Positions 1-64,000 of a stretch of 64,000 bases of DNA are shown here, piece by piece. The notes under the pieces were generated by a model. It was not told the DNA's origin. It saw only the letters and a list, made by a program, of their open reading frames with translations, and did not search any database. Position 1 is the stretch's first letter, and every line of letters starts with the position of its first letter. The DNA is from Geothermobacter ehrlichii. GTDB taxonomy: Bacteria; Desulfobacterota; Desulfuromonadia; Desulfuromonadales; Geothermobacteraceae. The position numbers and the translations under genes were made by a program. Location: contig NZ_VNIB01000005.1 of assembly GCF_008124615.1 (NCBI RefSeq), forward strand, positions 62,001 to 126,000, in the 5' to 3' direction.

Positions 1-783
1 GCCTTCGTCCTCGAAGACGATGAAGTGGCGCACCAGATCAAGAAAACGGCGCTTGTCGAAGACCCCCTCCAGCACCACCTGGAGCTGGGACAGGGAGGCC
101 GGAGCATTTTTTTCGCCTGTGATGGTGCGCCAGGGTTTGAACCACTCCTTGCCCGCGCCCAGAGCCCCGATGCGAGCTTCGATGCCGTCGGAGACGACCA
201 GGGCCGTGTTGGTGGCAAACAGATTCGGGATCTGGGCCTGGTAGGTCTGAAGCTGCTGCCAGGCCGCCCAGATGGTGGCGTCTTCGTCGGTCGGATTCTT
301 CAGCTCGATCACTGCCAGCGGCAGGCCATTGATGAACAGCACCACGTCCGGCCGGCGGGTATGCTGACCTTCGGAGACGGTGAACTGGTTGACGGCCAGC
401 CAGTCGTTGTTGTCTGGTTCGTCAAAGTCGATTATCTGGGACTGATTGCCCGCGATGGAGCCGTCCGGACGGCGATATTCCACTGTCACGCCGTCCACCA
501 GCATCCGGTGTGCCGCGCGGTTGCGTTCGATGAGTGACGGCGCGTTGAGCCGGGTCAGTTTCTTGAAGGCGTCGTCCAGCGCCTCCGGCGGCAAATCCGG
601 ATTCAGCCGCGTCAGCGCCTGCCGCAGCCGGCCTTCCAGCACCACGTCTCGGTAGTTCGGGGCAACGCGCTCGGCGTCCGGCTCACCAACGGCGATTTCC
701 GGGCCGTGCCTGATCTCGTAGCCGAGGGATTCCAGCCAGGCGAGGGCAGCATCTTCGACGACGGATTCGGTGAAATGGCTCAT
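1..783 (-). CDS. hsdR: Type I restriction endonuclease subunit R, N-terminal part (runs off the left edge)
   Basis: HsdR is the DNA-translocating and cleaving subunit of a type I restriction-modification complex. The first 261 codons are present and the frame stays open to base 1, so the protein is cut by the window edge, not necessarily broken. The nuclease core is visible: D146 in RRPDVVLF, then E160 and K162 in AVIELKNP (the PD-ExK pattern), followed by Q177-LQT-Y181, the QxxxY motif of HsdR nucleases. The helicase domains would lie outside the window. The ATG at 783 is preceded by a strong ribosome site (GGGAGGGG, 5-6 bases upstream). It is the last gene of a minus-strand locus with hsdM and hsdS, separated from them by two foreign-looking genes and a 395-base spacer. 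Confidence 0.93.
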
Positions 784-987
784 TACAGCCCCTCCCATAG
801 AGCACGGATAGGCACGGCGTGAATTCGCTGGATGTCGCGGCAGCCTTCCGCTTTTTCCACCATGCGTGACAGTGGGGTCTTGTCTCCTTGGCACGGGCCG
901 TGGATGAGTGCCGCCGGCCTATTCAGTGAACGACTCACGGTCCCGAGCGTCGAGCAATTGTGGAATCATCTCAAAAGCCGCCATGCC

Positions 988-1044
988 GGCTGATTGCAAG
1001 TTAAGACATCGGCTGATTGCAAGTTTTACCGTCCGGCTGATTGC
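988..1044. repeat. Three short direct repeats with about 23-base period
   Basis: GGCTGATTGCAAGTT occurs at 988-1002 and 1011-1025, and a shortened GGCTGATTGC at 1035-1044, so the period is 23-24 bases. Multiple short direct repeats near an end are typical of transposase-binding ends of some insertion sequences (for example the IS21 family), but no transposase gene is present here. The array begins shortly after the homology of the hsdR remnant ends, so it may mark an excised or decayed element. That origin is inference. Confidence 0.5.
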
Positions 1045-1166
1045 TGATGCCGGGAGTGCGTCGCTCCCCTTGCTGACGTCCCTGGGGTGTGCTTGTTCTT
1101 GTGGCCGAGCGCCTCCAGCCAGGCCAGTGCCGTGTCTTCCACGACGGATTCGGTGAGAAATGTCAT
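1026..1166 (-). pseudogene. 5' remnant of a second, divergent hsdR
   Basis: An ATG at 1166 with GGAG upstream opens a 46-codon frame. Its residues 5-21 (TESVVEDTALAWLEALG) match the first residues of the intact HsdR downstream ([17 protein letters not shown]). Similarity stops after codon 21, and the frame then runs through unrelated residues to a stop at 1026. The two DNA stretches differ at many third positions and in codons 2-4, so this is not a recent duplication of the neighbouring gene. It is more likely what is left of another hsdR allele after deletion. Inference: a former hsdR sat directly behind the DUF4276 gene. Confidence 0.7.
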
Positions 1167-1178
1167 CGTTGTTCTCCG

Positions 1179-1796
1179 CTAGCCGCACGCCTCGGTCAGC
1201 ACTTGATACAAGGCCAGAAAGCTGGGCGATGAACTTCGGGCAGGATCGATATGGGCGCCGATCATTCTTGCCGCCTCGATTTTGGCAAGGCCGCCCCGGA
1301 AATATCCGTGCTTTTGCATAATGTTCTCGAACGCCTCCCACGTGCCGCCGCGTATGGCATCCGGGGCACGGTATTTCTGCCGCTGTGGCACGTATCTCGA
1401 TACCCGTGGATAGGCGGCGCAAACCGCGTCCCAGTTGCCGAAATACCAAGCCTCCAGCTCCTCGATGGCGATGCGGTTGACCAACTGCCATTGTGCACCG
1501 GCGGCGGATGTGCGTGTGCTCAAGCCCGCGCGCTTAGCTATGTCCTCCAGCCGGCGCTTGAGCTCGTGACAGTCGTCATCATCCCGATCGACGACGACCA
1601 CGAGGCGCCAGTCATCCGGCAACCAGGCGGCGTACCCGCGCAGGCGCTGTTCCAACCTGGCGAGCAAATCCGCCTTGCCCTGAAAGGGGTGCACTTCGAA
1701 GGTCCGATCTTGTGGCAGCAGGCGCGGCAGGAGCGCGCGCAGGAACGCCTCCATGGAGGGCTCTTCCACCAGAAACTCCAGACGACAAACCATCAC
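1179..1796 (-). CDS. DUF4276-like protein, putative TOPRIM-type nuclease partner of the adjacent ATPase
   Basis: The protein has 205 residues with the layout of DUF4276 proteins: an N-terminal strand followed by acidic residues (LEFLVEE, E11/E12), then [10 protein letters not shown] (residues 67-75) and an [10 protein letters not shown] segment (111-120). A conserved Glu followed by a DxD run is the signature of TOPRIM catalytic folds, as in OLD-family nucleases. It starts within the stop of the AAA ATPase (ATGA overlap at 1793-1796), so the two are made together. Such ATPase/TOPRIM pairs (OLD split forms, RloAB, PARIS) are anti-phage systems. The assignment to DUF4276 is by pattern recall, and nuclease activity is inference. 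The alternative is an effector with another activity, such as tRNA or RNA cleavage. Confidence 0.75.
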
Positions 1797-3034
1797 TTGC
1801 TCCCGGCTCCCTTCAATGGCCGCGTGGGCGCGCCTTCATTGACCAACGGGTCGCCTACGCCGAGCTGCCCTTCCATCCACAAGTGGCCCAGCAGCGCACC
1901 TTCGCTCACGAACTCGGTGACGCCGGGCAGGTCGGCGGCGCGGCGCGTCTGGGTATATCCGTTCTCGTCACGCCAGAGTACCCGTACCTCTTCCGGACGC
2001 AGGGCGTTGAGGAAGAAGGGCGAATGGGTGGTCACGAGCAACTGGGTGCGTGCCGTGGCGGCGCGGCACTCCTCGGCCAGCTCCGGCAGCAGGCGCGGGT
2101 GGAGGAAGTTTTCCGGCTCCTCGACCCCGATGAAAGGCGGCGGCGCCGGGTCGTGGAGCAGCACCAGGTAGGCCAGCATCTTCAGGGTGCCGTCGGAGGC
2201 AAAGCGGGCCAGCACCGGGTTGTCGAACGGGGCGTCCTTGATCTGCAGCAGCAGGCGTCCGTCCGGCATGGTCTCGGCCAACACCCGCTCGATGCGCGGC
2301 ACCCGCCGTCGCAACACTTCGAAAATCCGTTCGAGATGTTGCGGGTGCTGATCGGCCAAGTACTGGATGACATTGGCCAGGTTGTCGCCGCTCTTGGAAA
2401 GCCGCTCCTGTGGCCCCGCTTCCGGCTGGCCCCGCGCGCTGTCGGCGGAAAGATAGGAAACATACCAACCGGTGATGAAGTCACGTAGCGCCGCCACCCG
2501 CGGGTGCTCGGCGAACTGGCCCAGGGCATTCACCGCCAATAGATCGGGGGACTTGAGCGGAGTTTCGATGCGTTTGTCCTTTTCGTCCGGTAGTTCTCCA
2601 CTTACCGCCTGGCCTTGACCTTCCCGGTAATCCAAGAAACGGAACGGCTTGCCACGTTGACCACGTCGCCATTGCAACCATTCTTCTACGACGATCGGAC
2701 GTCCGTCGCGCTCATCCACCGCCAAGTGATAGGTAATGAGTGGGTAGCCCGATTCACGGCACTTGATCTCGACGACCAGAGGCCCGTCGCCGCCCCGGGT
2801 TTTCAATTCCTTGGCCCGGCCGCGCTTGTCCCACGCACGGCGCAGTCCCAACTCAAAACACTCCGCGAGAAAGGCGAACACGTCGAACACTGTGGACTTG
2901 CCGCTGCCATTTGGTCCCAACAGCACCGTCAGCGGCGTCAGGTCTTTGAATTCCACCGATCGCAGTGCGCGAAAGTTCTGCACCTTGAGGTATTCAATTC
3001 GTACGCGGCCGCCGTCATGAGACGCTTGTTTCAT
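1793..3034 (-). CDS. RecF/SMC-like AAA ATPase (AAA_21/AAA_15 type), defence-associated
   Basis: This 413-residue ABC-type ATPase has an N-terminal [14 protein letters not shown] strand pattern and Walker A GPNGSGKS at 40-47. A signature-like FASDGTLKM follows at 278-286, Walker [10 protein letters not shown] at 301-309 with a catalytic Glu pair, and an H-loop TTHSP at 335-339. This is the organisation of the RecF/OLD ATPase class that senses or clamps nucleic acid. Its ATG overlaps the hsdS stop and its stop overlaps the start of the DUF4276 gene, both by ATGA. The ATPase therefore probably controls the DUF4276 partner as a two-gene defence module carried inside the restriction operon. The trigger and target cannot be read from sequence. 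Confidence 0.85.
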
Positions 3035-4408
3035 GTCTGTATCCTCTCTATGAGCTTGCCCCCATCCTTCACCCGCAGTTTACCAGAGATGAGCTTGGGG
3101 AGCAGGGTGTCGCGCAGAACAGCGAGGGTCCGGGATTCGAGAGCAGCAGCGCTTGACCGCGCAAAGATCGGGGTGACTTGCTTCCCGAACGCCCGGCTGA
3201 TTTCCTCCGGCGGAGTCACAATCGTGAAGTGGTCGAGGGCCTTGGCTGGGACACGTTGCCTTCCACTCGATCCTGTCATGCTTTGGATCGCGAACTCGCG
3301 GAACTCCGCATCGCGCGCGAGGCAATACGCAAACTCGTTTGGAAGCGGTGGCTTCGGCCGAAGGACGATGTATTCAGTAGACCCCCAGCCCACTTGCCCG
3401 TCATTTAGGAAGTCAACGAACGCCGTTTTTCCGTTCTCCAGGCACGGAGTGATGCGAGCCAGCAGCGTGTCGCCGTTAATGAAGCGCATTCCCGAGGTGA
3501 AAGAGCGTTCAATGACGACATCGGGCGAGTGGCCTTGTGTGGGCATGTTCGCCATATCCAAGTAAGGGGCGACCCTACCTTTTGTCAGCTTTCGCGGTGG
3601 GTTGACGTCAATGACCTGTGGTAGCGGTTTCACCTCCCACCCCTTCGGAATATCCCCCAACTCCGAGGACTCGAAGGAGTCGGGAAAGAGGTTGACGATG
3701 TTGCCGGACACGGGACAAGGGGCTCCGTTGTGGTAGCGGGCAGCGGTTGCGGCGAAACGTTCCGGGATCGGATTGCCGGCCTGCACGGCGTTCCAGACCA
3801 CCGGATCGAAATTCACGAACCACGACTTGAACAGTGCTCGCGCCATTTCCTCCAGCGTCTCGCTCATCTTCCGGTTCAACTCGATCTTGTCGTCTAGCGT
3901 GCCGAGGATGTGGGCGATGGCGCGTTGTTCCTCTATAGGAGGTAAGGGAATGGGTATCGTTCGCAAATACGAGACTGGCCGTGCAATAGACGGAACGCCC
4001 GTTTGTGAAGTGTTCGCTAGAAGTCGATGCTGACCCTCTGGGGTTTTGAAGTAGGCAACGACAAACTCTGGTATTACCTTGGAACGGTCGCAGCGCATAT
4101 AGAACTGTCGCTGCGAAATGACATACCGCTCATAAAGCGAATTCCATGGCACGAATGCAACTTGGCCGATGTTCCCAGCATGAGTGAAGATGACGTCTCC
4201 TCGCTGAACATTTGCGTTTCTCAGCCGCCCAGCATGCTCTTCAGTCACGTAGTTGAATCCAATTCGATCATCGACTTTGAAGCCGTGCAGATGCTGCCCA
4301 CTGATTACTGGTATCCCGTCTGAAACAAATGTCTCAACCTTGATCGAGGAGCCAAATGGTCCCATTGCTACCTTCTCGGCGACTTCCTCGATCGTAGCTT
4401 CGCGCCAC

Positions 4409-4419
<11 letters not shown>
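3031..4419 (-). CDS. hsdS: Type I restriction-modification specificity subunit S
   Basis: HsdS recognises the bipartite DNA target for the methylase and nuclease complexes. The 462 residues contain two target-recognition domains. The first begins [14 protein letters not shown] and ends in a conserved helix [21 protein letters not shown]. The second begins near [13 protein letters not shown] and ends in a similar but more divergent segment ([17 protein letters not shown]). The start at 4419 is chosen because ATGGGGGGTGA overlaps the hsdM stop by 11 bases, giving MGGEWRE, the usual HsdS opening. A longer frame to 4455 would overlap hsdM more deeply without need. The target sequence cannot be predicted by eye. 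Confidence 0.92.
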
Positions 4420-5959
<1,540 letters not shown>

Positions 5960-6240
5960 TTTCCGTCCTTATGATTGGTTGGCTGTCAGCAGAGCCTCCA
6001 GCGATACCCTGTTGCTGTCAGCCGCGGAGTGAAGGTGTAGTGTCGTTTTGAGTAAGTGGGAATTTGCCGGTGTTTTCCGGCAGTTGGACCCCTCCTTTTG
6101 CTGTGTGGAATCATAACAGAAAGACAGTCAGAGGTTAGAGAAGGACAGATGGGTTGTCAACCATCCGGCTGCCCAGCCCGTGCCTTTGACGGGACCGGGG
6201 CAAAGAAGACAGGGAGCGGCGAATGACTCCAGTCAACCGG
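5960..6240 (-). other. Upstream region of hsdM, with a hairpin and a weak promoter candidate
   Basis: The 281 bases between hsdM and the radical SAM gene hold no gene that I can support. On the minus strand a TATGAT hexamer (6110-6115) could be a -10 box, with only a poor -35 candidate (CTAACC, 6133-6138). Between it and hsdM lies a perfect 6-base hairpin, TGCCGG and CCGGCA with a 6-base loop, at 6065-6082. It would lie in the hsdM leader, but no function is shown. Confidence 0.3.
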
Positions 6241-7962
6241 TCATGGTGAGAACCACCCGTTCTCTGTCAGCCAGAGCTCTTCCACCTCGCGCCCCCGGCC
6301 GCTGGCGGTGCGGTAGAGGAAGAGGGCGATCACCCGTTCTTTCTCCCGCCCCGGCAGGTGGTTGAAGGGAACGGCGAAGAACTGCAGCTTGCTGCCGTCA
6401 CCCCGCCGGGCGGCCCGTTCGGCGTCGACCCGTTGGCGGACCTGCCGGCGTTCCCCGTCGGTCAGATCTCCCCGCAGAAAGTCGGGTACCCGGTTCGGCA
6501 GCACCCGCTCGCTGTGGGCGTAGTCGCGGCCGAGGGCGGTGCGCAGGGGGGGCAGTTCCGTGCTGCTGAAACGCTGCCGCAGCCAGTCCCAGAGCAGGTT
6601 GAACACACCCTCCTGGCTCAGCGGGTGGCGCAGCAGGTCGCCGGCGCGGCAGAAGCCGGCCAGGTCGGCCAGGTCGGTGGCCGGGCTGCAGCCGGCATGG
6701 CGCAGGGCGGCGAACAGGCGCGGCACGCGGCCGCTGTTCCAGGTCAGGTCGAGCAGCCGGCCGAGGGTGCGCAGGTGCTCCAGTTCGTCGAAGTCGAGCT
6801 GCGGCGTCGCCAGCACGGTATAGGGCGGGTTCGGATCGAAGCGGATACCCAGTCGTTCGGCGTCGCGGCGCAGGGGAGCGCCCGGCAGCAGTTTGACCGG
6901 CTCGACCTGCAGGTGGTGCGGGTTCAGGGCCAGCACCCGGTCGATCGAGGCCACAAAGCTGTCCAGCCCTTCGCCCGGCAGGCCGTAGATCAGGTCCAGG
7001 TGCAGGTGGATGTTGCCCAGGCGCACCAGCCGGCGCACGTTCTTTTCCAGTCGTTCCAGTGAGGCCCTGCGGCCGATGGCCTGCAGGGTGACGGGCAGGG
7101 TCGACTGCACGCCGATCTCGAACTGGAACGTCTCCGGCGGCACCGTCGCCAGCAGCTCGAAACAGTCGTCGGTGAGCAGGTGGGCACCGATCTCGAAATG
7201 AAAGCGGGTTGCCCGGTTGTGTTCGAGAATGAAGCGCCAGATGCGCCGGGCCCGTCCGGCGTCGTAGTTGAAGGTGCGGTCGACCAGCTTGACCAGCGGA
7301 ACCTGCCGCTGCATCAGCCAGCGCAGATCGGTTTCGATGCGCGGTCGGGAGAAGCTGCGCACCCGGTCGTCGAGGGCGCTCATGCAGAAGGCGCAGTCGT
7401 AGGGGCAGCCGCGGCTGGTTTCGAGATAGACCTGGCCGCGCCCGGTATCGACCAGGCCGGCGGCGAAAGGCGAGGGGATGCGGTCGAGATCGGCCAGCGG
7501 CGGGCCGTCCGGGCCTTCGACGATCCGTTCGCCCTGCCGCCAGGCCAGTCGCGGCGTCTCGCCCGGCTCGTCGCCCCGGCTCCAGGCCGCCAGCAGGGCG
7601 CGCAGCGGCTCTTCCCCCTCGCCGCGCACCAGTGCGTTCAATCCGGGATGGCGGGCGAAGAGCTCGGGGCCGTCGAAGGAGACCTCCGGTCCGCCTAGAA
7701 CGATGCGCAGCCCTGGAGAAGCGACGTGCAGGGCGTCGACCAGCTCCAGGGTGCGGACGCGGTTCCACAGGTAGACGGAAAAGCAGACGACATCCGGTTT
7801 TTCGGCCAGCAGCAGGGCGAGGACCGACTCCTTCGGCTCCTGCAGGGTGAATTCGCGGATGCGGATCTCGCAGTCGAGATCACCGCAGAAAGCGGCCAGG
7901 CAGGGCAGGGCCAGGCTCGGATGGATGTAACGGCTGTGCAGGGTGGTCAGAACGACGCGCAT
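6241..7962 (-). CDS. B12-binding-domain radical SAM protein, DUF4080-like C-terminus
   Basis: Of the 573 residues, the first 150 or so resemble a cobalamin-binding domain (VVLTTLHSRYIHPSLALPC opening, VVLGGPEVSFDGPE around residue 88-100, and LVRGEGEEPL). The radical SAM cluster motif CPYDCAFC is at 186-193, preceded by LETSRG. The C-terminal third fits the DUF4080 type by recall. Such enzymes use a 4Fe-4S cluster and SAM to generate a radical; the substrate is unknown. The frame remains open upstream to 8277, but those extra 105 codons would overlap the divergent neighbour, so the ATG at 7962 (MRVVLTT) is preferred. No strong ribosome site is seen. Confidence 0.85.
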   Translation of the reverse strand: MRVVLTTLHSRYIHPSLALPCLAAFCGDLDCEIRIREFTLQEPKESVLALLLAEKPDVVCFSVYLWNRVRTLELVDALHVASPGLRIVLGGPEVSFDGPELFARHPGLNALVRGEGEEPLRALLAAWSRGDEPGETPRLAWRQGERIVEGPDGPPLADLDRIPSPFAAGLVDTGRGQVYLETSRGCPYDCAFCMSALDDRVRSFSRPRIETDLRWLMQRQVPLVKLVDRTFNYDAGRARRIWRFILEHNRATRFHFEIGAHLLTDDCFELLATVPPETFQFEIGVQSTLPVTLQAIGRRASLERLEKNVRRLVRLGNIHLHLDLIYGLPGEGLDSFVASIDRVLALNPHHLQVEPVKLLPGAPLRRDAERLGIRFDPNPPYTVLATPQLDFDELEHLRTLGRLLDLTWNSGRVPRLFAALRHAGCSPATDLADLAGFCRAGDLLRHPLSQEGVFNLLWDWLRQRFSSTELPPLRTALGRDYAHSERVLPNRVPDFLRGDLTDGERRQVRQRVDAERAARRGDGSKLQFFAVPFNHLPGREKERVIALFLYRTASGRGREVEELWLTENGWFSP

Positions 7963-8107
7963 GGCGCGAGCATAGCGGAAAAAGGGGGGAAAGCCAAATT
8001 GTCCCTGCCTGGCTGCTGTGTTATGCTCGGACCGCGAAAAAATGATTTCAAACCTTTCTCCGGAGCTCGGTGCCTTTGTGGTGAAAGGTTTGCCGGAAAG
8101 AGATCCC

Positions 8108-9469
8108 ATGCCCAAATCGAGAACCATCCTCGCCGTGGTCGCCGACGACAGCGGCGAGGTTTTCGAACATCCCGGCCTGCTGCTGGCCGGCGGCAGCGGC
8201 CTGACGCCGCGCCGGCCGCAGGACGACGAGCTGATCCCCCTGCCCGAAGGCAGCCGGCTCTTTACCGTTCCCGGCACGCCGCCGGTCGGTTTCGACCGCG
8301 AAAGCGGCCGGCTGGTGACCCGCGACCGGCTGCCGCGCAGCTGGGGCGGCGGGAAAATCCAGGCGGTCAGCGTCTTTCTGACGCCCGGCTACACCCGGAC
8401 CCTGCTGCCGGCGGCCGCCTGGGAGGCGAAGTCGGTCACTCTGCCTTTGTGGTCCTACGCCGCCGTCGGCTGGTGCGTCGAGGAAGAACGTTTCTACGCT
8501 GCGGCGGTGAAGGTCGACGGCAACACCCAGTGGCAGCCGGAGCATTTCGACGACCGCAAGCTTGAGCCCCTGGTGCGCAGGCGGCTGCGGCGCTATCCGG
8601 ACAACCGTCTCTACGAGCAGCTGGCCCGCTGCGCGCTCGACTACCACTGCTTCGCCGCCAAGAATCTCTTTTTCGGCCGCTGGGAGGCGCCGCTGCCGAC
8701 CTCGCCGGCCTGCAACTCGCGCTGCATCGGCTGCATTTCGCTGCAGGAGGGGGAATGCTGCCCGTCGAGCCAGGAGCGGCTGACCTTCGTGCCGACGGTG
8801 GACGAAATCTGCGAGGTGGCGGTGCCGCACCTGGAGCAGGCGGAAAACGCCATCGTCTCCTTCGGCCAGGGCTGCGAGGGCGACCCGATCCTGCAGACGC
8901 CGGTCATCTGCGAGGCGGTGCGCAAGATGAGGCGGCAGACCGGGCGCGGTACCATCAACTTCAATTCCAACGCCTCGCTGCCGGACGCCATCGACCGCCT
9001 GGCCGAGGCGGGCGTCGAGTCGATCAGGGTTTCGCTCAACTCGGTGCTCGAAGAGCGCTACAACGCCTACTACCGGCCGCGCGGCTACCGGTTCGCCGAC
9101 GTGATCGAGAGCATCCACCGGGCGAAACGCAACGGCATGTTCACCATGCTCAACTACCTGGTCTTTCCCGGTGTCACCGATCGGGAAGACGAATACCGTG
9201 CCCTGTCCGACCTGGTGGGCAGCGCCGGTGTCGACCTGATCCAGATGCGCAACCTGGCCATCGATCCGGTCCTCTACTGGTCGGCGCTCGGCGTCGACGG
9301 CGCCGGTTTCGGCATGAAGCGCTTTCTCGACCGGCTCAAGGCCGAGCATCCCCACCTCCAGTACGGCTATTTCAACCGCACCCGCGAGAACTTCTATCCG
9401 CGGGGAGACGAGCTGTGGGAGATGCAGGGGCCCGGACCCGCGGATGCCTCTCTTTCCGGCGACGGGTGA
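8108..9469 (+). CDS. Radical SAM protein of unknown substrate
   Basis: The 453-residue protein has an unusual N-terminal domain of about 195 residues without recognisable motifs. It is followed by the radical SAM cluster motif CNSRCIGC (C202, C206, C209), further cysteines (CCPSSQ), and a FGQGCEGDP motif typical of the SAM-binding part of the TIM barrel. The ATG at 8108 has GGAAAGAG upstream. It is divergent from the B12 radical SAM gene, separated by 145 bases. The reaction is unknown; I do not see a SPASM-type C-terminal cysteine set. Confidence 0.82.
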   Translation: MPKSRTILAVVADDSGEVFEHPGLLLAGGSGLTPRRPQDDELIPLPEGSRLFTVPGTPPVGFDRESGRLVTRDRLPRSWGGGKIQAVSVFLTPGYTRTLLPAAAWEAKSVTLPLWSYAAVGWCVEEERFYAAAVKVDGNTQWQPEHFDDRKLEPLVRRRLRRYPDNRLYEQLARCALDYHCFAAKNLFFGRWEAPLPTSPACNSRCIGCISLQEGECCPSSQERLTFVPTVDEICEVAVPHLEQAENAIVSFGQGCEGDPILQTPVICEAVRKMRRQTGRGTINFNSNASLPDAIDRLAEAGVESIRVSLNSVLEERYNAYYRPRGYRFADVIESIHRAKRNGMFTMLNYLVFPGVTDREDEYRALSDLVGSAGVDLIQMRNLAIDPVLYWSALGVDGAGFGMKRFLDRLKAEHPHLQYGYFNRTRENFYPRGDELWEMQGPGPADASLSGDG

Positions 9470-9547
9470 GGCGGTGGAAGGAGGCTGGACGATGGCACTC
9501 GGGGAGTTGGGATGTCGGATGTGAGACGCGAGGAGGGGGGAGACACG

Positions 9548-11404
9548 ATGTCGTCCGCTGAACAGCAACTGCCGGGGGCCGGCCTTGCCGGAACATCTGT
9601 CCCGGATGCCGATCCGCTGCTGCAGGTCCTCGATAAGGTGTTCGGGTTCCGCTCCTTCCGCCCCGGCCAGGAGGGAATCATCCGGGCGCTCTGCAACGGG
9701 CGGGACGCCTTCGTGCTGATGCCGACCGGCGGCGGCAAGTCGCTCTGCTACCAGTTGCCCGCCCTGGTGCGGGAGGGGACGGCGATCGTCGTCTCGCCGC
9801 TGATCGCCCTGATGAAGGACCAGGTCGACAGCCTGCGCCAGCTCGGTGTCGCCGCGGCCTGCTACCATTCGGCGCTCGGCGCCGCCGAGTCCCGGCAGCT
9901 GCTGGCCCGGTTGCACGCCGGCGAGCTCGACCTGCTCTACGTTGCCCCGGAGCGCCTTCTCTCCGAAGGATTTCTGGCCCGCCTGTCCGATATCGACGTC
10001 GCCCTGATCGCCATCGACGAGGCCCACTGCATCAGCCAGTGGGGACACGACTTCCGTCCCGAGTACCTGCAGCTGCCGGTGCTGCGCGAACATTTTCCCG
10101 GAGTGCCGCTGGCGGCGCTGACCGCCACCGCCGATCCCCAGACCCGGCGTGACATCGTCGAGCGGCTCGGTTTGCAGCAGGCGCATACCCACATCGCCAG
10201 CTTCGACCGGCCCAACATCCGCTACACGGTGCTCGAGAAGGCGCGCCCCTTCGAGCAGCTGCAGCGCTTTCTCGCCCGCCACCGGGGCGAGTCGGGGATC
10301 GTCTACGCCCTGTCGCGCAAGCGTACCGAAGAGATCGCCGGCAAGCTGGCCGCCAGCGGGCTGCGCGCCGCCCCCTACCACGCCGGGCTGCCGGATGCGC
10401 TGCGCCACTCCACCCAGGAGGCGTTTCTGCGTGACGACCTCGACATCGTGGTCGCCACGGTCGCCTTCGGGATGGGGATCGACAAGCCGAACGTGCGCTT
10501 CGTGGTCCATTACGATCTGCCGAAGAACCTCGAGAGCTACTACCAGGAGACCGGCCGTGCCGGCCGGGACGGGCTCACCTCCGAGGCGCTGCTGCTGTTC
10601 GGCTACGGCGACATCGCCCTGGTGCGCAGCCTGATCGAGCAGTCGGAGAATCCGGAACAGGTCCGCATCGAACTGCACAAGCTGAACGCCATGGTCGCCT
10701 ACGCCGAGGAGCGGGGCTGCCGGCGGCGGACCCTGCTCGGCTATTTCGGCGAGTCCCTGGAAGAGGATTGCGGCAACTGCGACACCTGCCTCGATCCGCC
10801 GGAGACCTGGGACGCCACCGAGGATGCCCGCAAGGCGCTCTCCTGCGTCTACCGGGTCGGGCAGCGCTTTGGGGTCGGCTACGTGGTCGAGGTGCTGCGC
10901 GGCGCTGACAACGAGCGGGTCCGGCGCAACAACCACCAGACCCTGTCGACCTGGGGGATCGGTGCCGACAAGAGCAGCGACCACTGGAGCAGCCTGCTGC
11001 GCCAGCTGATCCAGCGCGGCTATCTCCATCAGGATATCGGCAACTACTCGGTGCTGAAGCTGACCGAGCGGGCCCGGCCCCTGCTGCGCGGCGAAGAGAG
11101 CCTCGAACTGCCGGTTCCGCGGCTGCGGGTCAGGGCAGTGAAGAAGCCGAAGAAGAGCCGGGGGCCGATCGGTGATTACGACCAGACCCTGTTCGAACGC
11201 CTGCGCACCCGCCGCAAACAGATCGCCGATGCGCAGGGGATTCCACCCTACATGGTCTTCTCTGACGCCACCCTGGCGGAAATGGCCGCCGTGGTGCCGC
11301 AGACCGCCCAGGAGCTGCTGCAGATCAACGGGGTCGGCCTGACCAAGCTGGAGCGTTTCGGGGCGGATTTTCTGGAAGAATTGGGGCAGGGCGGTGAGGC
11401 GTGA
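9548..11404 (+). CDS. recQ: ATP-dependent DNA helicase RecQ
   Basis: RecQ unwinds recombination and replication intermediates in 3'-5' direction. The 618 residues contain FRSFRPGQEGII, Walker A TGGGKS (60-65), the DEAH box in AIDEAHCISQWGHDFRPEY, helicase C motifs with ETGRAGRDG, and the RQC zinc cysteines (ERGCRRRTLLGYFGE, CGNCDTC). A winged helix and a C-terminal HRDC domain (LFERLRTRRKQIADAQG) complete it. The ATG at 9548 is preceded by AGGAGGGGGG, a strong ribosome site. A 12-codon upstream extension in the same frame lies in low-complexity intergenic DNA and is not preferred. Confidence 0.95.
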   Translation: MSSAEQQLPGAGLAGTSVPDADPLLQVLDKVFGFRSFRPGQEGIIRALCNGRDAFVLMPTGGGKSLCYQLPALVREGTAIVVSPLIALMKDQVDSLRQLGVAAACYHSALGAAESRQLLARLHAGELDLLYVAPERLLSEGFLARLSDIDVALIAIDEAHCISQWGHDFRPEYLQLPVLREHFPGVPLAALTATADPQTRRDIVERLGLQQAHTHIASFDRPNIRYTVLEKARPFEQLQRFLARHRGESGIVYALSRKRTEEIAGKLAASGLRAAPYHAGLPDALRHSTQEAFLRDDLDIVVATVAFGMGIDKPNVRFVVHYDLPKNLESYYQETGRAGRDGLTSEALLLFGYGDIALVRSLIEQSENPEQVRIELHKLNAMVAYAEERGCRRRTLLGYFGESLEEDCGNCDTCLDPPETWDATEDARKALSCVYRVGQRFGVGYVVEVLRGADNERVRRNNHQTLSTWGIGADKSSDHWSSLLRQLIQRGYLHQDIGNYSVLKLTERARPLLRGEESLELPVPRLRVRAVKKPKKSRGPIGDYDQTLFERLRTRRKQIADAQGIPPYMVFSDATLAEMAAVVPQTAQELLQINGVGLTKLERFGADFLEELGQGGEA

Positions 11405-11531
11405 GATGTGGGGGACTGGCTCCGCAGGGGGCATCCATTTGATACCCCATGGCTGCCGGTTTCCCTGATGCCCACCTGACGGGGATCGGCATTTTCCTTG
11501 TGAAGCTTTTTGGGTCGGAGGTGACACCACC

Positions 11532-12302
11532 ATGTACTGGATCGCCGATCCCGAGGCCTGGGTGGCGTTGGCCACGCTCGTCGCCCTGGAGATCGTTCTC
11601 GGCATCGACAACATCATTTTCATCACCATCCTGGTCGGCCGGCTGCCGGAACGGCAGCGCCGGCAGGGGAGGCTTCTCGGCCTGGGGCTGGCCATGGTCA
11701 CCCGGCTGCTCCTTCTGCTCTCCCTGAGCTGGATCATGGGGCTGACCAGTCCGCTCTTCGAGCTGTTCGGCCGGGCCCTCTCCGGCCGCGATCTCATTCT
11801 GCTCGGTGGCGGGCTCTTTCTGCTGGTCAAGAGCACGTTCGAGATTCACGCCAGCCTCGAAGGCGAGGAGGAAACGTCGGTGGGCGGCAGGGGGCAGTCC
11901 TTCGTCGGCGTGCTGGTGCAGATCGCCCTGCTCGATATCGTCTTCAGCCTCGATTCGGTCATCACCGCGGTTGGCCTGGCACGGGATCTGCCGGTGATGA
12001 TGCTGGCCATCATCCTGGCGGTGCTGGCGATGATGCTGGCGGCCGGCGCCATCGGCCGCTTCGTCGAGGAGCATCCGACGTTCAAGATGCTGGCCCTGAG
12101 TTTTCTCATTCTCATCGGCGTTACTCTGATGGCCGATGGACTCGGCCTGCATGTGCCCAAGGGCTATGTCTATTTCGCCATGGGTTTTTCGGTGGCGGTC
12201 GAACTGCTCAACATGAAGGTCCGTAAAAGAAGGTCGCCCGTGCATCTGCACAGGCGTGTCCCGGTGGAAAAGAGCGAACCGGCAAGAGGGGAGAAAGCAT
12301 GA
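11532..12302 (+). CDS. TerC family integral membrane protein
   Basis: This is a 256-residue membrane protein with at least six hydrophobic segments and the paired acidic motifs of the TerC/YkoY family: [14 protein letters not shown] near the N-terminus and [16 protein letters not shown] in the middle. Members have been linked to metal ion (manganese) export or metalation of exported proteins. The ATG has GGAGGTGA 8 bases upstream. The C-terminal tail is basic and cytoplasmic-looking. Its stop overlaps the xthA start, so it is cotranscribed with the nuclease gene. The 127-base leader was examined for a manganese riboswitch, which I did not find. Confidence 0.88.
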
Positions 12303-13114
12303 AGATCGTCTCGTTCAATGTCAACGGCATTCGCGCCCGGCTGCATCAGCTGGCGGCGCTGGTGGAGAGTCACGCCCCCGATATCATTGGTCTGCAGGAG
12401 ACCAAGGTGCAGGATGCCGACTTTCCGTTGGACGCCGTGCGCGAACTTGGCTACCGGGTGGCCTGGCACGGCCAGAAGACCCACTATGGTGTTGCCATCC
12501 TCTCCAGGCAGGAGCCGCTGGCGGTGCACAAGGGGCTGCCGGGCGAACCGGACGATGCCCAGCGGCGCTGCATCATCGCCGATTTTCCCCTCGCCGACGG
12601 CCGGAGACTGCGCGTGGTCAACGGCTATTTCCCCCAGGGCGAAAATCGGGAGCATCCGGTGAAGTTTCCGGCCAAGCGGTGGTTCTACGCCCGACTGCGC
12701 GACTATCTCGTGCGGGAATGCGACCCGCAGCAGCCGCTGGTGGTGCTGGGAGACATGAACGTCGCTCCCGACGATCTGGACGTCGGCATCGGCGAGCAGA
12801 ACGCCCGCCGATGGCTGCGTACCGGCAAGTGTTCCTTCCTGCCGGAGGAGCGGGAATGGCACCGGTCCCTGTGCGACTGGGGGCTGACCGACAGCTTCCG
12901 CCGGCTGCATCCCGACGTCGCCGACCGTTTCAGCTGGTTCGACTACCGCTCCCGCGGTTTCGAGGCCGATCCGAAGCGCGGCTTGCGCATCGATCAGTTG
13001 CTGGTGACCGCGCCCCTGGCGGAAAAACTGACGGCGGCGGGGATTGATTACGCAATCCGGGGCATGGAGAAGCCGTCGGATCATTGCCCCTGCTGGGCGG
13101 AATTCGCTTTGTGA
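12299..13114 (+). CDS. xthA: Exodeoxyribonuclease III
   Basis: Mg-dependent AP endonuclease and 3'-5' exonuclease of base excision repair, 271 residues. Conserved positions are N7 (FNVNGIR), E34 (GLQETKV), GDMN at 151-154, a LRIDQLL segment and the catalytic SDH at 260-262. The start overlaps the TerC stop (ATGA), and the stop overlaps the GTG start of the following gene (GTGA), so three genes are read as one unit. The start and length match the family. Confidence 0.95.
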
Positions 13115-13782
13115 AGAATCTGCAAGCCTTTCTTGACGCCCAGCTTGAGCTGATGCAGCAGGTCGATGCCTGGTTTGTCGCGACCGCGCGGGAGCTTCCC
13201 GCTGACGCCATCGCCTGTCGTGCCGGCTGCAGCGCCTGCTGCCGGGGGCTGTTTGATATCAGTCTGATTGAGGCGCTGATTTTGCGCCGGGCATGGGAGG
13301 GGTTGCCTGCCGATATCCGTCGTCGGGTGCGGGGCAAGGCCCTGATGCGGCTGGACGAATTGAAACAGGGCTGGCCGCACTGGCAGCCGCCGTATCTGCT
13401 CAACGGCATGCCGGACGAGGAATGGACCGAGATGCCGGAGGACGATTTGACGCCCTGTCTGCTGCTGGCCGAAGACGGGCGCTGCCTTGTTTATGAGGTC
13501 CGGCCGATGACCTGCCGACTGCACGGTTTGCCGGCCATCGACCTTGACGGTACCGATTTCGGTTCGGCGGTCTGCAGCCGCAACTGGCTGTCGGAAAATT
13601 TTGACCTGCGCTATCCCTATCGTGCCTTGTTTCGGCGCGAGAACGCACTGTTACGGCAGTTCGCCCTGCAACTGACCGGGCGCCCCTTCCGTGAACTCGA
13701 TACCTTTATACCCCTGGCGGTGTTGATCGATTTTGAGGCAATCGACTGGCGTGGCCCGTTGCTGGCCGACCCTCGTGGCTGA
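13111..13782 (+). CDS. YkgJ-type cysteine-cluster protein (UPF0153)
   Basis: This 223-residue cytosolic protein has the [11 protein letters not shown] cluster of the YkgJ/UPF0153 family, followed by the later conserved cysteines [17 protein letters not shown] and AVCSRNW. These probably bind zinc or an iron-sulfur cluster; the biochemical role of the family is unknown. The GTG at 13111 is chosen because it overlaps the xthA stop, with GGCGGA upstream. An in-frame TTG at 13084 is possible but would overlap xthA more. It ends 11 bases before the convergent ferritin-like gene. Confidence 0.85.
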
Positions 13783-13793
13783 AGAGCCTCATT

Positions 13794-14543
13794 TCAGTTG
13801 GAAGTGCCGCTTCCTTCGGGAGCTGGAACCTCCGGGTACAGCTCCTTCATGCAGGTCGGGCAGACGCCGTGAGTCAGCTCCTTGTGCAGGGATTCGCGAA
13901 TGAAACTGTCACTGCTGACCCATTTCCCTTGTTCGTCCCTTATCTTGCCGCATCCGGCGCAGGAGGGGATAATCGATCGATAGCCGTAGAGCTCGACCAT
14001 GCGTTTGGCCGTACGGCGGTTTTCCCTCCAGACATGAACAAGGAATTCCCCGGCGAGTTCCAGTGAAAGGTCGATGCCGCCAAACCGGGCGAAACCCTCT
14101 AGAAATTGGCGGATATGGTTCTGGTAATCCTCATCGGGTGATGGGATTCCGGCATTTTCTTCGGCCAGCTGGAACAGCACTTCAAAGGTTGGATGGAGCA
14201 GGTAGAATTCCATTTTGTAGGCAGTGCGGAAGGCGTCGCCTACGGACACTCTCCGGTTAGGAACTGCAACCAACTCTGCCGCCCGTTTGTCGATTTCGAG
14301 TAACTCGAAAAAGGTCTCTCGGGGGTCATCGAAAATCATCGGGATTTTTCCTTTGTCGATCGCCCGGTTAAGTTCAACCCAGAATGCATTGTGCTCCGCT
14401 TCTTCTTCGGCCATAAGTTGCCAGAAATCTTTCAGCTCATCATTGTCCGCCTGATTCGAGAGCTGATGATAAATGGCTTCGGCTTTGCGGTCGATGGACA
14501 GGGCCAGGTCGACAATGGCCTTGAGCTGTTCCTTTCTTTCCAT
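13794..14543 (-). CDS. Ferritin-like domain fused to a CxxC-KIRD-type zinc-knuckle tail
   Basis: Of 249 residues, the first 150 form long amphipathic helices with acidic and histidine positions of a ferritin/rubrerythrin-like carboxylate-bridged diiron fold (EEEAEHNAFW, E48xxH51; EFYLLHPTFEVLFQLAEE). Residues 195-240 carry CAGCGKIRDEQGKW and HGVCPTCMKELYPE, a cysteine module known to me as a tail after PAS or receiver domains in delta-proteobacteria. Its role is unknown and it probably binds metal. The ATG at 14543 has GGAGGA six bases upstream; the frame extends to a GTG at 14567, which is less likely. Role inferred: iron, oxygen or peroxide sensing or storage. Confidence 0.75.
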   Translation of the reverse strand: MERKEQLKAIVDLALSIDRKAEAIYHQLSNQADNDELKDFWQLMAEEEAEHNAFWVELNRAIDKGKIPMIFDDPRETFFELLEIDKRAAELVAVPNRRVSVGDAFRTAYKMEFYLLHPTFEVLFQLAEENAGIPSPDEDYQNHIRQFLEGFARFGGIDLSLELAGEFLVHVWRENRRTAKRMVELYGYRSIIPSCAGCGKIRDEQGKWVSSDSFIRESLHKELTHGVCPTCMKELYPEVPAPEGSGTSN

Positions 14544-14613
14544 TCTGTTCCTCCACCATATGGGCACGACCAGTTGGACCTGGAAAAAAGTATAGCAGGG
14601 CGCGGGCAGAACA

Positions 14614-15195
14614 CTATCGCCGGTCAGTGCCGCTCGTGGTTAAGTCTTCCTTCAGGAAAAGATCAAGGTCGTTCTTCAACTCCCTGTGTGCGCGGGTCAG
14701 TTCCGCCGCTCCTTCATGGAGCAGATTGGGACGGGGCAATCTTTGTGACAGACGTTTGAGGATGATCGAAACTGTCTCTACATCCCGGTAGGAAACCAGC
14801 CAGTTGTGCTCCGCCATGCGCCTGGCGACCGGGCGGAAGGATTCAGGCAACAGCTCCCTGTAGCGCTCAAATAACAGGTAGTTGTCAGCAGCGAATTGCT
14901 CCAGTGGCTGATGGTGGTAGTCATCCCAGTTTGCAGCCAGCAGGTGGTCGTAGAAAATGTCGACCAGTATCGGCTTGAGGATGCCGAACCGGTCATCGAT
15001 GCGTGCCTTGCTGGCCCGCACTGCCGGGCTGGTGACACTGTGACGATCAACGGCGCGATGCTGACGCAAACCGCGCAGCACACCCGCCGGCCAGTCAGCG
15101 GCAACCAGCCGGCCCTTGACCCAGTCGCCGAGCAGGTTGCCGAGCCGGACCTCGGGATCGGGGTCGGAGAGATAGAGGTGGACAAGGTAGTTCAT
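14614..15195 (-). CDS. acpH: Acyl carrier protein phosphodiesterase
   Basis: The 193-residue protein matches the AcpH/DUF479 family: MNYLVHLYLSDPDPEVRLGNLLGDWVKG, then RQHRAVDRHSVTSP with the histidine/aspartate metal site of this HD-like fold, and LVDIFYDHLLAANWDDY. It removes the 4'-phosphopantetheine group from holo-acyl carrier protein, feeding back on fatty-acid synthesis. There is no clear ribosome site before the ATG at 15195. The upstream 100 bases contain a short GAGACGCGAGGTGTGAGATG-type low-complexity stretch. Confidence 0.88.
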   Translation of the reverse strand: MNYLVHLYLSDPDPEVRLGNLLGDWVKGRLVAADWPAGVLRGLRQHRAVDRHSVTSPAVRASKARIDDRFGILKPILVDIFYDHLLAANWDDYHHQPLEQFAADNYLLFERYRELLPESFRPVARRMAEHNWLVSYRDVETVSIILKRLSQRLPRPNLLHEGAAELTRAHRELKNDLDLFLKEDLTTSGTDRR

Positions 15196-15294
15196 CGCGT
15201 TGGACGCGAGACGCGAGGTGTGAGATGCAATCCTGAAAATCCGGTTGCCAACCAGGGAACTGGTTCGAAACTCATGTCTTTCGCCTTCCCGGCT

Positions 15295-16137
15295 TTAATG
15301 TTTCGCCTCCGATTCCGCTCGCTGCGCCATACGGAAGGCCGTTTCGCCGATGGTTGCGTCTCCGAGAACCCCGTCGGCCAGGGTAATGTGGGGGATCTGT
15401 CGCCAATCCTTGCCGAGCAGCAGGGCGCCGGCGGCATCGACCGCAACCGGATCGAAGCCGGCGACGATCCGGTTCGGCGGCGGGTCGCAGACCGGGCCGC
15501 CCAGGTGGTGTTCGGCCAGGCCGACACTTGCGTCGATCAGGGCCAGGTCCGGTTTGCGGTAGAGGTTGAGTTCGAAGATGGCGCGGTGCATCTGCCGGTG
15601 AAAGGCCGATTTCTTCCAGTGCCCGCCCTGTTGGTAGAAGCTTGGCGGCGCGCAGCCGATCATGTTTTTCATGCTCAGGGTGACATCGGCCAGGCTGTGT
15701 GCCTTGAGCACGGCGAAGGAGATGACAAAGGCGTCGAGCAGAATTTCCGGCAGATAGAATTGGGGAAAGACCCGGCAGTCGTCCCGGTTCAGTTCGGTGA
15801 CCGGCGCCTGGTTCAGGTCGATCAGTTTCAGGTTGTAGCGATCGGCCAGGTCCATGTAGCCGAGGTGGTCGAAGACCTTGATGGTCGAGTGCAGCCGGTC
15901 GCCGGTCCCCTCGGCGATGATGATGCGGGCGTCGGTCCGCTTGCGCAGCCAGCGCACCAGCACCATGGCCGCTTCGACCGGCAGGGTGACCGGCGGCGGG
16001 TCGTCGGTCACCAGGTTCGGTTTGATGATGACGGTTTTTTGGCCGGCGAGGCGTTCTTCGGCGCCGATGGCGGCCAGCGCCAGCGGCAGGGACTCGCCGA
16101 AGCTTTCGAAGGGCTGCAGGTGGCAACTCCGGCTCAT
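15295..16137 (-). CDS. DUF362 domain protein
   Basis: The 280-residue protein matches DUF362: VIIKPNLVTDDPPPVTLPVEA, then IIIAEGTGDRLHST, then SLADVTLSMKNMIGCAPP and NRIVAGFDPVAVDAAGALLLG. The ferredoxin-type cysteines found in longer DUF362 proteins are absent, so it is the short form. Its biochemical role is unknown. The start at 16137 overlaps the stop of the lipoprotein gene (ATGA), so they are cotranscribed, with the M23 peptidase upstream. Confidence 0.82.
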   Translation of the reverse strand: MSRSCHLQPFESFGESLPLALAAIGAEERLAGQKTVIIKPNLVTDDPPPVTLPVEAAMVLVRWLRKRTDARIIIAEGTGDRLHSTIKVFDHLGYMDLADRYNLKLIDLNQAPVTELNRDDCRVFPQFYLPEILLDAFVISFAVLKAHSLADVTLSMKNMIGCAPPSFYQQGGHWKKSAFHRQMHRAIFELNLYRKPDLALIDASVGLAEHHLGGPVCDPPPNRIVAGFDPVAVDAAGALLLGKDWRQIPHITLADGVLGDATIGETAFRMAQRAESEAKH

Positions 16138-16439
16138 GGCGGGCCTATTTCCTCGATGACGATGCGCCGGCCCCACATGCGGTAGCCGACGGTGGGCGGC
16201 GCCGGCCGGGCGACCACCCGCACCTTCTGGCCGTCCCGGCGCAGGGCGGCGGGGATGCGGTCCGGCAGGTAGTGGTTGCCCTGCGCGTCCTCGAGGCCGA
16301 AGAAGCCGCCTTCGAGCGGAACGAAGACGACCCTGCCGGTGAAGCTGATCCGGTCATCTGCCGGAGCGGGCGGCCGGTCGGCGAAGCAGCCGGTGAACGG
16401 CAGCGTCAGCAGCAGAAAGAGCAGAAACCATGGGCGCAT
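16134..16439 (-). CDS. Small lipoprotein of unknown function
   Basis: This 101-residue protein has a signal sequence of hydrophobic leucines ending in a lipobox LPFTGC (Cys18), so it is probably lipid-anchored in the envelope. The mature part, ISFTGRVVFVPLEGGFFGLEDAQGNHYLPD, looks like a small beta fold, possibly OB-like. No family is recognised. It lies three bases after the M23 peptidase gene and overlaps the DUF362 start, so one transcript is likely. Confidence 0.75.
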   Translation of the reverse strand: MRPWFLLFLLLTLPFTGCFADRPPAPADDRISFTGRVVFVPLEGGFFGLEDAQGNHYLPDRIPAALRRDGQKVRVVARPAPPTVGYRMWGRRIVIEEIGPP

Positions 16440-16442
16440 TGT

Positions 16443-17771
16443 TCACCTCCCGTCATGCCGGCCGTCGCCGGCCTTCTCGAGTCGGGCCTGGATGATCCGC
16501 TCCTTCGACGGCTGTTCGAGGCGGGCGATCCAGGGCTGGATCATGTCGAAGAAGAGCTGGCGGTTGGCCTTGGAAACCGGCGCCATGGGCGGCGACTCGA
16601 TGCGGGTCGGATTGACCGGCTTGCCGTTGCGGTACATGCGGAAGCAGAGGTGCGGCCCGGTCGCCAGACCGGTCGAGCCGACGTAACCGATGACCTGCCC
16701 CTGCCGGACGCGGCGGCCCTTGCGGATGCCGCGGGCGAACCTGCTCATGTGCAGGTAGAGGGTCTTGTAGGTGCTGTTGTGGCGGATCTCGACAAAGTTG
16801 CCGTTGCCCTTGGTGTAGCCCTTGCGGCTGATGACGCCGTCGCCCACCGCCTTGATCGGCGTGCCGGTCGGCGCGGCGTAGTCGATGGCCGGGTGGGCGC
16901 GCCAGGTCTTGCGGATCGGGTGAAACCGGCGCATGGTGAAGCCGCTGGAGATGCGGCTGAACTTGAGCGGGGCCTTGAGAAAGGCCTTGCGCACGCTGTG
17001 TCCCCGTTCGTCGTAATAGGACGGTGGTTTGTCACCGTCCTGAAAGAGGAAGGCGCGGAAGATTCTGCCCCGGTTGGAGAATTCGGCCGCCAGGATGCGG
17101 CCGTAGCCGGCCGGCTTGCCGTCGCGGAAGCGTTTTTCGACCAGGGCCTGGAAGCTGTCGCCGGTGCGGATGTCGAGGATGAAGTCGATATCCCAGGCGA
17201 AGATGTCGGCCAGCGCCAGGGCCAGCTCCGCCTCTTCGCCGATGTCGGCCACCGCTTCGAACAGGCTGCTGCGGATGGTGCCCTGCACGTGGTCGACCCG
17301 GACATCGTAGGGGATGGGCTTGCGCTCGATGACGAAGTCGTCCTCCTGGCGGGAAACGATCAGCTCTTCGTCGCGGTCGATGTCGTATTCGAAGCGTTCG
17401 AACCGACCGTCGGTCAGGCAGATGCGGTAGGGCTGGCCGGCGCAGATGCGGGAGAGGGGGAAGACCTTTTCGCTCTTCTTGCTGAGCAGGAGGATGTCCC
17501 GCGGGCTGAGATAGTCGCCGAGCAGGGAGGTCAGGGTTTCGCCGGGATCGATGGTGTCTGCGATGACCGTCCGCTCGACTTCCGGCTGTGGCGGGGGCTT
17601 GATTTCGGCCACCGGTTCGGTGCGGGCTTCGGTCGGGTTGACCAGCGGCTGCCGGGTCAGCACGAAGCCGAGGACCAGCAGCAGAAGGCATCCCAGCACC
17701 AGGGCGGGGAGTTTCCACCGGCCCTTGCGTTGCGCCATGCTCTGGCGGGGGGGCTGAAAATCGAAATCCAT
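16443..17771 (-). CDS. Membrane-anchored M23 (LytM) metallopeptidase, MepM/YebA-like
   Basis: This 442-residue periplasmic peptidase has a single N-terminal membrane segment (LPALVLGCLLLLVLGFVL). It probably cleaves peptidoglycan crosslinks. A middle region (ETLTSLLGDYLSPRDILLL) resembles the OapA/LysM-like domain of MepM. The C-terminal M23 domain keeps all zinc and catalytic positions: HPAIDYAAPTGTPI, LYLHMSRFA and TGPHLCFRMYRNGKPVNP. The start at 17771 follows AGGTGG. Longer in-frame starts (to 17936) put nonsense-like sequence before the membrane segment and are rejected. Its products sit in an operon with a lipoprotein and a DUF362 protein. Confidence 0.9.
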   Translation of the reverse strand: MDFDFQPPRQSMAQRKGRWKLPALVLGCLLLLVLGFVLTRQPLVNPTEARTEPVAEIKPPPQPEVERTVIADTIDPGETLTSLLGDYLSPRDILLLSKKSEKVFPLSRICAGQPYRICLTDGRFERFEYDIDRDEELIVSRQEDDFVIERKPIPYDVRVDHVQGTIRSSLFEAVADIGEEAELALALADIFAWDIDFILDIRTGDSFQALVEKRFRDGKPAGYGRILAAEFSNRGRIFRAFLFQDGDKPPSYYDERGHSVRKAFLKAPLKFSRISSGFTMRRFHPIRKTWRAHPAIDYAAPTGTPIKAVGDGVISRKGYTKGNGNFVEIRHNSTYKTLYLHMSRFARGIRKGRRVRQGQVIGYVGSTGLATGPHLCFRMYRNGKPVNPTRIESPPMAPVSKANRQLFFDMIQPWIARLEQPSKERIIQARLEKAGDGRHDGR

Positions 17772-17925
17772 CGCAAACCACCTGCAGTTCAGGGCCGCCT
17801 GGGCCTGGCCAAATCCCGGCCATGTTAGCAGGAAGAGACCTCGGGTGTCCAGCGGGGATAAGTGCCGGTTGCAAAGGGACGACAAGATGCGTAAGGTTGC
17901 GCTGTCAGCTTGGAAAGGAGAAAAC

Positions 17926-19062
17926 ATGCGCGTCAATCAGCAAGCCATCATCGAGGAATTCGCCCGCCAGGCGGCCATCGCCAGCCCGTCGAAAAGGGAA
18001 GGGGCCATGGCCGCCTACCTGACGGAACGCTTCCGCCGTCTGGGCGGCGAGGTCAGCATGGACGACGCCGGCGAACGGGTCGGCGGCGAGGTCGGCAATC
18101 TGCTGGTGCGGCTGCCCGGCACCAGGGCGGGGGAGCCGCTGCTGCTTTCGGTGCACATGGACACCGTCTCGCCCTGCGAGGGGGTTGAGCCGGTGCTTGT
18201 GGACGGGGTTTTCCGCAGCGCCGGCGAAACCGTCCTCGGCGCCGACGACAAGGCGGGCATCGTCGAACTGATCGAGGCGCTGGAGACGGTCAGACGGCTC
18301 GGCATCGGCCATCCGCCGCTGGAGATCGTCATCACCGTCTGCGAGGAGATCGGCCTGGCCGGCGCCAAGCATTTCGACGTTTCGCGGCTGACCGCCCGCC
18401 GCGGCTACGCCTTCGACACCAACGGCGTCGACCGGCTGATTCACCGCGCGCCGGGCAGCAACCGGCTGCGGATCACCATCGACGGGCGCGAGGCGCACGC
18501 CGGCATCGCTCCGGAGAAGGGACTGTCGGCCATCGAGGTGGCCGCCCGGGCCATCGCCGCCATGCCCCTGGGCCGGATCGATGAGGAGACGACGGCCAAT
18601 ATCGGCACCATCGAAGGCGGTATCGCCCGCAACATCGTGCCGCGCACTGTCCGCATGGAAGGGGAGGCGCGCAGCCACAGCTCCCGACGGCTCGAGGAAC
18701 AGACCCGGGCGATGCTCGAGGCGGTGGAGCGGGCGGCGGACGCGACCTCCCGGCAGATCGACGGGGAAAGGGTCCGGGCCCGGATCGAGGCTGATGTCTG
18801 GCTCGACTATCCGATCATGCACGTGCCGGTCGAGGCGGAGGTGATCCGACTGGCGGCCGGGGCGGCGGCCGGCCTGGGACGTTCCCTCGAGGTGGGTACT
18901 GCCGGCGGCGGCTCGGACGCCAACATCTTCAACCAGGCCGGCATCGAAACGGTCATCCTCGGCACCGGCATGGAACGGGTGCATACGGTCGACGAGCAGG
19001 TCCGGGTGGCCGACATGGCGGCCGTCGCCGAACTGCTGGTGGAGATTCTGGCCCGTGCCTGA
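17926..19062 (+). CDS. M20 family metallopeptidase, tripeptidase (PepT)-like
   Basis: The 378-residue dizinc aminopeptidase has metal ligands in LLLSVHMDTVSP (His and Asp), VLGADDKAG (Asp), the catalytic pair TVCEEIGLAG, FDTNGVD (Asp) and the final His in VHTVDEQV. It also has a typical dimerisation lid in the middle. It probably hydrolyses small peptides in the cytosol. The ATG at 17926 has AAAGGAG six bases upstream; an earlier in-frame start at 17845 is not needed. The end overlaps the start of the methyltransferase gene by 8 bases. Confidence 0.9.
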   Translation: MRVNQQAIIEEFARQAAIASPSKREGAMAAYLTERFRRLGGEVSMDDAGERVGGEVGNLLVRLPGTRAGEPLLLSVHMDTVSPCEGVEPVLVDGVFRSAGETVLGADDKAGIVELIEALETVRRLGIGHPPLEIVITVCEEIGLAGAKHFDVSRLTARRGYAFDTNGVDRLIHRAPGSNRLRITIDGREAHAGIAPEKGLSAIEVAARAIAAMPLGRIDEETTANIGTIEGGIARNIVPRTVRMEGEARSHSSRRLEEQTRAMLEAVERAADATSRQIDGERVRARIEADVWLDYPIMHVPVEAEVIRLAAGAAAGLGRSLEVGTAGGGSDANIFNQAGIETVILGTGMERVHTVDEQVRVADMAAVAELLVEILARA

Positions 19063-20032
19063 CAATCCCAGCGCCGGGACCGGAGACCTGTCCCCGCTGC
19101 CGGAGGCCTTTGTCCAGCTGCTGCGGCAGCTGGTGCCGGCCGGGCGGCTTGCTTCGGTCATGGAGAGTTTCGCCGCGGTCAAGCCGGTCTGCCTGCGCTT
19201 CAATCCCCTGCGCGCCGAGCCGGAGGTGATCCGGTCCGAGCTGGAGGCTGCCGGCTGTCGGCTGTCGCCCGTTCCCTGGTATCCACTGGCCTGCTGGGTG
19301 CCGGCGGAACAGAAGGCGCTGCTCACCGGAAGCGCCGCATTCGCCGAGGGACGCATCTACCTGCAGTCGCCGTCGAGCATGCTGGCGCCGCTGCTGCTGG
19401 CGCCCGAGCCGGGCGAGGAGGTTCTCGACCTGGCGGCCGCTCCCGGCGGCAAGACGCTGCTGCTGGCGGCGATGATGGGCAATCAGGGCCGGATCGCGGC
19501 GGTCGAGGCGGTAAGGGGGCGTTTTTTCCGGCTGAAGGAAAACCTGCGCCGCGGAGCGGCGACCCTGGTCGATACCTACCTGGCCGACGGCCGTACCATC
19601 GGCCGCAAGGTGCCCGGCCGTTTCGACCGGGTGCTGCTCGACGCCCCCTGTTCGTCGGAGGCCCGCTTCAGCCGGCTGCGTCCCGAAAGCTGGGCGCACT
19701 GGTCGGCGCGCAAGGTGAAGGAGACGGCGCGCAAGCAGCAGGGACTGCTGGTTTCCGCCCTGCAGGCGCTCAGACCCGGCGGACGGCTGCTCTACTGCAC
19801 CTGCGCCTTCTCTCCCGAGGAAAACGAGCTGAACGTCGCCCGCCTGCTCAGGCGCTTTCCGGGGCAGTTCAGCGTTGAGCCGCTGGCGGTGCCCGGCGAG
19901 GTTCCGCAGATGCCCGGACTGACCGCCTGGCAGGGACGGCAGCTGCCGGCCGAACTGGCCTCCACGGTACGTATCCTGCCCGACCGCCGCTACGACGGTT
20001 TCTATCTCGCCCTGTTGCGCAAGAATCGATGA
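19055..20032 (+). CDS. NOL1/NOP2/Sun family RNA (cytosine-5-) methyltransferase
   Basis: The 325-residue SAM-dependent enzyme has VLDLAAAPGGKTLLLAAMM for SAM binding, DAPCSSEARFS with one catalytic Cys and YCTCAFSPEENE with the other, the two-cysteine mechanism of m5C methyltransferases (RsmB/RsmF/YebU type). The rRNA or tRNA target cannot be assigned. It lacks the long N-terminal NusB-like domain of RsmB. The GTG at 19055 overlaps the peptidase gene; the stop overlaps hrpB (ATGA). Confidence 0.88.
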   Translation: MPDNPSAGTGDLSPLPEAFVQLLRQLVPAGRLASVMESFAAVKPVCLRFNPLRAEPEVIRSELEAAGCRLSPVPWYPLACWVPAEQKALLTGSAAFAEGRIYLQSPSSMLAPLLLAPEPGEEVLDLAAAPGGKTLLLAAMMGNQGRIAAVEAVRGRFFRLKENLRRGAATLVDTYLADGRTIGRKVPGRFDRVLLDAPCSSEARFSRLRPESWAHWSARKVKETARKQQGLLVSALQALRPGGRLLYCTCAFSPEENELNVARLLRRFPGQFSVEPLAVPGEVPQMPGLTAWQGRQLPAELASTVRILPDRRYDGFYLALLRKNR

Positions 20033-22527
20033 AGGAAGGATTCTCACGCTTACCGTCCCTCCCGGTCGACGAAGCTCTGCCGCGCCTCGACCGGCAACTC
20101 GCCGGGCGGCCGCTGGCGATCCTGCAGGCCGAACCGGGAGCCGGCAAGACCACCCGGGTGCCGCTGGCGCTGCTCGACGCCTCCTGGCTGGCCGGCAGGG
20201 GGATTCTGCTGCTCGAGCCGCGGCGGCTGGCCGCCGTCTGCGCCGCCCGCTACATGGCCGGACTGCTGGGGGAAGAAGTGGGGGAGACGGTCGGTTACAG
20301 TGTCCGTTACCAGCGCCGGGTTTCCGCCCGCACCCGCATCGAGGTGGTGACCGAGGGAGTGCTGACCCGGCGGCTGCAGCAGGACCCCGAACTGGCGGAC
20401 ATCGGCCTGGTCATCTTCGACGAGTTCCACGAGCGCCAGCTGCAGTCGGATCTGGGGCTCGCCCTCTGTCGCGACATCCAGGCGGGGCTGCGCCCCGATC
20501 TGCGGCTGCTGATCATGTCCGCCACCCTTGACGCCGACCGGCTGTCCCGCGCCCTCGGCGATGCGCCGGTGATCGCCTGCGGCGGACGGCAGCATCCGGT
20601 CGACTGCCGTTATCGCCCGGAAAGGGTGGGCGATGCCTGGCCGCAGCTGCTGCCGGCGGTGGTGCGGCAGGCAGTCGACGAAACCGTTGGCGACGTGCTG
20701 GTCTTTCTGCCCGGCCGGCGGCAGATCGAGCGGCTGGCGACGGAACTGGCGCCCTGGGCCGCTTCCCGGGGACTGCTGCTGGCGCCCCTGCACGGCGGCC
20801 TCGATCTGGCGGCGCAGAACCGGGCCCTGCAGCCGGGCGACAGCCGGAAGCTGGTGCTGGCGACCAACGTCGCCGAGACCAGCCTGACCATCGAAGGGGT
20901 ACGGGTGGTGGTCGACAGCGGCTTTGAACGCCGTCCACGGTTCGAGCCGTCCGTCGGGCTGACCCGGCTGGAGACGGTGCGCATCTCCAGGGCCAGTGCC
21001 CGGCAGCGGGCCGGCCGGGCCGGCCGGCTCGGCCCCGGTGTCTGCTACCGGCTCTGGAGCCGGGGCGAAGAGGCGGAAATGCTCGACGCGGCGCCGCCGG
21101 AAATCCGCCAGGCCGATCTGGCGCCGCTGCTGCTCGAACTGCTGGCCTGGGGCGTCGCCGACCCGGCGGCACTGGAATGGGTCGACCCGCCGCCGGCTTC
21201 GGGCCTGCGTGCGGCGCGGGAACTGCTCGAGCGGCTGGCGGCTATTGACAACGGCGGCCGGCTGACATCTGTCGGCCGGCGCATGAGCCGTCATCCCTGT
21301 CATCCCCGGCTGGCGCGTCTGCTGGTCGAGGCGGAAGACCGGCAATGGACGGCGCTTGGCGCCGACCTGGCGGCCCTGCTCTCCGAGGTCGATTTCCGGC
21401 GACTGCCGCGCGGCGACGGCGGACGGCGGGCGTGCGATGTCCGGGAGCTGCTCGAGTGGCTGGCGGTCCGTCGCGACCCCTCTCTTGCGCGGGCTCGCAA
21501 CTACTGGCGCCGACGGCTCGGCGTCGGCAGGGATGCCGGCGATGCCTGCGGCCCTGATGCTGTCGGGCATCTGCTGGCGACGGCCTTTCCCGACCGGATC
21601 GGCCGCCGGCGGGAAGGCGGCGCCGACCGCTACCTGCTTGCCAGCGGGCGGGCGGCGCGACTGGCGCCCTGGTCGATGGCCGGCCAGTCCGAATGGCTGG
21701 TGGCTGTCGAGGTGGCCGGTGGTGAGCAGGAGGCGACGATCACCATCGCCAGCCCCCTCTCCGAAGAGGTGGTCCATGAGCTGCGCGAGCGAGTCGATTG
21801 GGAGGACCATCTGGACTGGGACGCCGATGGCGGCCGGCTGGTCAGTTGCCGGCGGAAGCGGTTCGGCGCCCTGGTGCTGCAGCAGCGTCCCGGTGAACCG
21901 GATCCGGAACGGGCCGTCGCCCTGCTGCTTGGCGTCGTTCGCCGCCAGGGGCTGCGGCTGCTCGACTGGAACGACGAGGTCGCCGCTTTCTGCGCCCGGG
22001 TGCGCCTGCTGTCGAAGGTTTTCGGCGAGGATGTTTGGCCGCCGCTGACCGAGTCGTGGTTGCTGCAGCACCTGGAGCGCTGGCTTGCGCCCGGGCTTTA
22101 CGGCGTCAGAGACGCGGCCGGGTTGCGGCGTGTCCGCCTGCAGCCCCTGCTGCAGGGGCTGCTGGCCGGCGGCCGGCTGCGCGAGCTGGAGAGGCTGGCG
22201 CCGGAGCGGATGGAGATTCCGAGCGGCCGCCGGGCGCGCATCGACTACCTGGCGGCCGACGAACCGGTGCTGGCGGCCAAGCTGCAGGAGCTTTTCGGCT
22301 GGCGGCAGACGCCGCGCATCGCCGACGGCAGGGTGGCGCTGGTCATCCACCTGCTCTCCCCGGCCGGTCGCCCCCTGCAGGTGACCCGTGATCTGGCCTC
22401 CTTCTGGCGCAACGGCTATCCGGAAGTGCGCCGGGAGATGCGGGGCCGTTATCCGAAACACCCCTGGCCGGAGGACCCCCTGACCGCCGAGGCAACCGCC
22501 AGGGTCCGGCACGCGAAAAGGCGGTGA
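20029..22527 (+). CDS. hrpB: ATP-dependent helicase HrpB
   Basis: This 832-residue DEAH-type RNA helicase has Walker A GAGKTT near the N-terminus (LQAEPGAGKTTRVPLALL), the DEFH box in LVIFDEFHERQLQSDL, motif III MSATLDADRL, and motif VI QRAGRAGRLGPG. Helicase-associated and HrpB C-terminal domains follow. Its RNA substrate in bacteria is not established. Translation is coupled to the methyltransferase by ATGA. It ends 15 bases before the convergent protease gene. Confidence 0.93.
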   Translation: MKEGFSRLPSLPVDEALPRLDRQLAGRPLAILQAEPGAGKTTRVPLALLDASWLAGRGILLLEPRRLAAVCAARYMAGLLGEEVGETVGYSVRYQRRVSARTRIEVVTEGVLTRRLQQDPELADIGLVIFDEFHERQLQSDLGLALCRDIQAGLRPDLRLLIMSATLDADRLSRALGDAPVIACGGRQHPVDCRYRPERVGDAWPQLLPAVVRQAVDETVGDVLVFLPGRRQIERLATELAPWAASRGLLLAPLHGGLDLAAQNRALQPGDSRKLVLATNVAETSLTIEGVRVVVDSGFERRPRFEPSVGLTRLETVRISRASARQRAGRAGRLGPGVCYRLWSRGEEAEMLDAAPPEIRQADLAPLLLELLAWGVADPAALEWVDPPPASGLRAARELLERLAAIDNGGRLTSVGRRMSRHPCHPRLARLLVEAEDRQWTALGADLAALLSEVDFRRLPRGDGGRRACDVRELLEWLAVRRDPSLARARNYWRRRLGVGRDAGDACGPDAVGHLLATAFPDRIGRRREGGADRYLLASGRAARLAPWSMAGQSEWLVAVEVAGGEQEATITIASPLSEEVVHELRERVDWEDHLDWDADGGRLVSCRRKRFGALVLQQRPGEPDPERAVALLLGVVRRQGLRLLDWNDEVAAFCARVRLLSKVFGEDVWPPLTESWLLQHLERWLAPGLYGVRDAAGLRRVRLQPLLQGLLAGGRLRELERLAPERMEIPSGRRARIDYLAADEPVLAAKLQELFGWRQTPRIADGRVALVIHLLSPAGRPLQVTRDLASFWRNGYPEVRREMRGRYPKHPWPEDPLTAEATARVRHAKRR

Positions 22528-22542
22528 CGGGTGACGAGGGGA

Positions 22543-25494
<2,952 letters not shown>

Positions 25495-25582
25495 GCACTC
25501 AACTCCGTTCTGAAAATGCGGGCCGCACCCGGATGGGCGGTCCGGCGGACGGCTCATCCGGGTCGCCCCGGTACTGCTCTCA

Positions 25583-25612
25583 AGTCTAGCGGCAAACGGG
25601 CGGTTTTGACAG
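25583..25612 (-). promoter_or_regulatory. Candidate promoter of the PreP-like gene
   Basis: On the minus strand CTGTCA (25607-25612) and TAGACT (25583-25588) are separated by 18 bases, each matching four of six consensus positions, about 90 bases upstream of the ATG at 25494. It is supported only by its location and match. Confidence 0.35.
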
Positions 25613-25654
25613 GGGGAATGGCGAAAAATGCCCCGCGGAAGGCCGCGTGGTCTC

Positions 25655-25776
25655 AGGCTGCTGAAAAAGGCCCGTCTGCTGTGTTTCCGCATTTCTCGGC
25701 ATTCGAGTACGGTTTCAAGGTACGCCTCATGCCTCGACATTTACGGATGCCTTGCATCCGAACCTTTTTGGGCAGC
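25655..25776. repeat. Imperfect inverted-repeat element with CTGAAAAAGG/CCTTTTTGGGCAG ends
   Basis: Arms of about 45-50 bases face each other: GCTGCTGAAAAAGG at 25657-25670 and CCTTTTTGGGCAGC at 25763-25776, with similarity continuing inward. A small perfect hairpin GGATGC-CTT-GCATCC lies at 25745-25759. I recall similar CTGAAAAAGG...CCTTTTTGAACAG sequences as dispersed non-coding repeats in delta-proteobacterial genomes; that is recall and was not searched here. The rest of the 352-base gap between the protease and the cold-shock gene holds the cold-shock terminator and the protease promoter region. Confidence 0.5.
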
Positions 25777-25784
25777 ACGATTTG

Positions 25785-25821
25785 TCAACAAAAATGAAGC
25801 CCCGCGGATGACCGCGGGGCT
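25785..25821 (-). terminator. Rho-independent terminator of the cold-shock gene
   Basis: A perfect 10-base stem, AGCCCCGCGG (25798-25807) and CCGCGGGGCT (25812-25821), has a 4-base loop and is followed on the minus strand by TTCATTTTTGTT. It lies 25 bases after the cold-shock stop. Confidence 0.88.
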
Positions 25822-25846
25822 CGATGGCTGGATTGCGGGGGCCGGG

Positions 25847-26047
25847 TCAGATCTTGACGACATTGGCCGCCTGGGGCCCCTTCTGTCCTTCGGTGATGTC
25901 GAAGGAGACGCGGTCACCTTCGGCCAGCGACTTGAATCCCTCCATCTGGATTGAAGAGAAGTGGACAAAGACGTCCGGACCTTCCTCCTGGGCGATGAAA
26001 CCGAAACCTTTCGCATCATTGAACCATTTCACTACACCTTCTGCCAT
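25847..26047 (-). CDS. Cold-shock domain protein
   Basis: This 66-residue single cold-shock (OB-fold) domain has RNP1 GFGFIAQ and RNP2 VFVHFSSI, opening [17 protein letters not shown]. It binds single-stranded RNA and DNA as an RNA chaperone. The ATG at 26047 has AAAGGAG 8 bases upstream. It is monocistronic, with a terminator just downstream and a structured leader of about 150 bases upstream, as is typical for cold-shock mRNAs. Confidence 0.95.
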
Positions 26048-26061
26048 CGTTCTGCTCCTTT

Positions 26062-26205
26062 GTCCCGAAGGACGGGTTGTGCGGGTCTGGGCCCCCTTGG
26101 TACAAGAAAGGCCGCACGCTGTCCTGTCAGCATGCGGCCGGTGTCTCAGTTTATGGATATTTCTTTCTTCACGTGATCCCAGTCTTGCCTGTTGTATCAG
26201 GATCA
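26062..26205 (-). promoter_or_regulatory. Structured 5' leader of the cold-shock mRNA
   Basis: Three inverted repeats lie between the candidate promoter and the start codon on the minus strand. The first pairs GTGATCC with GGATCAC across a 20-base loop. The second is a 12-base stem, GGCCGCATGCTG with CAGCGTGCGGCC (26110-26139), followed by TTTCTTG. The third is GTCC-TTCG-GGAC (26062-26073), a UUCG tetraloop hairpin directly before the AAAGGAG ribosome site. The middle hairpin could also terminate mlaC transcripts. Temperature control is inference. Confidence 0.5.
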
Positions 26206-26234
26206 CTTATAGCACGCCGTTCTGTTTGCAGCAA
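26206..26234 (-). promoter_or_regulatory. Candidate promoter of the cold-shock gene
   Basis: TATAAG (26206-26211) is a good -10 match, with TTGCTG (26229-26234) 17 bases upstream. It lies just behind mlaC and gives a leader of about 150 bases. An overlapping TTGACT a few bases further upstream is a closer -35 match, but its spacing of 22 bases is too long. Confidence 0.5.
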
Positions 26235-26247
26235 GTCAAAAAAGTTT

Positions 26248-26850
26248 TTACTGGCGGCCTTTTTTCAGTTCGGCAATCTTGGCCTCCATTTTGGCGAAGA
26301 GCTTTTCGAACCCTTCCCGTTCGATGATGTGGCCGTAACTGCCGCGAAAGTTGCGCACCAGGCTGACGCCCTCGATGACCACATCGTAGACGTACCAGCC
26401 GTCAGTTTTGCGTACCAGCTTGTAGTGGATGGGGATATCGGTGTTGCCCGAACGGATGCTGGTCTTGACCAAAGCCTTTTTCCCCCTGATCTTCTCGTCG
26501 CCGTAAGCGACGGTTTCGTCGGTGTAGGCCTCGATGCGGCCGAGATAGGTGGCTTCGAGCAGGGCGGAGAAGAGCTCCATGAATCTCTGCCTCTGCTCGG
26601 GCGTGGCCTTGCGCCAGTTCTTGCCCAGGGTGCTGCGGGACATGGTTTCGAAGTCGAACCGTCCCTTGATCAGTTCGGTCAGGGTCTGCCGGCGCTGCGG
26701 CCTGTCCAGGTTCTTGTCGCGCAGCACGTCGAGAATCCTGTTGACGGTGGCCGAGATATCCTCTTTCGGGGTGGTCGCCATGGCTGTCGGCGCGCTGAGC
26801 AGCAAGGCGATGACGGCTGTGAGAATGATGCGTATCGCTCTGGCAATCAT
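26248..26850 (-). CDS. mlaC: Periplasmic phospholipid carrier MlaC (Tgt2/MlaC family)
   Basis: The 200-residue protein has a signal peptide (MIARAIRIILTAVIALLLSAPTAMA) and a MlaC fold: ILDVLRDKNLDRPQRRQTLTELIKGRFDFETMSR, then WYVYDVVIEGVSLVRNFRG. It shuttles phospholipids between the outer-membrane MlaA complex and the inner-membrane MlaFED complex. The ATG at 26850 has AAAGGAG upstream; a 7-codon longer frame is not preferred. It is the last gene of the mla operon, 67 bases after mlaA. Confidence 0.9.
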   Translation of the reverse strand: MIARAIRIILTAVIALLLSAPTAMATTPKEDISATVNRILDVLRDKNLDRPQRRQTLTELIKGRFDFETMSRSTLGKNWRKATPEQRQRFMELFSALLEATYLGRIEAYTDETVAYGDEKIRGKKALVKTSIRSGNTDIPIHYKLVRKTDGWYVYDVVIEGVSLVRNFRGSYGHIIEREGFEKLFAKMEAKIAELKKGRQ

Positions 26851-26917
26851 GCGGAACTCCTTTGTGATCAACGGTCATTGAATCGGGTCGTTGCCATTAT
26901 AGCCCAAAACCGGTCTT

Positions 26918-27718
26918 TCAATCTTCGACCAGCGCGGCCCGCTGCTGGGCCCAGGCGTCCCGGACAAAGAGATAGGGGTCGAGCTGCTCCCTGCGGATGC
27001 TCTCGTAGGTATCCTTGTCGATGGAAAGGACGTTGATCCGGTCGCCGGTCTTCAGGGCGATCTGCTCCCAGAGCCGCAGCTTGACGTACCAGGGCGAGGT
27101 AATGGGATCGATGAAACCATCGCCGAGCAGCCCGATGCCGTCGCGCAGGCTCGACGGGCCGAAAACGGGAAGGACCAGGTAGAAGCCCTGACCGACGTGG
27201 TAGCGGCCGAAGGTCTGGCCGAGGTCCTCTTCCTGTTTTTTCCAGCCCAGCCAGCTTTTCGCGGGGTCGAAAAGACCGAGCAGGCCGACCGTCGAGTTGA
27301 CGACAAAACGGCCGAGTTCGGTTCCGGCTTCCTTCGGTTTCAGCTGCAGGATGCAGTTGACCAGCCGTACCGGAGTGCCCAGGTTGCTGAAGAAGCGGTC
27401 GATCGCCAGCCGCCCCGGCTCGGGAACGATGCGGAATCCCCTGGCCAGCGGTTTGAACAGGTAGATGTAGAGTTTGTCGTTGAACCAGAAGATACCACGG
27501 TTGACCGGTTCCAGGGGGTCGGCGATTTGGGAGTCCTCCGCGGCGAAGGGATCGTCGAAGGGATCGCTGAAATCGCCCGTCTCACCGGTCTGGCCGGCCG
27601 GGCTTGCCGTTTCGGATTCGATGGAAGGCGAGGCCGCGTGGCAGAAGGTAGCCGGCGCCAGGAAAAGCCCCCAGGCCAGGCCGAGTCCGCACAGCAGGGG
27701 AAGAAACAGGCGCTTCAT
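26918..27718 (-). CDS. mlaA: Outer-membrane lipid asymmetry lipoprotein-like protein MlaA (VacJ)
   Basis: The 266-residue protein has the MlaA signature: DPLEPVNRGIFWFNDKLYIYLFKPLARGFR, LGTPVRLVNCILQLK, and YHVGQGFYLVLPVFGPSSLRDGIG. The N-terminus is a signal peptide with a cysteine (APATFCHAAS); a standard lipobox is not clear. It removes phospholipids from the outer leaflet of the outer membrane. The start overlaps the mlaD stop (ATGA). Confidence 0.92.
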   Translation of the reverse strand: MKRLFLPLLCGLGLAWGLFLAPATFCHAASPSIESETASPAGQTGETGDFSDPFDDPFAAEDSQIADPLEPVNRGIFWFNDKLYIYLFKPLARGFRIVPEPGRLAIDRFFSNLGTPVRLVNCILQLKPKEAGTELGRFVVNSTVGLLGLFDPAKSWLGWKKQEEDLGQTFGRYHVGQGFYLVLPVFGPSSLRDGIGLLGDGFIDPITSPWYVKLRLWEQIALKTGDRINVLSIDKDTYESIRREQLDPYLFVRDAWAQQRAALVED

Positions 27719-28167
27719 TTCGAGTCCTTTTCGAAAATGTACTTGCTGATCAGTTCTTCGATGTTGATGGCCGGCTCGGTCTCCTCGATTTCACCACCCG
27801 GTTCGATCAGGTCGGGTGATCCCCCCGGGGAGATGCTGATGTAGCGGTCGCCTATGATGCCGGCGGTGCGGATGGAGGCGATGCAATCGTCCTGCAGTTC
27901 GACGCCGTTGTCGATTTCCATGTTGACAATGGCCTCATACTCATCCGGATCGAGCCGGATCGCCTTGACCCGGCCGATGCGGACACCGGCGATTTCGACG
28001 TTGGCCCCGACCTTGAGGCCGGAAACCGAACTGAAGCGGGCGTTGACGGTGTATGTCGTGTGGTTGAACAGGCGTACGTCACCCAGCTTGACCGAAATGT
28101 AGGCAAAGCAGAGGAAGCCCAGCACCAGAAAGAGGCCGACGGCCATCTCAATGTTGAATCTTTTCAT
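27715..28167 (-). CDS. mlaD: MCE-domain lipid transport protein MlaD
   Basis: The 150-residue protein has one N-terminal membrane helix (EMAVGLFLVLGFLCFAYISV) and a single MCE domain (YTVNARFSSVSGLKVGANVEIAGVRIGRV). It forms the hexameric periplasmic ring on the MlaFE transporter that holds lipid. ATGA overlaps join it to mlaF before and mlaA after. Confidence 0.92.
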   Translation of the reverse strand: MKRFNIEMAVGLFLVLGFLCFAYISVKLGDVRLFNHTTYTVNARFSSVSGLKVGANVEIAGVRIGRVKAIRLDPDEYEAIVNMEIDNGVELQDDCIASIRTAGIIGDRYISISPGGSPDLIEPGGEIEETEPAINIEELISKYIFEKDSK

Positions 28168-28946
28168 GATGAGACTGACTCCTCGCGTTCACTGGAATAG
28201 ATCGGACCCATGGTGGTTTCGACGAAGGCGCGGATGTGGGGGTTGTCGGACAGCTGGAAAGCCTCGGGGGGGAGGCAGCCCTGGATCCTTCTGTCGGCCA
28301 GCAGCGCCACCTCGTCAGCCAGCTTGAAGATCTTCGGCACGTCGTGACTGACGATCACCGCCGTGTAGCCGAGCTGCGCCTGCGCCCGGTAGAAGAGGCG
28401 ATAGATCTCGTTGCTCTTGTGTACGTCGAGGCCGGTGGTCGGTTCGTCGAAAAAGACGATCTTGGGATCGATGACCAGGGCACGGGCCAGACCGACCCGT
28501 TTCTGCATGCCGCCACTGATCTGGGCCGGGAACTTGTTTTCGGCCCCTTCCAGTCCCATCATCGCCAGCTTGTCCATGACCCGCTCACGGATCTGCGATT
28601 CCGGCATTTTCGTTCTCTCCCTCAGAGGGAGGGCGACATTGTCGAAGACATTCATCGAGTCGAAGAGGGCGACGTTCTGGAACAGGACGCCGAAATGCCG
28701 GCGCACTTCCTTCAGTTCCCGCTGCCGGCAGCGGGTCAGGTCGCAGCCGAGAATCCTCACCTGGCCGCTGTCCGGGCGCATCAGGCCGAGCATGTGCTTG
28801 AGGATGACGCTCTTGCCTTGGCCCGAGGCCCCTACGATGACCAGGGTTGTACCCGGACGCACCCGCAGGTTGACACCGTCGAGCACCTTCTGTTCGCCGA
28901 AGGACTTTTCGACGTCGACCAGTTCGATGATCGGTTCCTGTTCCAT
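28164..28946 (-). CDS. mlaF: Phospholipid ABC transporter ATP-binding protein MlaF
   Basis: This 260-residue ABC ATPase has Walker A VGASGQGKS, Q-loop GVLFQNVALFDSMNVFDN, signature ISGGMQKRVGLARAL, Walker B KIVFFDEPTTGLD and an H-loop in VIVSHD. It energises lipid transport with MlaE. It is followed by mlaD with ATGA overlap and lies 21 bases after mlaE. Confidence 0.94.
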   Translation of the reverse strand: MEQEPIIELVDVEKSFGEQKVLDGVNLRVRPGTTLVIVGASGQGKSVILKHMLGLMRPDSGQVRILGCDLTRCRQRELKEVRRHFGVLFQNVALFDSMNVFDNVALPLRERTKMPESQIRERVMDKLAMMGLEGAENKFPAQISGGMQKRVGLARALVIDPKIVFFDEPTTGLDVHKSNEIYRLFYRAQAQLGYTAVIVSHDVPKIFKLADEVALLADRRIQGCLPPEAFQLSDNPHIRAFVETTMGPIYSSEREESVSS

Positions 28947-28967
28947 GTCTGTTCGCGGTCGCTTTCT

Positions 28968-29756
28968 CTAGATCATCATCGCGCTGATGAGATAGTCCCA
29001 GACCAGGATCGACACCGAGGAAAGGACCACCGCCGACGTGGTCGTGCGACTGACGCCTTCGGCACCGAAGCCGCCGGTACGTTCCATGTGCAGGTAGTAG
29101 CCCTTGACCGAGCAGATCCAGATCACCACCAGGCCGAAGACCAGGGCCTTGATGATGCCCATGTTGATGTCGTGCCAGACAACCGCCTTGTACATCGATT
29201 GCAGAAAGACGCCCTCGTTGACCCCCAGCAGGCCGACGCCGACCGCCCAGCCACCGGCGATGCCGACCACATCGAAAATGAAGGTGAGCAGGGGCATGGC
29301 GATGATGCCGCCGAGGAACTTGGGAACAAGCAGGTATCTGAAGGGGTCGATGGCCATGCATTCGAGGGCGTCGATCTGTTCCGAGTTGCGCATGATGCCG
29401 ATTTCGGCGGTGATGGCCGATCCGGCCCGGCCGATGACCATCAGCGCCGTCAGCACCGGACCGAGCTCGCGCAGCAGGGACAGGGCGACGGCCGAGCCGA
29501 GCAGCCCCTCGGAGCCGAACTTGCGCAGGGTGTAGTAGCCCTGCAGGCCGAGGACCATGCCGGTGAAGGCGCCGGTAAAGATGATGACGAAAATGGATTT
29601 GGCGCCGATGAAGTGGATCTGGCGGATCACCGGCCGCAGCTTGTAGGGCGGAGTGACGATGCGCAGCAGGCAGGTGCCGAGAAAGATGCCCATGCGTCCA
29701 GTCACCTCGAGCAGGTAGAGACTTTCCCGGCCGATTCTTTCCAGCAACTGAAACAT
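28968..29756 (-). CDS. mlaE: Phospholipid ABC transporter permease MlaE
   Basis: The 262-residue permease has several hydrophobic helices and conserved segments of the MlaE/Ttg2B family: REFG-like LLRELGPVLTALMVIGRAGSAITAEIG, then EQIDALECMAIDPFRYLLVP, and a GGFGAEGVSRTTTSAVV C-terminal region. It is the first gene of the minus-strand mla operon. The ATG at 29756 (MFQLLERIG) is preferred over an in-frame TTG at 29786. Neither has a strong ribosome site. Confidence 0.93.
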   Translation of the reverse strand: MFQLLERIGRESLYLLEVTGRMGIFLGTCLLRIVTPPYKLRPVIRQIHFIGAKSIFVIIFTGAFTGMVLGLQGYYTLRKFGSEGLLGSAVALSLLRELGPVLTALMVIGRAGSAITAEIGIMRNSEQIDALECMAIDPFRYLLVPKFLGGIIAMPLLTFIFDVVGIAGGWAVGVGLLGVNEGVFLQSMYKAVVWHDINMGIIKALVFGLVVIWICSVKGYYLHMERTGGFGAEGVSRTTTSAVVLSSVSILVWDYLISAMMI

Positions 29757-29905
29757 GCCCAAGAGGATAGTCAAATGTACGGGCAATGCAAGTGTTAAAT
29801 AACAGGGGATTTCATCGGTGGAAGGTGTTTTCCGGGAAATCTGCTAAACTGATACAGGCACATTCTGGCCCGCAGGTTCCATGGATCGTGCCAGGAGGGG
29901 GAACC

Positions 29906-32900
29906 TTGGCTCGCCGATCGTTCAAGTCCGCCATCCCGTGGTGCCGGACGGGATGCCATCATGCCGCTCCCGAAAAAGATGGCGGTGTTTTTCTGCGGGT
30001 GGGTGCCGCCGTTTTTTTTGATCGGTTTCACAGTCTTGTCCGATATGGCTGGGCCGGGTCTTTTGCCGTTGTCCTGGCCCCCGCCGGTGTTATGGCTGCT
30101 CCGACGCCGCCTGTACAGCCGTCGCCTGCCGACGGTTTTCCTTGGCTGTTCCTTACGTACACCATTTTTCTCTTGATCCTGCTGTCCACCTGCCGGTCTC
30201 AGCGTCGACTGCGTCTGCGGGTGGCGGCTTTCGAGCAGGACAATCTCGAATTGAGGCGCATTCTGGAGTCGCAGGAGACCCGGCTGCGTCAGGGCGGGGA
30301 GGAATGCCGGGCTCTTCTGGGCCTGGTCGATGGTGTCACCACCGGTTTTCTGGTGGCCAGCGAGGGACGCATCCTTTATGCAAGCCGGGCCGTTGCCGGT
30401 CTGCTCGGTTATGATTCTCCCGGGGACCTGCAGTCTGTCGAATCCCCCGAAAAGCTTTTTTTGCCGCAGGATCAGCCGCGGGCACGGCGGCTGTTCGACC
30501 TCGTCGATTCAGGGCCTGACAACGCGGAAACAGTTCTGCTGCGTCCCCGAATGGAAGGAGTTTTGGCGGTCTGGCTCGAGGCGCGATCGAACCGCGTACG
30601 TTGGCATGACAGGGCGGCCGTGCTGACTACGCTGACCGATGTCAGCGAGTGGGTACGAGAACAGAGTCGGCTGGCCGAGAGTGAAGAGCGTTATCGCGAA
30701 CTGATCGAGGGGACCGATTATCTGATGACCCAGGTCGATGCCGACGGGCGTTTCATGTTCGTCAACCACCCATCCCGACGCATTTTCGGACTCGAGCCCG
30801 AAGAATGCGTCGGAATGTCGGCCTTCGATTTCATCCATCCCGACGACCGTGAACGAACCCGGGCCTGGTTCAAGCAGTGCCTGCGGGCCGGGGCTGGCAA
30901 CAGCAGCATAGAAAACCGGCAGGTTGCTCTTGACGGGCGGGTGTCGACCATGGTGTGGAACTGTCATTTTCACTATGACGATGCCGGCCGCCTGGTTTCC
31001 GTGACCAGTATCGCCCGCGACATCACCAAAATGAAGCAGGCCCAGAAGGCTCTGCGTGAAAGCGAGGCCCGTTTTCACAGCGTGGTCCGGGCTTCTCCCA
31101 TGGGGCTGTTCATCTGCCAGCTCGATGAGCAGGGCCGCCTCATTCTCATCGAGGGAAATCCGGCCGCCGACCGGATCCTGGGGGTCGACAGCTGCAATCT
31201 TGTCGGTATGGCGATGGAAAAAGTCTTTCCCCGGCTCGATGCGGCCGAGATTCCCGAGGTCTGTCACAGGGTGGCCGAGACGGGGCACCCCTGGCATCAT
31301 GGCCAGCTTCGTTGCCTGGGGCGGGATCGATCGGAAGACCGCATTTTCGAGGTTCATGCCTTCCAGATCGCGCCGGGACGTGTGGCGGTTCTGTTTCAGG
31401 ACGTTTCGGCCAGGGTCCGTCAGGCCGAAGACCTGGAGCGCCGGGCAGCCTTCCAGCAGCTGCTGGCCGAAATGACCGGTCGTTTCGTGCGGCAGCCGCT
31501 GGAGGAGATGGAGGCCGGCATCAGCCATACCCTGCAGAACGTGGCCGGCTGGTTCCGGGTCGACGGTGCCTATCTTTTCCGTTACTTCGGCGCTGGTTCG
31601 CCGCTGGTGCCGGCCGGATTCTGGCAGCATGAAGACCTGGCAGTGACGACGGAGGATCTGGGTCGACTCGATCCCCGCCGTTTCCCCTGGGTGATGAACC
31701 GTCTGAAAAGGCTCGACCCACTGGTTGTGGCAGATGTCGACGACCTGCCGGACGGGGCCGGAACCGAAAGGGACTTTCTGCTGTTACGGCAGATCGGTGC
31801 CATGCTGGTCGTTCCGCTGCTGCAACGAAACCGGCTGACGGGCTTTATCGCCCTGGTCGATCGTCGACACCCGCGTCTGTGGCTGGCCGACGAGGTCGAG
31901 TCGCTGAAGGTGGTGAGCCACCAGTTCAGCATGGTGTTTCAGGGGCATCAGGCCCGCCGGGCTCTGCAGTTGAGCGAAGAGCGGTTTCGCACCATGTTCC
32001 ACGCGATACCGGACGCCATTCTTCTGTTGCGGTCCGACGGCCGGATCATCGACTGCAACGAAGGTTTTCTGCGTCAAGTCGGGTGCACGAGGGAGGACGT
32101 TACGGGGCGCACCACCGAGCAGCTCGGTTTCTGGGTCGAGCGGCGGGTGAGGAGGGATCTGTGGCAGGCGCTGTTCAGCGATGGATGGCTGAACAATTTC
32201 GAAGCCGATCTGCAGTTGCGTGACGGCAGCCGGAAGACCGGTCTGATTTCGGGCTGCCCGGTTCGGCTTGAGGACGAGGACTGTCTGCTTGTGGTCATCC
32301 GGGACGTCACCGAGCTGAAACGGGCGCGCAACGCCCTGGAGGAAGCAGGGCGGAAATACCGCCGGCTTTCCCGCGAATTTCAGGCCATCCTCGACAGTGT
32401 GCAGGATCCGTTGCTGTTGCTCGACAGCCAGTTGCGGGTTGTCTGGAGCAATTGTGGGGCCCTCGGTACTCTTGGTGGCGACCGGGGTCTCGAGAACCGT
32501 TTCTGCCACCAGGTCTTTCATCACCTGCCGGCAGAGTGCTCCGACTGTCCGGTGCGCCGGACCTTCGAACTGGGACGGCCCCAGTCACTTTCTTTCGAGA
32601 TGGAAGGCGGCAGGTTCTGGGATGTGCGGACCTACCCGGTGGTCAACGACCGGCAGAAGGTGATCAACGTGGTTCTGGCCGCCCAGGAGATCACCGAGCG
32701 GGTGCGGCTGCGCGAAGAAGCGGTGCGCGCCGGTCAGCTCGCCTCGATCGGGGAGCTGGCCGCCGGTGTTGCCCACGAGATCAACAACCCGATCAACGGC
32801 ATCATCAACTACGCGCAGATCCTGCATGATGTCCTGGACGGACAGGAACAGTGGTGTGATATCGCCAGCCGTATTCTCAAGGAAGGAGACCGCATTGCCA

Positions 32901-33430
32901 CCATCGTCACCGGTCTGCTCTCCTTCTCCCGGCTGGGCGGCCAGGTGCGCACCCCGGTGCGGGTTGCCGAGATCGTCGAGGACACGCTGGTACTGGTGCG
33001 CACCCAGCTGCAGAAAGACGGTATCCATCTCGAGGTCGACGTGCCGCCCGATCTGCCGCCGGTGAACGTCTTTCAGCAGCAGATCCAGCAGGTTTTCATG
33101 AACCTGATCAGCAACGCCCGCTATGCCCTGAACCAGAAGTATCCGCAATCCTGTCCGGACAAGCTGTTGTGCATCGTCTGCCGCCGGCAGGACGACTGTC
33201 TGGCCATCATCTTCCATGACCAGGGGACGGGGATCGCGCCGGAACATCTGCGGCGGGTGTTCAACCCCTTCCATACCACCAAGCCGGTCAACGAAGGGAC
33301 CGGACTGGGCCTTTCCATCAGTCAGGGCATTGTCAAGGATCATGGCGGCGAACTGAGGATCGAGAGCGAGGTGGGGACATATACCAAGGTATGGGTTCTG
33401 CTTCCTTGCGGTGACCAGCAGGAAGATTGA
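29906..33430 (+). CDS. Membrane-anchored multi-PAS/GAF sensor histidine kinase
   Basis: This 1174-residue sensor has two N-terminal hydrophobic segments (SFAVVLAPAGVMAA and FPWLFLTYTIFLLILLSTC). A coiled region, several PAS domains (for example YRELIEGTDYLMTQVDADGRFMFVNHPS and FRTMFHAIPDAILLLRSDGRIID) and a GAF-like domain in the middle follow. A last PAS carries FCHQVFHHLPAECSDCPVR, with cysteines that could sense redox or bind metal. HisKA has the phospho-acceptor in GVAHEINNPINGI, and HATPase has NLISNARYAL, GTGIAPEHL and GTGLGLS. The TTG at 29906 is chosen for its AGGAGGGGG site; no receiver domain or adjacent regulator is seen. The signal is unknown. Confidence 0.88.
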   Translation: MARRSFKSAIPWCRTGCHHAAPEKDGGVFLRVGAAVFFDRFHSLVRYGWAGSFAVVLAPAGVMAAPTPPVQPSPADGFPWLFLTYTIFLLILLSTCRSQRRLRLRVAAFEQDNLELRRILESQETRLRQGGEECRALLGLVDGVTTGFLVASEGRILYASRAVAGLLGYDSPGDLQSVESPEKLFLPQDQPRARRLFDLVDSGPDNAETVLLRPRMEGVLAVWLEARSNRVRWHDRAAVLTTLTDVSEWVREQSRLAESEERYRELIEGTDYLMTQVDADGRFMFVNHPSRRIFGLEPEECVGMSAFDFIHPDDRERTRAWFKQCLRAGAGNSSIENRQVALDGRVSTMVWNCHFHYDDAGRLVSVTSIARDITKMKQAQKALRESEARFHSVVRASPMGLFICQLDEQGRLILIEGNPAADRILGVDSCNLVGMAMEKVFPRLDAAEIPEVCHRVAETGHPWHHGQLRCLGRDRSEDRIFEVHAFQIAPGRVAVLFQDVSARVRQAEDLERRAAFQQLLAEMTGRFVRQPLEEMEAGISHTLQNVAGWFRVDGAYLFRYFGAGSPLVPAGFWQHEDLAVTTEDLGRLDPRRFPWVMNRLKRLDPLVVADVDDLPDGAGTERDFLLLRQIGAMLVVPLLQRNRLTGFIALVDRRHPRLWLADEVESLKVVSHQFSMVFQGHQARRALQLSEERFRTMFHAIPDAILLLRSDGRIIDCNEGFLRQVGCTREDVTGRTTEQLGFWVERRVRRDLWQALFSDGWLNNFEADLQLRDGSRKTGLISGCPVRLEDEDCLLVVIRDVTELKRARNALEEAGRKYRRLSREFQAILDSVQDPLLLLDSQLRVVWSNCGALGTLGGDRGLENRFCHQVFHHLPAECSDCPVRRTFELGRPQSLSFEMEGGRFWDVRTYPVVNDRQKVINVVLAAQEITERVRLREEAVRAGQLASIGELAAGVAHEINNPINGIINYAQILHDVLDGQEQWCDIASRILKEGDRIATIVTGLLSFSRLGGQVRTPVRVAEIVEDTLVLVRTQLQKDGIHLEVDVPPDLPPVNVFQQQIQQVFMNLISNARYALNQKYPQSCPDKLLCIVCRRQDDCLAIIFHDQGTGIAPEHLRRVFNPFHTTKPVNEGTGLGLSISQGIVKDHGGELRIESEVGTYTKVWVLLPCGDQQED

Positions 33431-33518
33431 CGGTGGGAGCTGTGGAGTTGCGAACGGGCGGTTGCGGCCGGTTTGCGCTTGCATTCGATCCCCGACCATG
33501 GTAAATAACCGCCTCCGT

Positions 33519-33595
<77 letters not shown>

Positions 33596-33611
33596 TTCAC
33601 CAGGTGAACAC

Positions 33612-33688
33612 GCGCCAGTAGCTCAGCTGGATAGAGCAGCGGCCTTCTAAGCCGCGGGTCGAGGGTTCGAGTCCTTCCTGGCGTGCCA
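33612..33688 (+). tRNA. tRNA-Arg (anticodon TCT)
   Basis: The cloverleaf has acceptor GCGCCAG/CTGGCGT, anticodon loop CTTCTAA with TCT, T-arm GGGTTCGAGTCC and an encoded CCA. It lies 16 bases after tRNA-Pro. Confidence 0.97.
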
Positions 33689-33741
33689 ATTTAGATTTGA
33701 CAGCTCAGCGGCTTTTTGGTTAGTATCTCGCTTCACTTGTG

Positions 33742-33817
33742 GTGGGTGTAGCTCAGTTGGTAGAGCGCTGGATTGTGGCTCCAGTTGTCGAGGGTTCAAG
33801 TCCCTTCACTCACCCCA
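33742..33817 (+). tRNA. tRNA-His (anticodon GTG)
   Basis: The cloverleaf has acceptor GTGGGTG/CACTCAC, anticodon loop TTGTGGC with GTG, discriminator C and an encoded CCA. The base before the acceptor (33741) is G, the position of the G-1 required in tRNA-His. Confidence 0.97.
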
Positions 33818-33830
33818 TTTCATCAACCAT

Positions 33831-33905
33831 GGCCCGCCCAACCGTTACCGAACAGACGCGGCCCCGGCCGCGGGTCAAACGGCTAGGGTGGGCTTTGTTT
33901 TATTT
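33831..33905 (+). terminator. Compound hairpin with T-tract after tRNA-His
   Basis: GGCCCGCCCAACCGTT (33831-33846) pairs imperfectly with AACGGCTAGGGTGGGCT (33878-33894), enclosing a second GCGGCC-CC-GGCCGC hairpin, and is followed by TTGTTTTATTT. It probably ends the Pro-Arg-His transcript before tRNA-Leu. Confidence 0.55.
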
Positions 33906-33955
33906 AAAGATTTGCTTTATTTGAAGGTTTTTCAGTCGGTTCTTTCCGGATTTCT

Positions 33956-34040
33956 GCGAGAGTGGCGGAACTGGTAGACGCACTGGATTTAGGATCCAGC
34001 GGCCTGGGCCGTGGGGGTTCGAGTCCCCCCTCTCGCACCA
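33956..34040 (+). tRNA. tRNA-Leu (anticodon TAG)
   Basis: An 85-base type II tRNA has acceptor GCGAGAG/CTCTCGC, loop TTTAGGA with TAG, a long variable arm and an encoded CCA. It lies 64 bases before tig. Confidence 0.97.
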
Positions 34041-34104
34041 GGTTCGACACCGTTGCGGGGCTGCCTGAAAAACGCGAATGATTCCCTATCTCGAGGTGAA
34101 GAAT

Positions 34105-35445
34105 ATGAACGTCAAGGTCGAAGAAGTCAGCAGCATCCGCCGGAGACTCTCCTTCGAGGTCGGCGCCGAGCAGGTCGACGCCGCCATTGCCGGGGCCTAC
34201 GCCGAAATCGCCCGGACGGCGAAGCTGAAGGGGTTTCGCAAGGGCAAGATTCCGCAGCGCATTCTCGAGCAGTATTTCCGGCCGCAGATGGAGGAGAAGG
34301 TCGTCACCAAGCTGATCAGTGACTCCTACTTCCAGGCTCTGGTCGACCACAAGGTGCCGGCGGTCGGCCAGCCGGAAATCACTGAAAGCGGCGATATCGA
34401 TCGCGGCAAGGCCTTTACCTATGTCGCCGAGGTCGAGGTCAAGCCCGAGGTCGAGGCAAAGGACTATACCGGGCTCGAGGTCAAGAAGGAAAAATTCGAG
34501 TTCGACCCCGCCGTCGTCGATCACCGGCTGGAGGAGATGCGGCAGATGAGGGTCGAGCAGAAGGTGACCAGCCGCAAGAAGGCGCGCGAAGGAGATTTCG
34601 TCACCATCGATTTCGAGGGATTTGTCGACGGTGAGGCCTTCGACGGCGGCAGCGCCGAGGGACACGTGCTCGAACTCGGTTCCGGCTCTTTCATCCCCGG
34701 CTTCGAGGAGCAGATTGTCGGCATGAAACGGGAGGAGGAAAAGGAGATCGAGGTGACCTTCCCCGAAGAATACGGCAACAAGGAACTGGCCGGGAAGAAG
34801 GCGGTTTTCAAGGTGAAGCTGCACGAGATCAAGGAGAAGGTGCTTCCCGGGCTGGACGACGATTTCGCCAGGGAATTCGGCGCCGAAAGCCTCGAAGATC
34901 TGCGGCAGAAGATGACGGAGAATTTCCAGCAGCAGGAAAAGAGCCGGATCGAGGGAGATCTGCGCGAGCGTCTGGTCGAGGCCCTGGTGGCGAAAAATCC
35001 GATCGAGGTGCCGGAAGCGATGGTGGCCAAGCAGCTCGAGTACATGCTGCAGAATGTCCGCAACCGCATGCAGCAGCAGGGGATGACCCTGGAGATGCTC
35101 GGCATGAACGAGGAGGTTTTCGCTAGCCTCTACCGCGATACGGCGGTGAAGCAGGTTCAGGGCAGCCTGTTGCTCGAGGCGATCGGCCGCCAGGAGGGGA
35201 TCGAGGTCGCCGATGACGAGATCGAGGGCAAGTTCGAGGAGATCGCCGCCATGGCTAATGCCCCGGTCGATGCCGTCCGACAGTATTACAGTAGCGACGA
35301 GGCGCGCGCCACGCTCAAGGATCAGATCCTCGAGGAGAAGACCCTTGCGTTTCTGATCGACAATGCCAAGATTGTTGAAGTGGGCCGGCAGGAGCTGGAA
35401 GCGGAAAAGGCTCAGGCCGAAACTGAAGAGGCAACGGAGGCTTGA
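34105..35445 (+). CDS. tig: Trigger factor
   Basis: This ribosome-bound folding chaperone has 446 residues. The N-terminal ribosome-docking motif is [16 protein letters not shown]. The FKBP-type prolyl isomerase domain spans about 150-235 ([37 protein letters not shown]), and the remainder is the helical chaperone domain. The ATG at 34105 has GAGGTGA upstream; an in-frame ATG at 34078 lies in the leader and lacks such a site. It is the first gene of the tig-clpP-clpX-lon group. Confidence 0.96.
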
Positions 35446-35447
35446 CC

Positions 35448-36032
35448 ATGACCCTGATCCCCATGGTTGTCGAACAGACCGGACGCGGCGAGCGGGCCTA
35501 CGATATCTATTCGCGGCTGCTCAAGGACCGGATCATCTTTCTCGGCGGTGCCATCGACGACCATATTGCCAATCTGGTGATCGCCCAATTGCTGTTTCTC
35601 GAGTCGGAAGACCCGGAGAAGGACATCTTTCTCTATATCAACTCGCCCGGCGGTATCGTCACCGCCGGGCTGGCCATCTATGACACCATGCAGTATGTCA
35701 AGGCGCCGGTGTCGACCATCTGCGTCGGTCAGGCGGCCAGCATGGGGGCTGTGCTCTTGGCGGCCGGCGAAAAGGGCAAGCGTTTTGCCCTGCCCAACGC
35801 CCGGATCATGATCCACCAGCCGCTGGGAGGCTTTCAGGGGCAGGCTTCGGACATCAAGATTCACGCCGAGGAAATCCTCAAGATGCGTGATCAGCTCAAT
35901 GCCATCCTCGCCCGGCACACCGAACAGGACATCGAACGGATTGCGGCCGATACCGAGCGGGATTTCTTCATGGGTGGTCCCGCGGCTAAAGAGTATGGTA
36001 TTATCGACGATATGGTTACCAGGAAGGGATGA
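35448..36032 (+). CDS. clpP: ATP-dependent Clp protease proteolytic subunit
   Basis: The 194-residue serine protease of the ClpXP complex has catalytic Ser in [14 protein letters not shown], His in [14 protein letters not shown] and Asp in DTERDFFM. The mature sequence begins after a short propeptide near [24 protein letters not shown] lies 8 bases before the ATG at 35448, two bases after the tig stop. Confidence 0.97.
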
Positions 36033-36056
36033 CCCGTCATTCCGGGAGGGTGATTC

Positions 36057-37307
36057 GTGAGCCATAGAGACGATCGGTCAAGCGACCTGAGTTGTTCGTT
36101 CTGCGGAAAGTCGCAGGACGAAGTCAAGAAACTGATAGCCGGTCCCGCGGTCTATATCTGCGACGAGTGTATCGAGCTGTGCCGTGACATCATAGCCGAG
36201 GAGACCAAACTCGAGGAAGAGTCCCTCGGCGGACTCGAGAACCTGCCGCGGCCGTCGGAAATCAAGGATATCCTCGACGACTACGTGATAGGCCAGGAAC
36301 GGGCCAAGAAGGTTCTCTCGGTTGCCGTCTACAACCACTACAAGCGGGTGGCTCATGCCGGCCGGAAGGACGAGGTCGAAATCCAGAAGAGCAACATCCT
36401 GCTGCTCGGCCCGACCGGCAGCGGCAAGACCCTGCTTGCCCAGACCCTCGCCAAGGTTCTGAACGTTCCTTTCGCCATCGCCGATGCCACCAACCTGACC
36501 GAGGCCGGCTATGTCGGAGAGGATGTCGAAAACATCATCCTCAACCTGCTGCAGGCGGCCGATTACGATCTGGAGCGGGCGCAGAAGGGGATCATCTACA
36601 TCGACGAGGTCGACAAGATCGCCCGCAAGTCCGATTCCCCCTCCATCACCCGCGACGTGTCGGGCGAGGGGGTGCAGCAGGCGCTGCTGAAGATCATCGA
36701 GGGGACCACGGCCAGTGTTCCGCCCAAGGGTGGCCGCAAGCATCCGCAGCAGGAGTTCCTCAAGGTCGACACCACCAACATTCTCTTCATCTGCGGTGGT
36801 GCCTTTGCCGGCATCGAGGAGATTATTTCCCGCCGCATCGGCGGCAAGGCCATGGGGTTCGGGGCGGACGTCCGTTCACGTGACGACCGTTCCCTGGGCG
36901 AGATCCTGGCCCTGACCGAGCCGGTCGACCTTCTCAAGTACGGCCTGATTCCGGAATTCGTCGGCCGGCTGCCGGTGATCGCCACGCTCGACGAACTTGA
37001 CGAGGAGGCTCTGATCCAGATTCTGAAAGAGCCGAAAAACGCCCTGATCAAGCAGTATCAGAAGCTTTTCGAGATGGAAGAGGTCAGTCTCAAGTTCACC
37101 GACGGCGCCCTTGAGGCGATCGCCCGGGAAACGCTGACTCGAAAGACCGGTGCGAGGGGGCTGCGTTCCATTCTTGAAAATGCCATGCTTGATGTCATGT
37201 ATGAAATCCCCTCTCAGGATCGGGTCAAGGAAGTTGTCATCAACGAAGACACGATCACCAAGAAATCCCGTCCGATCGTTCTCTACGATTGCGCCGAATC
37301 GGCCTGA
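36057..37307 (+). CDS. clpX: ATP-dependent Clp protease ATPase subunit ClpX
   Basis: This 416-residue AAA+ unfoldase has the N-terminal zinc-binding domain ([11 protein letters not shown]...CDECIELC), Walker A GPTGSGKT, Walker [11 protein letters not shown], the VGYV-type pore-loop region ([12 protein letters not shown]) and an IGF-type ClpP docking loop. It starts with GTG at 36057 after a GGGAGGG site. It feeds substrates into ClpP, encoded 24 bases upstream. Confidence 0.97.
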
Positions 37308-37346
37308 GACGCCAGTACCGACGTCGTTGGAGGCGACAGGTAAATC

Positions 37347-39764
37347 ATGACCGACTATTATGACCAACGGGTTCCCGAAGATTTCTTCGGGGACCTTTTG
37401 CCGCTTCTGCCCCTGCGCGACATCGTCATCTTTCCGCACATGGTGACGCCTCTCTTTGTCGGGCGGCCGCGTTCCATCAGCGCCCTGGAAAGCGCGATGG
37501 AGCAGGACAAGGCCATTTTTCTGGCCACCCAGAAGGACCCCAAGAACGACGATCCGGGCCGGGACGACATCTACGATGTCGGCACCATCGGCCAGGTCAT
37601 CCAGATGCTCAAGCTCCCCGACGGCACGGTCAAGGTGCTGGTCGAAGGCAAGACGCGCGGGCGTATCACCCGTCTGGTCGACCGGGATGAATGTTTCTTT
37701 GTCAGTTGCGAGCAGCTGCCGGACGTCGAGCAGGATTCGGCCGAGGTGCAGGCGCTGATCCGCAGCGTCAACAACGCTTTTGAAAACTATGTCAACCTGA
37801 GCAAGAAGGTGCCGTCCGAGGTGGTCGCCTCGGTTCGCGGGATCGACCAGGCCGGCCGGCTGGCCGACACCATCGTCGCCCAGCTCAATATCCGCATCGC
37901 CGAAAAGCAGGAGGTTCTCGCCACCTTCGATGCTGTCGAGCGTCTGGAGAGGCTGCTCGCCATCATCGAGCGCGAGGTCGAGATCCTGCAGATCGAGAAG
38001 AAGATCCGCACACGGGTCAAGAACCAGATGGAGCGCAGCCAGAAGGAGTACTATCTCAACGAGCAGATGCGCGCCATCCAGAAGGAGCTGGGGGAAAAGG
38101 ACGAGTTCAAGCAGGAGTTGCGCGAGCTCGAGGAGAAGATCGAGAAGAAGCGCATGTCCAGGGAGGCGACCGAAAAGGCGCTGGCGGAGCTGCGCAAGCT
38201 GAAGATGATGTCTCCCATGTCGGCCGAGGCGACGGTGGTCCGCAACTATCTTGACTGGCTGCTGGCCCTGCCTTGGAAAAAGGGAACCCGGGACCGGCTG
38301 GACATTGCCCGCGCCGAGCAGGTGCTCGAGGCGGATCATTACGGTCTGAAAAAGGTCAAGGAACGCATCCTGGAGTATCTGGCGGTGCAGGCCCTGGCCA
38401 AGAAGATCAAGGGACCGATCCTCTGCCTGGTCGGGCCGCCCGGTGTGGGCAAGACCTCGCTCGGTCGTTCCATCGCCCGCGCCATGGGGCGCAAGTTCGT
38501 GCGTGTTTCCCTGGGCGGAGTGAGGGACGAAGCGGAAATCCGCGGGCATCGGCGGACCTACATCGGCGCCATGCCAGGCAAGATCATTCAGGGGCTGCGC
38601 AAGGTGCAGGTGAAGAATCCGGTGTTTCTGCTCGATGAGATCGACAAGATGAGCACCGATTTTCGCGGTGATCCGTCATCGGCGCTGCTCGAAGTGCTCG
38701 ATCCGGAGCAGAACACCACCTTCGGTGATCACTTCCTCGATGTCGACTACGACCTGTCCAGCGTGATGTTCGTGACCACGGCCAACACCCTGCACACCAT
38801 CCCGCGGCCGCTGCAGGACCGGATGGAGATCATTCGCATCGAGGGTTATACCGAGGAGGAGAAGCTGCACATCGCCCGCCGCTATCTCATCCCCAAGCAG
38901 CTCGAGGCGCACGGTCTCAGGGATGGTCAGGTGAAATTCTCCGACAGCGCCATCTACGAAATTTTGCGCTGCTATACCCGCGAGGCCGGGGTGCGCAGCC
39001 TCGAGCGGGAGATCGCCAACATCTGCCGCAAGATCGCCCGCGAGATTGTCAGGTCGCAAAACAAGGAGAAGACGTTCCATGTCGGGGCTGCGCAGGTGCG
39101 CAAGCATCTCGGGGTGCCGCGCTACCAGTTCGGCACCCGCGAGGAGAAGGAGAAGGTGGGAATCGTCACCGGCCTGGCGTGGACGGAATTCGGTGGTGAA
39201 CTGCTGACCATCGAGGTCGTTGTTCTGCCAGGGCAGGGGAAACTGACGGTGACTGGCAAGTTGGGCGAAGTGATGCGCGAATCGGCCCAGGCAGCCATGA
39301 GCTATGTCCGTTCCCGCTGGCGGGAGCTGGGGCTGAAGGAGGATTTCTATCACAAGCTGGACATCCACATTCATGTGCCCGAAGGAGCCATTCCCAAGGA
39401 CGGACCGTCAGCCGGCATCACCATGGCGACGGCACTGGCGTCGATTCTGACCGGGCGTCCGGTCAGGCCCGATCTGGCCATGACCGGCGAAATCACCCTG
39501 CAGGGACGGGTGCTCGCCATCGGCGGACTGAAGGAGAAGCTGCTGGCTGCCCGGCGAGGCGGTATCGGCAAGGTGCTGATCCCGAAGGAGAACGAGAAGG
39601 ACCTGGAAGATGTGCCTCCTCAGGTTCGCAAGGATCTCGACATCGTCACCGTCGAACACATGGACGAGGTTTTGGCCGAGGCTCTTCTCGAAACGGATTC
39701 TTCTCTTGCCGAGGGGCGTAATGCGCATTTTGCCGAGAGCCCGGGAGAACCGGTCAGGCACTAG
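37347..39764 (+). CDS. lon: ATP-dependent protease Lon
   Basis: The 805-residue Lon protease has an N-terminal substrate-binding LON domain ([21 protein letters not shown]), a coiled region, and the AAA+ module with Walker [10 protein letters not shown] and Walker [11 protein letters not shown]. The protease domain carries the catalytic Ser in PKDGPSAGI and Lys about 43 residues later ([12 protein letters not shown]). It degrades misfolded and regulatory proteins. Confidence 0.97.
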
Positions 39765-39784
39765 GTTTTGGCTGATTAAATTGC

Positions 39785-39814
39785 TTGACTTCAAAAAATG
39801 CAGTCTGATATAAA
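39785..39814 (+). promoter_or_regulatory. Promoter of the HU gene
   Basis: TTGACT (39785-39790) and TATAAA (39809-39814), each five of six to the sigma-70 consensus, are separated by 18 bases and lie about 50 bases upstream of the HU start. Confidence 0.75.
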
Positions 39815-39865
39815 GGAGTCCGTTTTCAGCAGGGCTTTATTAATCTAGATAACTGGAGGTTTGTT

Positions 39866-40138
39866 GTGACCAAGGCGGATCTTGTGAATGCGATGGCAGA
39901 GAAGGCAGGGTTGAGCAAGGCTGATGCCGAGAAGGCACTTGCGGCTTTCACCAGTGTTGTCACGGATGCCCTGAAAGCTGGTGACAAGGTTGCCCTTGTT
40001 GGTTTCGGCACTTTCAGCGTCGGTGAGCGTGCCGCCCGGACGGGCAAGAATCCCCAGACTGGTGAGCAGATCAACATTCCTGCCGCCAAGACGCCCAAGT
40101 TCAAGGCCGGTAAGGCTCTGAAGGACGCCGTCAACTGA
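39866..40138 (+). CDS. hup: DNA-binding protein HU
   Basis: This 90-residue histone-like protein has [25 protein letters not shown], the conserved [11 protein letters not shown] strand, the DNA-binding arm [25 protein letters not shown] and a C-terminal helix. It bends and compacts DNA as a dimer. It starts with GTG at 39866 after TGGAGG. It is a separate transcription unit from lon by virtue of its own promoter. Confidence 0.96.
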
Positions 40139-40160
40139 TCTGACAAACCGCAGGTTTCAG

Positions 40161-40189
40161 GCCCGATCGCCGGAATCCGGCGGTCGGGC
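40161..40189 (+). terminator. GC-rich hairpin after HU
   Basis: GCCCGATCGCCGG (40161-40173) and CCGGCGGTCGGGC (40177-40189) form a 13-base stem with one G-T type mismatch and a 3-base loop. There is no T-tract after it, so termination efficiency is uncertain. Confidence 0.5.
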
Positions 40190-40192
40190 AGG

Positions 40193-40246
40193 AATAGGAA
40201 ACAGAAAATGGAATCGAGAGCAACAGGCTATTTTCTGTTTCCTATT
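40193..40246. repeat. Perfect 17-base AT-rich inverted repeat
   Basis: AATAGGAAACAGAAAAT (40193-40209) is exactly the reverse complement of 40230-40246, with a 20-base spacer. It is located directly behind the HU hairpin and 18 bases before tRNA-Asp. It could be a second, bidirectional terminator, a mobile-repeat relic, or an mRNA 3'-end stabiliser. Confidence 0.6.
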
Positions 40247-40264
40247 TCTATGCTCTTTGCATGC

Positions 40265-40341
40265 GGGGCTGTAGTAGAGTCGGTTACAACGCCGGCCTGT
40301 CACGCCGGAGGTCGCGGGTTCGAGTCCCGTCAGCCCCGCCA
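40265..40341 (+). tRNA. tRNA-Asp (anticodon GTC), copy 1
   Basis: The cloverleaf has acceptor GGGGCTG/CAGCCCC, loop CTGTCAC with GTC, and an encoded CCA. An identical copy lies at 40471-40547. Confidence 0.97.
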
Positions 40342-40353
40342 TTTAGTCGACAA

Positions 40354-40429
40354 GGGCGAATAGCTCAGCTGGGAGAGCACCTGCCTTACAAGCAGGGGGT
40401 CACAGGTTCGAGCCCTGTTTCGCCCACCA
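40354..40429 (+). tRNA. tRNA-Val (anticodon TAC)
   Basis: The cloverleaf has acceptor GGGCGAA/TTCGCCC, loop CTTACAA with TAC, and an encoded CCA. It sits between the two tRNA-Asp copies. Confidence 0.97.
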
Positions 40430-40470
40430 TTAAAGATATAGAAAGGAGGTTCTTCGGAGGAAGGACCTAC

Positions 40471-40547
40471 GGGGCTGTAGTAGAGTCGGTTACAACGCCG
40501 GCCTGTCACGCCGGAGGTCGCGGGTTCGAGTCCCGTCAGCCCCGCCA
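40471..40547 (+). tRNA. tRNA-Asp (anticodon GTC), copy 2
   Basis: The 77-base sequence is identical to the copy at 40265-40341, including the encoded CCA. The identity suggests recent duplication or gene conversion. Confidence 0.97.
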
Positions 40548-40557
40548 TTCAGATGCA

Positions 40558-40591
40558 AGAGGCGAGTCGAAAGGCTCGCCTCTTTGTTTTT
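40558..40591 (+). terminator. Rho-independent terminator of the Asp-Val-Asp tRNAs
   Basis: A perfect 9-base stem AGAGGCGAG/CTCGCCTCT with an 8-base loop is followed by TTGTTTTT. Confidence 0.92.
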
Positions 40592-40706
40592 CCGTTTGGG
40601 TTATGGGCATGAAGCGGATGGTTTAAATGTGGCGGTGATTTGTGCTAGCATGAACGGTCGGGAAACCATCTGTCCATTTTCAACGCAACCTGTACGAGGC
40701 CCACTC

Positions 40707-41672
40707 ATGATCATTCCGGTTCGATTTGTCCGCATCTGCGCAGTTTTCTCTGTCGTCCTTCTTCTGTTCCCCGTGCTTGCCTCTGCCGACAGCAAGAACG
40801 ATCTGGTCGCTCGTGTCGGCAGTGTTCCGATAACGCGTTATGAGCTGGCGCGGGAGTTTCAGAGGATCCTGCCCCTGCAGGGTGGTTTTCATGGCGGCGT
40901 ATCGAAAGAAAGGCGCGAGGAGATCCGCAAGCAGGCGCTCGACCGGCTTGTCGAAAGGGCATTGATGGTGCAGTGGGCCATCGATCAGGAACTGTCCGTT
41001 CCCAACGAAGAGGTCGACGCCAAGTTGGCCAAGCTGCGGGCCCGGTACAAAAGCCGGGAAGAATTTGAGAAGGCGGCTGGTGTCGAAGGAGTCCAGGGTT
41101 ATCGGGCCGCTCTTTACCGACAGCTTCTGGCCGAAAAGGCCGAAGAGGAGAGGGTCGAAAAACAGGTCAAGATCAGCGAGCAGCAGGTGCGGGCCTATTA
41201 TGAAAAGAACAAGGACCGCTTCATGCGTCCGAAGCAGTTCAGGGCCAGTCATATTCTGGTGCGCGTCGACCCTTCGTCCAACAAACAGGAACGGGAAGAA
41301 CGCAGAAAGAGGGCCGAGGAGCTCCTCAAGCGGGCCAGGGCGGGAGAGGACTTCTACAATCTTGCCTACTACAATTCCGATGATCGCACCCGGTATGTCG
41401 GCGGCGATCTCGGTTACTTTCATGTCGGACAGACGGTCAAGGCCTTCGAGCAGGCACTGCTGAAGCTGAAGCCGGGGGAAATCTCCGATCTGGTTCGCAC
41501 CCGGTTCGGATACCACATCATCAAGCTGGTCGAGGTCAACGAGGAACGTCAGTTGACCTACGAGGAGATGGCCGGCAAGATTCGCCAGCAGCTGGAAAAG
41601 GAAGAGCGCGAGCGGTTGAAGAAGGCCTGGCTTGAGGAGCTGAAGAAGAAATACCGGGTCGAGATTTTCTGA
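40707..41672 (+). CDS. Periplasmic parvulin-type peptidyl-prolyl isomerase (PpiC/SurA-like)
   Basis: The 321-residue protein has a signal peptide (MIIPVRFVRICAVFSVVLLLFPVLASA), an N-terminal SurA-like helical domain, then a rotamase domain: QFRASHILVRVDPSSN, the GEDFYNLAYYNSDD segment, GGDLGYFHVGQTVKAFEQ and FGYHIIKLVEV. It probably folds exported proteins. The ATG at 40707 (MIIPVRF) follows GAGG; the longer frame to 40584 runs across intergenic DNA. It leads the cytochrome cluster, so a role in cytochrome or outer-membrane assembly is plausible but not shown. Confidence 0.9.
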   Translation: MIIPVRFVRICAVFSVVLLLFPVLASADSKNDLVARVGSVPITRYELAREFQRILPLQGGFHGGVSKERREEIRKQALDRLVERALMVQWAIDQELSVPNEEVDAKLAKLRARYKSREEFEKAAGVEGVQGYRAALYRQLLAEKAEEERVEKQVKISEQQVRAYYEKNKDRFMRPKQFRASHILVRVDPSSNKQEREERRKRAEELLKRARAGEDFYNLAYYNSDDRTRYVGGDLGYFHVGQTVKAFEQALLKLKPGEISDLVRTRFGYHIIKLVEVNEERQLTYEEMAGKIRQQLEKEERERLKKAWLEELKKKYRVEIF

Positions 41673-41680
41673 GAATCGCG

Positions 41681-42721
41681 GTGCATAGGGCGCTGTTGCT
41701 GCTGCTGATTCTTTTTCTGCCGGCCGGTTGTGTTTCCGGTCCGGGCAGTTTCGAGTGGGCATCTCCGGTTGCGGACCTGGTCTGGCCGAAACCTCCGGAT
41801 CTTCCCCGTATTCGCTACCTGCGCTCGGTCAGCGGTACGCCCGACGCCGTCCCGGCAGGGGAAGATAAGGTTTTTTTGCGCTGGCTCACGGGAGAAGAGG
41901 AGCGCGCCGTGCCCCTCGTTTCACCCTATGGTGTCGTCGCTGACGGTCAGGGGCGGATCTGGGTGGCAGACCCCCTGGCGCACCGGGTCGCCTTTTTCGA
42001 CCTGGCCCGAAAAAAGATGACATCCCTGAGCCAGTTCGGTCAGGTCCGGCTCGATTCTCCTCTTGGACTGGCGTTCGATCCGAAGAGAAAGCGGCTCTAC
42101 ATTTCAGATCCCGGACTCAGGGCGGTTGTTGTTGTCGATCCGGCAGGGCGGCTGCTCGGCCTGTGGACGGACGATCTGCTGCAGCGTCCCGCCGGCATGG
42201 CGGTTGACGCCGAGGGCCGGCTCTACCTGGCGGACGTTCTGCTGGGAGAGGTTCTGGTCTTTTCCCCGGAAGGAACGCGGCTCGAAAGGATCGGCAGTTT
42301 TCTGACCGAGGATGGCAAGTTCAATCGCCCCGCCAATGTCGCCGTCGACCGGGATGGGACCCTCTTCGTGGTCGATTCGCTCAATTTCCGGGTCGAGGTG
42401 ATTTCGGCAGCCAGGGAGAGCCTGGGCAGTATCGGTGAGCTGGGTGACATCCCGGGGCGTTTCGCCCGGCCGCGTGGCATAGCCCTCGATTCCGACGGGC
42501 ATGTCTACGTGGCCGACGCCGCCTTCGGCAATATCCAGATCTTCGACCGGCAGGGCCGGTTGCTGCTCTTCTGGGGAGAGCCGGGGCAGAAGCCGGGGCA
42601 GTTTTCGTTGCCCGCCGGACTTTACTTCGATGGTCGGGACCGTCTTTACGTGGTTGATGCCTACAATCACCGGCTGCAGGTCTTTCAGTATGTGCGTCAG
42701 CGGGAGGTGCCGAAGGAGTAG
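41681..42721 (+). CDS. NHL-repeat lipoprotein
   Basis: The 346-residue protein starts with GTG, then a signal with lipobox LFLPAGC (Cys17), so it is anchored to a membrane outside the cytosol. The mature part has about six NHL-type blades (SPYGVVADGQGRIWVADPLAHRV and similar units such as NRPANVAVDRDGTLFVVDSLNFRV), probably a beta-propeller that binds a protein partner. It lies 8 bases after the parvulin gene and 66 bases before a cytochrome gene, an arrangement suggesting interaction with cytochromes. Partner unknown. Confidence 0.85.
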   Translation: MHRALLLLLILFLPAGCVSGPGSFEWASPVADLVWPKPPDLPRIRYLRSVSGTPDAVPAGEDKVFLRWLTGEEERAVPLVSPYGVVADGQGRIWVADPLAHRVAFFDLARKKMTSLSQFGQVRLDSPLGLAFDPKRKRLYISDPGLRAVVVVDPAGRLLGLWTDDLLQRPAGMAVDAEGRLYLADVLLGEVLVFSPEGTRLERIGSFLTEDGKFNRPANVAVDRDGTLFVVDSLNFRVEVISAARESLGSIGELGDIPGRFARPRGIALDSDGHVYVADAAFGNIQIFDRQGRLLLFWGEPGQKPGQFSLPAGLYFDGRDRLYVVDAYNHRLQVFQYVRQREVPKE

Positions 42722-42787
42722 AACCTTGGCATCAGCATTGCACCTTGAAGATCACGGGTGGCAACCCTTTTTCCTGAAGGTGGAAAA

Positions 42788-43648
42788 ATGCAGTATAAAT
42801 ACGGCGTTTTCCTGTTTGTCGGCCTGTTGACACTGGTCTTTTCGTGTCTGCCGGGCCGTCTTTTGGCCGTTGATCCGACCCTGTTGCTCGGGTACAACAA
42901 CGGTGTCAACGACAATCCGCACAATCTTTCGCGACTGGCGACCCACAGTGGCCCCAAGGCCGTCGACGACGGCCCCGACTCGTATGCCGACACGCGCATC
43001 TGTGTCTACTGCCATACGCCGCATGGCGGCACGCCGCAGACGCCGCTGTGGAACCGGAAGGATCCGGTGCGCATGGGCAGTTTTCCCCTGTTCGACAACG
43101 GGCCCGATTCGGCCCGTATTGCCATCGACGACGCGGCCATCACGGCGACCACCAAATATGAGCCGAACGGCACCAACGGCGTCGAGTATCCGAACGGAGC
43201 GACGAAGCTCTGTCTGTCGTGTCATGACGGGGCGACCGCTATCGGCGAAATGGCCAACGGCGTCACCATCACCATGACCCAGTCGACCATAACCGACAAG
43301 ACTAAGATTTTCGATCCCCTCGACGCGACGACCAACGACCTGGCCACGACCCATCCGGTATCTTTCGTCTACAATGCCGACGTGGCGGCCTATATCAGCG
43401 CCCAGCCCGGCAAGTCGGTCTATTCGCTGCCGACCGACCCGGACGTTCGGCTCGACGGCCAGAGCCGCATGCAGTGTACCACCTGTCACAACCCGCATGT
43501 CGACACCAACAACGGGACGACCTACACGTTGCCGTTCTGGGCCAATTATGACTCCGCCGGGGCCGATGAACAGGCCGATTACGACGCGACCTGCGGCCAG
43601 TGCCATACCGACAAGGGAGGAGCTCCGTTCAACGGACATAACCTGTGA
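42788..43648 (+). CDS. Tetraheme c-type cytochrome
   Basis: The 286-residue exported protein has a signal peptide (QYKYGVFLFVGLLTLVFSCLPGRLLA) and four heme sites: CVYCHTPHG, CLSCHDG, CTTCHNPH and CGQCH. The CxxCHTPH and CxxCHNPH forms are typical of multiheme proteins with doubled CXXCH motifs. It presumably carries electrons in the periplasm or at the outer membrane. The ATG at 42788 has AAGGTGG upstream. Its TGA stop overlaps the ATG of the next cytochrome gene by one base (TGATG). Confidence 0.92.
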   Translation: MQYKYGVFLFVGLLTLVFSCLPGRLLAVDPTLLLGYNNGVNDNPHNLSRLATHSGPKAVDDGPDSYADTRICVYCHTPHGGTPQTPLWNRKDPVRMGSFPLFDNGPDSARIAIDDAAITATTKYEPNGTNGVEYPNGATKLCLSCHDGATAIGEMANGVTITMTQSTITDKTKIFDPLDATTNDLATTHPVSFVYNADVAAYISAQPGKSVYSLPTDPDVRLDGQSRMQCTTCHNPHVDTNNGTTYTLPFWANYDSAGADEQADYDATCGQCHTDKGGAPFNGHNL

Positions 43649-44745
43649 TGAAGAAACTCGTTCTGATTCTGCTTGCCGGATTTGTCGGAGGCGGTCTGCT
43701 TCTTCTTTCACCGGCCGACGCGATGCGCAATGTGGGCCGGACGGTTCTGGACGGGGCGCACGGCGACAGGCAGCTGTTGCCCCGGACCTGCCGTGCCTGC
43801 CATCGCGGCATGGCGATGGCGATAAGGGGCGAGGAGGAGGTCTGCTACGCCTGTCACGGTTCGCAGGACGAGCGGGACAAGATGCGCCGGGCCGGCCTGC
43901 TTGGAGATGGTGCCCGACTCGACAACATCGCCCGTGAATTCCGGAAGCCCTATCGGCATCCGGTCGAGAAGAGCCGCGGGGTGCATCATCCGCAGGAACG
44001 GTTGCCGGAAGAGCAGGTCAACGCCGCACGGCATGTCGAATGCGTCGACTGTCATCACCCGCACCAGGTCGACCGGGATCAACCCTTTCGGGGGATGGTC
44101 GGCAAGCGGGTCGGCAATTTCCAGGGCGCCATCGAGAACGAGTACGAACTCTGCTATCGCTGCCACGCCGAAAGTGCCAACCTGCCTATCGGTTCCACCA
44201 ACAAGCACGCGGAATTTAAGCAGACCAACAGGTCGTACCACCCGGTCGAGGCGGAGGGACGCAACCTTTACGTCATCAGCCTGTTGCCGCCTTACAACGA
44301 GCGGAAGGAAAATCCGGGGGACGTTACCAGGATGACCTGCAGCGACTGCCACGGAAGTGACGATGCGTCCGGCCCCCAGGGCCCACACGGGTCCAATTAT
44401 GCCGGCCTGCTCAGGCTGAATTACGACACCAGCGATGAGCGCCCCGAAAGCCGCTACGCCTACGAGCTCTGCTACAGGTGTCACGACCGGACCAGCATCC
44501 TGAGCAACGAGAGCTTCCCCTACCACGCGTTGCATATCCGCGGCAATCCGGCCGGAACGTCCTGCCATACCTGCCATGACGCCCATGGCAGCAGCAAATA
44601 CCAGTATCTGATCCGTTTCAACGAGGAGGTTGTCAGTCCGACGGCCGACGGCAAGCTCGAGTTCAAGGCGACCGGCATCGGTACCCGCCACGGTTCCTGT
44701 CTGCTCAACTGTCACGGTGTCGAGCACAATCCCATGAGTTACTGA
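43648..44745 (+). CDS. Multiheme c-type cytochrome, seven CXXCH plus one CX3CH
   Basis: The 365-residue protein has a signal peptide (KKLVLILLAGFVGGGLLLLSPADA). Heme motifs in order are CRACH, CYACH, CVDCH, CYRCH, CSDCH, CYRCH and CHTCH. Near the C-terminus CLLNCH has three residues between the cysteines. The latter would be an eighth, non-canonical heme site if it binds heme. Histidines such as KYRHP-type EFRKPYRHPVE and SYHPVE could be distal ligands. The start at 43648 is coupled to the upstream stop (TGATG). Electron-transfer role inferred. Confidence 0.92.
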   Translation: MKKLVLILLAGFVGGGLLLLSPADAMRNVGRTVLDGAHGDRQLLPRTCRACHRGMAMAIRGEEEVCYACHGSQDERDKMRRAGLLGDGARLDNIAREFRKPYRHPVEKSRGVHHPQERLPEEQVNAARHVECVDCHHPHQVDRDQPFRGMVGKRVGNFQGAIENEYELCYRCHAESANLPIGSTNKHAEFKQTNRSYHPVEAEGRNLYVISLLPPYNERKENPGDVTRMTCSDCHGSDDASGPQGPHGSNYAGLLRLNYDTSDERPESRYAYELCYRCHDRTSILSNESFPYHALHIRGNPAGTSCHTCHDAHGSSKYQYLIRFNEEVVSPTADGKLEFKATGIGTRHGSCLLNCHGVEHNPMSY

Positions 44746-44793
44746 CGAGAATCTCTTTTCCCGCGGGGCGAACCTCCGGGGATGCCGCCGATG

Positions 44794-44828
44794 AACGCCG
44801 GTCCTTTCGGACCGGCGTTTTGTTGTTC
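44794..44828 (+). terminator. Rho-independent terminator after the cytochrome genes
   Basis: A perfect 11-base stem AACGCCGGTCC/GGACCGGCGTT with a TTTC loop is followed by TTTTGTTGTT. It ends the parvulin-NHL-cytochrome unit. Confidence 0.9.
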
Positions 44829-44872
44829 TTTGCTCTAAAAAAAAAGCGAAATATATGGTATCTTTGCTGACC

Positions 44873-46081
44873 ATGCCGACCTTCATCTGCAAAATCGGGA
44901 CATCGGACGGCCGGGTTGTTGAGCGGGAGTTCGAAGCTGTCAACAGCGCCATGTTGCGCGAACAGCTCGAGGAGCAGGGTTTTTACGTTTTTCAAATCCG
45001 CCGGGCCTTTCTTGCCGGCCTGACGCGTGGCGGAGGGCGCCGGCGGGGCTGGTCGAGTCGCCGTTTCCTCTCCTTCAATCAGGAATTCCTGGTTTTGCTC
45101 AAGGCCGGTCTGCCCATCATCCAGATTTTCGATACCCTGCTCGAACGGCAGGAAGGCGGCATGATGCAGGAGGTGTTGCGCGCCATCCGCGAGGACGTGA
45201 AGGCCGGAACCTCCCTTTCGGATGCCCTGGGCAAGTTCCCTCGTTTCTTTCCGCATCTCTACGTCGCTTCGGTGCGGGCGGGTGAAAGAACGGGAGATCT
45301 GCCTATTACCCTGGTGCGTTACATCGAGTACCAGAAGCGGATCGAGGCGATCAAGGCGCGGGTCCGGAACGCCACCTTCTATCCCATGCTGCTGACCGGC
45401 TTCGTGGTTCTGGTGGTGCTCTTCCTGATGCTCTACGTCGTGCCCAGCTTCAGCCAGATCTACGCCGACGCCAAGGTTGAACTGCCGCTGATGACCCGGA
45501 TTCTCATCGCCGTCGCCAACGGCATGGTCGGGGCGTTGCCGTTGCTGGTTGGAGGTCTTGTTCTGCTGGTCGTGTCGCTGCGTTCGCTTCTGATGACGGA
45601 AAGAGGGGTCTTTTTCTTCGATCGGCTGAAGCTGCGGATCCCCTTTTTCGGTGCGTTGCTGACCGAGTACGCCCTGCTCAGTTTCTGCCGCACCCTGGCA
45701 ACCATCCTGCTCAGCGGCGTTCCCATCGTCAAGGCATTGCAGATGTCGCGCGGCACGCTCAACAACCGGGTGCTGGAGACTGCCGTCGTGCAGGCCATCC
45801 GGCGGGTCGAGGAGGGGATGAGTCTGTCCGAAAGCTTCGACCGCTGCGGCTTTTTTCCCAATATCGCCCTGCGCATGGTCGCCGTTGGAGAAAAGGGGGG
45901 ATCTCTGCCGGAAATGCTCGCCGATGTCGCCGATTACTACGAAAGCGAGGTCGAGCGCCGGCTCGACCGGTTGACCACCATGATCGAGCCGGTGATGATG
46001 GCCAGCATGGGGCTTCTGATCGGCGGTATTGTGGTCGCCATGTATTTTCCGATATTCCAGCTGGCCGGTACGGTCGGCTGA
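44873..46081 (+). CDS. gspF: Type II secretion / type IV pilus inner-membrane platform protein
   Basis: This 402-residue GspF/PilC family protein has two repeats of the GspF domain (FLSFNQEFLVLLKAGLPIIQ and LLSFCRTLATILLSGVPIVK), each followed by helical sequence, with three membrane helices (YPMLLTGFVVLVVLFLMLYVV, LLVGGLVLLVVSL, MMASMGLLIGGIVVAMYFP). It forms the platform on which the GspE motor acts. I choose ATG 44873 (MPTFICK), matching family N-termini. An in-frame ATG at 44855 has no better ribosome site, and neither shows a Shine-Dalgarno sequence. It is the first gene of the secretion operon. Confidence 0.9.
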   Translation: MPTFICKIGTSDGRVVEREFEAVNSAMLREQLEEQGFYVFQIRRAFLAGLTRGGGRRRGWSSRRFLSFNQEFLVLLKAGLPIIQIFDTLLERQEGGMMQEVLRAIREDVKAGTSLSDALGKFPRFFPHLYVASVRAGERTGDLPITLVRYIEYQKRIEAIKARVRNATFYPMLLTGFVVLVVLFLMLYVVPSFSQIYADAKVELPLMTRILIAVANGMVGALPLLVGGLVLLVVSLRSLLMTERGVFFFDRLKLRIPFFGALLTEYALLSFCRTLATILLSGVPIVKALQMSRGTLNNRVLETAVVQAIRRVEEGMSLSESFDRCGFFPNIALRMVAVGEKGGSLPEMLADVADYYESEVERRLDRLTTMIEPVMMASMGLLIGGIVVAMYFPIFQLAGTVG

Positions 46082-46093
46082 AAAGCAAGGACG

Positions 46094-47812
46094 ATGAAAT
46101 TCGAACGCAAGAAACTGGGTGACATTCTCGTCGAGATGGGGGCCATCGCCCCGGCACAGATTCGGCTGATCCTCGACAAGATGGCCGCCGAAGGCGGCCG
46201 GTTCGGCCAGGTCGGTTTGGCTGAGGGCTACTTCAGCGAGGACGAGCTGGCACAGGCGCTGGCGCAACAGTTCAACCTCGACTATCTCGATCTGCGGCAG
46301 TTCGAGCCCGATCCGGCCCTGATGGAGGAGATGCCGAGCGGGCTGCCCATGCGTTACCAGTTCGTTCCCGTGCGCAGGGATGAAAAGGGGCTGGTCATCG
46401 CCATGGGCGATCCTTCGGACGTCGCCGCGTTCGATGATCTGGAACTTCTGCTCGATACGCCGCTGACCCTGGTGGTGGCGGCGCCGAGTCGGATTGCGCA
46501 GATTCTCGAACGCGGCGGGGGAAGCAAACAGATGTTGCAGGAAGTCTCCGAGGACTTCAAGCTGCATCTGGTCAAGGAAACCGACAAGGGCGAGGAAGTC
46601 CTTTCCATCGAGAAGCTGACCGACGACACCAGTCCCATCATCCGCCTGATCGACTCGACCCTCTACGACGCACTGAAAAAACGCGCCTCGGACATTCACA
46701 TCGAGACCGGACAGGATGGTGTGGTGATCAAGTACCGGGTCGATGGTGTTCTCTTTCGGGCGACCGAGCCGCTGGATGCCCGTTTTCAGGGGCCGATCAT
46801 CTCCCGCATCAAGATCATGAGCGAACTCGACATCTCCGAGCGGCGCATCCCGCAGGACGGCCGATTCAAGGTGCGGATGGGGAGCAAGTCGATCGATTTT
46901 CGCGTTTCCATCATGCCGAGCGTCTTCGGCGAGGATGCGGTGATTCGTATTCTCGACAAGGAGAGCATCGCCCGCGATCTCAAGGGGCTGACACTCGATG
47001 TTCTAGGTTTTTCCGAGCGGGAGCTGAAACGGCTGCGGCGTCTGATCCGCGAGCCCTACGGCATGGTGCTGGTGACCGGTCCGACCGGGTCAGGCAAGAC
47101 GACCACTCTCTACGGGGCCCTCAACGAGATTTACAACGAGCAGGAAAAGATCATCACCATCGAGGATCCGGTCGAGTACCAGCTCAAGGGAATTTTGCAG
47201 ATACCGGTCAACGAGAAGAAGGGCCTGACCTTCGCCCGCGGGCTGCGGTCGATCCTGCGCCATGACCCGGACAAGATCATGGTCGGCGAAATTCGTGATC
47301 CGGAAACGGCACAGATCGCCGTCCAGTCGGCGCTGACCGGTCACCTGGTTTTCACCACCGTCCATGCCAACAACGTTTTCGACGTACTCGGACGTTTTCT
47401 GCACATGGGCATCGATCCCTACAATTTCGTGTCCTGCCTCAACTGTGTCGCCGCCCAGCGACTGGTGCGCAAGCTCTGTTCCCACTGCCGCAAGCCGGTA
47501 CGCTATTCGGCGGAAACCCTGCGCGAAGCCGGGCTGTCGCCGGAAACCTATGCCGGACATACTTTCTATGAGGCGGTCGGGTGCCGGGAATGCAACGGTA
47601 CCGGCTACCATGGACGCAGCGCCATCGTCGAACTGCTCGACCTCAACGACGATTTGCGCGAACTGATCGTCAGCAAGACGTCGGTCAGCCGGCTCAAGGA
47701 AGCGGCGAGAAAGGCCGGAACCGTCTTTTTGCGCCAGGCCGCGGTGGAGAAGCTGGTCGAAGGGATGACCAGTCTGGAAGAAATCAACCGGGTGACCTTT
47801 ATCGAGGGATGA
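46094..47812 (+). CDS. gspE: Type II secretion / type IV pilus assembly ATPase
   Basis: The 572-residue motor ATPase has an N-terminal MshEN/N1 domain (LGDILVEMGAIAPAQI), Walker [10 protein letters not shown] near residue 330, Asp box and Walker B MVGEIRDPETA, His box, and a zinc knuckle CSHC (about 461) and CREC (about 497) in the C-terminal domain. It powers pseudopilus assembly. The stop overlaps the start of pilM (ATGA). Confidence 0.95.
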   Translation: MKFERKKLGDILVEMGAIAPAQIRLILDKMAAEGGRFGQVGLAEGYFSEDELAQALAQQFNLDYLDLRQFEPDPALMEEMPSGLPMRYQFVPVRRDEKGLVIAMGDPSDVAAFDDLELLLDTPLTLVVAAPSRIAQILERGGGSKQMLQEVSEDFKLHLVKETDKGEEVLSIEKLTDDTSPIIRLIDSTLYDALKKRASDIHIETGQDGVVIKYRVDGVLFRATEPLDARFQGPIISRIKIMSELDISERRIPQDGRFKVRMGSKSIDFRVSIMPSVFGEDAVIRILDKESIARDLKGLTLDVLGFSERELKRLRRLIREPYGMVLVTGPTGSGKTTTLYGALNEIYNEQEKIITIEDPVEYQLKGILQIPVNEKKGLTFARGLRSILRHDPDKIMVGEIRDPETAQIAVQSALTGHLVFTTVHANNVFDVLGRFLHMGIDPYNFVSCLNCVAAQRLVRKLCSHCRKPVRYSAETLREAGLSPETYAGHTFYEAVGCRECNGTGYHGRSAIVELLDLNDDLRELIVSKTSVSRLKEAARKAGTVFLRQAAVEKLVEGMTSLEEINRVTFIEG

Positions 47813-48735
47813 GCGTGTCACTGCTGCGACGAAAATATCTGGGACTGGATCTGCGCCCCGAGGAGATGCGCCTGGTCACCATGCAGCGCCGGGGGAAGAA
47901 CCGTCTTGTCACCGGTGGACGGGTGCTGGGCCTGCCCGAGGGGCTGCTCAGGGCGGCCATCAGGGAGCCGAACATCGGCGACCTCGACGCTTTTGCCGAA
48001 CGGTTGCGGGAGCTGGTTTCGCCGCTGGCCGGAACGGAAGAGAGGATTTCGGTGTCGTTGCCGGATGCCGCCGGCCGACAGCTTCTGACCGAAGTCGAAA
48101 CGCCCTTCAAGTCGCACCGGGAGGGCATCGACATCCTGCGCTGGCAACTCAAGGCCAATCTTCCCGCCGCGCCGCAGGATGTCCAGATCGATTACCAGGT
48201 TTTGGGACAGCAGGAAAACGGCCGCTACCGGGTTCTGGTGGCGCTGGCCTTGCGCAGTGTCGTCGAGCAGTATGAAGAGGCCTTCGACCGGGCCGGTTAC
48301 CAGGCCGTTGTGTTGGATTTTCACGGCGCCAACCTGTACAATTGGTACCGTTTTGCCAGCGACCTCGGTGAGGAGATCGTTCTGATCGACATCGAGGGAG
48401 GATCGTTCGGCTTTCGCTATCTGGTCGATGGCAGGGTCGCCTTCGTGCGGGGGCGCGAAACCGCGCCGGCGCCCGACCTGATGTTTCAGGAAATGAACAG
48501 ATCGATGACCGGTGCCAGGGAAAGTCATCCTGAAATCGCCCGTGCCCGCATCTTTCTCCATACCGACTGGCGTGAACCGGATCTGCTGGTCGAGGCGGCG
48601 TCGTCGGTTTTCGAAAAGGAAATTCACCTGCTCAATCCCCGGTTCGACCGGCATGCTGCAGGTGAACTGAATCTTCCTCCCTGGCGGATCCGCAGCCTCG
48701 CTGCGGCAGCCGGTGCTGCCGAACGGATGATCTGA
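47809..48735 (+). CDS. pilM: PilM-like actin-fold component
   Basis: The 308-residue cytoplasmic protein is of PilM/GspL-cytoplasmic type: YLGLDLRPEEMRLVTMQR, RWQLKANLPAAPQDVQIDYQVL, and EEIVLIDIEGGSFGFRYLVDGR, an actin-like phosphate-binding segment. It should bind the N-terminus of the PilN-like neighbour. Longer frames read into gspE. Coupled by ATGA to gspE. Confidence 0.82.
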   Translation: MSVSLLRRKYLGLDLRPEEMRLVTMQRRGKNRLVTGGRVLGLPEGLLRAAIREPNIGDLDAFAERLRELVSPLAGTEERISVSLPDAAGRQLLTEVETPFKSHREGIDILRWQLKANLPAAPQDVQIDYQVLGQQENGRYRVLVALALRSVVEQYEEAFDRAGYQAVVLDFHGANLYNWYRFASDLGEEIVLIDIEGGSFGFRYLVDGRVAFVRGRETAPAPDLMFQEMNRSMTGARESHPEIARARIFLHTDWREPDLLVEAASSVFEKEIHLLNPRFDRHAAGELNLPPWRIRSLAAAAGAAERMI

Positions 48736-48744
48736 AAAACCGTC

Positions 48745-49290
48745 ATGAAACCGACCATCAACCTGGCAACCCACGAGCATCTGAACCGGCGCGCGGTCTA
48801 TGGCGTCTATGCCCTGGTCGGCCTGCTCCTGCTTCTGGCCCTGGTTTTCAATCTGCACGCCTGGTTCGCCGGCCGTGCGCAGTTGCAGCGACTTGATGCC
48901 CGAATCGCCGAACTGCAGCAGCAGCTCGGCATCGACGAATCCGCGCCTCCGGTCAGCGACAGTGATTTCGCGCGCCTGCAGGCACGGATCCGTTTCGCCA
49001 ACCGGGTGATCGAGCGGGACAGCTACCGCTGGAGCCTGTTGCTGGGACATCTGGAGCGGGTTCTGCCCCGACAGGTGCGAATCAGCACCATCCATCCCCT
49101 TTTCAAGGAAGGGAAAATCCGGTTGTCCGGGGAAGCCCGAAGCATTGCCGATCTGCAGCTGCTGCTCGACAGGCTGGTCGCTTCGAAATTCTTTTCCGAA
49201 GTTCTGATCCTGTCGCAGCAGACCGTGGATGATCCGGCCGGCGGCGACCTGGTCGGTTTCCGTATCGAGGTCAGGGGAGGCGGCGCATGA
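48745..49290 (+). CDS. pilN: PilN-like inner-membrane alignment protein
   Basis: The 181-residue protein has a short cytosolic N-terminus (MKPTINLATHEH, equivalent to the NLLP-type PilM-binding segment), one membrane helix (YALVGLLLLLALVFNLHAWF), a coiled region and a ferredoxin-like domain ending in GFRIEVRG. It is part of the PilMNOP alignment complex. The stop overlaps the pilO start. Confidence 0.85.
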   Translation: MKPTINLATHEHLNRRAVYGVYALVGLLLLLALVFNLHAWFAGRAQLQRLDARIAELQQQLGIDESAPPVSDSDFARLQARIRFANRVIERDSYRWSLLLGHLERVLPRQVRISTIHPLFKEGKIRLSGEARSIADLQLLLDRLVASKFFSEVLILSQQTVDDPAGGDLVGFRIEVRGGGA

Positions 49291-49856
49291 GTCCGGCGAC
49301 ATTTGTCTCTTCGCTGTGGCGGCTCAATCGCTGGATTCCGGTCCTGCTGGCCCTGCTTCTGGTTGCCGACCTGGGGAGCTATCTCTACCTTGCCCGGGTG
49401 ATCAATCCCGGACTCTATGCCAGGGAGCGGACCTTCATCGAATTGCAGCAGCGTGCCCGCCAGGCACGCCGGACGGAGTTGGCCGCCCGCAATCCGCGCC
49501 AGGTTTTTCGCAAGGGACAGAAGGATCTGGAACAGTTTCTCGCCCGCGTGCCGGGGCAGGATGAGCTGAGTGCCCTGGTCGGAGACCTGTTCGCCATGGC
49601 CCGCAAGGCCGGACTGGACATCAAGGCGGTCGACTACCGGCCGAAACCCCTGCCCGAGCAGGGACTGATCGAATACGCCCTGTCATTTTCCGTTGCCGGC
49701 GAATACGGACAGGTCAAGCGTTTCATCTACCTGATCGAGAAGAGCGAGCGGCTGGTGGTGGTGGATCAGCTCAATCTCGACCGTGGCCGGAAGGACGAGG
49801 GAACCGTCCGCCTCAGCATCCGCATGACCACCTATTTTCGCAGGGGGGAGGCATGA
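49287..49856 (+). CDS. pilO: PilO-like inner-membrane alignment protein
   Basis: The 189-residue bitopic protein has one N-terminal helix (WIPVLLALLLVADLGSYLYL), a coiled coil and an alpha/beta domain (IEYALSFSVAGEYGQVKRFIYLIEKSERLVVVDQLNL). It pairs with PilN. ATGA overlaps link it to both neighbours. Confidence 0.85.
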   Translation: MSPATFVSSLWRLNRWIPVLLALLLVADLGSYLYLARVINPGLYARERTFIELQQRARQARRTELAARNPRQVFRKGQKDLEQFLARVPGQDELSALVGDLFAMARKAGLDIKAVDYRPKPLPEQGLIEYALSFSVAGEYGQVKRFIYLIEKSERLVVVDQLNLDRGRKDEGTVRLSIRMTTYFRRGEA

Positions 49857-50530
49857 AGAAGGAACGGCTGCTTCTTGTCCTGCTGATCGTTCTGGCGGCT
49901 TCCCTGGTCTATGCCTGGCTGACCTCTCCCCGGCAGCAGCGGATTGCCGGAAAAGGCACTCCGGTTGTCGGTCGTTCCGCGACGGCCACGAAGGAAAAAA
50001 CCCCGCTGGGCGAATCGTTGCGACTCGATCTGCTGGTTCACGACGAAGCCGGATACGAGGCGGTGAGACGGGACATCTTCCGGTTTTACGTGCCCAAACC
50101 CCCGAAGCGGCCGGTAGAGAAGGCGAAGCCGGTTCAACCGCCACCGCCGCAGGCCGGCGCGGCGCCGCCGCCCAGGCCGGTTGTCACCGCCCCGCCGCCG
50201 GCACGTTTCCGTTTGCTGGGACTGGTCGACACCGGGGAGCGGATGCGGGTTTTTCTGACCGACGAGCGGAAGCTTTTCATCGTGAGCGAAGGCGATACCT
50301 TTGGCGACAACGGGGAGTACCGGGTAGAAACGCTGACATCGGAGGCGGTCGAAATCCGTCAGCGGGGCCGTTCCGCCCTGATCCGGATCAGCCTGAACGA
50401 CAGGGAAGAGTCTGTGGGCACCGGCATGAAAGAGGCGGAAGGTGTGGGCAGACCGAAAACGCCATTGCGACGTTCAACCGTGCCCGTCGACCAGCCCCGT
50501 TTCAGATCTTTCAAGAAGTACCGGCCCTGA
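49853..50530 (+). CDS. pilP: PilP/GspC-like periplasmic linker protein
   Basis: The 225-residue protein has a membrane anchor (RLLLVLLIVLAASLVYAWL), a proline-rich linker (PPPPQAGAAPPPRP) and a small beta domain around residues 115-180 (RFRLLGLVDTGERMRVFLTDERKLFIVSEGD), as in PilP and the GspC HR domain that contacts the secretin. It links the inner-membrane complex to the following secretin. A basic C-terminal tail follows. Confidence 0.78.
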   Translation: MKKERLLLVLLIVLAASLVYAWLTSPRQQRIAGKGTPVVGRSATATKEKTPLGESLRLDLLVHDEAGYEAVRRDIFRFYVPKPPKRPVEKAKPVQPPPPQAGAAPPPRPVVTAPPPARFRLLGLVDTGERMRVFLTDERKLFIVSEGDTFGDNGEYRVETLTSEAVEIRQRGRSALIRISLNDREESVGTGMKEAEGVGRPKTPLRRSTVPVDQPRFRSFKKYRP

Positions 50531-50557
50531 ACCGGCGCAACAGCTGCGAGGTAGTGC

Positions 50558-53050
50558 ATGGATTCCTTGATGAAAAAAGTGATTCTGTGGGGGATGGCCC
50601 TGGTTTTGCTGACCGGCTGCGCGGCGCACAAGGCCCGGCAGGCGTTCCTGCAGGGGGAGGAGATGACGCGTCATGGCCGTTACGAGGAGGCCGTCGCACT
50701 CTACACCAGGGCGTTGCAGGAAGATCCCGGGTCCCTTGAATACCGGATGAAGCTGTTCGTTGCCAGGACCAAGGCGGCAGCGGTCTACCTCGAACAGGCG
50801 CGCCGGCTGCGACGCGAGGGGAAGCTGCAGGAGGCTGTCGGTGAATACCGGCAGGCGATGGCCCTCGATCCCAGCCTGGAAAAGGCGGCCCAGGAACTGA
50901 AACAGATCGAGGATCGGATGCGGGCCGAGGAGCTGGTCCGGCAGGCCGACGAATTCTACCGTACCCGCCGGTTTCAGCAGGCGATGAGCAACCTCGACCA
51001 GGCCCTGCTTCTGGCGCCCGACCTGCCGGCGGCCCGCAAGCTGAAGGAGCAGGTCCGGGTGGCGACCATGACCGAGGTCGGCGATGTCGAGCTCGACGTC
51101 GCTTCCGACAAGCCGATCACCCTGAAGTTCAAGAAAGCCAGGGTCAAGGATGTCTTCAGGATTCTTTCGCGCCTGTCCGGCATCACTTTCATCTTCGACG
51201 AGGACGTGGAACGGGAGACGGTGACCGTCAGTCTCGACCAGGCCAGTTTCGCCCAGGCCCTGGAGCTGATCCTGAAGATGAAGAAGCTGCGGATGCGGGT
51301 GCTCAATCCGAAGACGGTCATCCTCTATCCCGATACCAAGGAAAAGCAGAAACAGTACCAGGACCAGCTGATTCAGACCTTCTACCTGTCGAACATCCAG
51401 GCGAAAAAAGCGGTCAACATGCTGCGCACCATGCTGCAGCTGCGCAAGATCTACGTCCATGAAGAGCTGAACGCGCTGGTGATTCGCGACAAGCCGGAAG
51501 TGGTTCGCCTGGCGGAGCAGATCCTGCGCGCCGCCGATCGGGCCGATTCGGAGGTGCTGTTCGAGCTGGAACTGATCGAGGTGTCGCACACCGACGATCT
51601 GGAACTTGGCGCCAGCCTCGATTCGAAACAGGTCCAGTTCGGGCTGAGCGACGATACCGGCGCGGCACTGCTGTCGGGGGCGACGCCGATCTCCAGCCTC
51701 AGCAACCGCAAGTTTCTCTACACCATTCCGTCGGCGACCTTCGACTTCAAGAAGGTGCTGTCCGACACCGAGATTCTGGCCAATCCCCACATCCGGCTGA
51801 AGAACGGCGCCAAGGCCAAGGTGCATGTCGGCAGCCGCGAGCCGATCGTCACCACCACCAACACCTCGACTGGCGAAATCACCTCGACCAACATCCAGTA
51901 TGTCGATGTCGGGGTCAAGCTCGATCTCGAGGCCCATATCCGTCTCGATCAGACGGTACTGACCAAGGTCCAGCTCGAGGTCAGCAACAAGGGGGCCGAC
52001 GTCGTGGACAGTACGGGCAATAACGTCGCCTTCGCCATCAGCACCACCAACGCTCAGACCGAGCTGGTGCTCAAGGACGGTGAACGGACCATTCTCGGAG
52101 GCCTGATTCGTGATGACCGGTCCAAGAACAGTGATCGGCTGCCCCTGGTCGGTCGCATCCCGCTGATCGGCGATCTGCTGGCCTCTCATAGCCGAAGCAA
52201 GAAGAAACGGGAAATCCTGCTCTCCATTACCCCGCATATCGTTCGGGAGCGTGAACTGCCCTCTGCCGATGTCGCCAGCATCTGGTCAGGCTCCGAGGAC
52301 CATCTCCAGTTCGGTCCGAGTTTCCGGTCCTTTGCCCGTGATTTCGATGCCGACCAGAATCTGCCGCGGCCCGGTGGGGTCATGACGACAGACGATGACA
52401 AGCCGGTTTCGGCCGAGGTGCTTTCGCTCGATGATGAACCGGTTGTGTCGCCGGCCGGCGAACCTGCGGTTGCGCCGCCGTCGGAGCGACCGCAGGCGCG
52501 GCAGCCTGTCCCGGCGGCGGAGCCCCCTGCGGCAGCGACTGCCGCGGAGCCGGAGGTGCCGGTCGTCGAGACGCCGGTTCCGGAACAGCCGGTCGAGATG
52601 CCGGCCCCGGAACAGCCGGTCGAGATGCCGGCCAGGGCGGCCCGGGTCTTCATCGACGGACCGCGCCTGGTCGATGTCGGCAAGGAATTCGAACTGCTGG
52701 TGCGGGTGGCCGAGGTGCAGAACCTCTTCAGTGCGCCGGTCTTCATCACCTACAACCCGCAGGTGCTGCAGTTCATCTCTGCCAGTGAAGGCGATTTTTT
52801 GCGGCGTAATGCGCGAACCACGGTCTTTACCGCCAGCCCGATCGGAGGCATCGGCGGTCGGCTGATCATCGGCTACAAGCAGGGGGCCGGCGGCCAGGGG
52901 ACGTCAGGAGACGGCGTTCTCTACCATCTCCGGTTCAAGCCGCTGGCGCCGGGCAGTTCGATGGTCAATCTCGAACGGATCAATTTCCGCGATCCCACCG
53001 GCAGTCGCCTGCGCGTCGCCGGTGAGGGTCTGACTGTGGAGGTGCGCTGA
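50558..53050 (+). CDS. gspD: Secretin lipoprotein with N-terminal TPR and C-terminal cohesin-like domain
   Basis: The 830-residue outer-membrane channel has a signal with lipobox VLLTGC (Cys21). TPR-like repeats (GRYEEAVALYTRALQEDPGS and GKLQEAVGEYRQAMALDPS) replace the usual start. A STN/N-domain (ITLKFKKARVKDVFRIL) and the secretin domain follow (RTILGGLIRD, RIPLIGDLLASHSRSKKKREILLSITPHIV). A proline-rich linker and a C-terminal cohesin-like domain (FELLVRVAEVQNLFSAPVFITYNPQVLQF) complete the fusion. It starts at 50558 after GAGGTAG. The cohesin part might contact substrates or surface proteins, which is inference. Confidence 0.9.
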   Translation: MDSLMKKVILWGMALVLLTGCAAHKARQAFLQGEEMTRHGRYEEAVALYTRALQEDPGSLEYRMKLFVARTKAAAVYLEQARRLRREGKLQEAVGEYRQAMALDPSLEKAAQELKQIEDRMRAEELVRQADEFYRTRRFQQAMSNLDQALLLAPDLPAARKLKEQVRVATMTEVGDVELDVASDKPITLKFKKARVKDVFRILSRLSGITFIFDEDVERETVTVSLDQASFAQALELILKMKKLRMRVLNPKTVILYPDTKEKQKQYQDQLIQTFYLSNIQAKKAVNMLRTMLQLRKIYVHEELNALVIRDKPEVVRLAEQILRAADRADSEVLFELELIEVSHTDDLELGASLDSKQVQFGLSDDTGAALLSGATPISSLSNRKFLYTIPSATFDFKKVLSDTEILANPHIRLKNGAKAKVHVGSREPIVTTTNTSTGEITSTNIQYVDVGVKLDLEAHIRLDQTVLTKVQLEVSNKGADVVDSTGNNVAFAISTTNAQTELVLKDGERTILGGLIRDDRSKNSDRLPLVGRIPLIGDLLASHSRSKKKREILLSITPHIVRERELPSADVASIWSGSEDHLQFGPSFRSFARDFDADQNLPRPGGVMTTDDDKPVSAEVLSLDDEPVVSPAGEPAVAPPSERPQARQPVPAAEPPAAATAAEPEVPVVETPVPEQPVEMPAPEQPVEMPARAARVFIDGPRLVDVGKEFELLVRVAEVQNLFSAPVFITYNPQVLQFISASEGDFLRRNARTTVFTASPIGGIGGRLIIGYKQGAGGQGTSGDGVLYHLRFKPLAPGSSMVNLERINFRDPTGSRLRVAGEGLTVEVR
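52580..52633 (+). repeat. Perfect 27-base tandem duplication in the secretin linker
   Basis: Bases 52580-52606 are exactly repeated in 52607-52633, encoding PEQPVEMPA twice. It lies in the linker before the cohesin domain, where length changes in units of 9 residues would keep frame. Confidence 0.9.
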
Positions 53051-53536
53051 TTGCGCTGGCGCATTGCGACTGACAGAACCGGTCTGACCCTGATCGAACT
53101 GGTTGTCACCATGGCCATCCTGGCGGTTCTCGCCGCCGCGGTGCTGCCCATGGCGGAGGTGACCGTCAAGCGAAGCAAGGAGATCGAGCTGCGCCGGAGC
53201 CTGCGCATCATCAGGACGGCCATCGACGCCTACAAGGCCGATCATGACGAGGCCGTCAGGCAGAAGAAGATCATCGCCGCGGTCGACGAGACCGGCTATC
53301 CCGAGAGCCTTGAGAAGCTCCTCGAGCCGACCGACTGGGGCGGGCTCTTCCCCTATAGGAAGCGCTACCTGCGCCGGATACCGAAAGATCCCTTCGATCG
53401 CTACGACGAGGGTTGGGGATTGCGCTCCCTTGAAGACGATCCCGATTCGACCGTTTGGGGCGGCGACAACGTGTACGATGTCTATTCGCAGAGCGACGGT
53501 ATCGCGCTCGACGGAACTCCCTACAGCAGCTGGTAG
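53051..53536 (+). CDS. gspG: Type II secretion major-pseudopilin-like protein (GspG type), first copy
   Basis: The 161-residue protein has a prepilin leader of about 11 residues and processing site RTG|LTLIELVVTMAILAVLAAAVLP, with Glu5 of the mature form, a long helix and a GspG-like globular part ending YSSW. The TTG at 53051 directly follows the secretin stop; GGAGG lies 8 bases before. From memory, Geobacter oxpG is a pseudopilin in such a position; identity unverified. The next gene is a second copy. Confidence 0.85.
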   Translation: MRWRIATDRTGLTLIELVVTMAILAVLAAAVLPMAEVTVKRSKEIELRRSLRIIRTAIDAYKADHDEAVRQKKIIAAVDETGYPESLEKLLEPTDWGGLFPYRKRYLRRIPKDPFDRYDEGWGLRSLEDDPDSTVWGGDNVYDVYSQSDGIALDGTPYSSW

Positions 53537-53944
53537 ATGACCATGAAGATACAGCGGCCCAACAGCAGAGGCTTTACCCTGATCGAGCTGATGATCGTCA
53601 TGTCGATCGTCGGCATCCTTCTGAGCATCGCGGTTCCCAGTTACAAGCGCAGCCTCATCAAGGCGCGCGAGACGGTGCTGATGGAAGACCTCTATCAGAT
53701 GCGACGGGCCATCGACGCCTACTACACCGACAAGAGCAAGTACCCGGACAGTCTTGAGGATCTGGTAACGGCGAAATATCTGCGCGGTATCCCCCACGAT
53801 CCCTTCACCAAATCGGCCGATACCTGGCAGACGGTGCCGCCGGAACCGGGGCCGGAAGGGGAGCTGGCCGAAGGCGGCGTGTTCGATGTCCGTTCCGGTT
53901 CCGATCTTGTCGGCCAGAACGGCATCCCCTACAGCGAATGGTAG
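53537..53944 (+). CDS. gspG: Type II secretion pseudopilin (GspG type), second copy
   Basis: The 135-residue pseudopilin has leader MTMKIQRPNSRG|FTLIELMIVMSIVGILLSIAVPSY and a short globular domain ending GIPYSEW, parallel to the YSSW end of its neighbour. The ATG lies directly on the preceding TAG, without a clear ribosome site, so translation is probably coupled. Two pseudopilins of this class suggest a mixed filament. Confidence 0.88.
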   Translation: MTMKIQRPNSRGFTLIELMIVMSIVGILLSIAVPSYKRSLIKARETVLMEDLYQMRRAIDAYYTDKSKYPDSLEDLVTAKYLRGIPHDPFTKSADTWQTVPPEPGPEGELAEGGVFDVRSGSDLVGQNGIPYSEW

Positions 53945-53954
53945 GCGAGAGCTG

Positions 53955-54620
53955 ATGATCCAGGCCTACAACCTGAACAAGCAGTACCGCAGGGACAGCG
54001 CGGCCCTGAAGGATGTCACCATCAAGATCGGCAAGGGGGAGTTCGTCTACATCACCGGTCCCTCCGGCGCCGGCAAGTCGACCCTGCTCAAGTTGCTCTA
54101 TGCCGCCGAAAAGCCGACCCGCGGCCAGATCCTGATCGACGGACAGAACCTGACCCGGATGGGGGCCAAGCGCATTGCCCTGATGCGGCGGCGGATCGGC
54201 GTGGTCTTCCAGGACTTCAAGCTGATACACAGCCGGACGGTGTTCGAGAACGTGGCCTTTCCCCTCGAAGTCCAAGGCAAGAAGCGGTACGAGGTTGCCA
54301 ACCGGGTCTACCAGATGCTGAAGCATGTCGGCATCGAACACAAGATGAAGCGCTATCCTCTGGAGCTGTCCGGCGGCGAACAGCAGCGGGTGGCTATCGC
54401 CAGGGCCCTGGTCATCGATCCGCTGGTGCTGATCGCCGACGAGCCGACCGGCAATCTCGATCCCGACAACACCCGCGAGGTGATGGAGCTTTTCAAGGGG
54501 GCCAACGCGCGCGGCACGACGGTGCTGATCGCCACCCATGACCGCGACATGATCGAACGGTTTCCCCGCCGGGTTCTGACCCTTGACAAGGGACGCCTGG
54601 TCGAGGACCGGATGCCGTGA
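53955..54620 (+). CDS. ftsE: Cell-division ABC transporter ATP-binding protein FtsE
   Basis: The 221-residue ATPase has Walker A GPSGAGKST, Q-loop VFQDFKLI, signature LSGGEQQR and Walker B LIADEPTGNLD. With FtsX it drives the periplasmic activation of septal amidases through EnvC. The ATG at 53955 (MIQAYNLNKQYRR) is 10 bases after the pseudopilin stop, so it is probably on the secretion transcript. Confidence 0.95.
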   Translation: MIQAYNLNKQYRRDSAALKDVTIKIGKGEFVYITGPSGAGKSTLLKLLYAAEKPTRGQILIDGQNLTRMGAKRIALMRRRIGVVFQDFKLIHSRTVFENVAFPLEVQGKKRYEVANRVYQMLKHVGIEHKMKRYPLELSGGEQQRVAIARALVIDPLVLIADEPTGNLDPDNTREVMELFKGANARGTTVLIATHDRDMIERFPRRVLTLDKGRLVEDRMP

Positions 54621-54635
54621 GGGAGGGGAAAGAAG

Positions 54636-55529
54636 ATGCGTAGGCTGATCTACCTGGTGGTGCGCGCCCTGCGCAACATGAGCCAGAGCCCCTTTCTCTG
54701 TGCGGCGGCGGTGGGAACGGTGACCGTATCGCTGCTGATTCTGGCCTTTTTCGCTCTTGTCGTCCTCAACGTGCAGCAGCTGACCCGTCACTGGAGCCGG
54801 GATGTGCAGATTGTCGCCTACTTCGAGCGGCAGCCGTCCGGCCGTCAGATCGACCGGGCACTGACACGATTGCGCGCCTGGCGCGAGGTCGAGGGGGTCG
54901 GCTTTGTCAGTTCGCGTCAGGCCTACCAGCGGTTTTCCCGCCGTCTGGGTGACGACGCCGACCTTCTGGCGGGCATGCCGGATGACTTTCTGCCGGCATC
55001 GATCGAAATCAGGCTGAAAGAGCCGTTCCGCAATCGCGCCGGAGTCGAGCAGGTGGTGGCGCGGCTGAAGGCGGAGGGCGATTTCAGCGACCTGCGCTAC
55101 GGCCATGATTGGCTGGAGCGCTTCGAGGCCTTTCTCACCCTGTTGCGCACGGCCGGACTGATCCTCGGCGGCTTTCTCCTGTTTGCCGCCCTGTTCATCG
55201 TGGCCAACACCATCAAGCTGACCCTCTACGCCCGTCGTGAAGAGCTCGAGGTGATGGCGCTGGTCGGTGGCACGCCCGCCTTCATCAAGACTCCGTTCCT
55301 GGTCGAAGGCGCCCTGCAGGGGGCCCTGGGTGGCCTGCTGGCTCTGCTTGCGAGTTTCACCCTGTTCAACCTCTTTCTCCGGCAGGATCTCGGAGCCCTG
55401 CTGCTGGCCGCCGGCATCAGCCGCATCCGCTTTCTTCCCCCGGACTGGCAGCTGCTGCTGGTCGGTATCGGGACTGCTCTCGGCTTTCTCGGCAGCCTCT
55501 TTTCGCTGCGCAGGTTCGTCCGGATCTAA
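54636..55529 (+). CDS. ftsX: Cell-division permease-like protein FtsX
   Basis: The 297-residue four-helix membrane protein has AAAVGTVTVSLLILAFFALVVLN at the N-terminus, the FtsX extracellular domain (VQIVAYFERQPSGRQIDRAL), and LFAALFIVANTIKLTLYARREELEVMALVGGT, a conserved FtsX segment. It couples ATP hydrolysis by FtsE to EnvC. A strong ribosome site (GGGAGGGG) precedes the ATG. Confidence 0.95.
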   Translation: MRRLIYLVVRALRNMSQSPFLCAAAVGTVTVSLLILAFFALVVLNVQQLTRHWSRDVQIVAYFERQPSGRQIDRALTRLRAWREVEGVGFVSSRQAYQRFSRRLGDDADLLAGMPDDFLPASIEIRLKEPFRNRAGVEQVVARLKAEGDFSDLRYGHDWLERFEAFLTLLRTAGLILGGFLLFAALFIVANTIKLTLYARREELEVMALVGGTPAFIKTPFLVEGALQGALGGLLALLASFTLFNLFLRQDLGALLLAAGISRIRFLPPDWQLLLVGIGTALGFLGSLFSLRRFVRI

Positions 55530-55532
55530 GTC

Positions 55533-56681
55533 ATGACCCGCCGGGGAGTGCCACTGCTTTTCCTGCTGCTCGTTCTGCTCTGGCCCACCGCTGCCGTGGC
55601 GCGTGATGCCGGGAGTACCCGCAGCGAACTGGAGGCGGTACAGAAGAAGATTCGCGCTACCGAGCAGCAGCTCCGGCAGCGCCGGGAGCAGGCGCGACGG
55701 CTGGTCGTCCAGCTGCACAAAACCGATGCCCGTCTCGGCCGCATCCGCCAGGCGCTGGCGCGAGGGCAGCGGCGTCTGGCCGAACTCGAGCGGGAGATCG
55801 GTTCGCAGCAAAAAGCGGTCGAGCAGGCGGAGAGGGCCCGGAACCGGACCGCGCAAAAGCTGAAGAAACGGCTGATCGCGCTGTACAAGGGCGGGGAAAC
55901 CCAGTTTTTCAAGGTGCTCTTTTCCGCCCGTTCGCCGGCAACCATGGCCGAGGATTACGATTTCTTCCGCCGCATGGTGCACAGGGACCGGGAGCTGCTT
56001 GCCACCTACCGGCAGCAGCGGCAGCAGGCCGAAAGGGAGCTGCAGCGGCTGGAGAGCCTGAGTGGCGAACAGAAGCGGATTCTGGCCGATCGCCGGCGAC
56101 AGGAGAAGGAGCTGACTGCCAGCCGGCGGGAAAAGCAGCGGCTTCTGGCGCGGATACGGCAGGATGAGGAAGCTCTGGCCGTCTTGCTGCACGAGCTGGA
56201 GGAGAAGGCCCGACGGCTGACCGACCTGGTTCGCGAGTTGGAGCGCGGCGAAAGGCGCCGGGGTGGTGTTGCCGGCACCAGTTTCCGAAACCAGAAAGGG
56301 CGTCTGCCCTGGCCGGTCAGGGGGCCGATCCGGGTCGGTTTCGGCACCGGGCGTCACCCGGTGCTGGGCACCCGTTACGAAAGCCATGGCATCGAGATCG
56401 TGGTCAACGGCGAGAAACCGATCCGCGCTGTCTGGGACGGCCGGGTGATCTTTGCCAAGCCGTTCCGGGGCTATGGTAACCTGATGATCATCGACCACGG
56501 CGACGGTTTCTACACCCTCTACGCCCAGGCCAGCAGGCTGTTGCATAAACCGGGCGACCGGGTTGAACGGGGCGAGAAGATCGCCATCTCCGGTTTCGAG
56601 GGTTCTGACGTGGTCTATTTCGAAATCCGGCAGGGGAGCAAACCGATCGATCCCCTGGATTGGCTGGCCGGCAGACGCTAG
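55533..56681 (+). CDS. envC: Murein hydrolase activator EnvC-like protein
   Basis: The 382-residue periplasmic protein has a signal peptide (LLFLLLVLLWPTAAVA), a long coiled coil (residues about 25-230) and a C-terminal LytM/M23 domain. The domain lacks the peptidase zinc ligands: LYAQAS stands where LYAH is expected, and SDVVYFEIR where GPHLHFE is. This is the degenerate form expected of an amidase activator rather than an enzyme. It is placed directly after ftsX, consistent with the FtsEX-EnvC complex. Confidence 0.92.
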   Translation: MTRRGVPLLFLLLVLLWPTAAVARDAGSTRSELEAVQKKIRATEQQLRQRREQARRLVVQLHKTDARLGRIRQALARGQRRLAELEREIGSQQKAVEQAERARNRTAQKLKKRLIALYKGGETQFFKVLFSARSPATMAEDYDFFRRMVHRDRELLATYRQQRQQAERELQRLESLSGEQKRILADRRRQEKELTASRREKQRLLARIRQDEEALAVLLHELEEKARRLTDLVRELERGERRRGGVAGTSFRNQKGRLPWPVRGPIRVGFGTGRHPVLGTRYESHGIEIVVNGEKPIRAVWDGRVIFAKPFRGYGNLMIIDHGDGFYTLYAQASRLLHKPGDRVERGEKIAISGFEGSDVVYFEIRQGSKPIDPLDWLAGRR

Positions 56682-56707
56682 CCGGTCGAACCGTATGGAG
56701 CGAGAAA

Positions 56708-58009
56708 ATGCGTGGAGTGTTCAGGCACCTGATACTGACAGGGATTCTGCTGGTCGCCGCAGCCGGCATGGCGCAGGCCGCGGCCCCGGACAAGGCCGCC
56801 GGCGATGAAAAGTCGGCTTACGAGGAGTTGAGGCTCTTTACCGACGTGTTGACCATCGTTCGCAAAAGCTACGTCGAGCAGGTCGACCTGTCACAGCTGG
56901 TTCATGGCGCCATCGAAGGCATGCTGGCGACTCTTGATCCCCACTCCGGCTACATGCCGCCGGAGATGTTCGAGGAGATGCAGATCGACACTACCGGCGA
57001 GTTCGGCGGTCTCGGCATCGAGATCACCATGGAGGACGGTGTGCTGACCATCGTCACCCCGCTCGAAGATACGCCGGCGTCCCGGGCCGGACTGCAGCCC
57101 GGCGACCAGATCGTCAGGATCGAGGAGAAGTCGACCAAGAACATGAACCTCATGGAGGCGGTGCGGCTGATGCGTGGCCCCGCCGGCACGGAAATCAGCC
57201 TGGCCATCGCCCGCGAAGGCGAGGAGCGTCTGCTCGAGGTCTCCCTGGTCAGGGAAATCATCAAGATTCATTCGGTCAAGGCGCGGCTGCTCGACGATGG
57301 CATCGGCTATGTCCGCATTGCCCAGTTCCAGGAGCGCACCGCCGACGATCTGCGCCGGGCCCTGGACGATCTGGTGGCCGAGACGGGAGGCGAGCTCGAC
57401 GGCCTGGTCCTCGATCTGCGCAACAATCCAGGCGGTCTGCTCGAGCAGGCGGTGAAGGTGGCCGACGCCTTCCTGAAAGAGGGGCTCATCGTCTATACCG
57501 AGGGGCGTGACGAGGAGAGCCAGATGTCCTTTTCCGCCGAGGCCGACGGCACCGAGCCCGACTGCCCGCTGGTGGTCCTGATCAACAGCGGCAGCGCCAG
57601 CGCCTCGGAGATCGTCGCCGGTGCCCTGCGCGATCACCGCCGGGCGCTGATTCTCGGAACCCGCAGCTTCGGCAAGGGCTCGGTGCAGACCATCATTCCG
57701 CTCGAGGACGGTTCGGGTCTGCGGCTGACCACGGCACGCTACTTCACGCCCAACGGCACCTCGATTCAGGCCCGGGGCATCCGTCCCGACATCGAGGTCC
57801 ATTCCCTGAAGACGACGGAGGAGATCGGCGGCGAACACCTGCGGGAGGCCGACCTGGAAAACCATTTCGATGCGCCGGAAGAGGGGCCGTCCCGTCCGGC
57901 GTCATCGCGGCTGAGTGACGAGGACCGGGCCGATTACCAACTGATGCGGGCCCTCGACCTGCTACGCGGGATGCAGGTCTTCCGTTCGCTGTCCCGGCCG
58001 GCGGCCTGA
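56708..58009 (+). CDS. ctpA: Carboxy-terminal processing protease (S41)
   Basis: The 433-residue exported serine protease has a signal peptide (LILTGILLVAAAGMAQA), a PDZ domain (LGIEITMEDGVLTIVTPLEDTPASRAGLQPGD), and the Ser/Lys dyad in NSGSASASEIVAG and GTRSFGKGSVQ. It trims periplasmic proteins and may control peptidoglycan hydrolases. The ATG at 56708 follows GGAG. Conserved neighbour of envC. Confidence 0.94.
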   Translation: MRGVFRHLILTGILLVAAAGMAQAAAPDKAAGDEKSAYEELRLFTDVLTIVRKSYVEQVDLSQLVHGAIEGMLATLDPHSGYMPPEMFEEMQIDTTGEFGGLGIEITMEDGVLTIVTPLEDTPASRAGLQPGDQIVRIEEKSTKNMNLMEAVRLMRGPAGTEISLAIAREGEERLLEVSLVREIIKIHSVKARLLDDGIGYVRIAQFQERTADDLRRALDDLVAETGGELDGLVLDLRNNPGGLLEQAVKVADAFLKEGLIVYTEGRDEESQMSFSAEADGTEPDCPLVVLINSGSASASEIVAGALRDHRRALILGTRSFGKGSVQTIIPLEDGSGLRLTTARYFTPNGTSIQARGIRPDIEVHSLKTTEEIGGEHLREADLENHFDAPEEGPSRPASSRLSDEDRADYQLMRALDLLRGMQVFRSLSRPAA

Positions 58010-58017
58010 GACGGGCG

Positions 58018-59199
58018 ATGCAGGACAGAAAGAAAAGACAGCGGCGCAAAACCGGCCGCAGGGGGACGAGCCGGCCGGCGTCCTCCCGTCCCGCCCTGGG
58101 GCTGCGGCTGGCGCTGGCCATCCTCTTTCTCTGCGGTTTTCTGGTCGGCAGCCTGGTCCTGCTGTCGCACCTGCGGCAGAGTTACCGGCCGCCTGCCGAA
58201 TCGCCGTCGGCCGACCTGCTGCTGGCCGACGCCCGGGTCGAACTGGAAAGCGCCCTTTTGCGCAGCGGCATCGCTCTGGGCGATCTCGAGGTTGTCCGGG
58301 AAAATGGAGTGACCGTCATGCGGGCCCGCGGCCGGCTGCCGGAGGAGCGGATTCTGCGACAGCTCGCGCAGCGGCTGCGCCGCCTTTCGCCTCAGCTGCG
58401 GCTGCAGGTGTCGCGGCCGCAGAGCCGGCTGGAGATCGCCCTCGACGGCGAGTCGCGGTTTCGGCTGCACTTCGTGCCGCCGCCGGCTTCCGCCGCCGAT
58501 GACAGCCCGCGGGTGGCGATCATCATCGACGATATGGGCAGGAGCCTGCAGGCGGCCCGCGAGTTGCTGGCCGTCGGTTTGCCGGTGACCTTTTCGGTCC
58601 TTCCCAACACGCCGAAGGCGGCGGAGACGGCAACCCTCGTTCACCGTTACGGTCGCGAAGTCATGCTGCACCTGCCGATGGAGCCTCTCGGCTATCCGGC
58701 CGCCGATCCGGGACGGGACGCCCTCATGGTTTCTCTGTCCGATGCGGAGATCAGGCGCCGCTTTCTCAAGTACCTTGAGATCGTTCCTTACGCCGTCGGC
58801 GGCAACAATCACATGGGATCGCGCTTCACCGCCGACCGGCGGGGGATGGAGGTGGTGCTCGGCCTGATGCGCCGGGAGGGGCTCTTCTTCATCGACAGCC
58901 GGACCAGCGGTGCCTCGATCGCCGCCGCCATGGCCGAAAAGATGGGGGTGCCGACCGCCTCGCGCGACATGTTCCTCGACAACGAGCAGGATGTCGGCGC
59001 CATCGCCCGGCAGATCCGGCAGCTGATCGCCAAGGCGCGCCGAAAGGGGGAGGCCATTGGCATCTGCCACCCCTATCCGGAAACCATCCGCGCCCTGGCC
59101 CGGGAGAAGGCGTTCATCGAGAACAGCGGCGTGCAGGTGGTGCCGGCGTCGAAGCTGTTGCGTCAGCGGCGCGTGGTCAGTCGTGCGCCCGTGAACTGA
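58018..59199 (+). CDS. yibQ: Divergent polysaccharide deacetylase YibQ-like
   Basis: The 393-residue protein has an N-terminal basic stretch and one membrane helix (LRLALAILFLCGFLVGSLVLL), followed by the YibQ domain: RVAIIIDDMGRSLQAARELL, LPVTFSVLPNTPKAAE, MLHLPMEPLGY, NNHMGSRFTADRRGM and AIGICHPYPETI. It is a divergent member of the NodB-fold family, and its exact substrate is unknown. Its last 23 bases overlap the convergent ParA-like gene. Confidence 0.88.
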   Translation: MQDRKKRQRRKTGRRGTSRPASSRPALGLRLALAILFLCGFLVGSLVLLSHLRQSYRPPAESPSADLLLADARVELESALLRSGIALGDLEVVRENGVTVMRARGRLPEERILRQLAQRLRRLSPQLRLQVSRPQSRLEIALDGESRFRLHFVPPPASAADDSPRVAIIIDDMGRSLQAARELLAVGLPVTFSVLPNTPKAAETATLVHRYGREVMLHLPMEPLGYPAADPGRDALMVSLSDAEIRRRFLKYLEIVPYAVGGNNHMGSRFTADRRGMEVVLGLMRREGLFFIDSRTSGASIAAAMAEKMGVPTASRDMFLDNEQDVGAIARQIRQLIAKARRKGEAIGICHPYPETIRALAREKAFIENSGVQVVPASKLLRQRRVVSRAPVN

Positions 59200-60544
59200 G
59201 CTGCATGCTGACCAGCTGCCGGGTGCGGCAGAAGTCGCGGTAGGGGCGGTTGGCCAGCAGGTCCTCCGCCTGGCCGGGAACGCCCCGGCGCAGGAGCAGA
59301 AAGTCGTCGTCGCCCAGCCGGTCGCGCAGGCGCTCCCAGAACTGGGTCAGGGGGGGGCGGGAGCGGCCGAAGAAGCCGCCGCCGGTGGTCAGGGTCTTGC
59401 TCGACAGGATCCGGCCGTCTTCGTCGAAACGGTGGAAGACAAGCCGGTCCGGTTCTGGACCGGAGAGGACGAAATAGCTGCGCAGCGCCGATTCGAGAAA
59501 CATGTCGCGCAGGCCGCTGTCGGCATCGCCCTGGCGGTTGCGGTAGACCGAGCTGAAGACCAGGTCGGTCAGGCAGGGCGACTCGACGAATCCGGCAAGA
59601 CGGCCGTCACTGTTTTCAAGGTAGAAGGCCTCGAGTCCCGCCGTCGGCAGGGCCTTGCCGCAGGCCAGGCAGCGGAAGGCGACCCGTTCCAGGCGTTGCC
59701 GGTGTTCCAGCTGGCGCCGGCGGATTTCGTCCTGCTCCTGGCGCAGCCAGCTGTCGAGTCTCCGGTCTTCACAGGCGTCGGCGTCGAGGATCACCTGCCG
59801 CGCCAGGTGCGCCAGCTGCAGGTGTACCTCGGTCCCCCGTCCGTGGGTCAGCACCGGGTAGACCTTGCCCTCGGGATTGGTGTTGAGGGATTCGACCTTC
59901 GGGCTCTTGGCGATGAAGCCTTCCATGCAGCGGTAGCCGCGGTTCAGGGCGTAGGCCTTGAGCAGCTGGTAGGGATTTTCGAAGGGGCCGTCCTGGTAGC
60001 GGATGCGGGAATCGACCAGGCAGGGAAGGATGCGCAGCGCCTGCTTCGGCAGGTCGTGATGTTCGAAGAAGCGGTAGAGCCGGCGGGTGTTCTCCAGCGA
60101 GGGTGTGTCCTTGACCGGCACGATCACCCGGTCGGCGGCAAACAGGGCGTTGGCGGTGAACTCGTCCAGGTCGGGACGGGTGTCGATGATCAGGATGCCG
60201 CCGAGTCCGCTGCGGCCGAGCAGGGAAGCGAGCAGGGACGGATCGCGCAGCCTGGGTCGCAACTCGGGCAGCCGCAGGCTCGAAGGGATGTACTGAACGC
60301 CGAATTCGCCGGTGGCGACCAGCTCCGGCAGGGGACGGCCGAGAAGCAGATCAAAGACCGTTCCCCGCGGCTTTTCGCTGCCGATGCGGAACATCTGGTC
60401 GACTGAAAAGTGGTTGTCGAAGCTGAACAGGGTGACGGCGAGATCCTCGCGCAGGGCCTTGAGATAGATGGCCAGGTTGGTGGCGAGAGTGGTCTTGCCG
60501 ACTCCTCCCTTTTCACTGGCGATGGTGACCACGTAGGGCTGCAT
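59177..60544 (-). CDS. ParA/MinD-like ATPase with C-terminal cysteine-containing domain
   Basis: The 455-residue protein has the deviant Walker A of the ParA/MinD class (SEKGGVGKTTLATNLAIYL, residues about 10-28) and a Walker B ILIIDTRPD. The N-terminal half is thus a SIMIBI NTPase. The C-terminal half has FRCLACGKALP around residue 290 and VESPCLTDLVF, which could bind zinc, followed by novel sequence I do not recognise. It stands alone on the minus strand between yibQ and xseA, with no ParB or cognate site. Function unknown; positioning or membrane-associated switching is a guess. Confidence 0.8.
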   Translation of the reverse strand: MQPYVVTIASEKGGVGKTTLATNLAIYLKALREDLAVTLFSFDNHFSVDQMFRIGSEKPRGTVFDLLLGRPLPELVATGEFGVQYIPSSLRLPELRPRLRDPSLLASLLGRSGLGGILIIDTRPDLDEFTANALFAADRVIVPVKDTPSLENTRRLYRFFEHHDLPKQALRILPCLVDSRIRYQDGPFENPYQLLKAYALNRGYRCMEGFIAKSPKVESLNTNPEGKVYPVLTHGRGTEVHLQLAHLARQVILDADACEDRRLDSWLRQEQDEIRRRQLEHRQRLERVAFRCLACGKALPTAGLEAFYLENSDGRLAGFVESPCLTDLVFSSVYRNRQGDADSGLRDMFLESALRSYFVLSGPEPDRLVFHRFDEDGRILSSKTLTTGGGFFGRSRPPLTQFWERLRDRLGDDDFLLLRRGVPGQAEDLLANRPYRDFCRTRQLVSMQLSSRAHD

Positions 60545-60641
60545 GGGGTTGCTCCGCGAAGATGCCGAAAGACGGCGTTGACTTGCGTCGGTTCGAAGGT
60601 GTGCCCTTTTTTAGGTGATTTGCACGGGGAAGTCAAACGAC

Positions 60642-61850
60642 ATGAGGAATGCAGACGATTTTTCCCGGCCGCTAAGCGTCTCGCGGTTGGTGCTGCTGCT
60701 GCAGGAGCTGGTCGAGGACAATTTCGTCCAGGTGCTGGTCGAAGGCGAAATCTCCAATTTTTCCGCTCCCGCCTCGGGGCATCTCTACCTGACGCTGAAG
60801 GATGCCGAGGCGCAGATCCGGGCGGTGATGTTCCGCTCCCAGGCGCGGCGGCTGCGGTTTGTGCCGGAAAACGGCCTGCAGGTCGTCTGCCGCGGCCGGG
60901 TTGCCGTCTACCGGCAGCGCGGCGAGCTGCAACTGGTGCTCGATGGCATGGAGCCGCAGGGGCTGGGTGGACTGCAGCTGGCCTTCGAGCAGCTCAAGAG
61001 AAAGCTCGAAGCCGAAGGCCTGTTCGCCGAGGCGCGCAAAAGGCCGCTTCCGGCCTTTCCGCGGCGGATCGGCATCGTCACCTCGCCGACCGGGGCGGCG
61101 ATCCGCGACATGCTCAACGTGCTGCGGCGACGCAGCGGCGGTATCGATGTCCTGCTGTGTCCGGTGCGGGTGCAGGGGGAGGAGGCAGCCGCCGAGATCG
61201 CCAGAGGCATCGCCGACCTGAACCGGGTGGAGGATGTCGACATCATCATCGTCGGCCGGGGCGGCGGTAGCATGGAAGATCTCTGGGCCTTCAACGAGGA
61301 GGTGGTGGCGCGGGCCATCGCCGCTTCCCCCACGCCCGTCGTGTCGGCGGTCGGTCACGAGACGGACTGGACCATCGCCGATTTCGTCGCCGACCTGCGG
61401 GCGCCGACGCCCAGCGCGGCCGCCGAGCTGGTAGTGAAGAACCGGCTGGAGCTGGAAAGCCATATCGACCATCTGCTGATGCGGCTGCAGCGACCGTTGC
61501 GCGACCGCCTTCGCCTGCTGCAGGCCAGGGTCGAGGGCCTGAGGCGGCGCCTGCTGCCGCCGAAGGAGCGGCTTCGACTGCAGAACCAGCGGCTGGACGA
61601 GCTTCGCCGCCGGCTGCTGGCGGCCTGGGGGTTGACCGACACCCGGCGGCGCGAGCGGCTGGCCCTGCTGTCGGCCCGGCTCGATCTGCTCTCGCCGCTG
61701 CAGACCCTCGGGCGAGGCTACAGCATCGTTTTTCGTGAACGCGACGGCAAGATCGTGCGCCGGGCCGGGGAGGTGGCCGCCGGCGAGAAGCTGCGTGTCC
61801 GCCTGCACCGGGGCGAGCTGCGGGCCGTGGTCGAAAAGACCTCATCGTGA
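60642..61850 (+). CDS. xseA: Exodeoxyribonuclease VII large subunit
   Basis: The 402-residue subunit has an N-terminal OB-fold (SVSRLVLLLQELVEDNFVQVLVEGEISNF, ASGHLYLTLKD), the nuclease domain (GIVTSPTGAAIRDMLNVLRRR, IIVGRGGGSMEDLWAFNEE, SAVGHETDWTIADFVADLRAPTPSAAAE) and a coiled coil. It degrades single-stranded DNA with XseB. I choose ATG 60642; an in-frame GTG at 60615 is possible, and neither has a strong ribosome site. Confidence 0.94.
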   Translation: MRNADDFSRPLSVSRLVLLLQELVEDNFVQVLVEGEISNFSAPASGHLYLTLKDAEAQIRAVMFRSQARRLRFVPENGLQVVCRGRVAVYRQRGELQLVLDGMEPQGLGGLQLAFEQLKRKLEAEGLFAEARKRPLPAFPRRIGIVTSPTGAAIRDMLNVLRRRSGGIDVLLCPVRVQGEEAAAEIARGIADLNRVEDVDIIIVGRGGGSMEDLWAFNEEVVARAIAASPTPVVSAVGHETDWTIADFVADLRAPTPSAAAELVVKNRLELESHIDHLLMRLQRPLRDRLRLLQARVEGLRRRLLPPKERLRLQNQRLDELRRRLLAAWGLTDTRRRERLALLSARLDLLSPLQTLGRGYSIVFRERDGKIVRRAGEVAAGEKLRVRLHRGELRAVVEKTSS

Positions 61851-61875
61851 GGTGGCTGCCGCCGGGGCAAGGGCC

Positions 61876-61904
61876 TTGACTCGGCGTTGGTACGACCGGA
61901 TAAT
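61876..61904 (+). promoter_or_regulatory. Candidate internal promoter for xseB-ispA-dxs
   Basis: TTGACT (61876-61881) and GATAAT (61899-61904) are separated by 17 bases, five of six positions each, in the 76-base gap between xseA and xseB. The predicted start of transcription lies about 15 bases before the xseB ATG. Confidence 0.6.
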
Positions 61905-61926
61905 CAAGTCTTCACCCGAGGTTGTC

Positions 61927-62157
61927 ATGACGGATATCAGTTTTGAACAGGCGCTGAAAGAACTGGAAGCCCTGGTGGAAAGGCTCGAATCGGGCGATCT
62001 GCCGCTGGAAGAGTCGTTGCGCTGTTTCGAGGAAGGCATCGCCCGGGCCGCCGCCTGCCAGAAGCGGCTGCAGCAGGCCGAGGCGCGGATCGAGCAGCTG
62101 TTGCACGACGACGAGGGGAACCTGCGCATCGAACCCTTCGCCGACGGGGAGGACTGA
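61927..62157 (+). CDS. xseB: Exodeoxyribonuclease VII small subunit
   Basis: The 76-residue helical subunit, ISFEQALKELEALVERLESGDLPLEESLRCFEEGI, is the standard XseB sequence pattern, and binds XseA. The ATG at 61927 follows GAGG. ispA begins two bases after its stop. Confidence 0.95.
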   Translation: MTDISFEQALKELEALVERLESGDLPLEESLRCFEEGIARAAACQKRLQQAEARIEQLLHDDEGNLRIEPFADGED

Positions 62158-62159
62158 AG

Positions 62160-63050
62160 ATGGAGCTGAAGGCCTACTTGAAGGAGTGCGTCGCCCTGGT
62201 CGACGCCGCTCTCGACCACTACCTCCCCCATGAGGAGATGCTGCCGTCCAGCCTGCATCGGGCCATGCGCTACTCGGTTTTCGCCGGGGGCAAGCGAATC
62301 CGGCCAGTCCTGATGATGGCCGCCTGCCAGGCCGTCGGCGGCGAGCGCGAGGCGGTGCTGCCGGCCGCCTGCGCCATGGAGATGATCCACACCTATTCGC
62401 TGATTCACGACGATTTGCCGGCCATGGACGACGACGACTTCCGCCGCGGCCGGCCGACCAACCACAAGGTCTTTGGAGAGGCGCACGCCATTCTGGCCGG
62501 CGACGCCCTGCTGACCGAGGCCTTCGACCTGCTCTCCCGTCCGGATGTCCTGACCGGGCTGACTGCCGATGCCCGGCTGCGCCTGATCCATCTTCTGGCT
62601 CGCGGCGCCGGTTCGCGCGGCATGGTGGCGGGGCAGGTGGTCGACATGGAATCGGAAGGGAAGAAGATCGATTTTCCTACCCTCGAGTTCATTCATACCC
62701 GCAAGACCGGCGCCCTGATCCTGGCCGCCATCCAGGCCGGCGCCCTGATCGGCTCCGCCGATGACGGAGCGTTCGACCGCCTGGCCCGCTATGGCCGGGC
62801 CGCCGGCCTGGCATTCCAGATCGCCGACGACATTCTCGACATCGTCGGCGATCAGGAGGTGCTGGGCAAGGATGTCGGCAGCGACCAGGAGAGGGGGAAG
62901 GCGACCTACCCGGCGTTGTTCGGCCTGGACGAGGCCCGCCAGCGCGCCCGGGAGATGCGGGATGTCGCGCTAGAGGCGCTGGCGGCTTTCGGAGAGGAGG
63001 CCGAGCCGTTGCGCCTGATTGCCCATTACATTGTCGATCGCAGTTTCTAG
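62160..63050 (+). CDS. ispA: Farnesyl (geranyl) diphosphate synthase
   Basis: The 296-residue prenyltransferase has the first aspartate-rich motif [30 protein letters not shown], and a second aspartate motif [12 protein letters not shown]. It condenses IPP with DMAPP/GPP for isoprenoids. GGGGAGG lies upstream of the ATG. It sits immediately before dxs, whose product makes the precursors. Confidence 0.95.
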
Positions 63051-63060
63051 GGGAGAGAAG

Positions 63061-64000
63061 ATGAGTGTTCTCGATCGCATCGGCTCGCCGGCCGACCTGA
63101 AGGAGCTGGACCGCAGCGAACTCAAACAACTGGCGGAGGAGTTGCGCCGGGAGATCGTCCAGACCGTCTCCCGGACCGGCGGCCACCTGGCCAGCTCCCT
63201 CGGCGTGGTGGAGCTGACCATCGCCCTGCACCGGGTGCTGGACAGCCCACGCGACAAGATCGTCTGGGACGTCGGTCACCAGGCCTACGCCCACAAGCTG
63301 CTGACCGGCCGGCGGGACCGTTTTCCCACCCTGCGGCAGCTGGACGGCCTGAGCGGCTTTCCGAAGCGTTCCGAAAGTCCGCACGACTGTTTCGATGTCG
63401 GCCATTCCAGCACCTCCATCTCGGCGGCTCTCGGCATGGCGGCGGCCCGCGACCGGCGCGGCGGAGACGAGAAGATCGTCGCCGTGATCGGCGACGGCTC
63501 GATGACCGCCGGACTGGCCTACGAAGGACTCAACCAGGCCGGGCACTTGAAGAAGAATCTGGTGGTGGTGCTCAACGACAACGAGATGTCGATCTCGCCC
63601 AACGTCGGCGCCCTTTCGTCCTTTCTCAGCCGCAAGATGACCTCCGATTTCTTCATCCGCATGAAGAAGGAGGCCAAGCATCTGATCGGCGCCATGCCGG
63701 GCATCGGCAAGGAGCTGCTGCAGCTGACCAGCCGGGCCGAGCATTCGCTGAAGGGGTTCTTCACGCCGGGAATGTTGTTCGAGGCTTTCGGCTTCGACTA
63801 CTTCGGTCCCATCAACGGTCACAATCTCGACGAGCTGCTCGAGACGATGCAGAACGTGGTTCGGCTGGACGGTCCGGTGCTGGTGCATGTGGTCACCCGC
63901 AAGGGACAGGGGTTCAGGCCGGCCGAGGACGAGCCCTCGCGCTACCACGGGGTCGGTCCCTTCGACCCCGAAACCGGCGAGGTGGTCGGAGGCAAGGGCG
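63061..64000 (+). CDS. dxs: 1-deoxy-D-xylulose-5-phosphate synthase, N-terminal part
   Basis: The open frame runs off the right edge after 313 codons (about half of the usual 620-640 residues). Motifs present are [18 protein letters not shown], the thiamine diphosphate signature [19 protein letters not shown] ... [11 protein letters not shown], and [15 protein letters not shown]. It catalyses the first step of the MEP pathway. A ribosome site AGGGGAGAG precedes the ATG. Confidence 0.96.

Follow-up and report, generated by a model that had tools for sequence, protein, structure and literature searches.

The locus described here raises the question of what is served by a protein in which a ferritin-like domain is followed by a small C-terminal module with four cysteines. 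It lies in a stretch of 64,000 nucleotides from Geothermobacter ehrlichii, referred to as the window, and the gene and its translation start are as follows:

13794 to 14543, minus strand: gene for the 249-residue protein with a ferritin-like domain and a four-cysteine module (open reading frame translation)
14550 to 14554, minus strand: GGAGG, a likely ribosome-binding site separated from the ATG by 6 bases (direct sequence reading)

The ATG at 14543 is thus preceded by GGAGG, and a GTG in the same reading frame offers an alternative start that would add eight residues. One full-length match was returned when the organism's own genome was searched with the 249-residue protein. The neighbours of the gene are ordinary: upstream on the same strand is a gene for an ACP phosphodiesterase, its end 70 bases away, a DUF362 protein is encoded nearby, and the gene for a CxxCxxCC protein converges from the other side (13084 to 13782, plus strand; a putative zinc- or iron-chelating protein). 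An Rfam scan of positions 13000 to 16500 gave no match, terminator-like sites numbered 0 against 2.1 expected, and promoter-like sites numbered 3 against 0.6 expected, the sole one on the strand of the gene falling within it. The joining of the two parts is no frame or assembly accident, since it recurs in four other genomes from two other families (loci L047 to L050). Two scanned neighbours of L047 encode a DAHP synthase and a radical SAM protein (in L076).

The best explanation, held with moderate confidence, is that of a soluble one-component signalling protein with a predicted ferritin-like metal sensor and the four-cysteine module as its proposed output. Its parts are arranged as follows:

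13986 to 14543, minus strand: ferritin-like input domain, residues 1-186 (Pfam, phmmer, profile and predicted fold)
13977 to 14069, minus strand: long helix 159-189, which links the ferritin-like domain to the module; the same stretch enters the GGDEF domain in relatives (model and alignment)
13830 to 13982, minus strand: four-cysteine module, residues 188-238, C195xxC198...H225-G-x-C228-P-x-C231 (module alignment and model)

By prediction and homology together, the N-terminal domain has a ferritin-like fold. An AlphaFold2 model built from 62 aligned sequences (pLDDT 91.9, pTM 0.84) places helices at 3-31, 35-63, 74-92, 101-114/118-131, 137-154 and the start of 159-189, a four-helix bundle with crossover that also has rubrerythrin-like homology, as expected of the ferritin-like superfamily. 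Pfam Rubrerythrin matched the window protein at residues 11-80 only (7.8e-6, above the curated cut-off) and was found in six of 13 ferritin-like members scanned. Much closer similarity was seen to the N-terminus of PDB entry 3EZU, both for the single sequence (174 residues, phmmer 6e-23) and for a profile of the 13 members (172 residues, 1.9e-57), and this homology covers the whole 3EZU-type signalling input domain, together with the segment leading into the domain behind it. The same entry was the best structural match of the model (VIA Z 13.9, rmsd 3.2 over 157 residues) and its only significant Foldseek match. Next came TM1526 (PDB 1VJX), a diiron-carboxylate protein of the ferritin-like kind, which aligned with model residues 3-155 at a VIA Z of 12.1 (rmsd 2.9 over 140); as values under about 13 can reflect a mere common helical arrangement, the link to diiron proteins rests mainly on profile alignment. 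An encapsulin cargo ferritin (EncB_fam) was considered and rejected (E 0.0042, 17.1 bits against a cut-off of 90). No match was obtained in plasmids at 1e-5, and the four stretches retrieved from viral contigs with one peptide pattern included no relative.

For assignment of the metal-ligand columns, 27 of 46 short relatives, those with at least two ExxH motifs, were kept, and their rubrerythrin-like profile was aligned to the 13-member profile (hhalign probability 98.5%, E 2e-15). The positions located in this way, with their conservation among 18 full-length members including that of the window, are the following:

14490 to 14492, minus strand: D18, helix-A ligand position in the helix-A Glu column (D or E in 15/18)
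14391 to 14402, minus strand: E48xxH51, the helix-B ExxH (E48 in 13/18, H51 in 18/18)
14208 to 14210, minus strand: E112, helix-C ligand position in the helix-C Glu column (E in 16/18, Q in 2/18)
14115 to 14126, minus strand: Y140xxH143, at the helix-D ExxH of ferritin-like diiron proteins (Y140 in 18/18, H143 in 13/18)

Relative to rubrerythrins, five of the six diiron ligand positions are kept (D18, E48, H51, E112 and H143), and the full series E / ExxH / E / ExxH on helices A to D is broken by a tyrosine, Y140, which replaces the helix-D Glu in every one of the 18 members. The initial annotation had described an N-terminal part with ferritin-like ExxH helices; its ferritin-like character stands, while the plural does not, as the only ExxH is that of helix B and helix D carries YxxH. 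Nor does the alignment bear out the concern, raised at the same time, that a diiron ligand set might be missing. Taken together, the sequence comparisons suggest that the bundle most likely holds a putative two-metal, probably diiron, site formed by D18, E48, H51, E112 and H143.

With D or E accepted at position 18, the set is complete in 13 of the 18 members, the window protein among them, and two clades depart from it, each having lost three of the six ligands together: L017 and L019 have T48, Q112 and Y143, as does 3EZU, and L051, L052 and L074 have Y18, M48 and N143. Thirteen columns are fixed (D taken as equal to E) across the 13 ligand-complete rows, a grouping that was defined after the columns had been seen, and six of them are the ligand positions. 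The departing clades show radical exchanges at the ligand columns (E to T/M, E to Q, D to Y, H to Y/N), and at the other fixed columns that changed they have Y/F for W, L/V/I for F and I/V for L. At position 166 every one of the 18 members has an acidic residue, E or D. As Y140 is invariant also in the clades that have lost other ligands, it may be structural and no ligand.

The solved relative, 3EZU, is Geobacter sulfurreducens NP_951600.1, a ferritin-like domain followed by GGDEF. "Ligands in PSI structures" (PMC2954221) counts it with the structures whose ligand is unidentified; in the accessible portion of that article its code appears once more, in the legend of a figure on unknown ligands, and the metal lists do not contain it. 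It could therefore be argued that the input domain binds a small molecule rather than metals, the conserved acidic and histidine residues forming a pocket; that H51 and Y140 stay unchanged throughout the 18 members, regardless of the other ligands, would also agree with this. However, 3EZU belongs to the T48, Q112 and Y143 branch, lacking E48, E112 and H143, and the complete set found in 13/18 members coincides with the diiron positions of ferritins, so that a small-molecule pocket is considered unlikely. The absence of a listed metal from 3EZU fits its ligand-poor branch, and metal in the complete members stays a prediction.

What follows the ferritin-like domain differs between relatives. 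Of the 18 full-length members, 13 end in a GGDEF-type domain and five in the four-cysteine module, the latter spanning three families. One GGDEF relative, L015, shares 42% identity with the window protein in the ferritin-like domain. Within the class to which the window's organism belongs, some match was present in 38 of 277 genomes and a full-length one in seven, its own included; the other six all end in GGDEF. Across the phylum, 66 of 395 genomes contained some match and ten places were full-length, that of the window included. Among the other nine, the four from two families mentioned above (L047 to L050) combine the domain with the module and five (L045, L046, L051, L052 and L074) with a GGDEF-type domain. 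Two further GGDEF members, L176 and L177, came from class searches around four of those genomes (12, 17, 63 and 3 genomes). The join lies at the same point in both kinds, after a conserved W-x-E-N stretch, and the 69 residues that follow the ferritin-like domain in the window protein are taken by the module, leaving it without a GGDEF domain. On these alignments, the ferritin-like domain is an input domain common to GGDEF proteins and module proteins. In a maximum-likelihood tree of the members, three changes of output were needed and a single origin was recovered in 0/200 bootstrap trees, suggesting repeated domain swapping, although only 4/15 inner branches were well supported and one module clade was not rejected (p-AU 0.293).

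Three of the 13 GGDEF-type members sit in the departing clade L051, L052 and L074. The GGDEF motif is damaged in L051 (RYDFSSF) and L074 (RYSFSTF), a pattern search found none in L052, of which only the start of the GGDEF-type domain was viewed, and L017 and L019 retain RYDGDEF. In L051 and L074, both of family f26, ligands and GGDEF motif have been lost together, and genome G351 holds an intact copy (L045) along with a damaged one (L074). Separately, L043:1366-2271 (plus strand) showed a weak partial match to the first helices of the ferritin-like domain ahead of a receiver domain, another possible signalling combination.

The tail of the protein had been recognised initially as a C-terminal module of PAS or receiver signalling proteins, and a profile search with the module alone upheld this. 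A nine-sequence profile detected the module in 54 of the 118 genomes sampled from the phylum, with up to 16 copies in one. A peptide scan of genome contigs gave eight confirmed module loci among 43 stretches, in records named Acidobacteria, Deltaproteobacteria, Neomarinimicrobiota, Verrucomicrobia, Spirochaetes, Proteobacteria, Geobacter and 'bacterium'. The window protein matched the module profile, in which it is itself included, at E 2.2e-24. A collection of 104 module proteins was assembled, the window's included; it is a non-random sample drawn mostly from the upper score list, and some members are cut N-terminally by the fetched stretch. In it, C195, C198, R202, C228 and C231 are present in 104/104 and P193, W208 and H225 in 103/104, while the window module departs from consensus at G199 (K in 97/104) and K207 (Y in 79/104). 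The C-terminal pattern C-x2-C-x3-R ... H-G-x-C-P-x-C is present in the window protein, and a conserved AL..VKTL-type linker, helical in both models, lies ahead of the module. Pfam matches in these proteins comprised PAS (36), receiver (23), MASE3 (7), GAF_2 (5), Cache (3), Tll0287-like (3), phosphonate-binding (2) and GGDEF (1) domains among the 25 of 47 families listed; no histidine kinase, EAL or HD family was among those 25, and the rest match at most one member each.

The initial annotation also suspected that the function of the module had not been described, and the searches support this. Judged by sequence, no Pfam or NCBIfam model fits the module convincingly: with the module alone at E up to 1, Pfam gave only weak matches (DUF3039, for example, in 82/101 members with a best E of 0.0016; zinc-ribbon families with a best E of 0.0004), and no NCBIfam family was matched by more than 5/101 members. 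In the accessible part of the open-access literature, neither the ferritin-like GGDEF family nor the module was found described, and the module motif strings had no text match. A weak survey of 135 open reading frames at 20 module loci, spurious frames included, revealed no common partner gene; among the 25 of 150 families listed, receiver domains were matched at most 7 times, PAS 4 times and HATPase_c 3 times. In L184, L187, L191 and L197 the module gene was unmarked, overlapping frames apparently having been chosen. A second module copy of the same genome lies outside the window on the same contig, about 16 kb away (L002:1063-1638, plus strand); its protein of 192 residues has extra cysteines and an N-terminal part that is PAS-like by eye, with no Pfam match. 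Three module reading frames lie close together in L152 and two in L092, and one of the L152 modules is without the conserved W and the SHG part, all four cysteines being kept.

In the full model the module consists of a strand (191-195), the first CxxC, short bridges, a helix (211-218), a strand (222-226) and a helix (229-235) that begins inside the second CxxC. When it was modelled alone (pLDDT 73.5), the last helix again began there and helix 211-218 did not form. A treble-clef zinc finger consists of a knuckle, a beta hairpin and then a helix with the last two ligands; the predicted order of elements in the module resembles this, with no significant structural match. The nearest hits, neither of them significant, were PerR, a Zn(Cys)4 protein, with Foldseek (E 1.2) and NMD3 with VIA (Z 2.8), and no solved structure was found by sequence, the best E values of 0.33 and 0.06 being short and chance-like.

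Rubrerythrin has the same order of parts as the window protein, and rubredoxin also carries two CxxC motifs at similar spacing. Together with the Pfam Rubrerythrin match to the first half of the domain, this would be compatible with a rubrerythrin-like redox enzyme, in which a diiron domain and an Fe(Cys)4 electron-transfer domain act on peroxide. A standard rubredoxin-like domain, which the initial annotation had itself named as a possible objection, nevertheless received no sequence support: no rubredoxin family occurred among the four Pfam matches of the window protein (E up to 10) or the seven of the module (E up to 1), and the C-terminal rubredoxin domain of a rubrerythrin was thus not found at the sequence level. 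Nor does a rubredoxin appear in the Foldseek and VIA lists of the module, though such lists exclude nothing. Furthermore, the module accompanies PAS, receiver and Cache domains in many proteins, its second CxxC holds the start of a predicted helix, Tyr stands in for the helix-D Glu, and in 13/18 members the place of the module is taken by a GGDEF-type domain. An enzyme of this kind is therefore regarded as very unlikely.

The role of the module within a signalling protein was considered separately. It ends 0 to 48 residues from the C-terminus in 103/104 proteins, and the sole exception is L170/L188, in which the order is module, linker and then GGDEF (L188:3934-5112, plus strand). This order suggests an input or dimerisation role there, and it makes the label 'output' uncertain. 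The module could accordingly be a zinc-stabilised dimerisation or input element in a protein that forms part of a partner complex, a reading also compatible with the helical AL..VKTL-type linker and with the PerR chains, which have a Zn(Cys)4 site, as best, non-significant Foldseek hits (E 1.2). As this arrangement is seen in 1/104 only, with at most 48 residues after the module in the other 103, and as no histidine kinase, EAL or HD appears among the 25 of 47 Pfam families listed, it is judged quite unlikely.

Under the preferred explanation, a metal sensor with the module as output, the bundle would hold a two-metal, probably diiron, site at D18, E48, H51, E112 and H143, with Y140 where Glu is normal, and the site would change state through metal loading, its redox state or reaction with O2 or peroxide. 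A shift of the long helix 159-189 could then pass the change to the attached domain. In the GGDEF relatives this would set c-di-GMP synthesis, as the redox state does in Bhr-DGC, and in the window protein it would alter what the cysteine module binds. For the module itself, a compact treble-clef-like unit with a Zn(Cys)4 site is proposed; by binding a partner molecule it would act as the output, as it may also do at the end of PAS and receiver proteins. The initial annotation had proposed a one-component diiron sensor of iron, oxygen or peroxide in place of PAS, and it was probably right in kind: the ferritin-like domain does stand where other module proteins have a sensor domain, and the metal and the signal are predictions. 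The present analysis adds the GGDEF relatives, a crystal structure from the ligand-poor branch, the replacement of the helix-D Glu by Tyr and a view of how widespread the module is. That these proteins form a new class of bacterial metal sensor, with a Tyr-containing diiron ferritin-like domain wired to c-di-GMP synthesis or to a four-cysteine output domain, is put forward tentatively, as a possibility somewhat short of probable.

To our knowledge, diiron sensors in signalling are mainly hemerythrins. If the proposal is true, c-di-GMP and related signalling would gain an input for iron, oxygen or redox state through a ferritin-like counterpart that has a ligand set of its own. The module is of broader importance, being present in 54/118 sampled genomes and occupying the position at which other signalling proteins carry their output. 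As it ends many PAS, receiver and membrane-sensor proteins, these phyla would contain a whole layer of signal transduction whose output is yet to be assigned.

Among known systems, 3EZU is closest, with a homologous input domain (E 1.9e-57 over 172 residues; Z 13.9), but it differs in having GGDEF in place of the cysteine module and in its T48, Q112 and Y143. Rubrerythrin and TM1526 (1VJX) share the four-helix fold (Z 12.1) and, as judged against the rubrerythrin-like loci, five of the six diiron positions; the window protein differs from them in its Tyr for the helix-D Glu, its long linker helix and the absence of a recognisable rubredoxin domain. The hemerythrin sensors (Bhr-DGC of Vibrio cholerae, DcrH) likewise place a diiron domain ahead of a signalling domain. 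According to the accessible part of PMC9388753, the diferrous form of Bhr-DGC is more active than the diferric one by a factor of about ten, and five His, one Glu and one Asp make up the hemerythrin ligand set, unlike the ferritin-like set of the window protein. HalOD2, an output domain of haloarchaeal response regulators, is described in the accessible part of PMC5847659 as a predicted Zn finger with two C-terminal CxxC motifs, reported there only in a few halobacteria. Compared by description, it resembles the module in its two conserved CxxC motifs at the C-terminus and differs in having 20 to 25 residues between them, as against 29 in the module.
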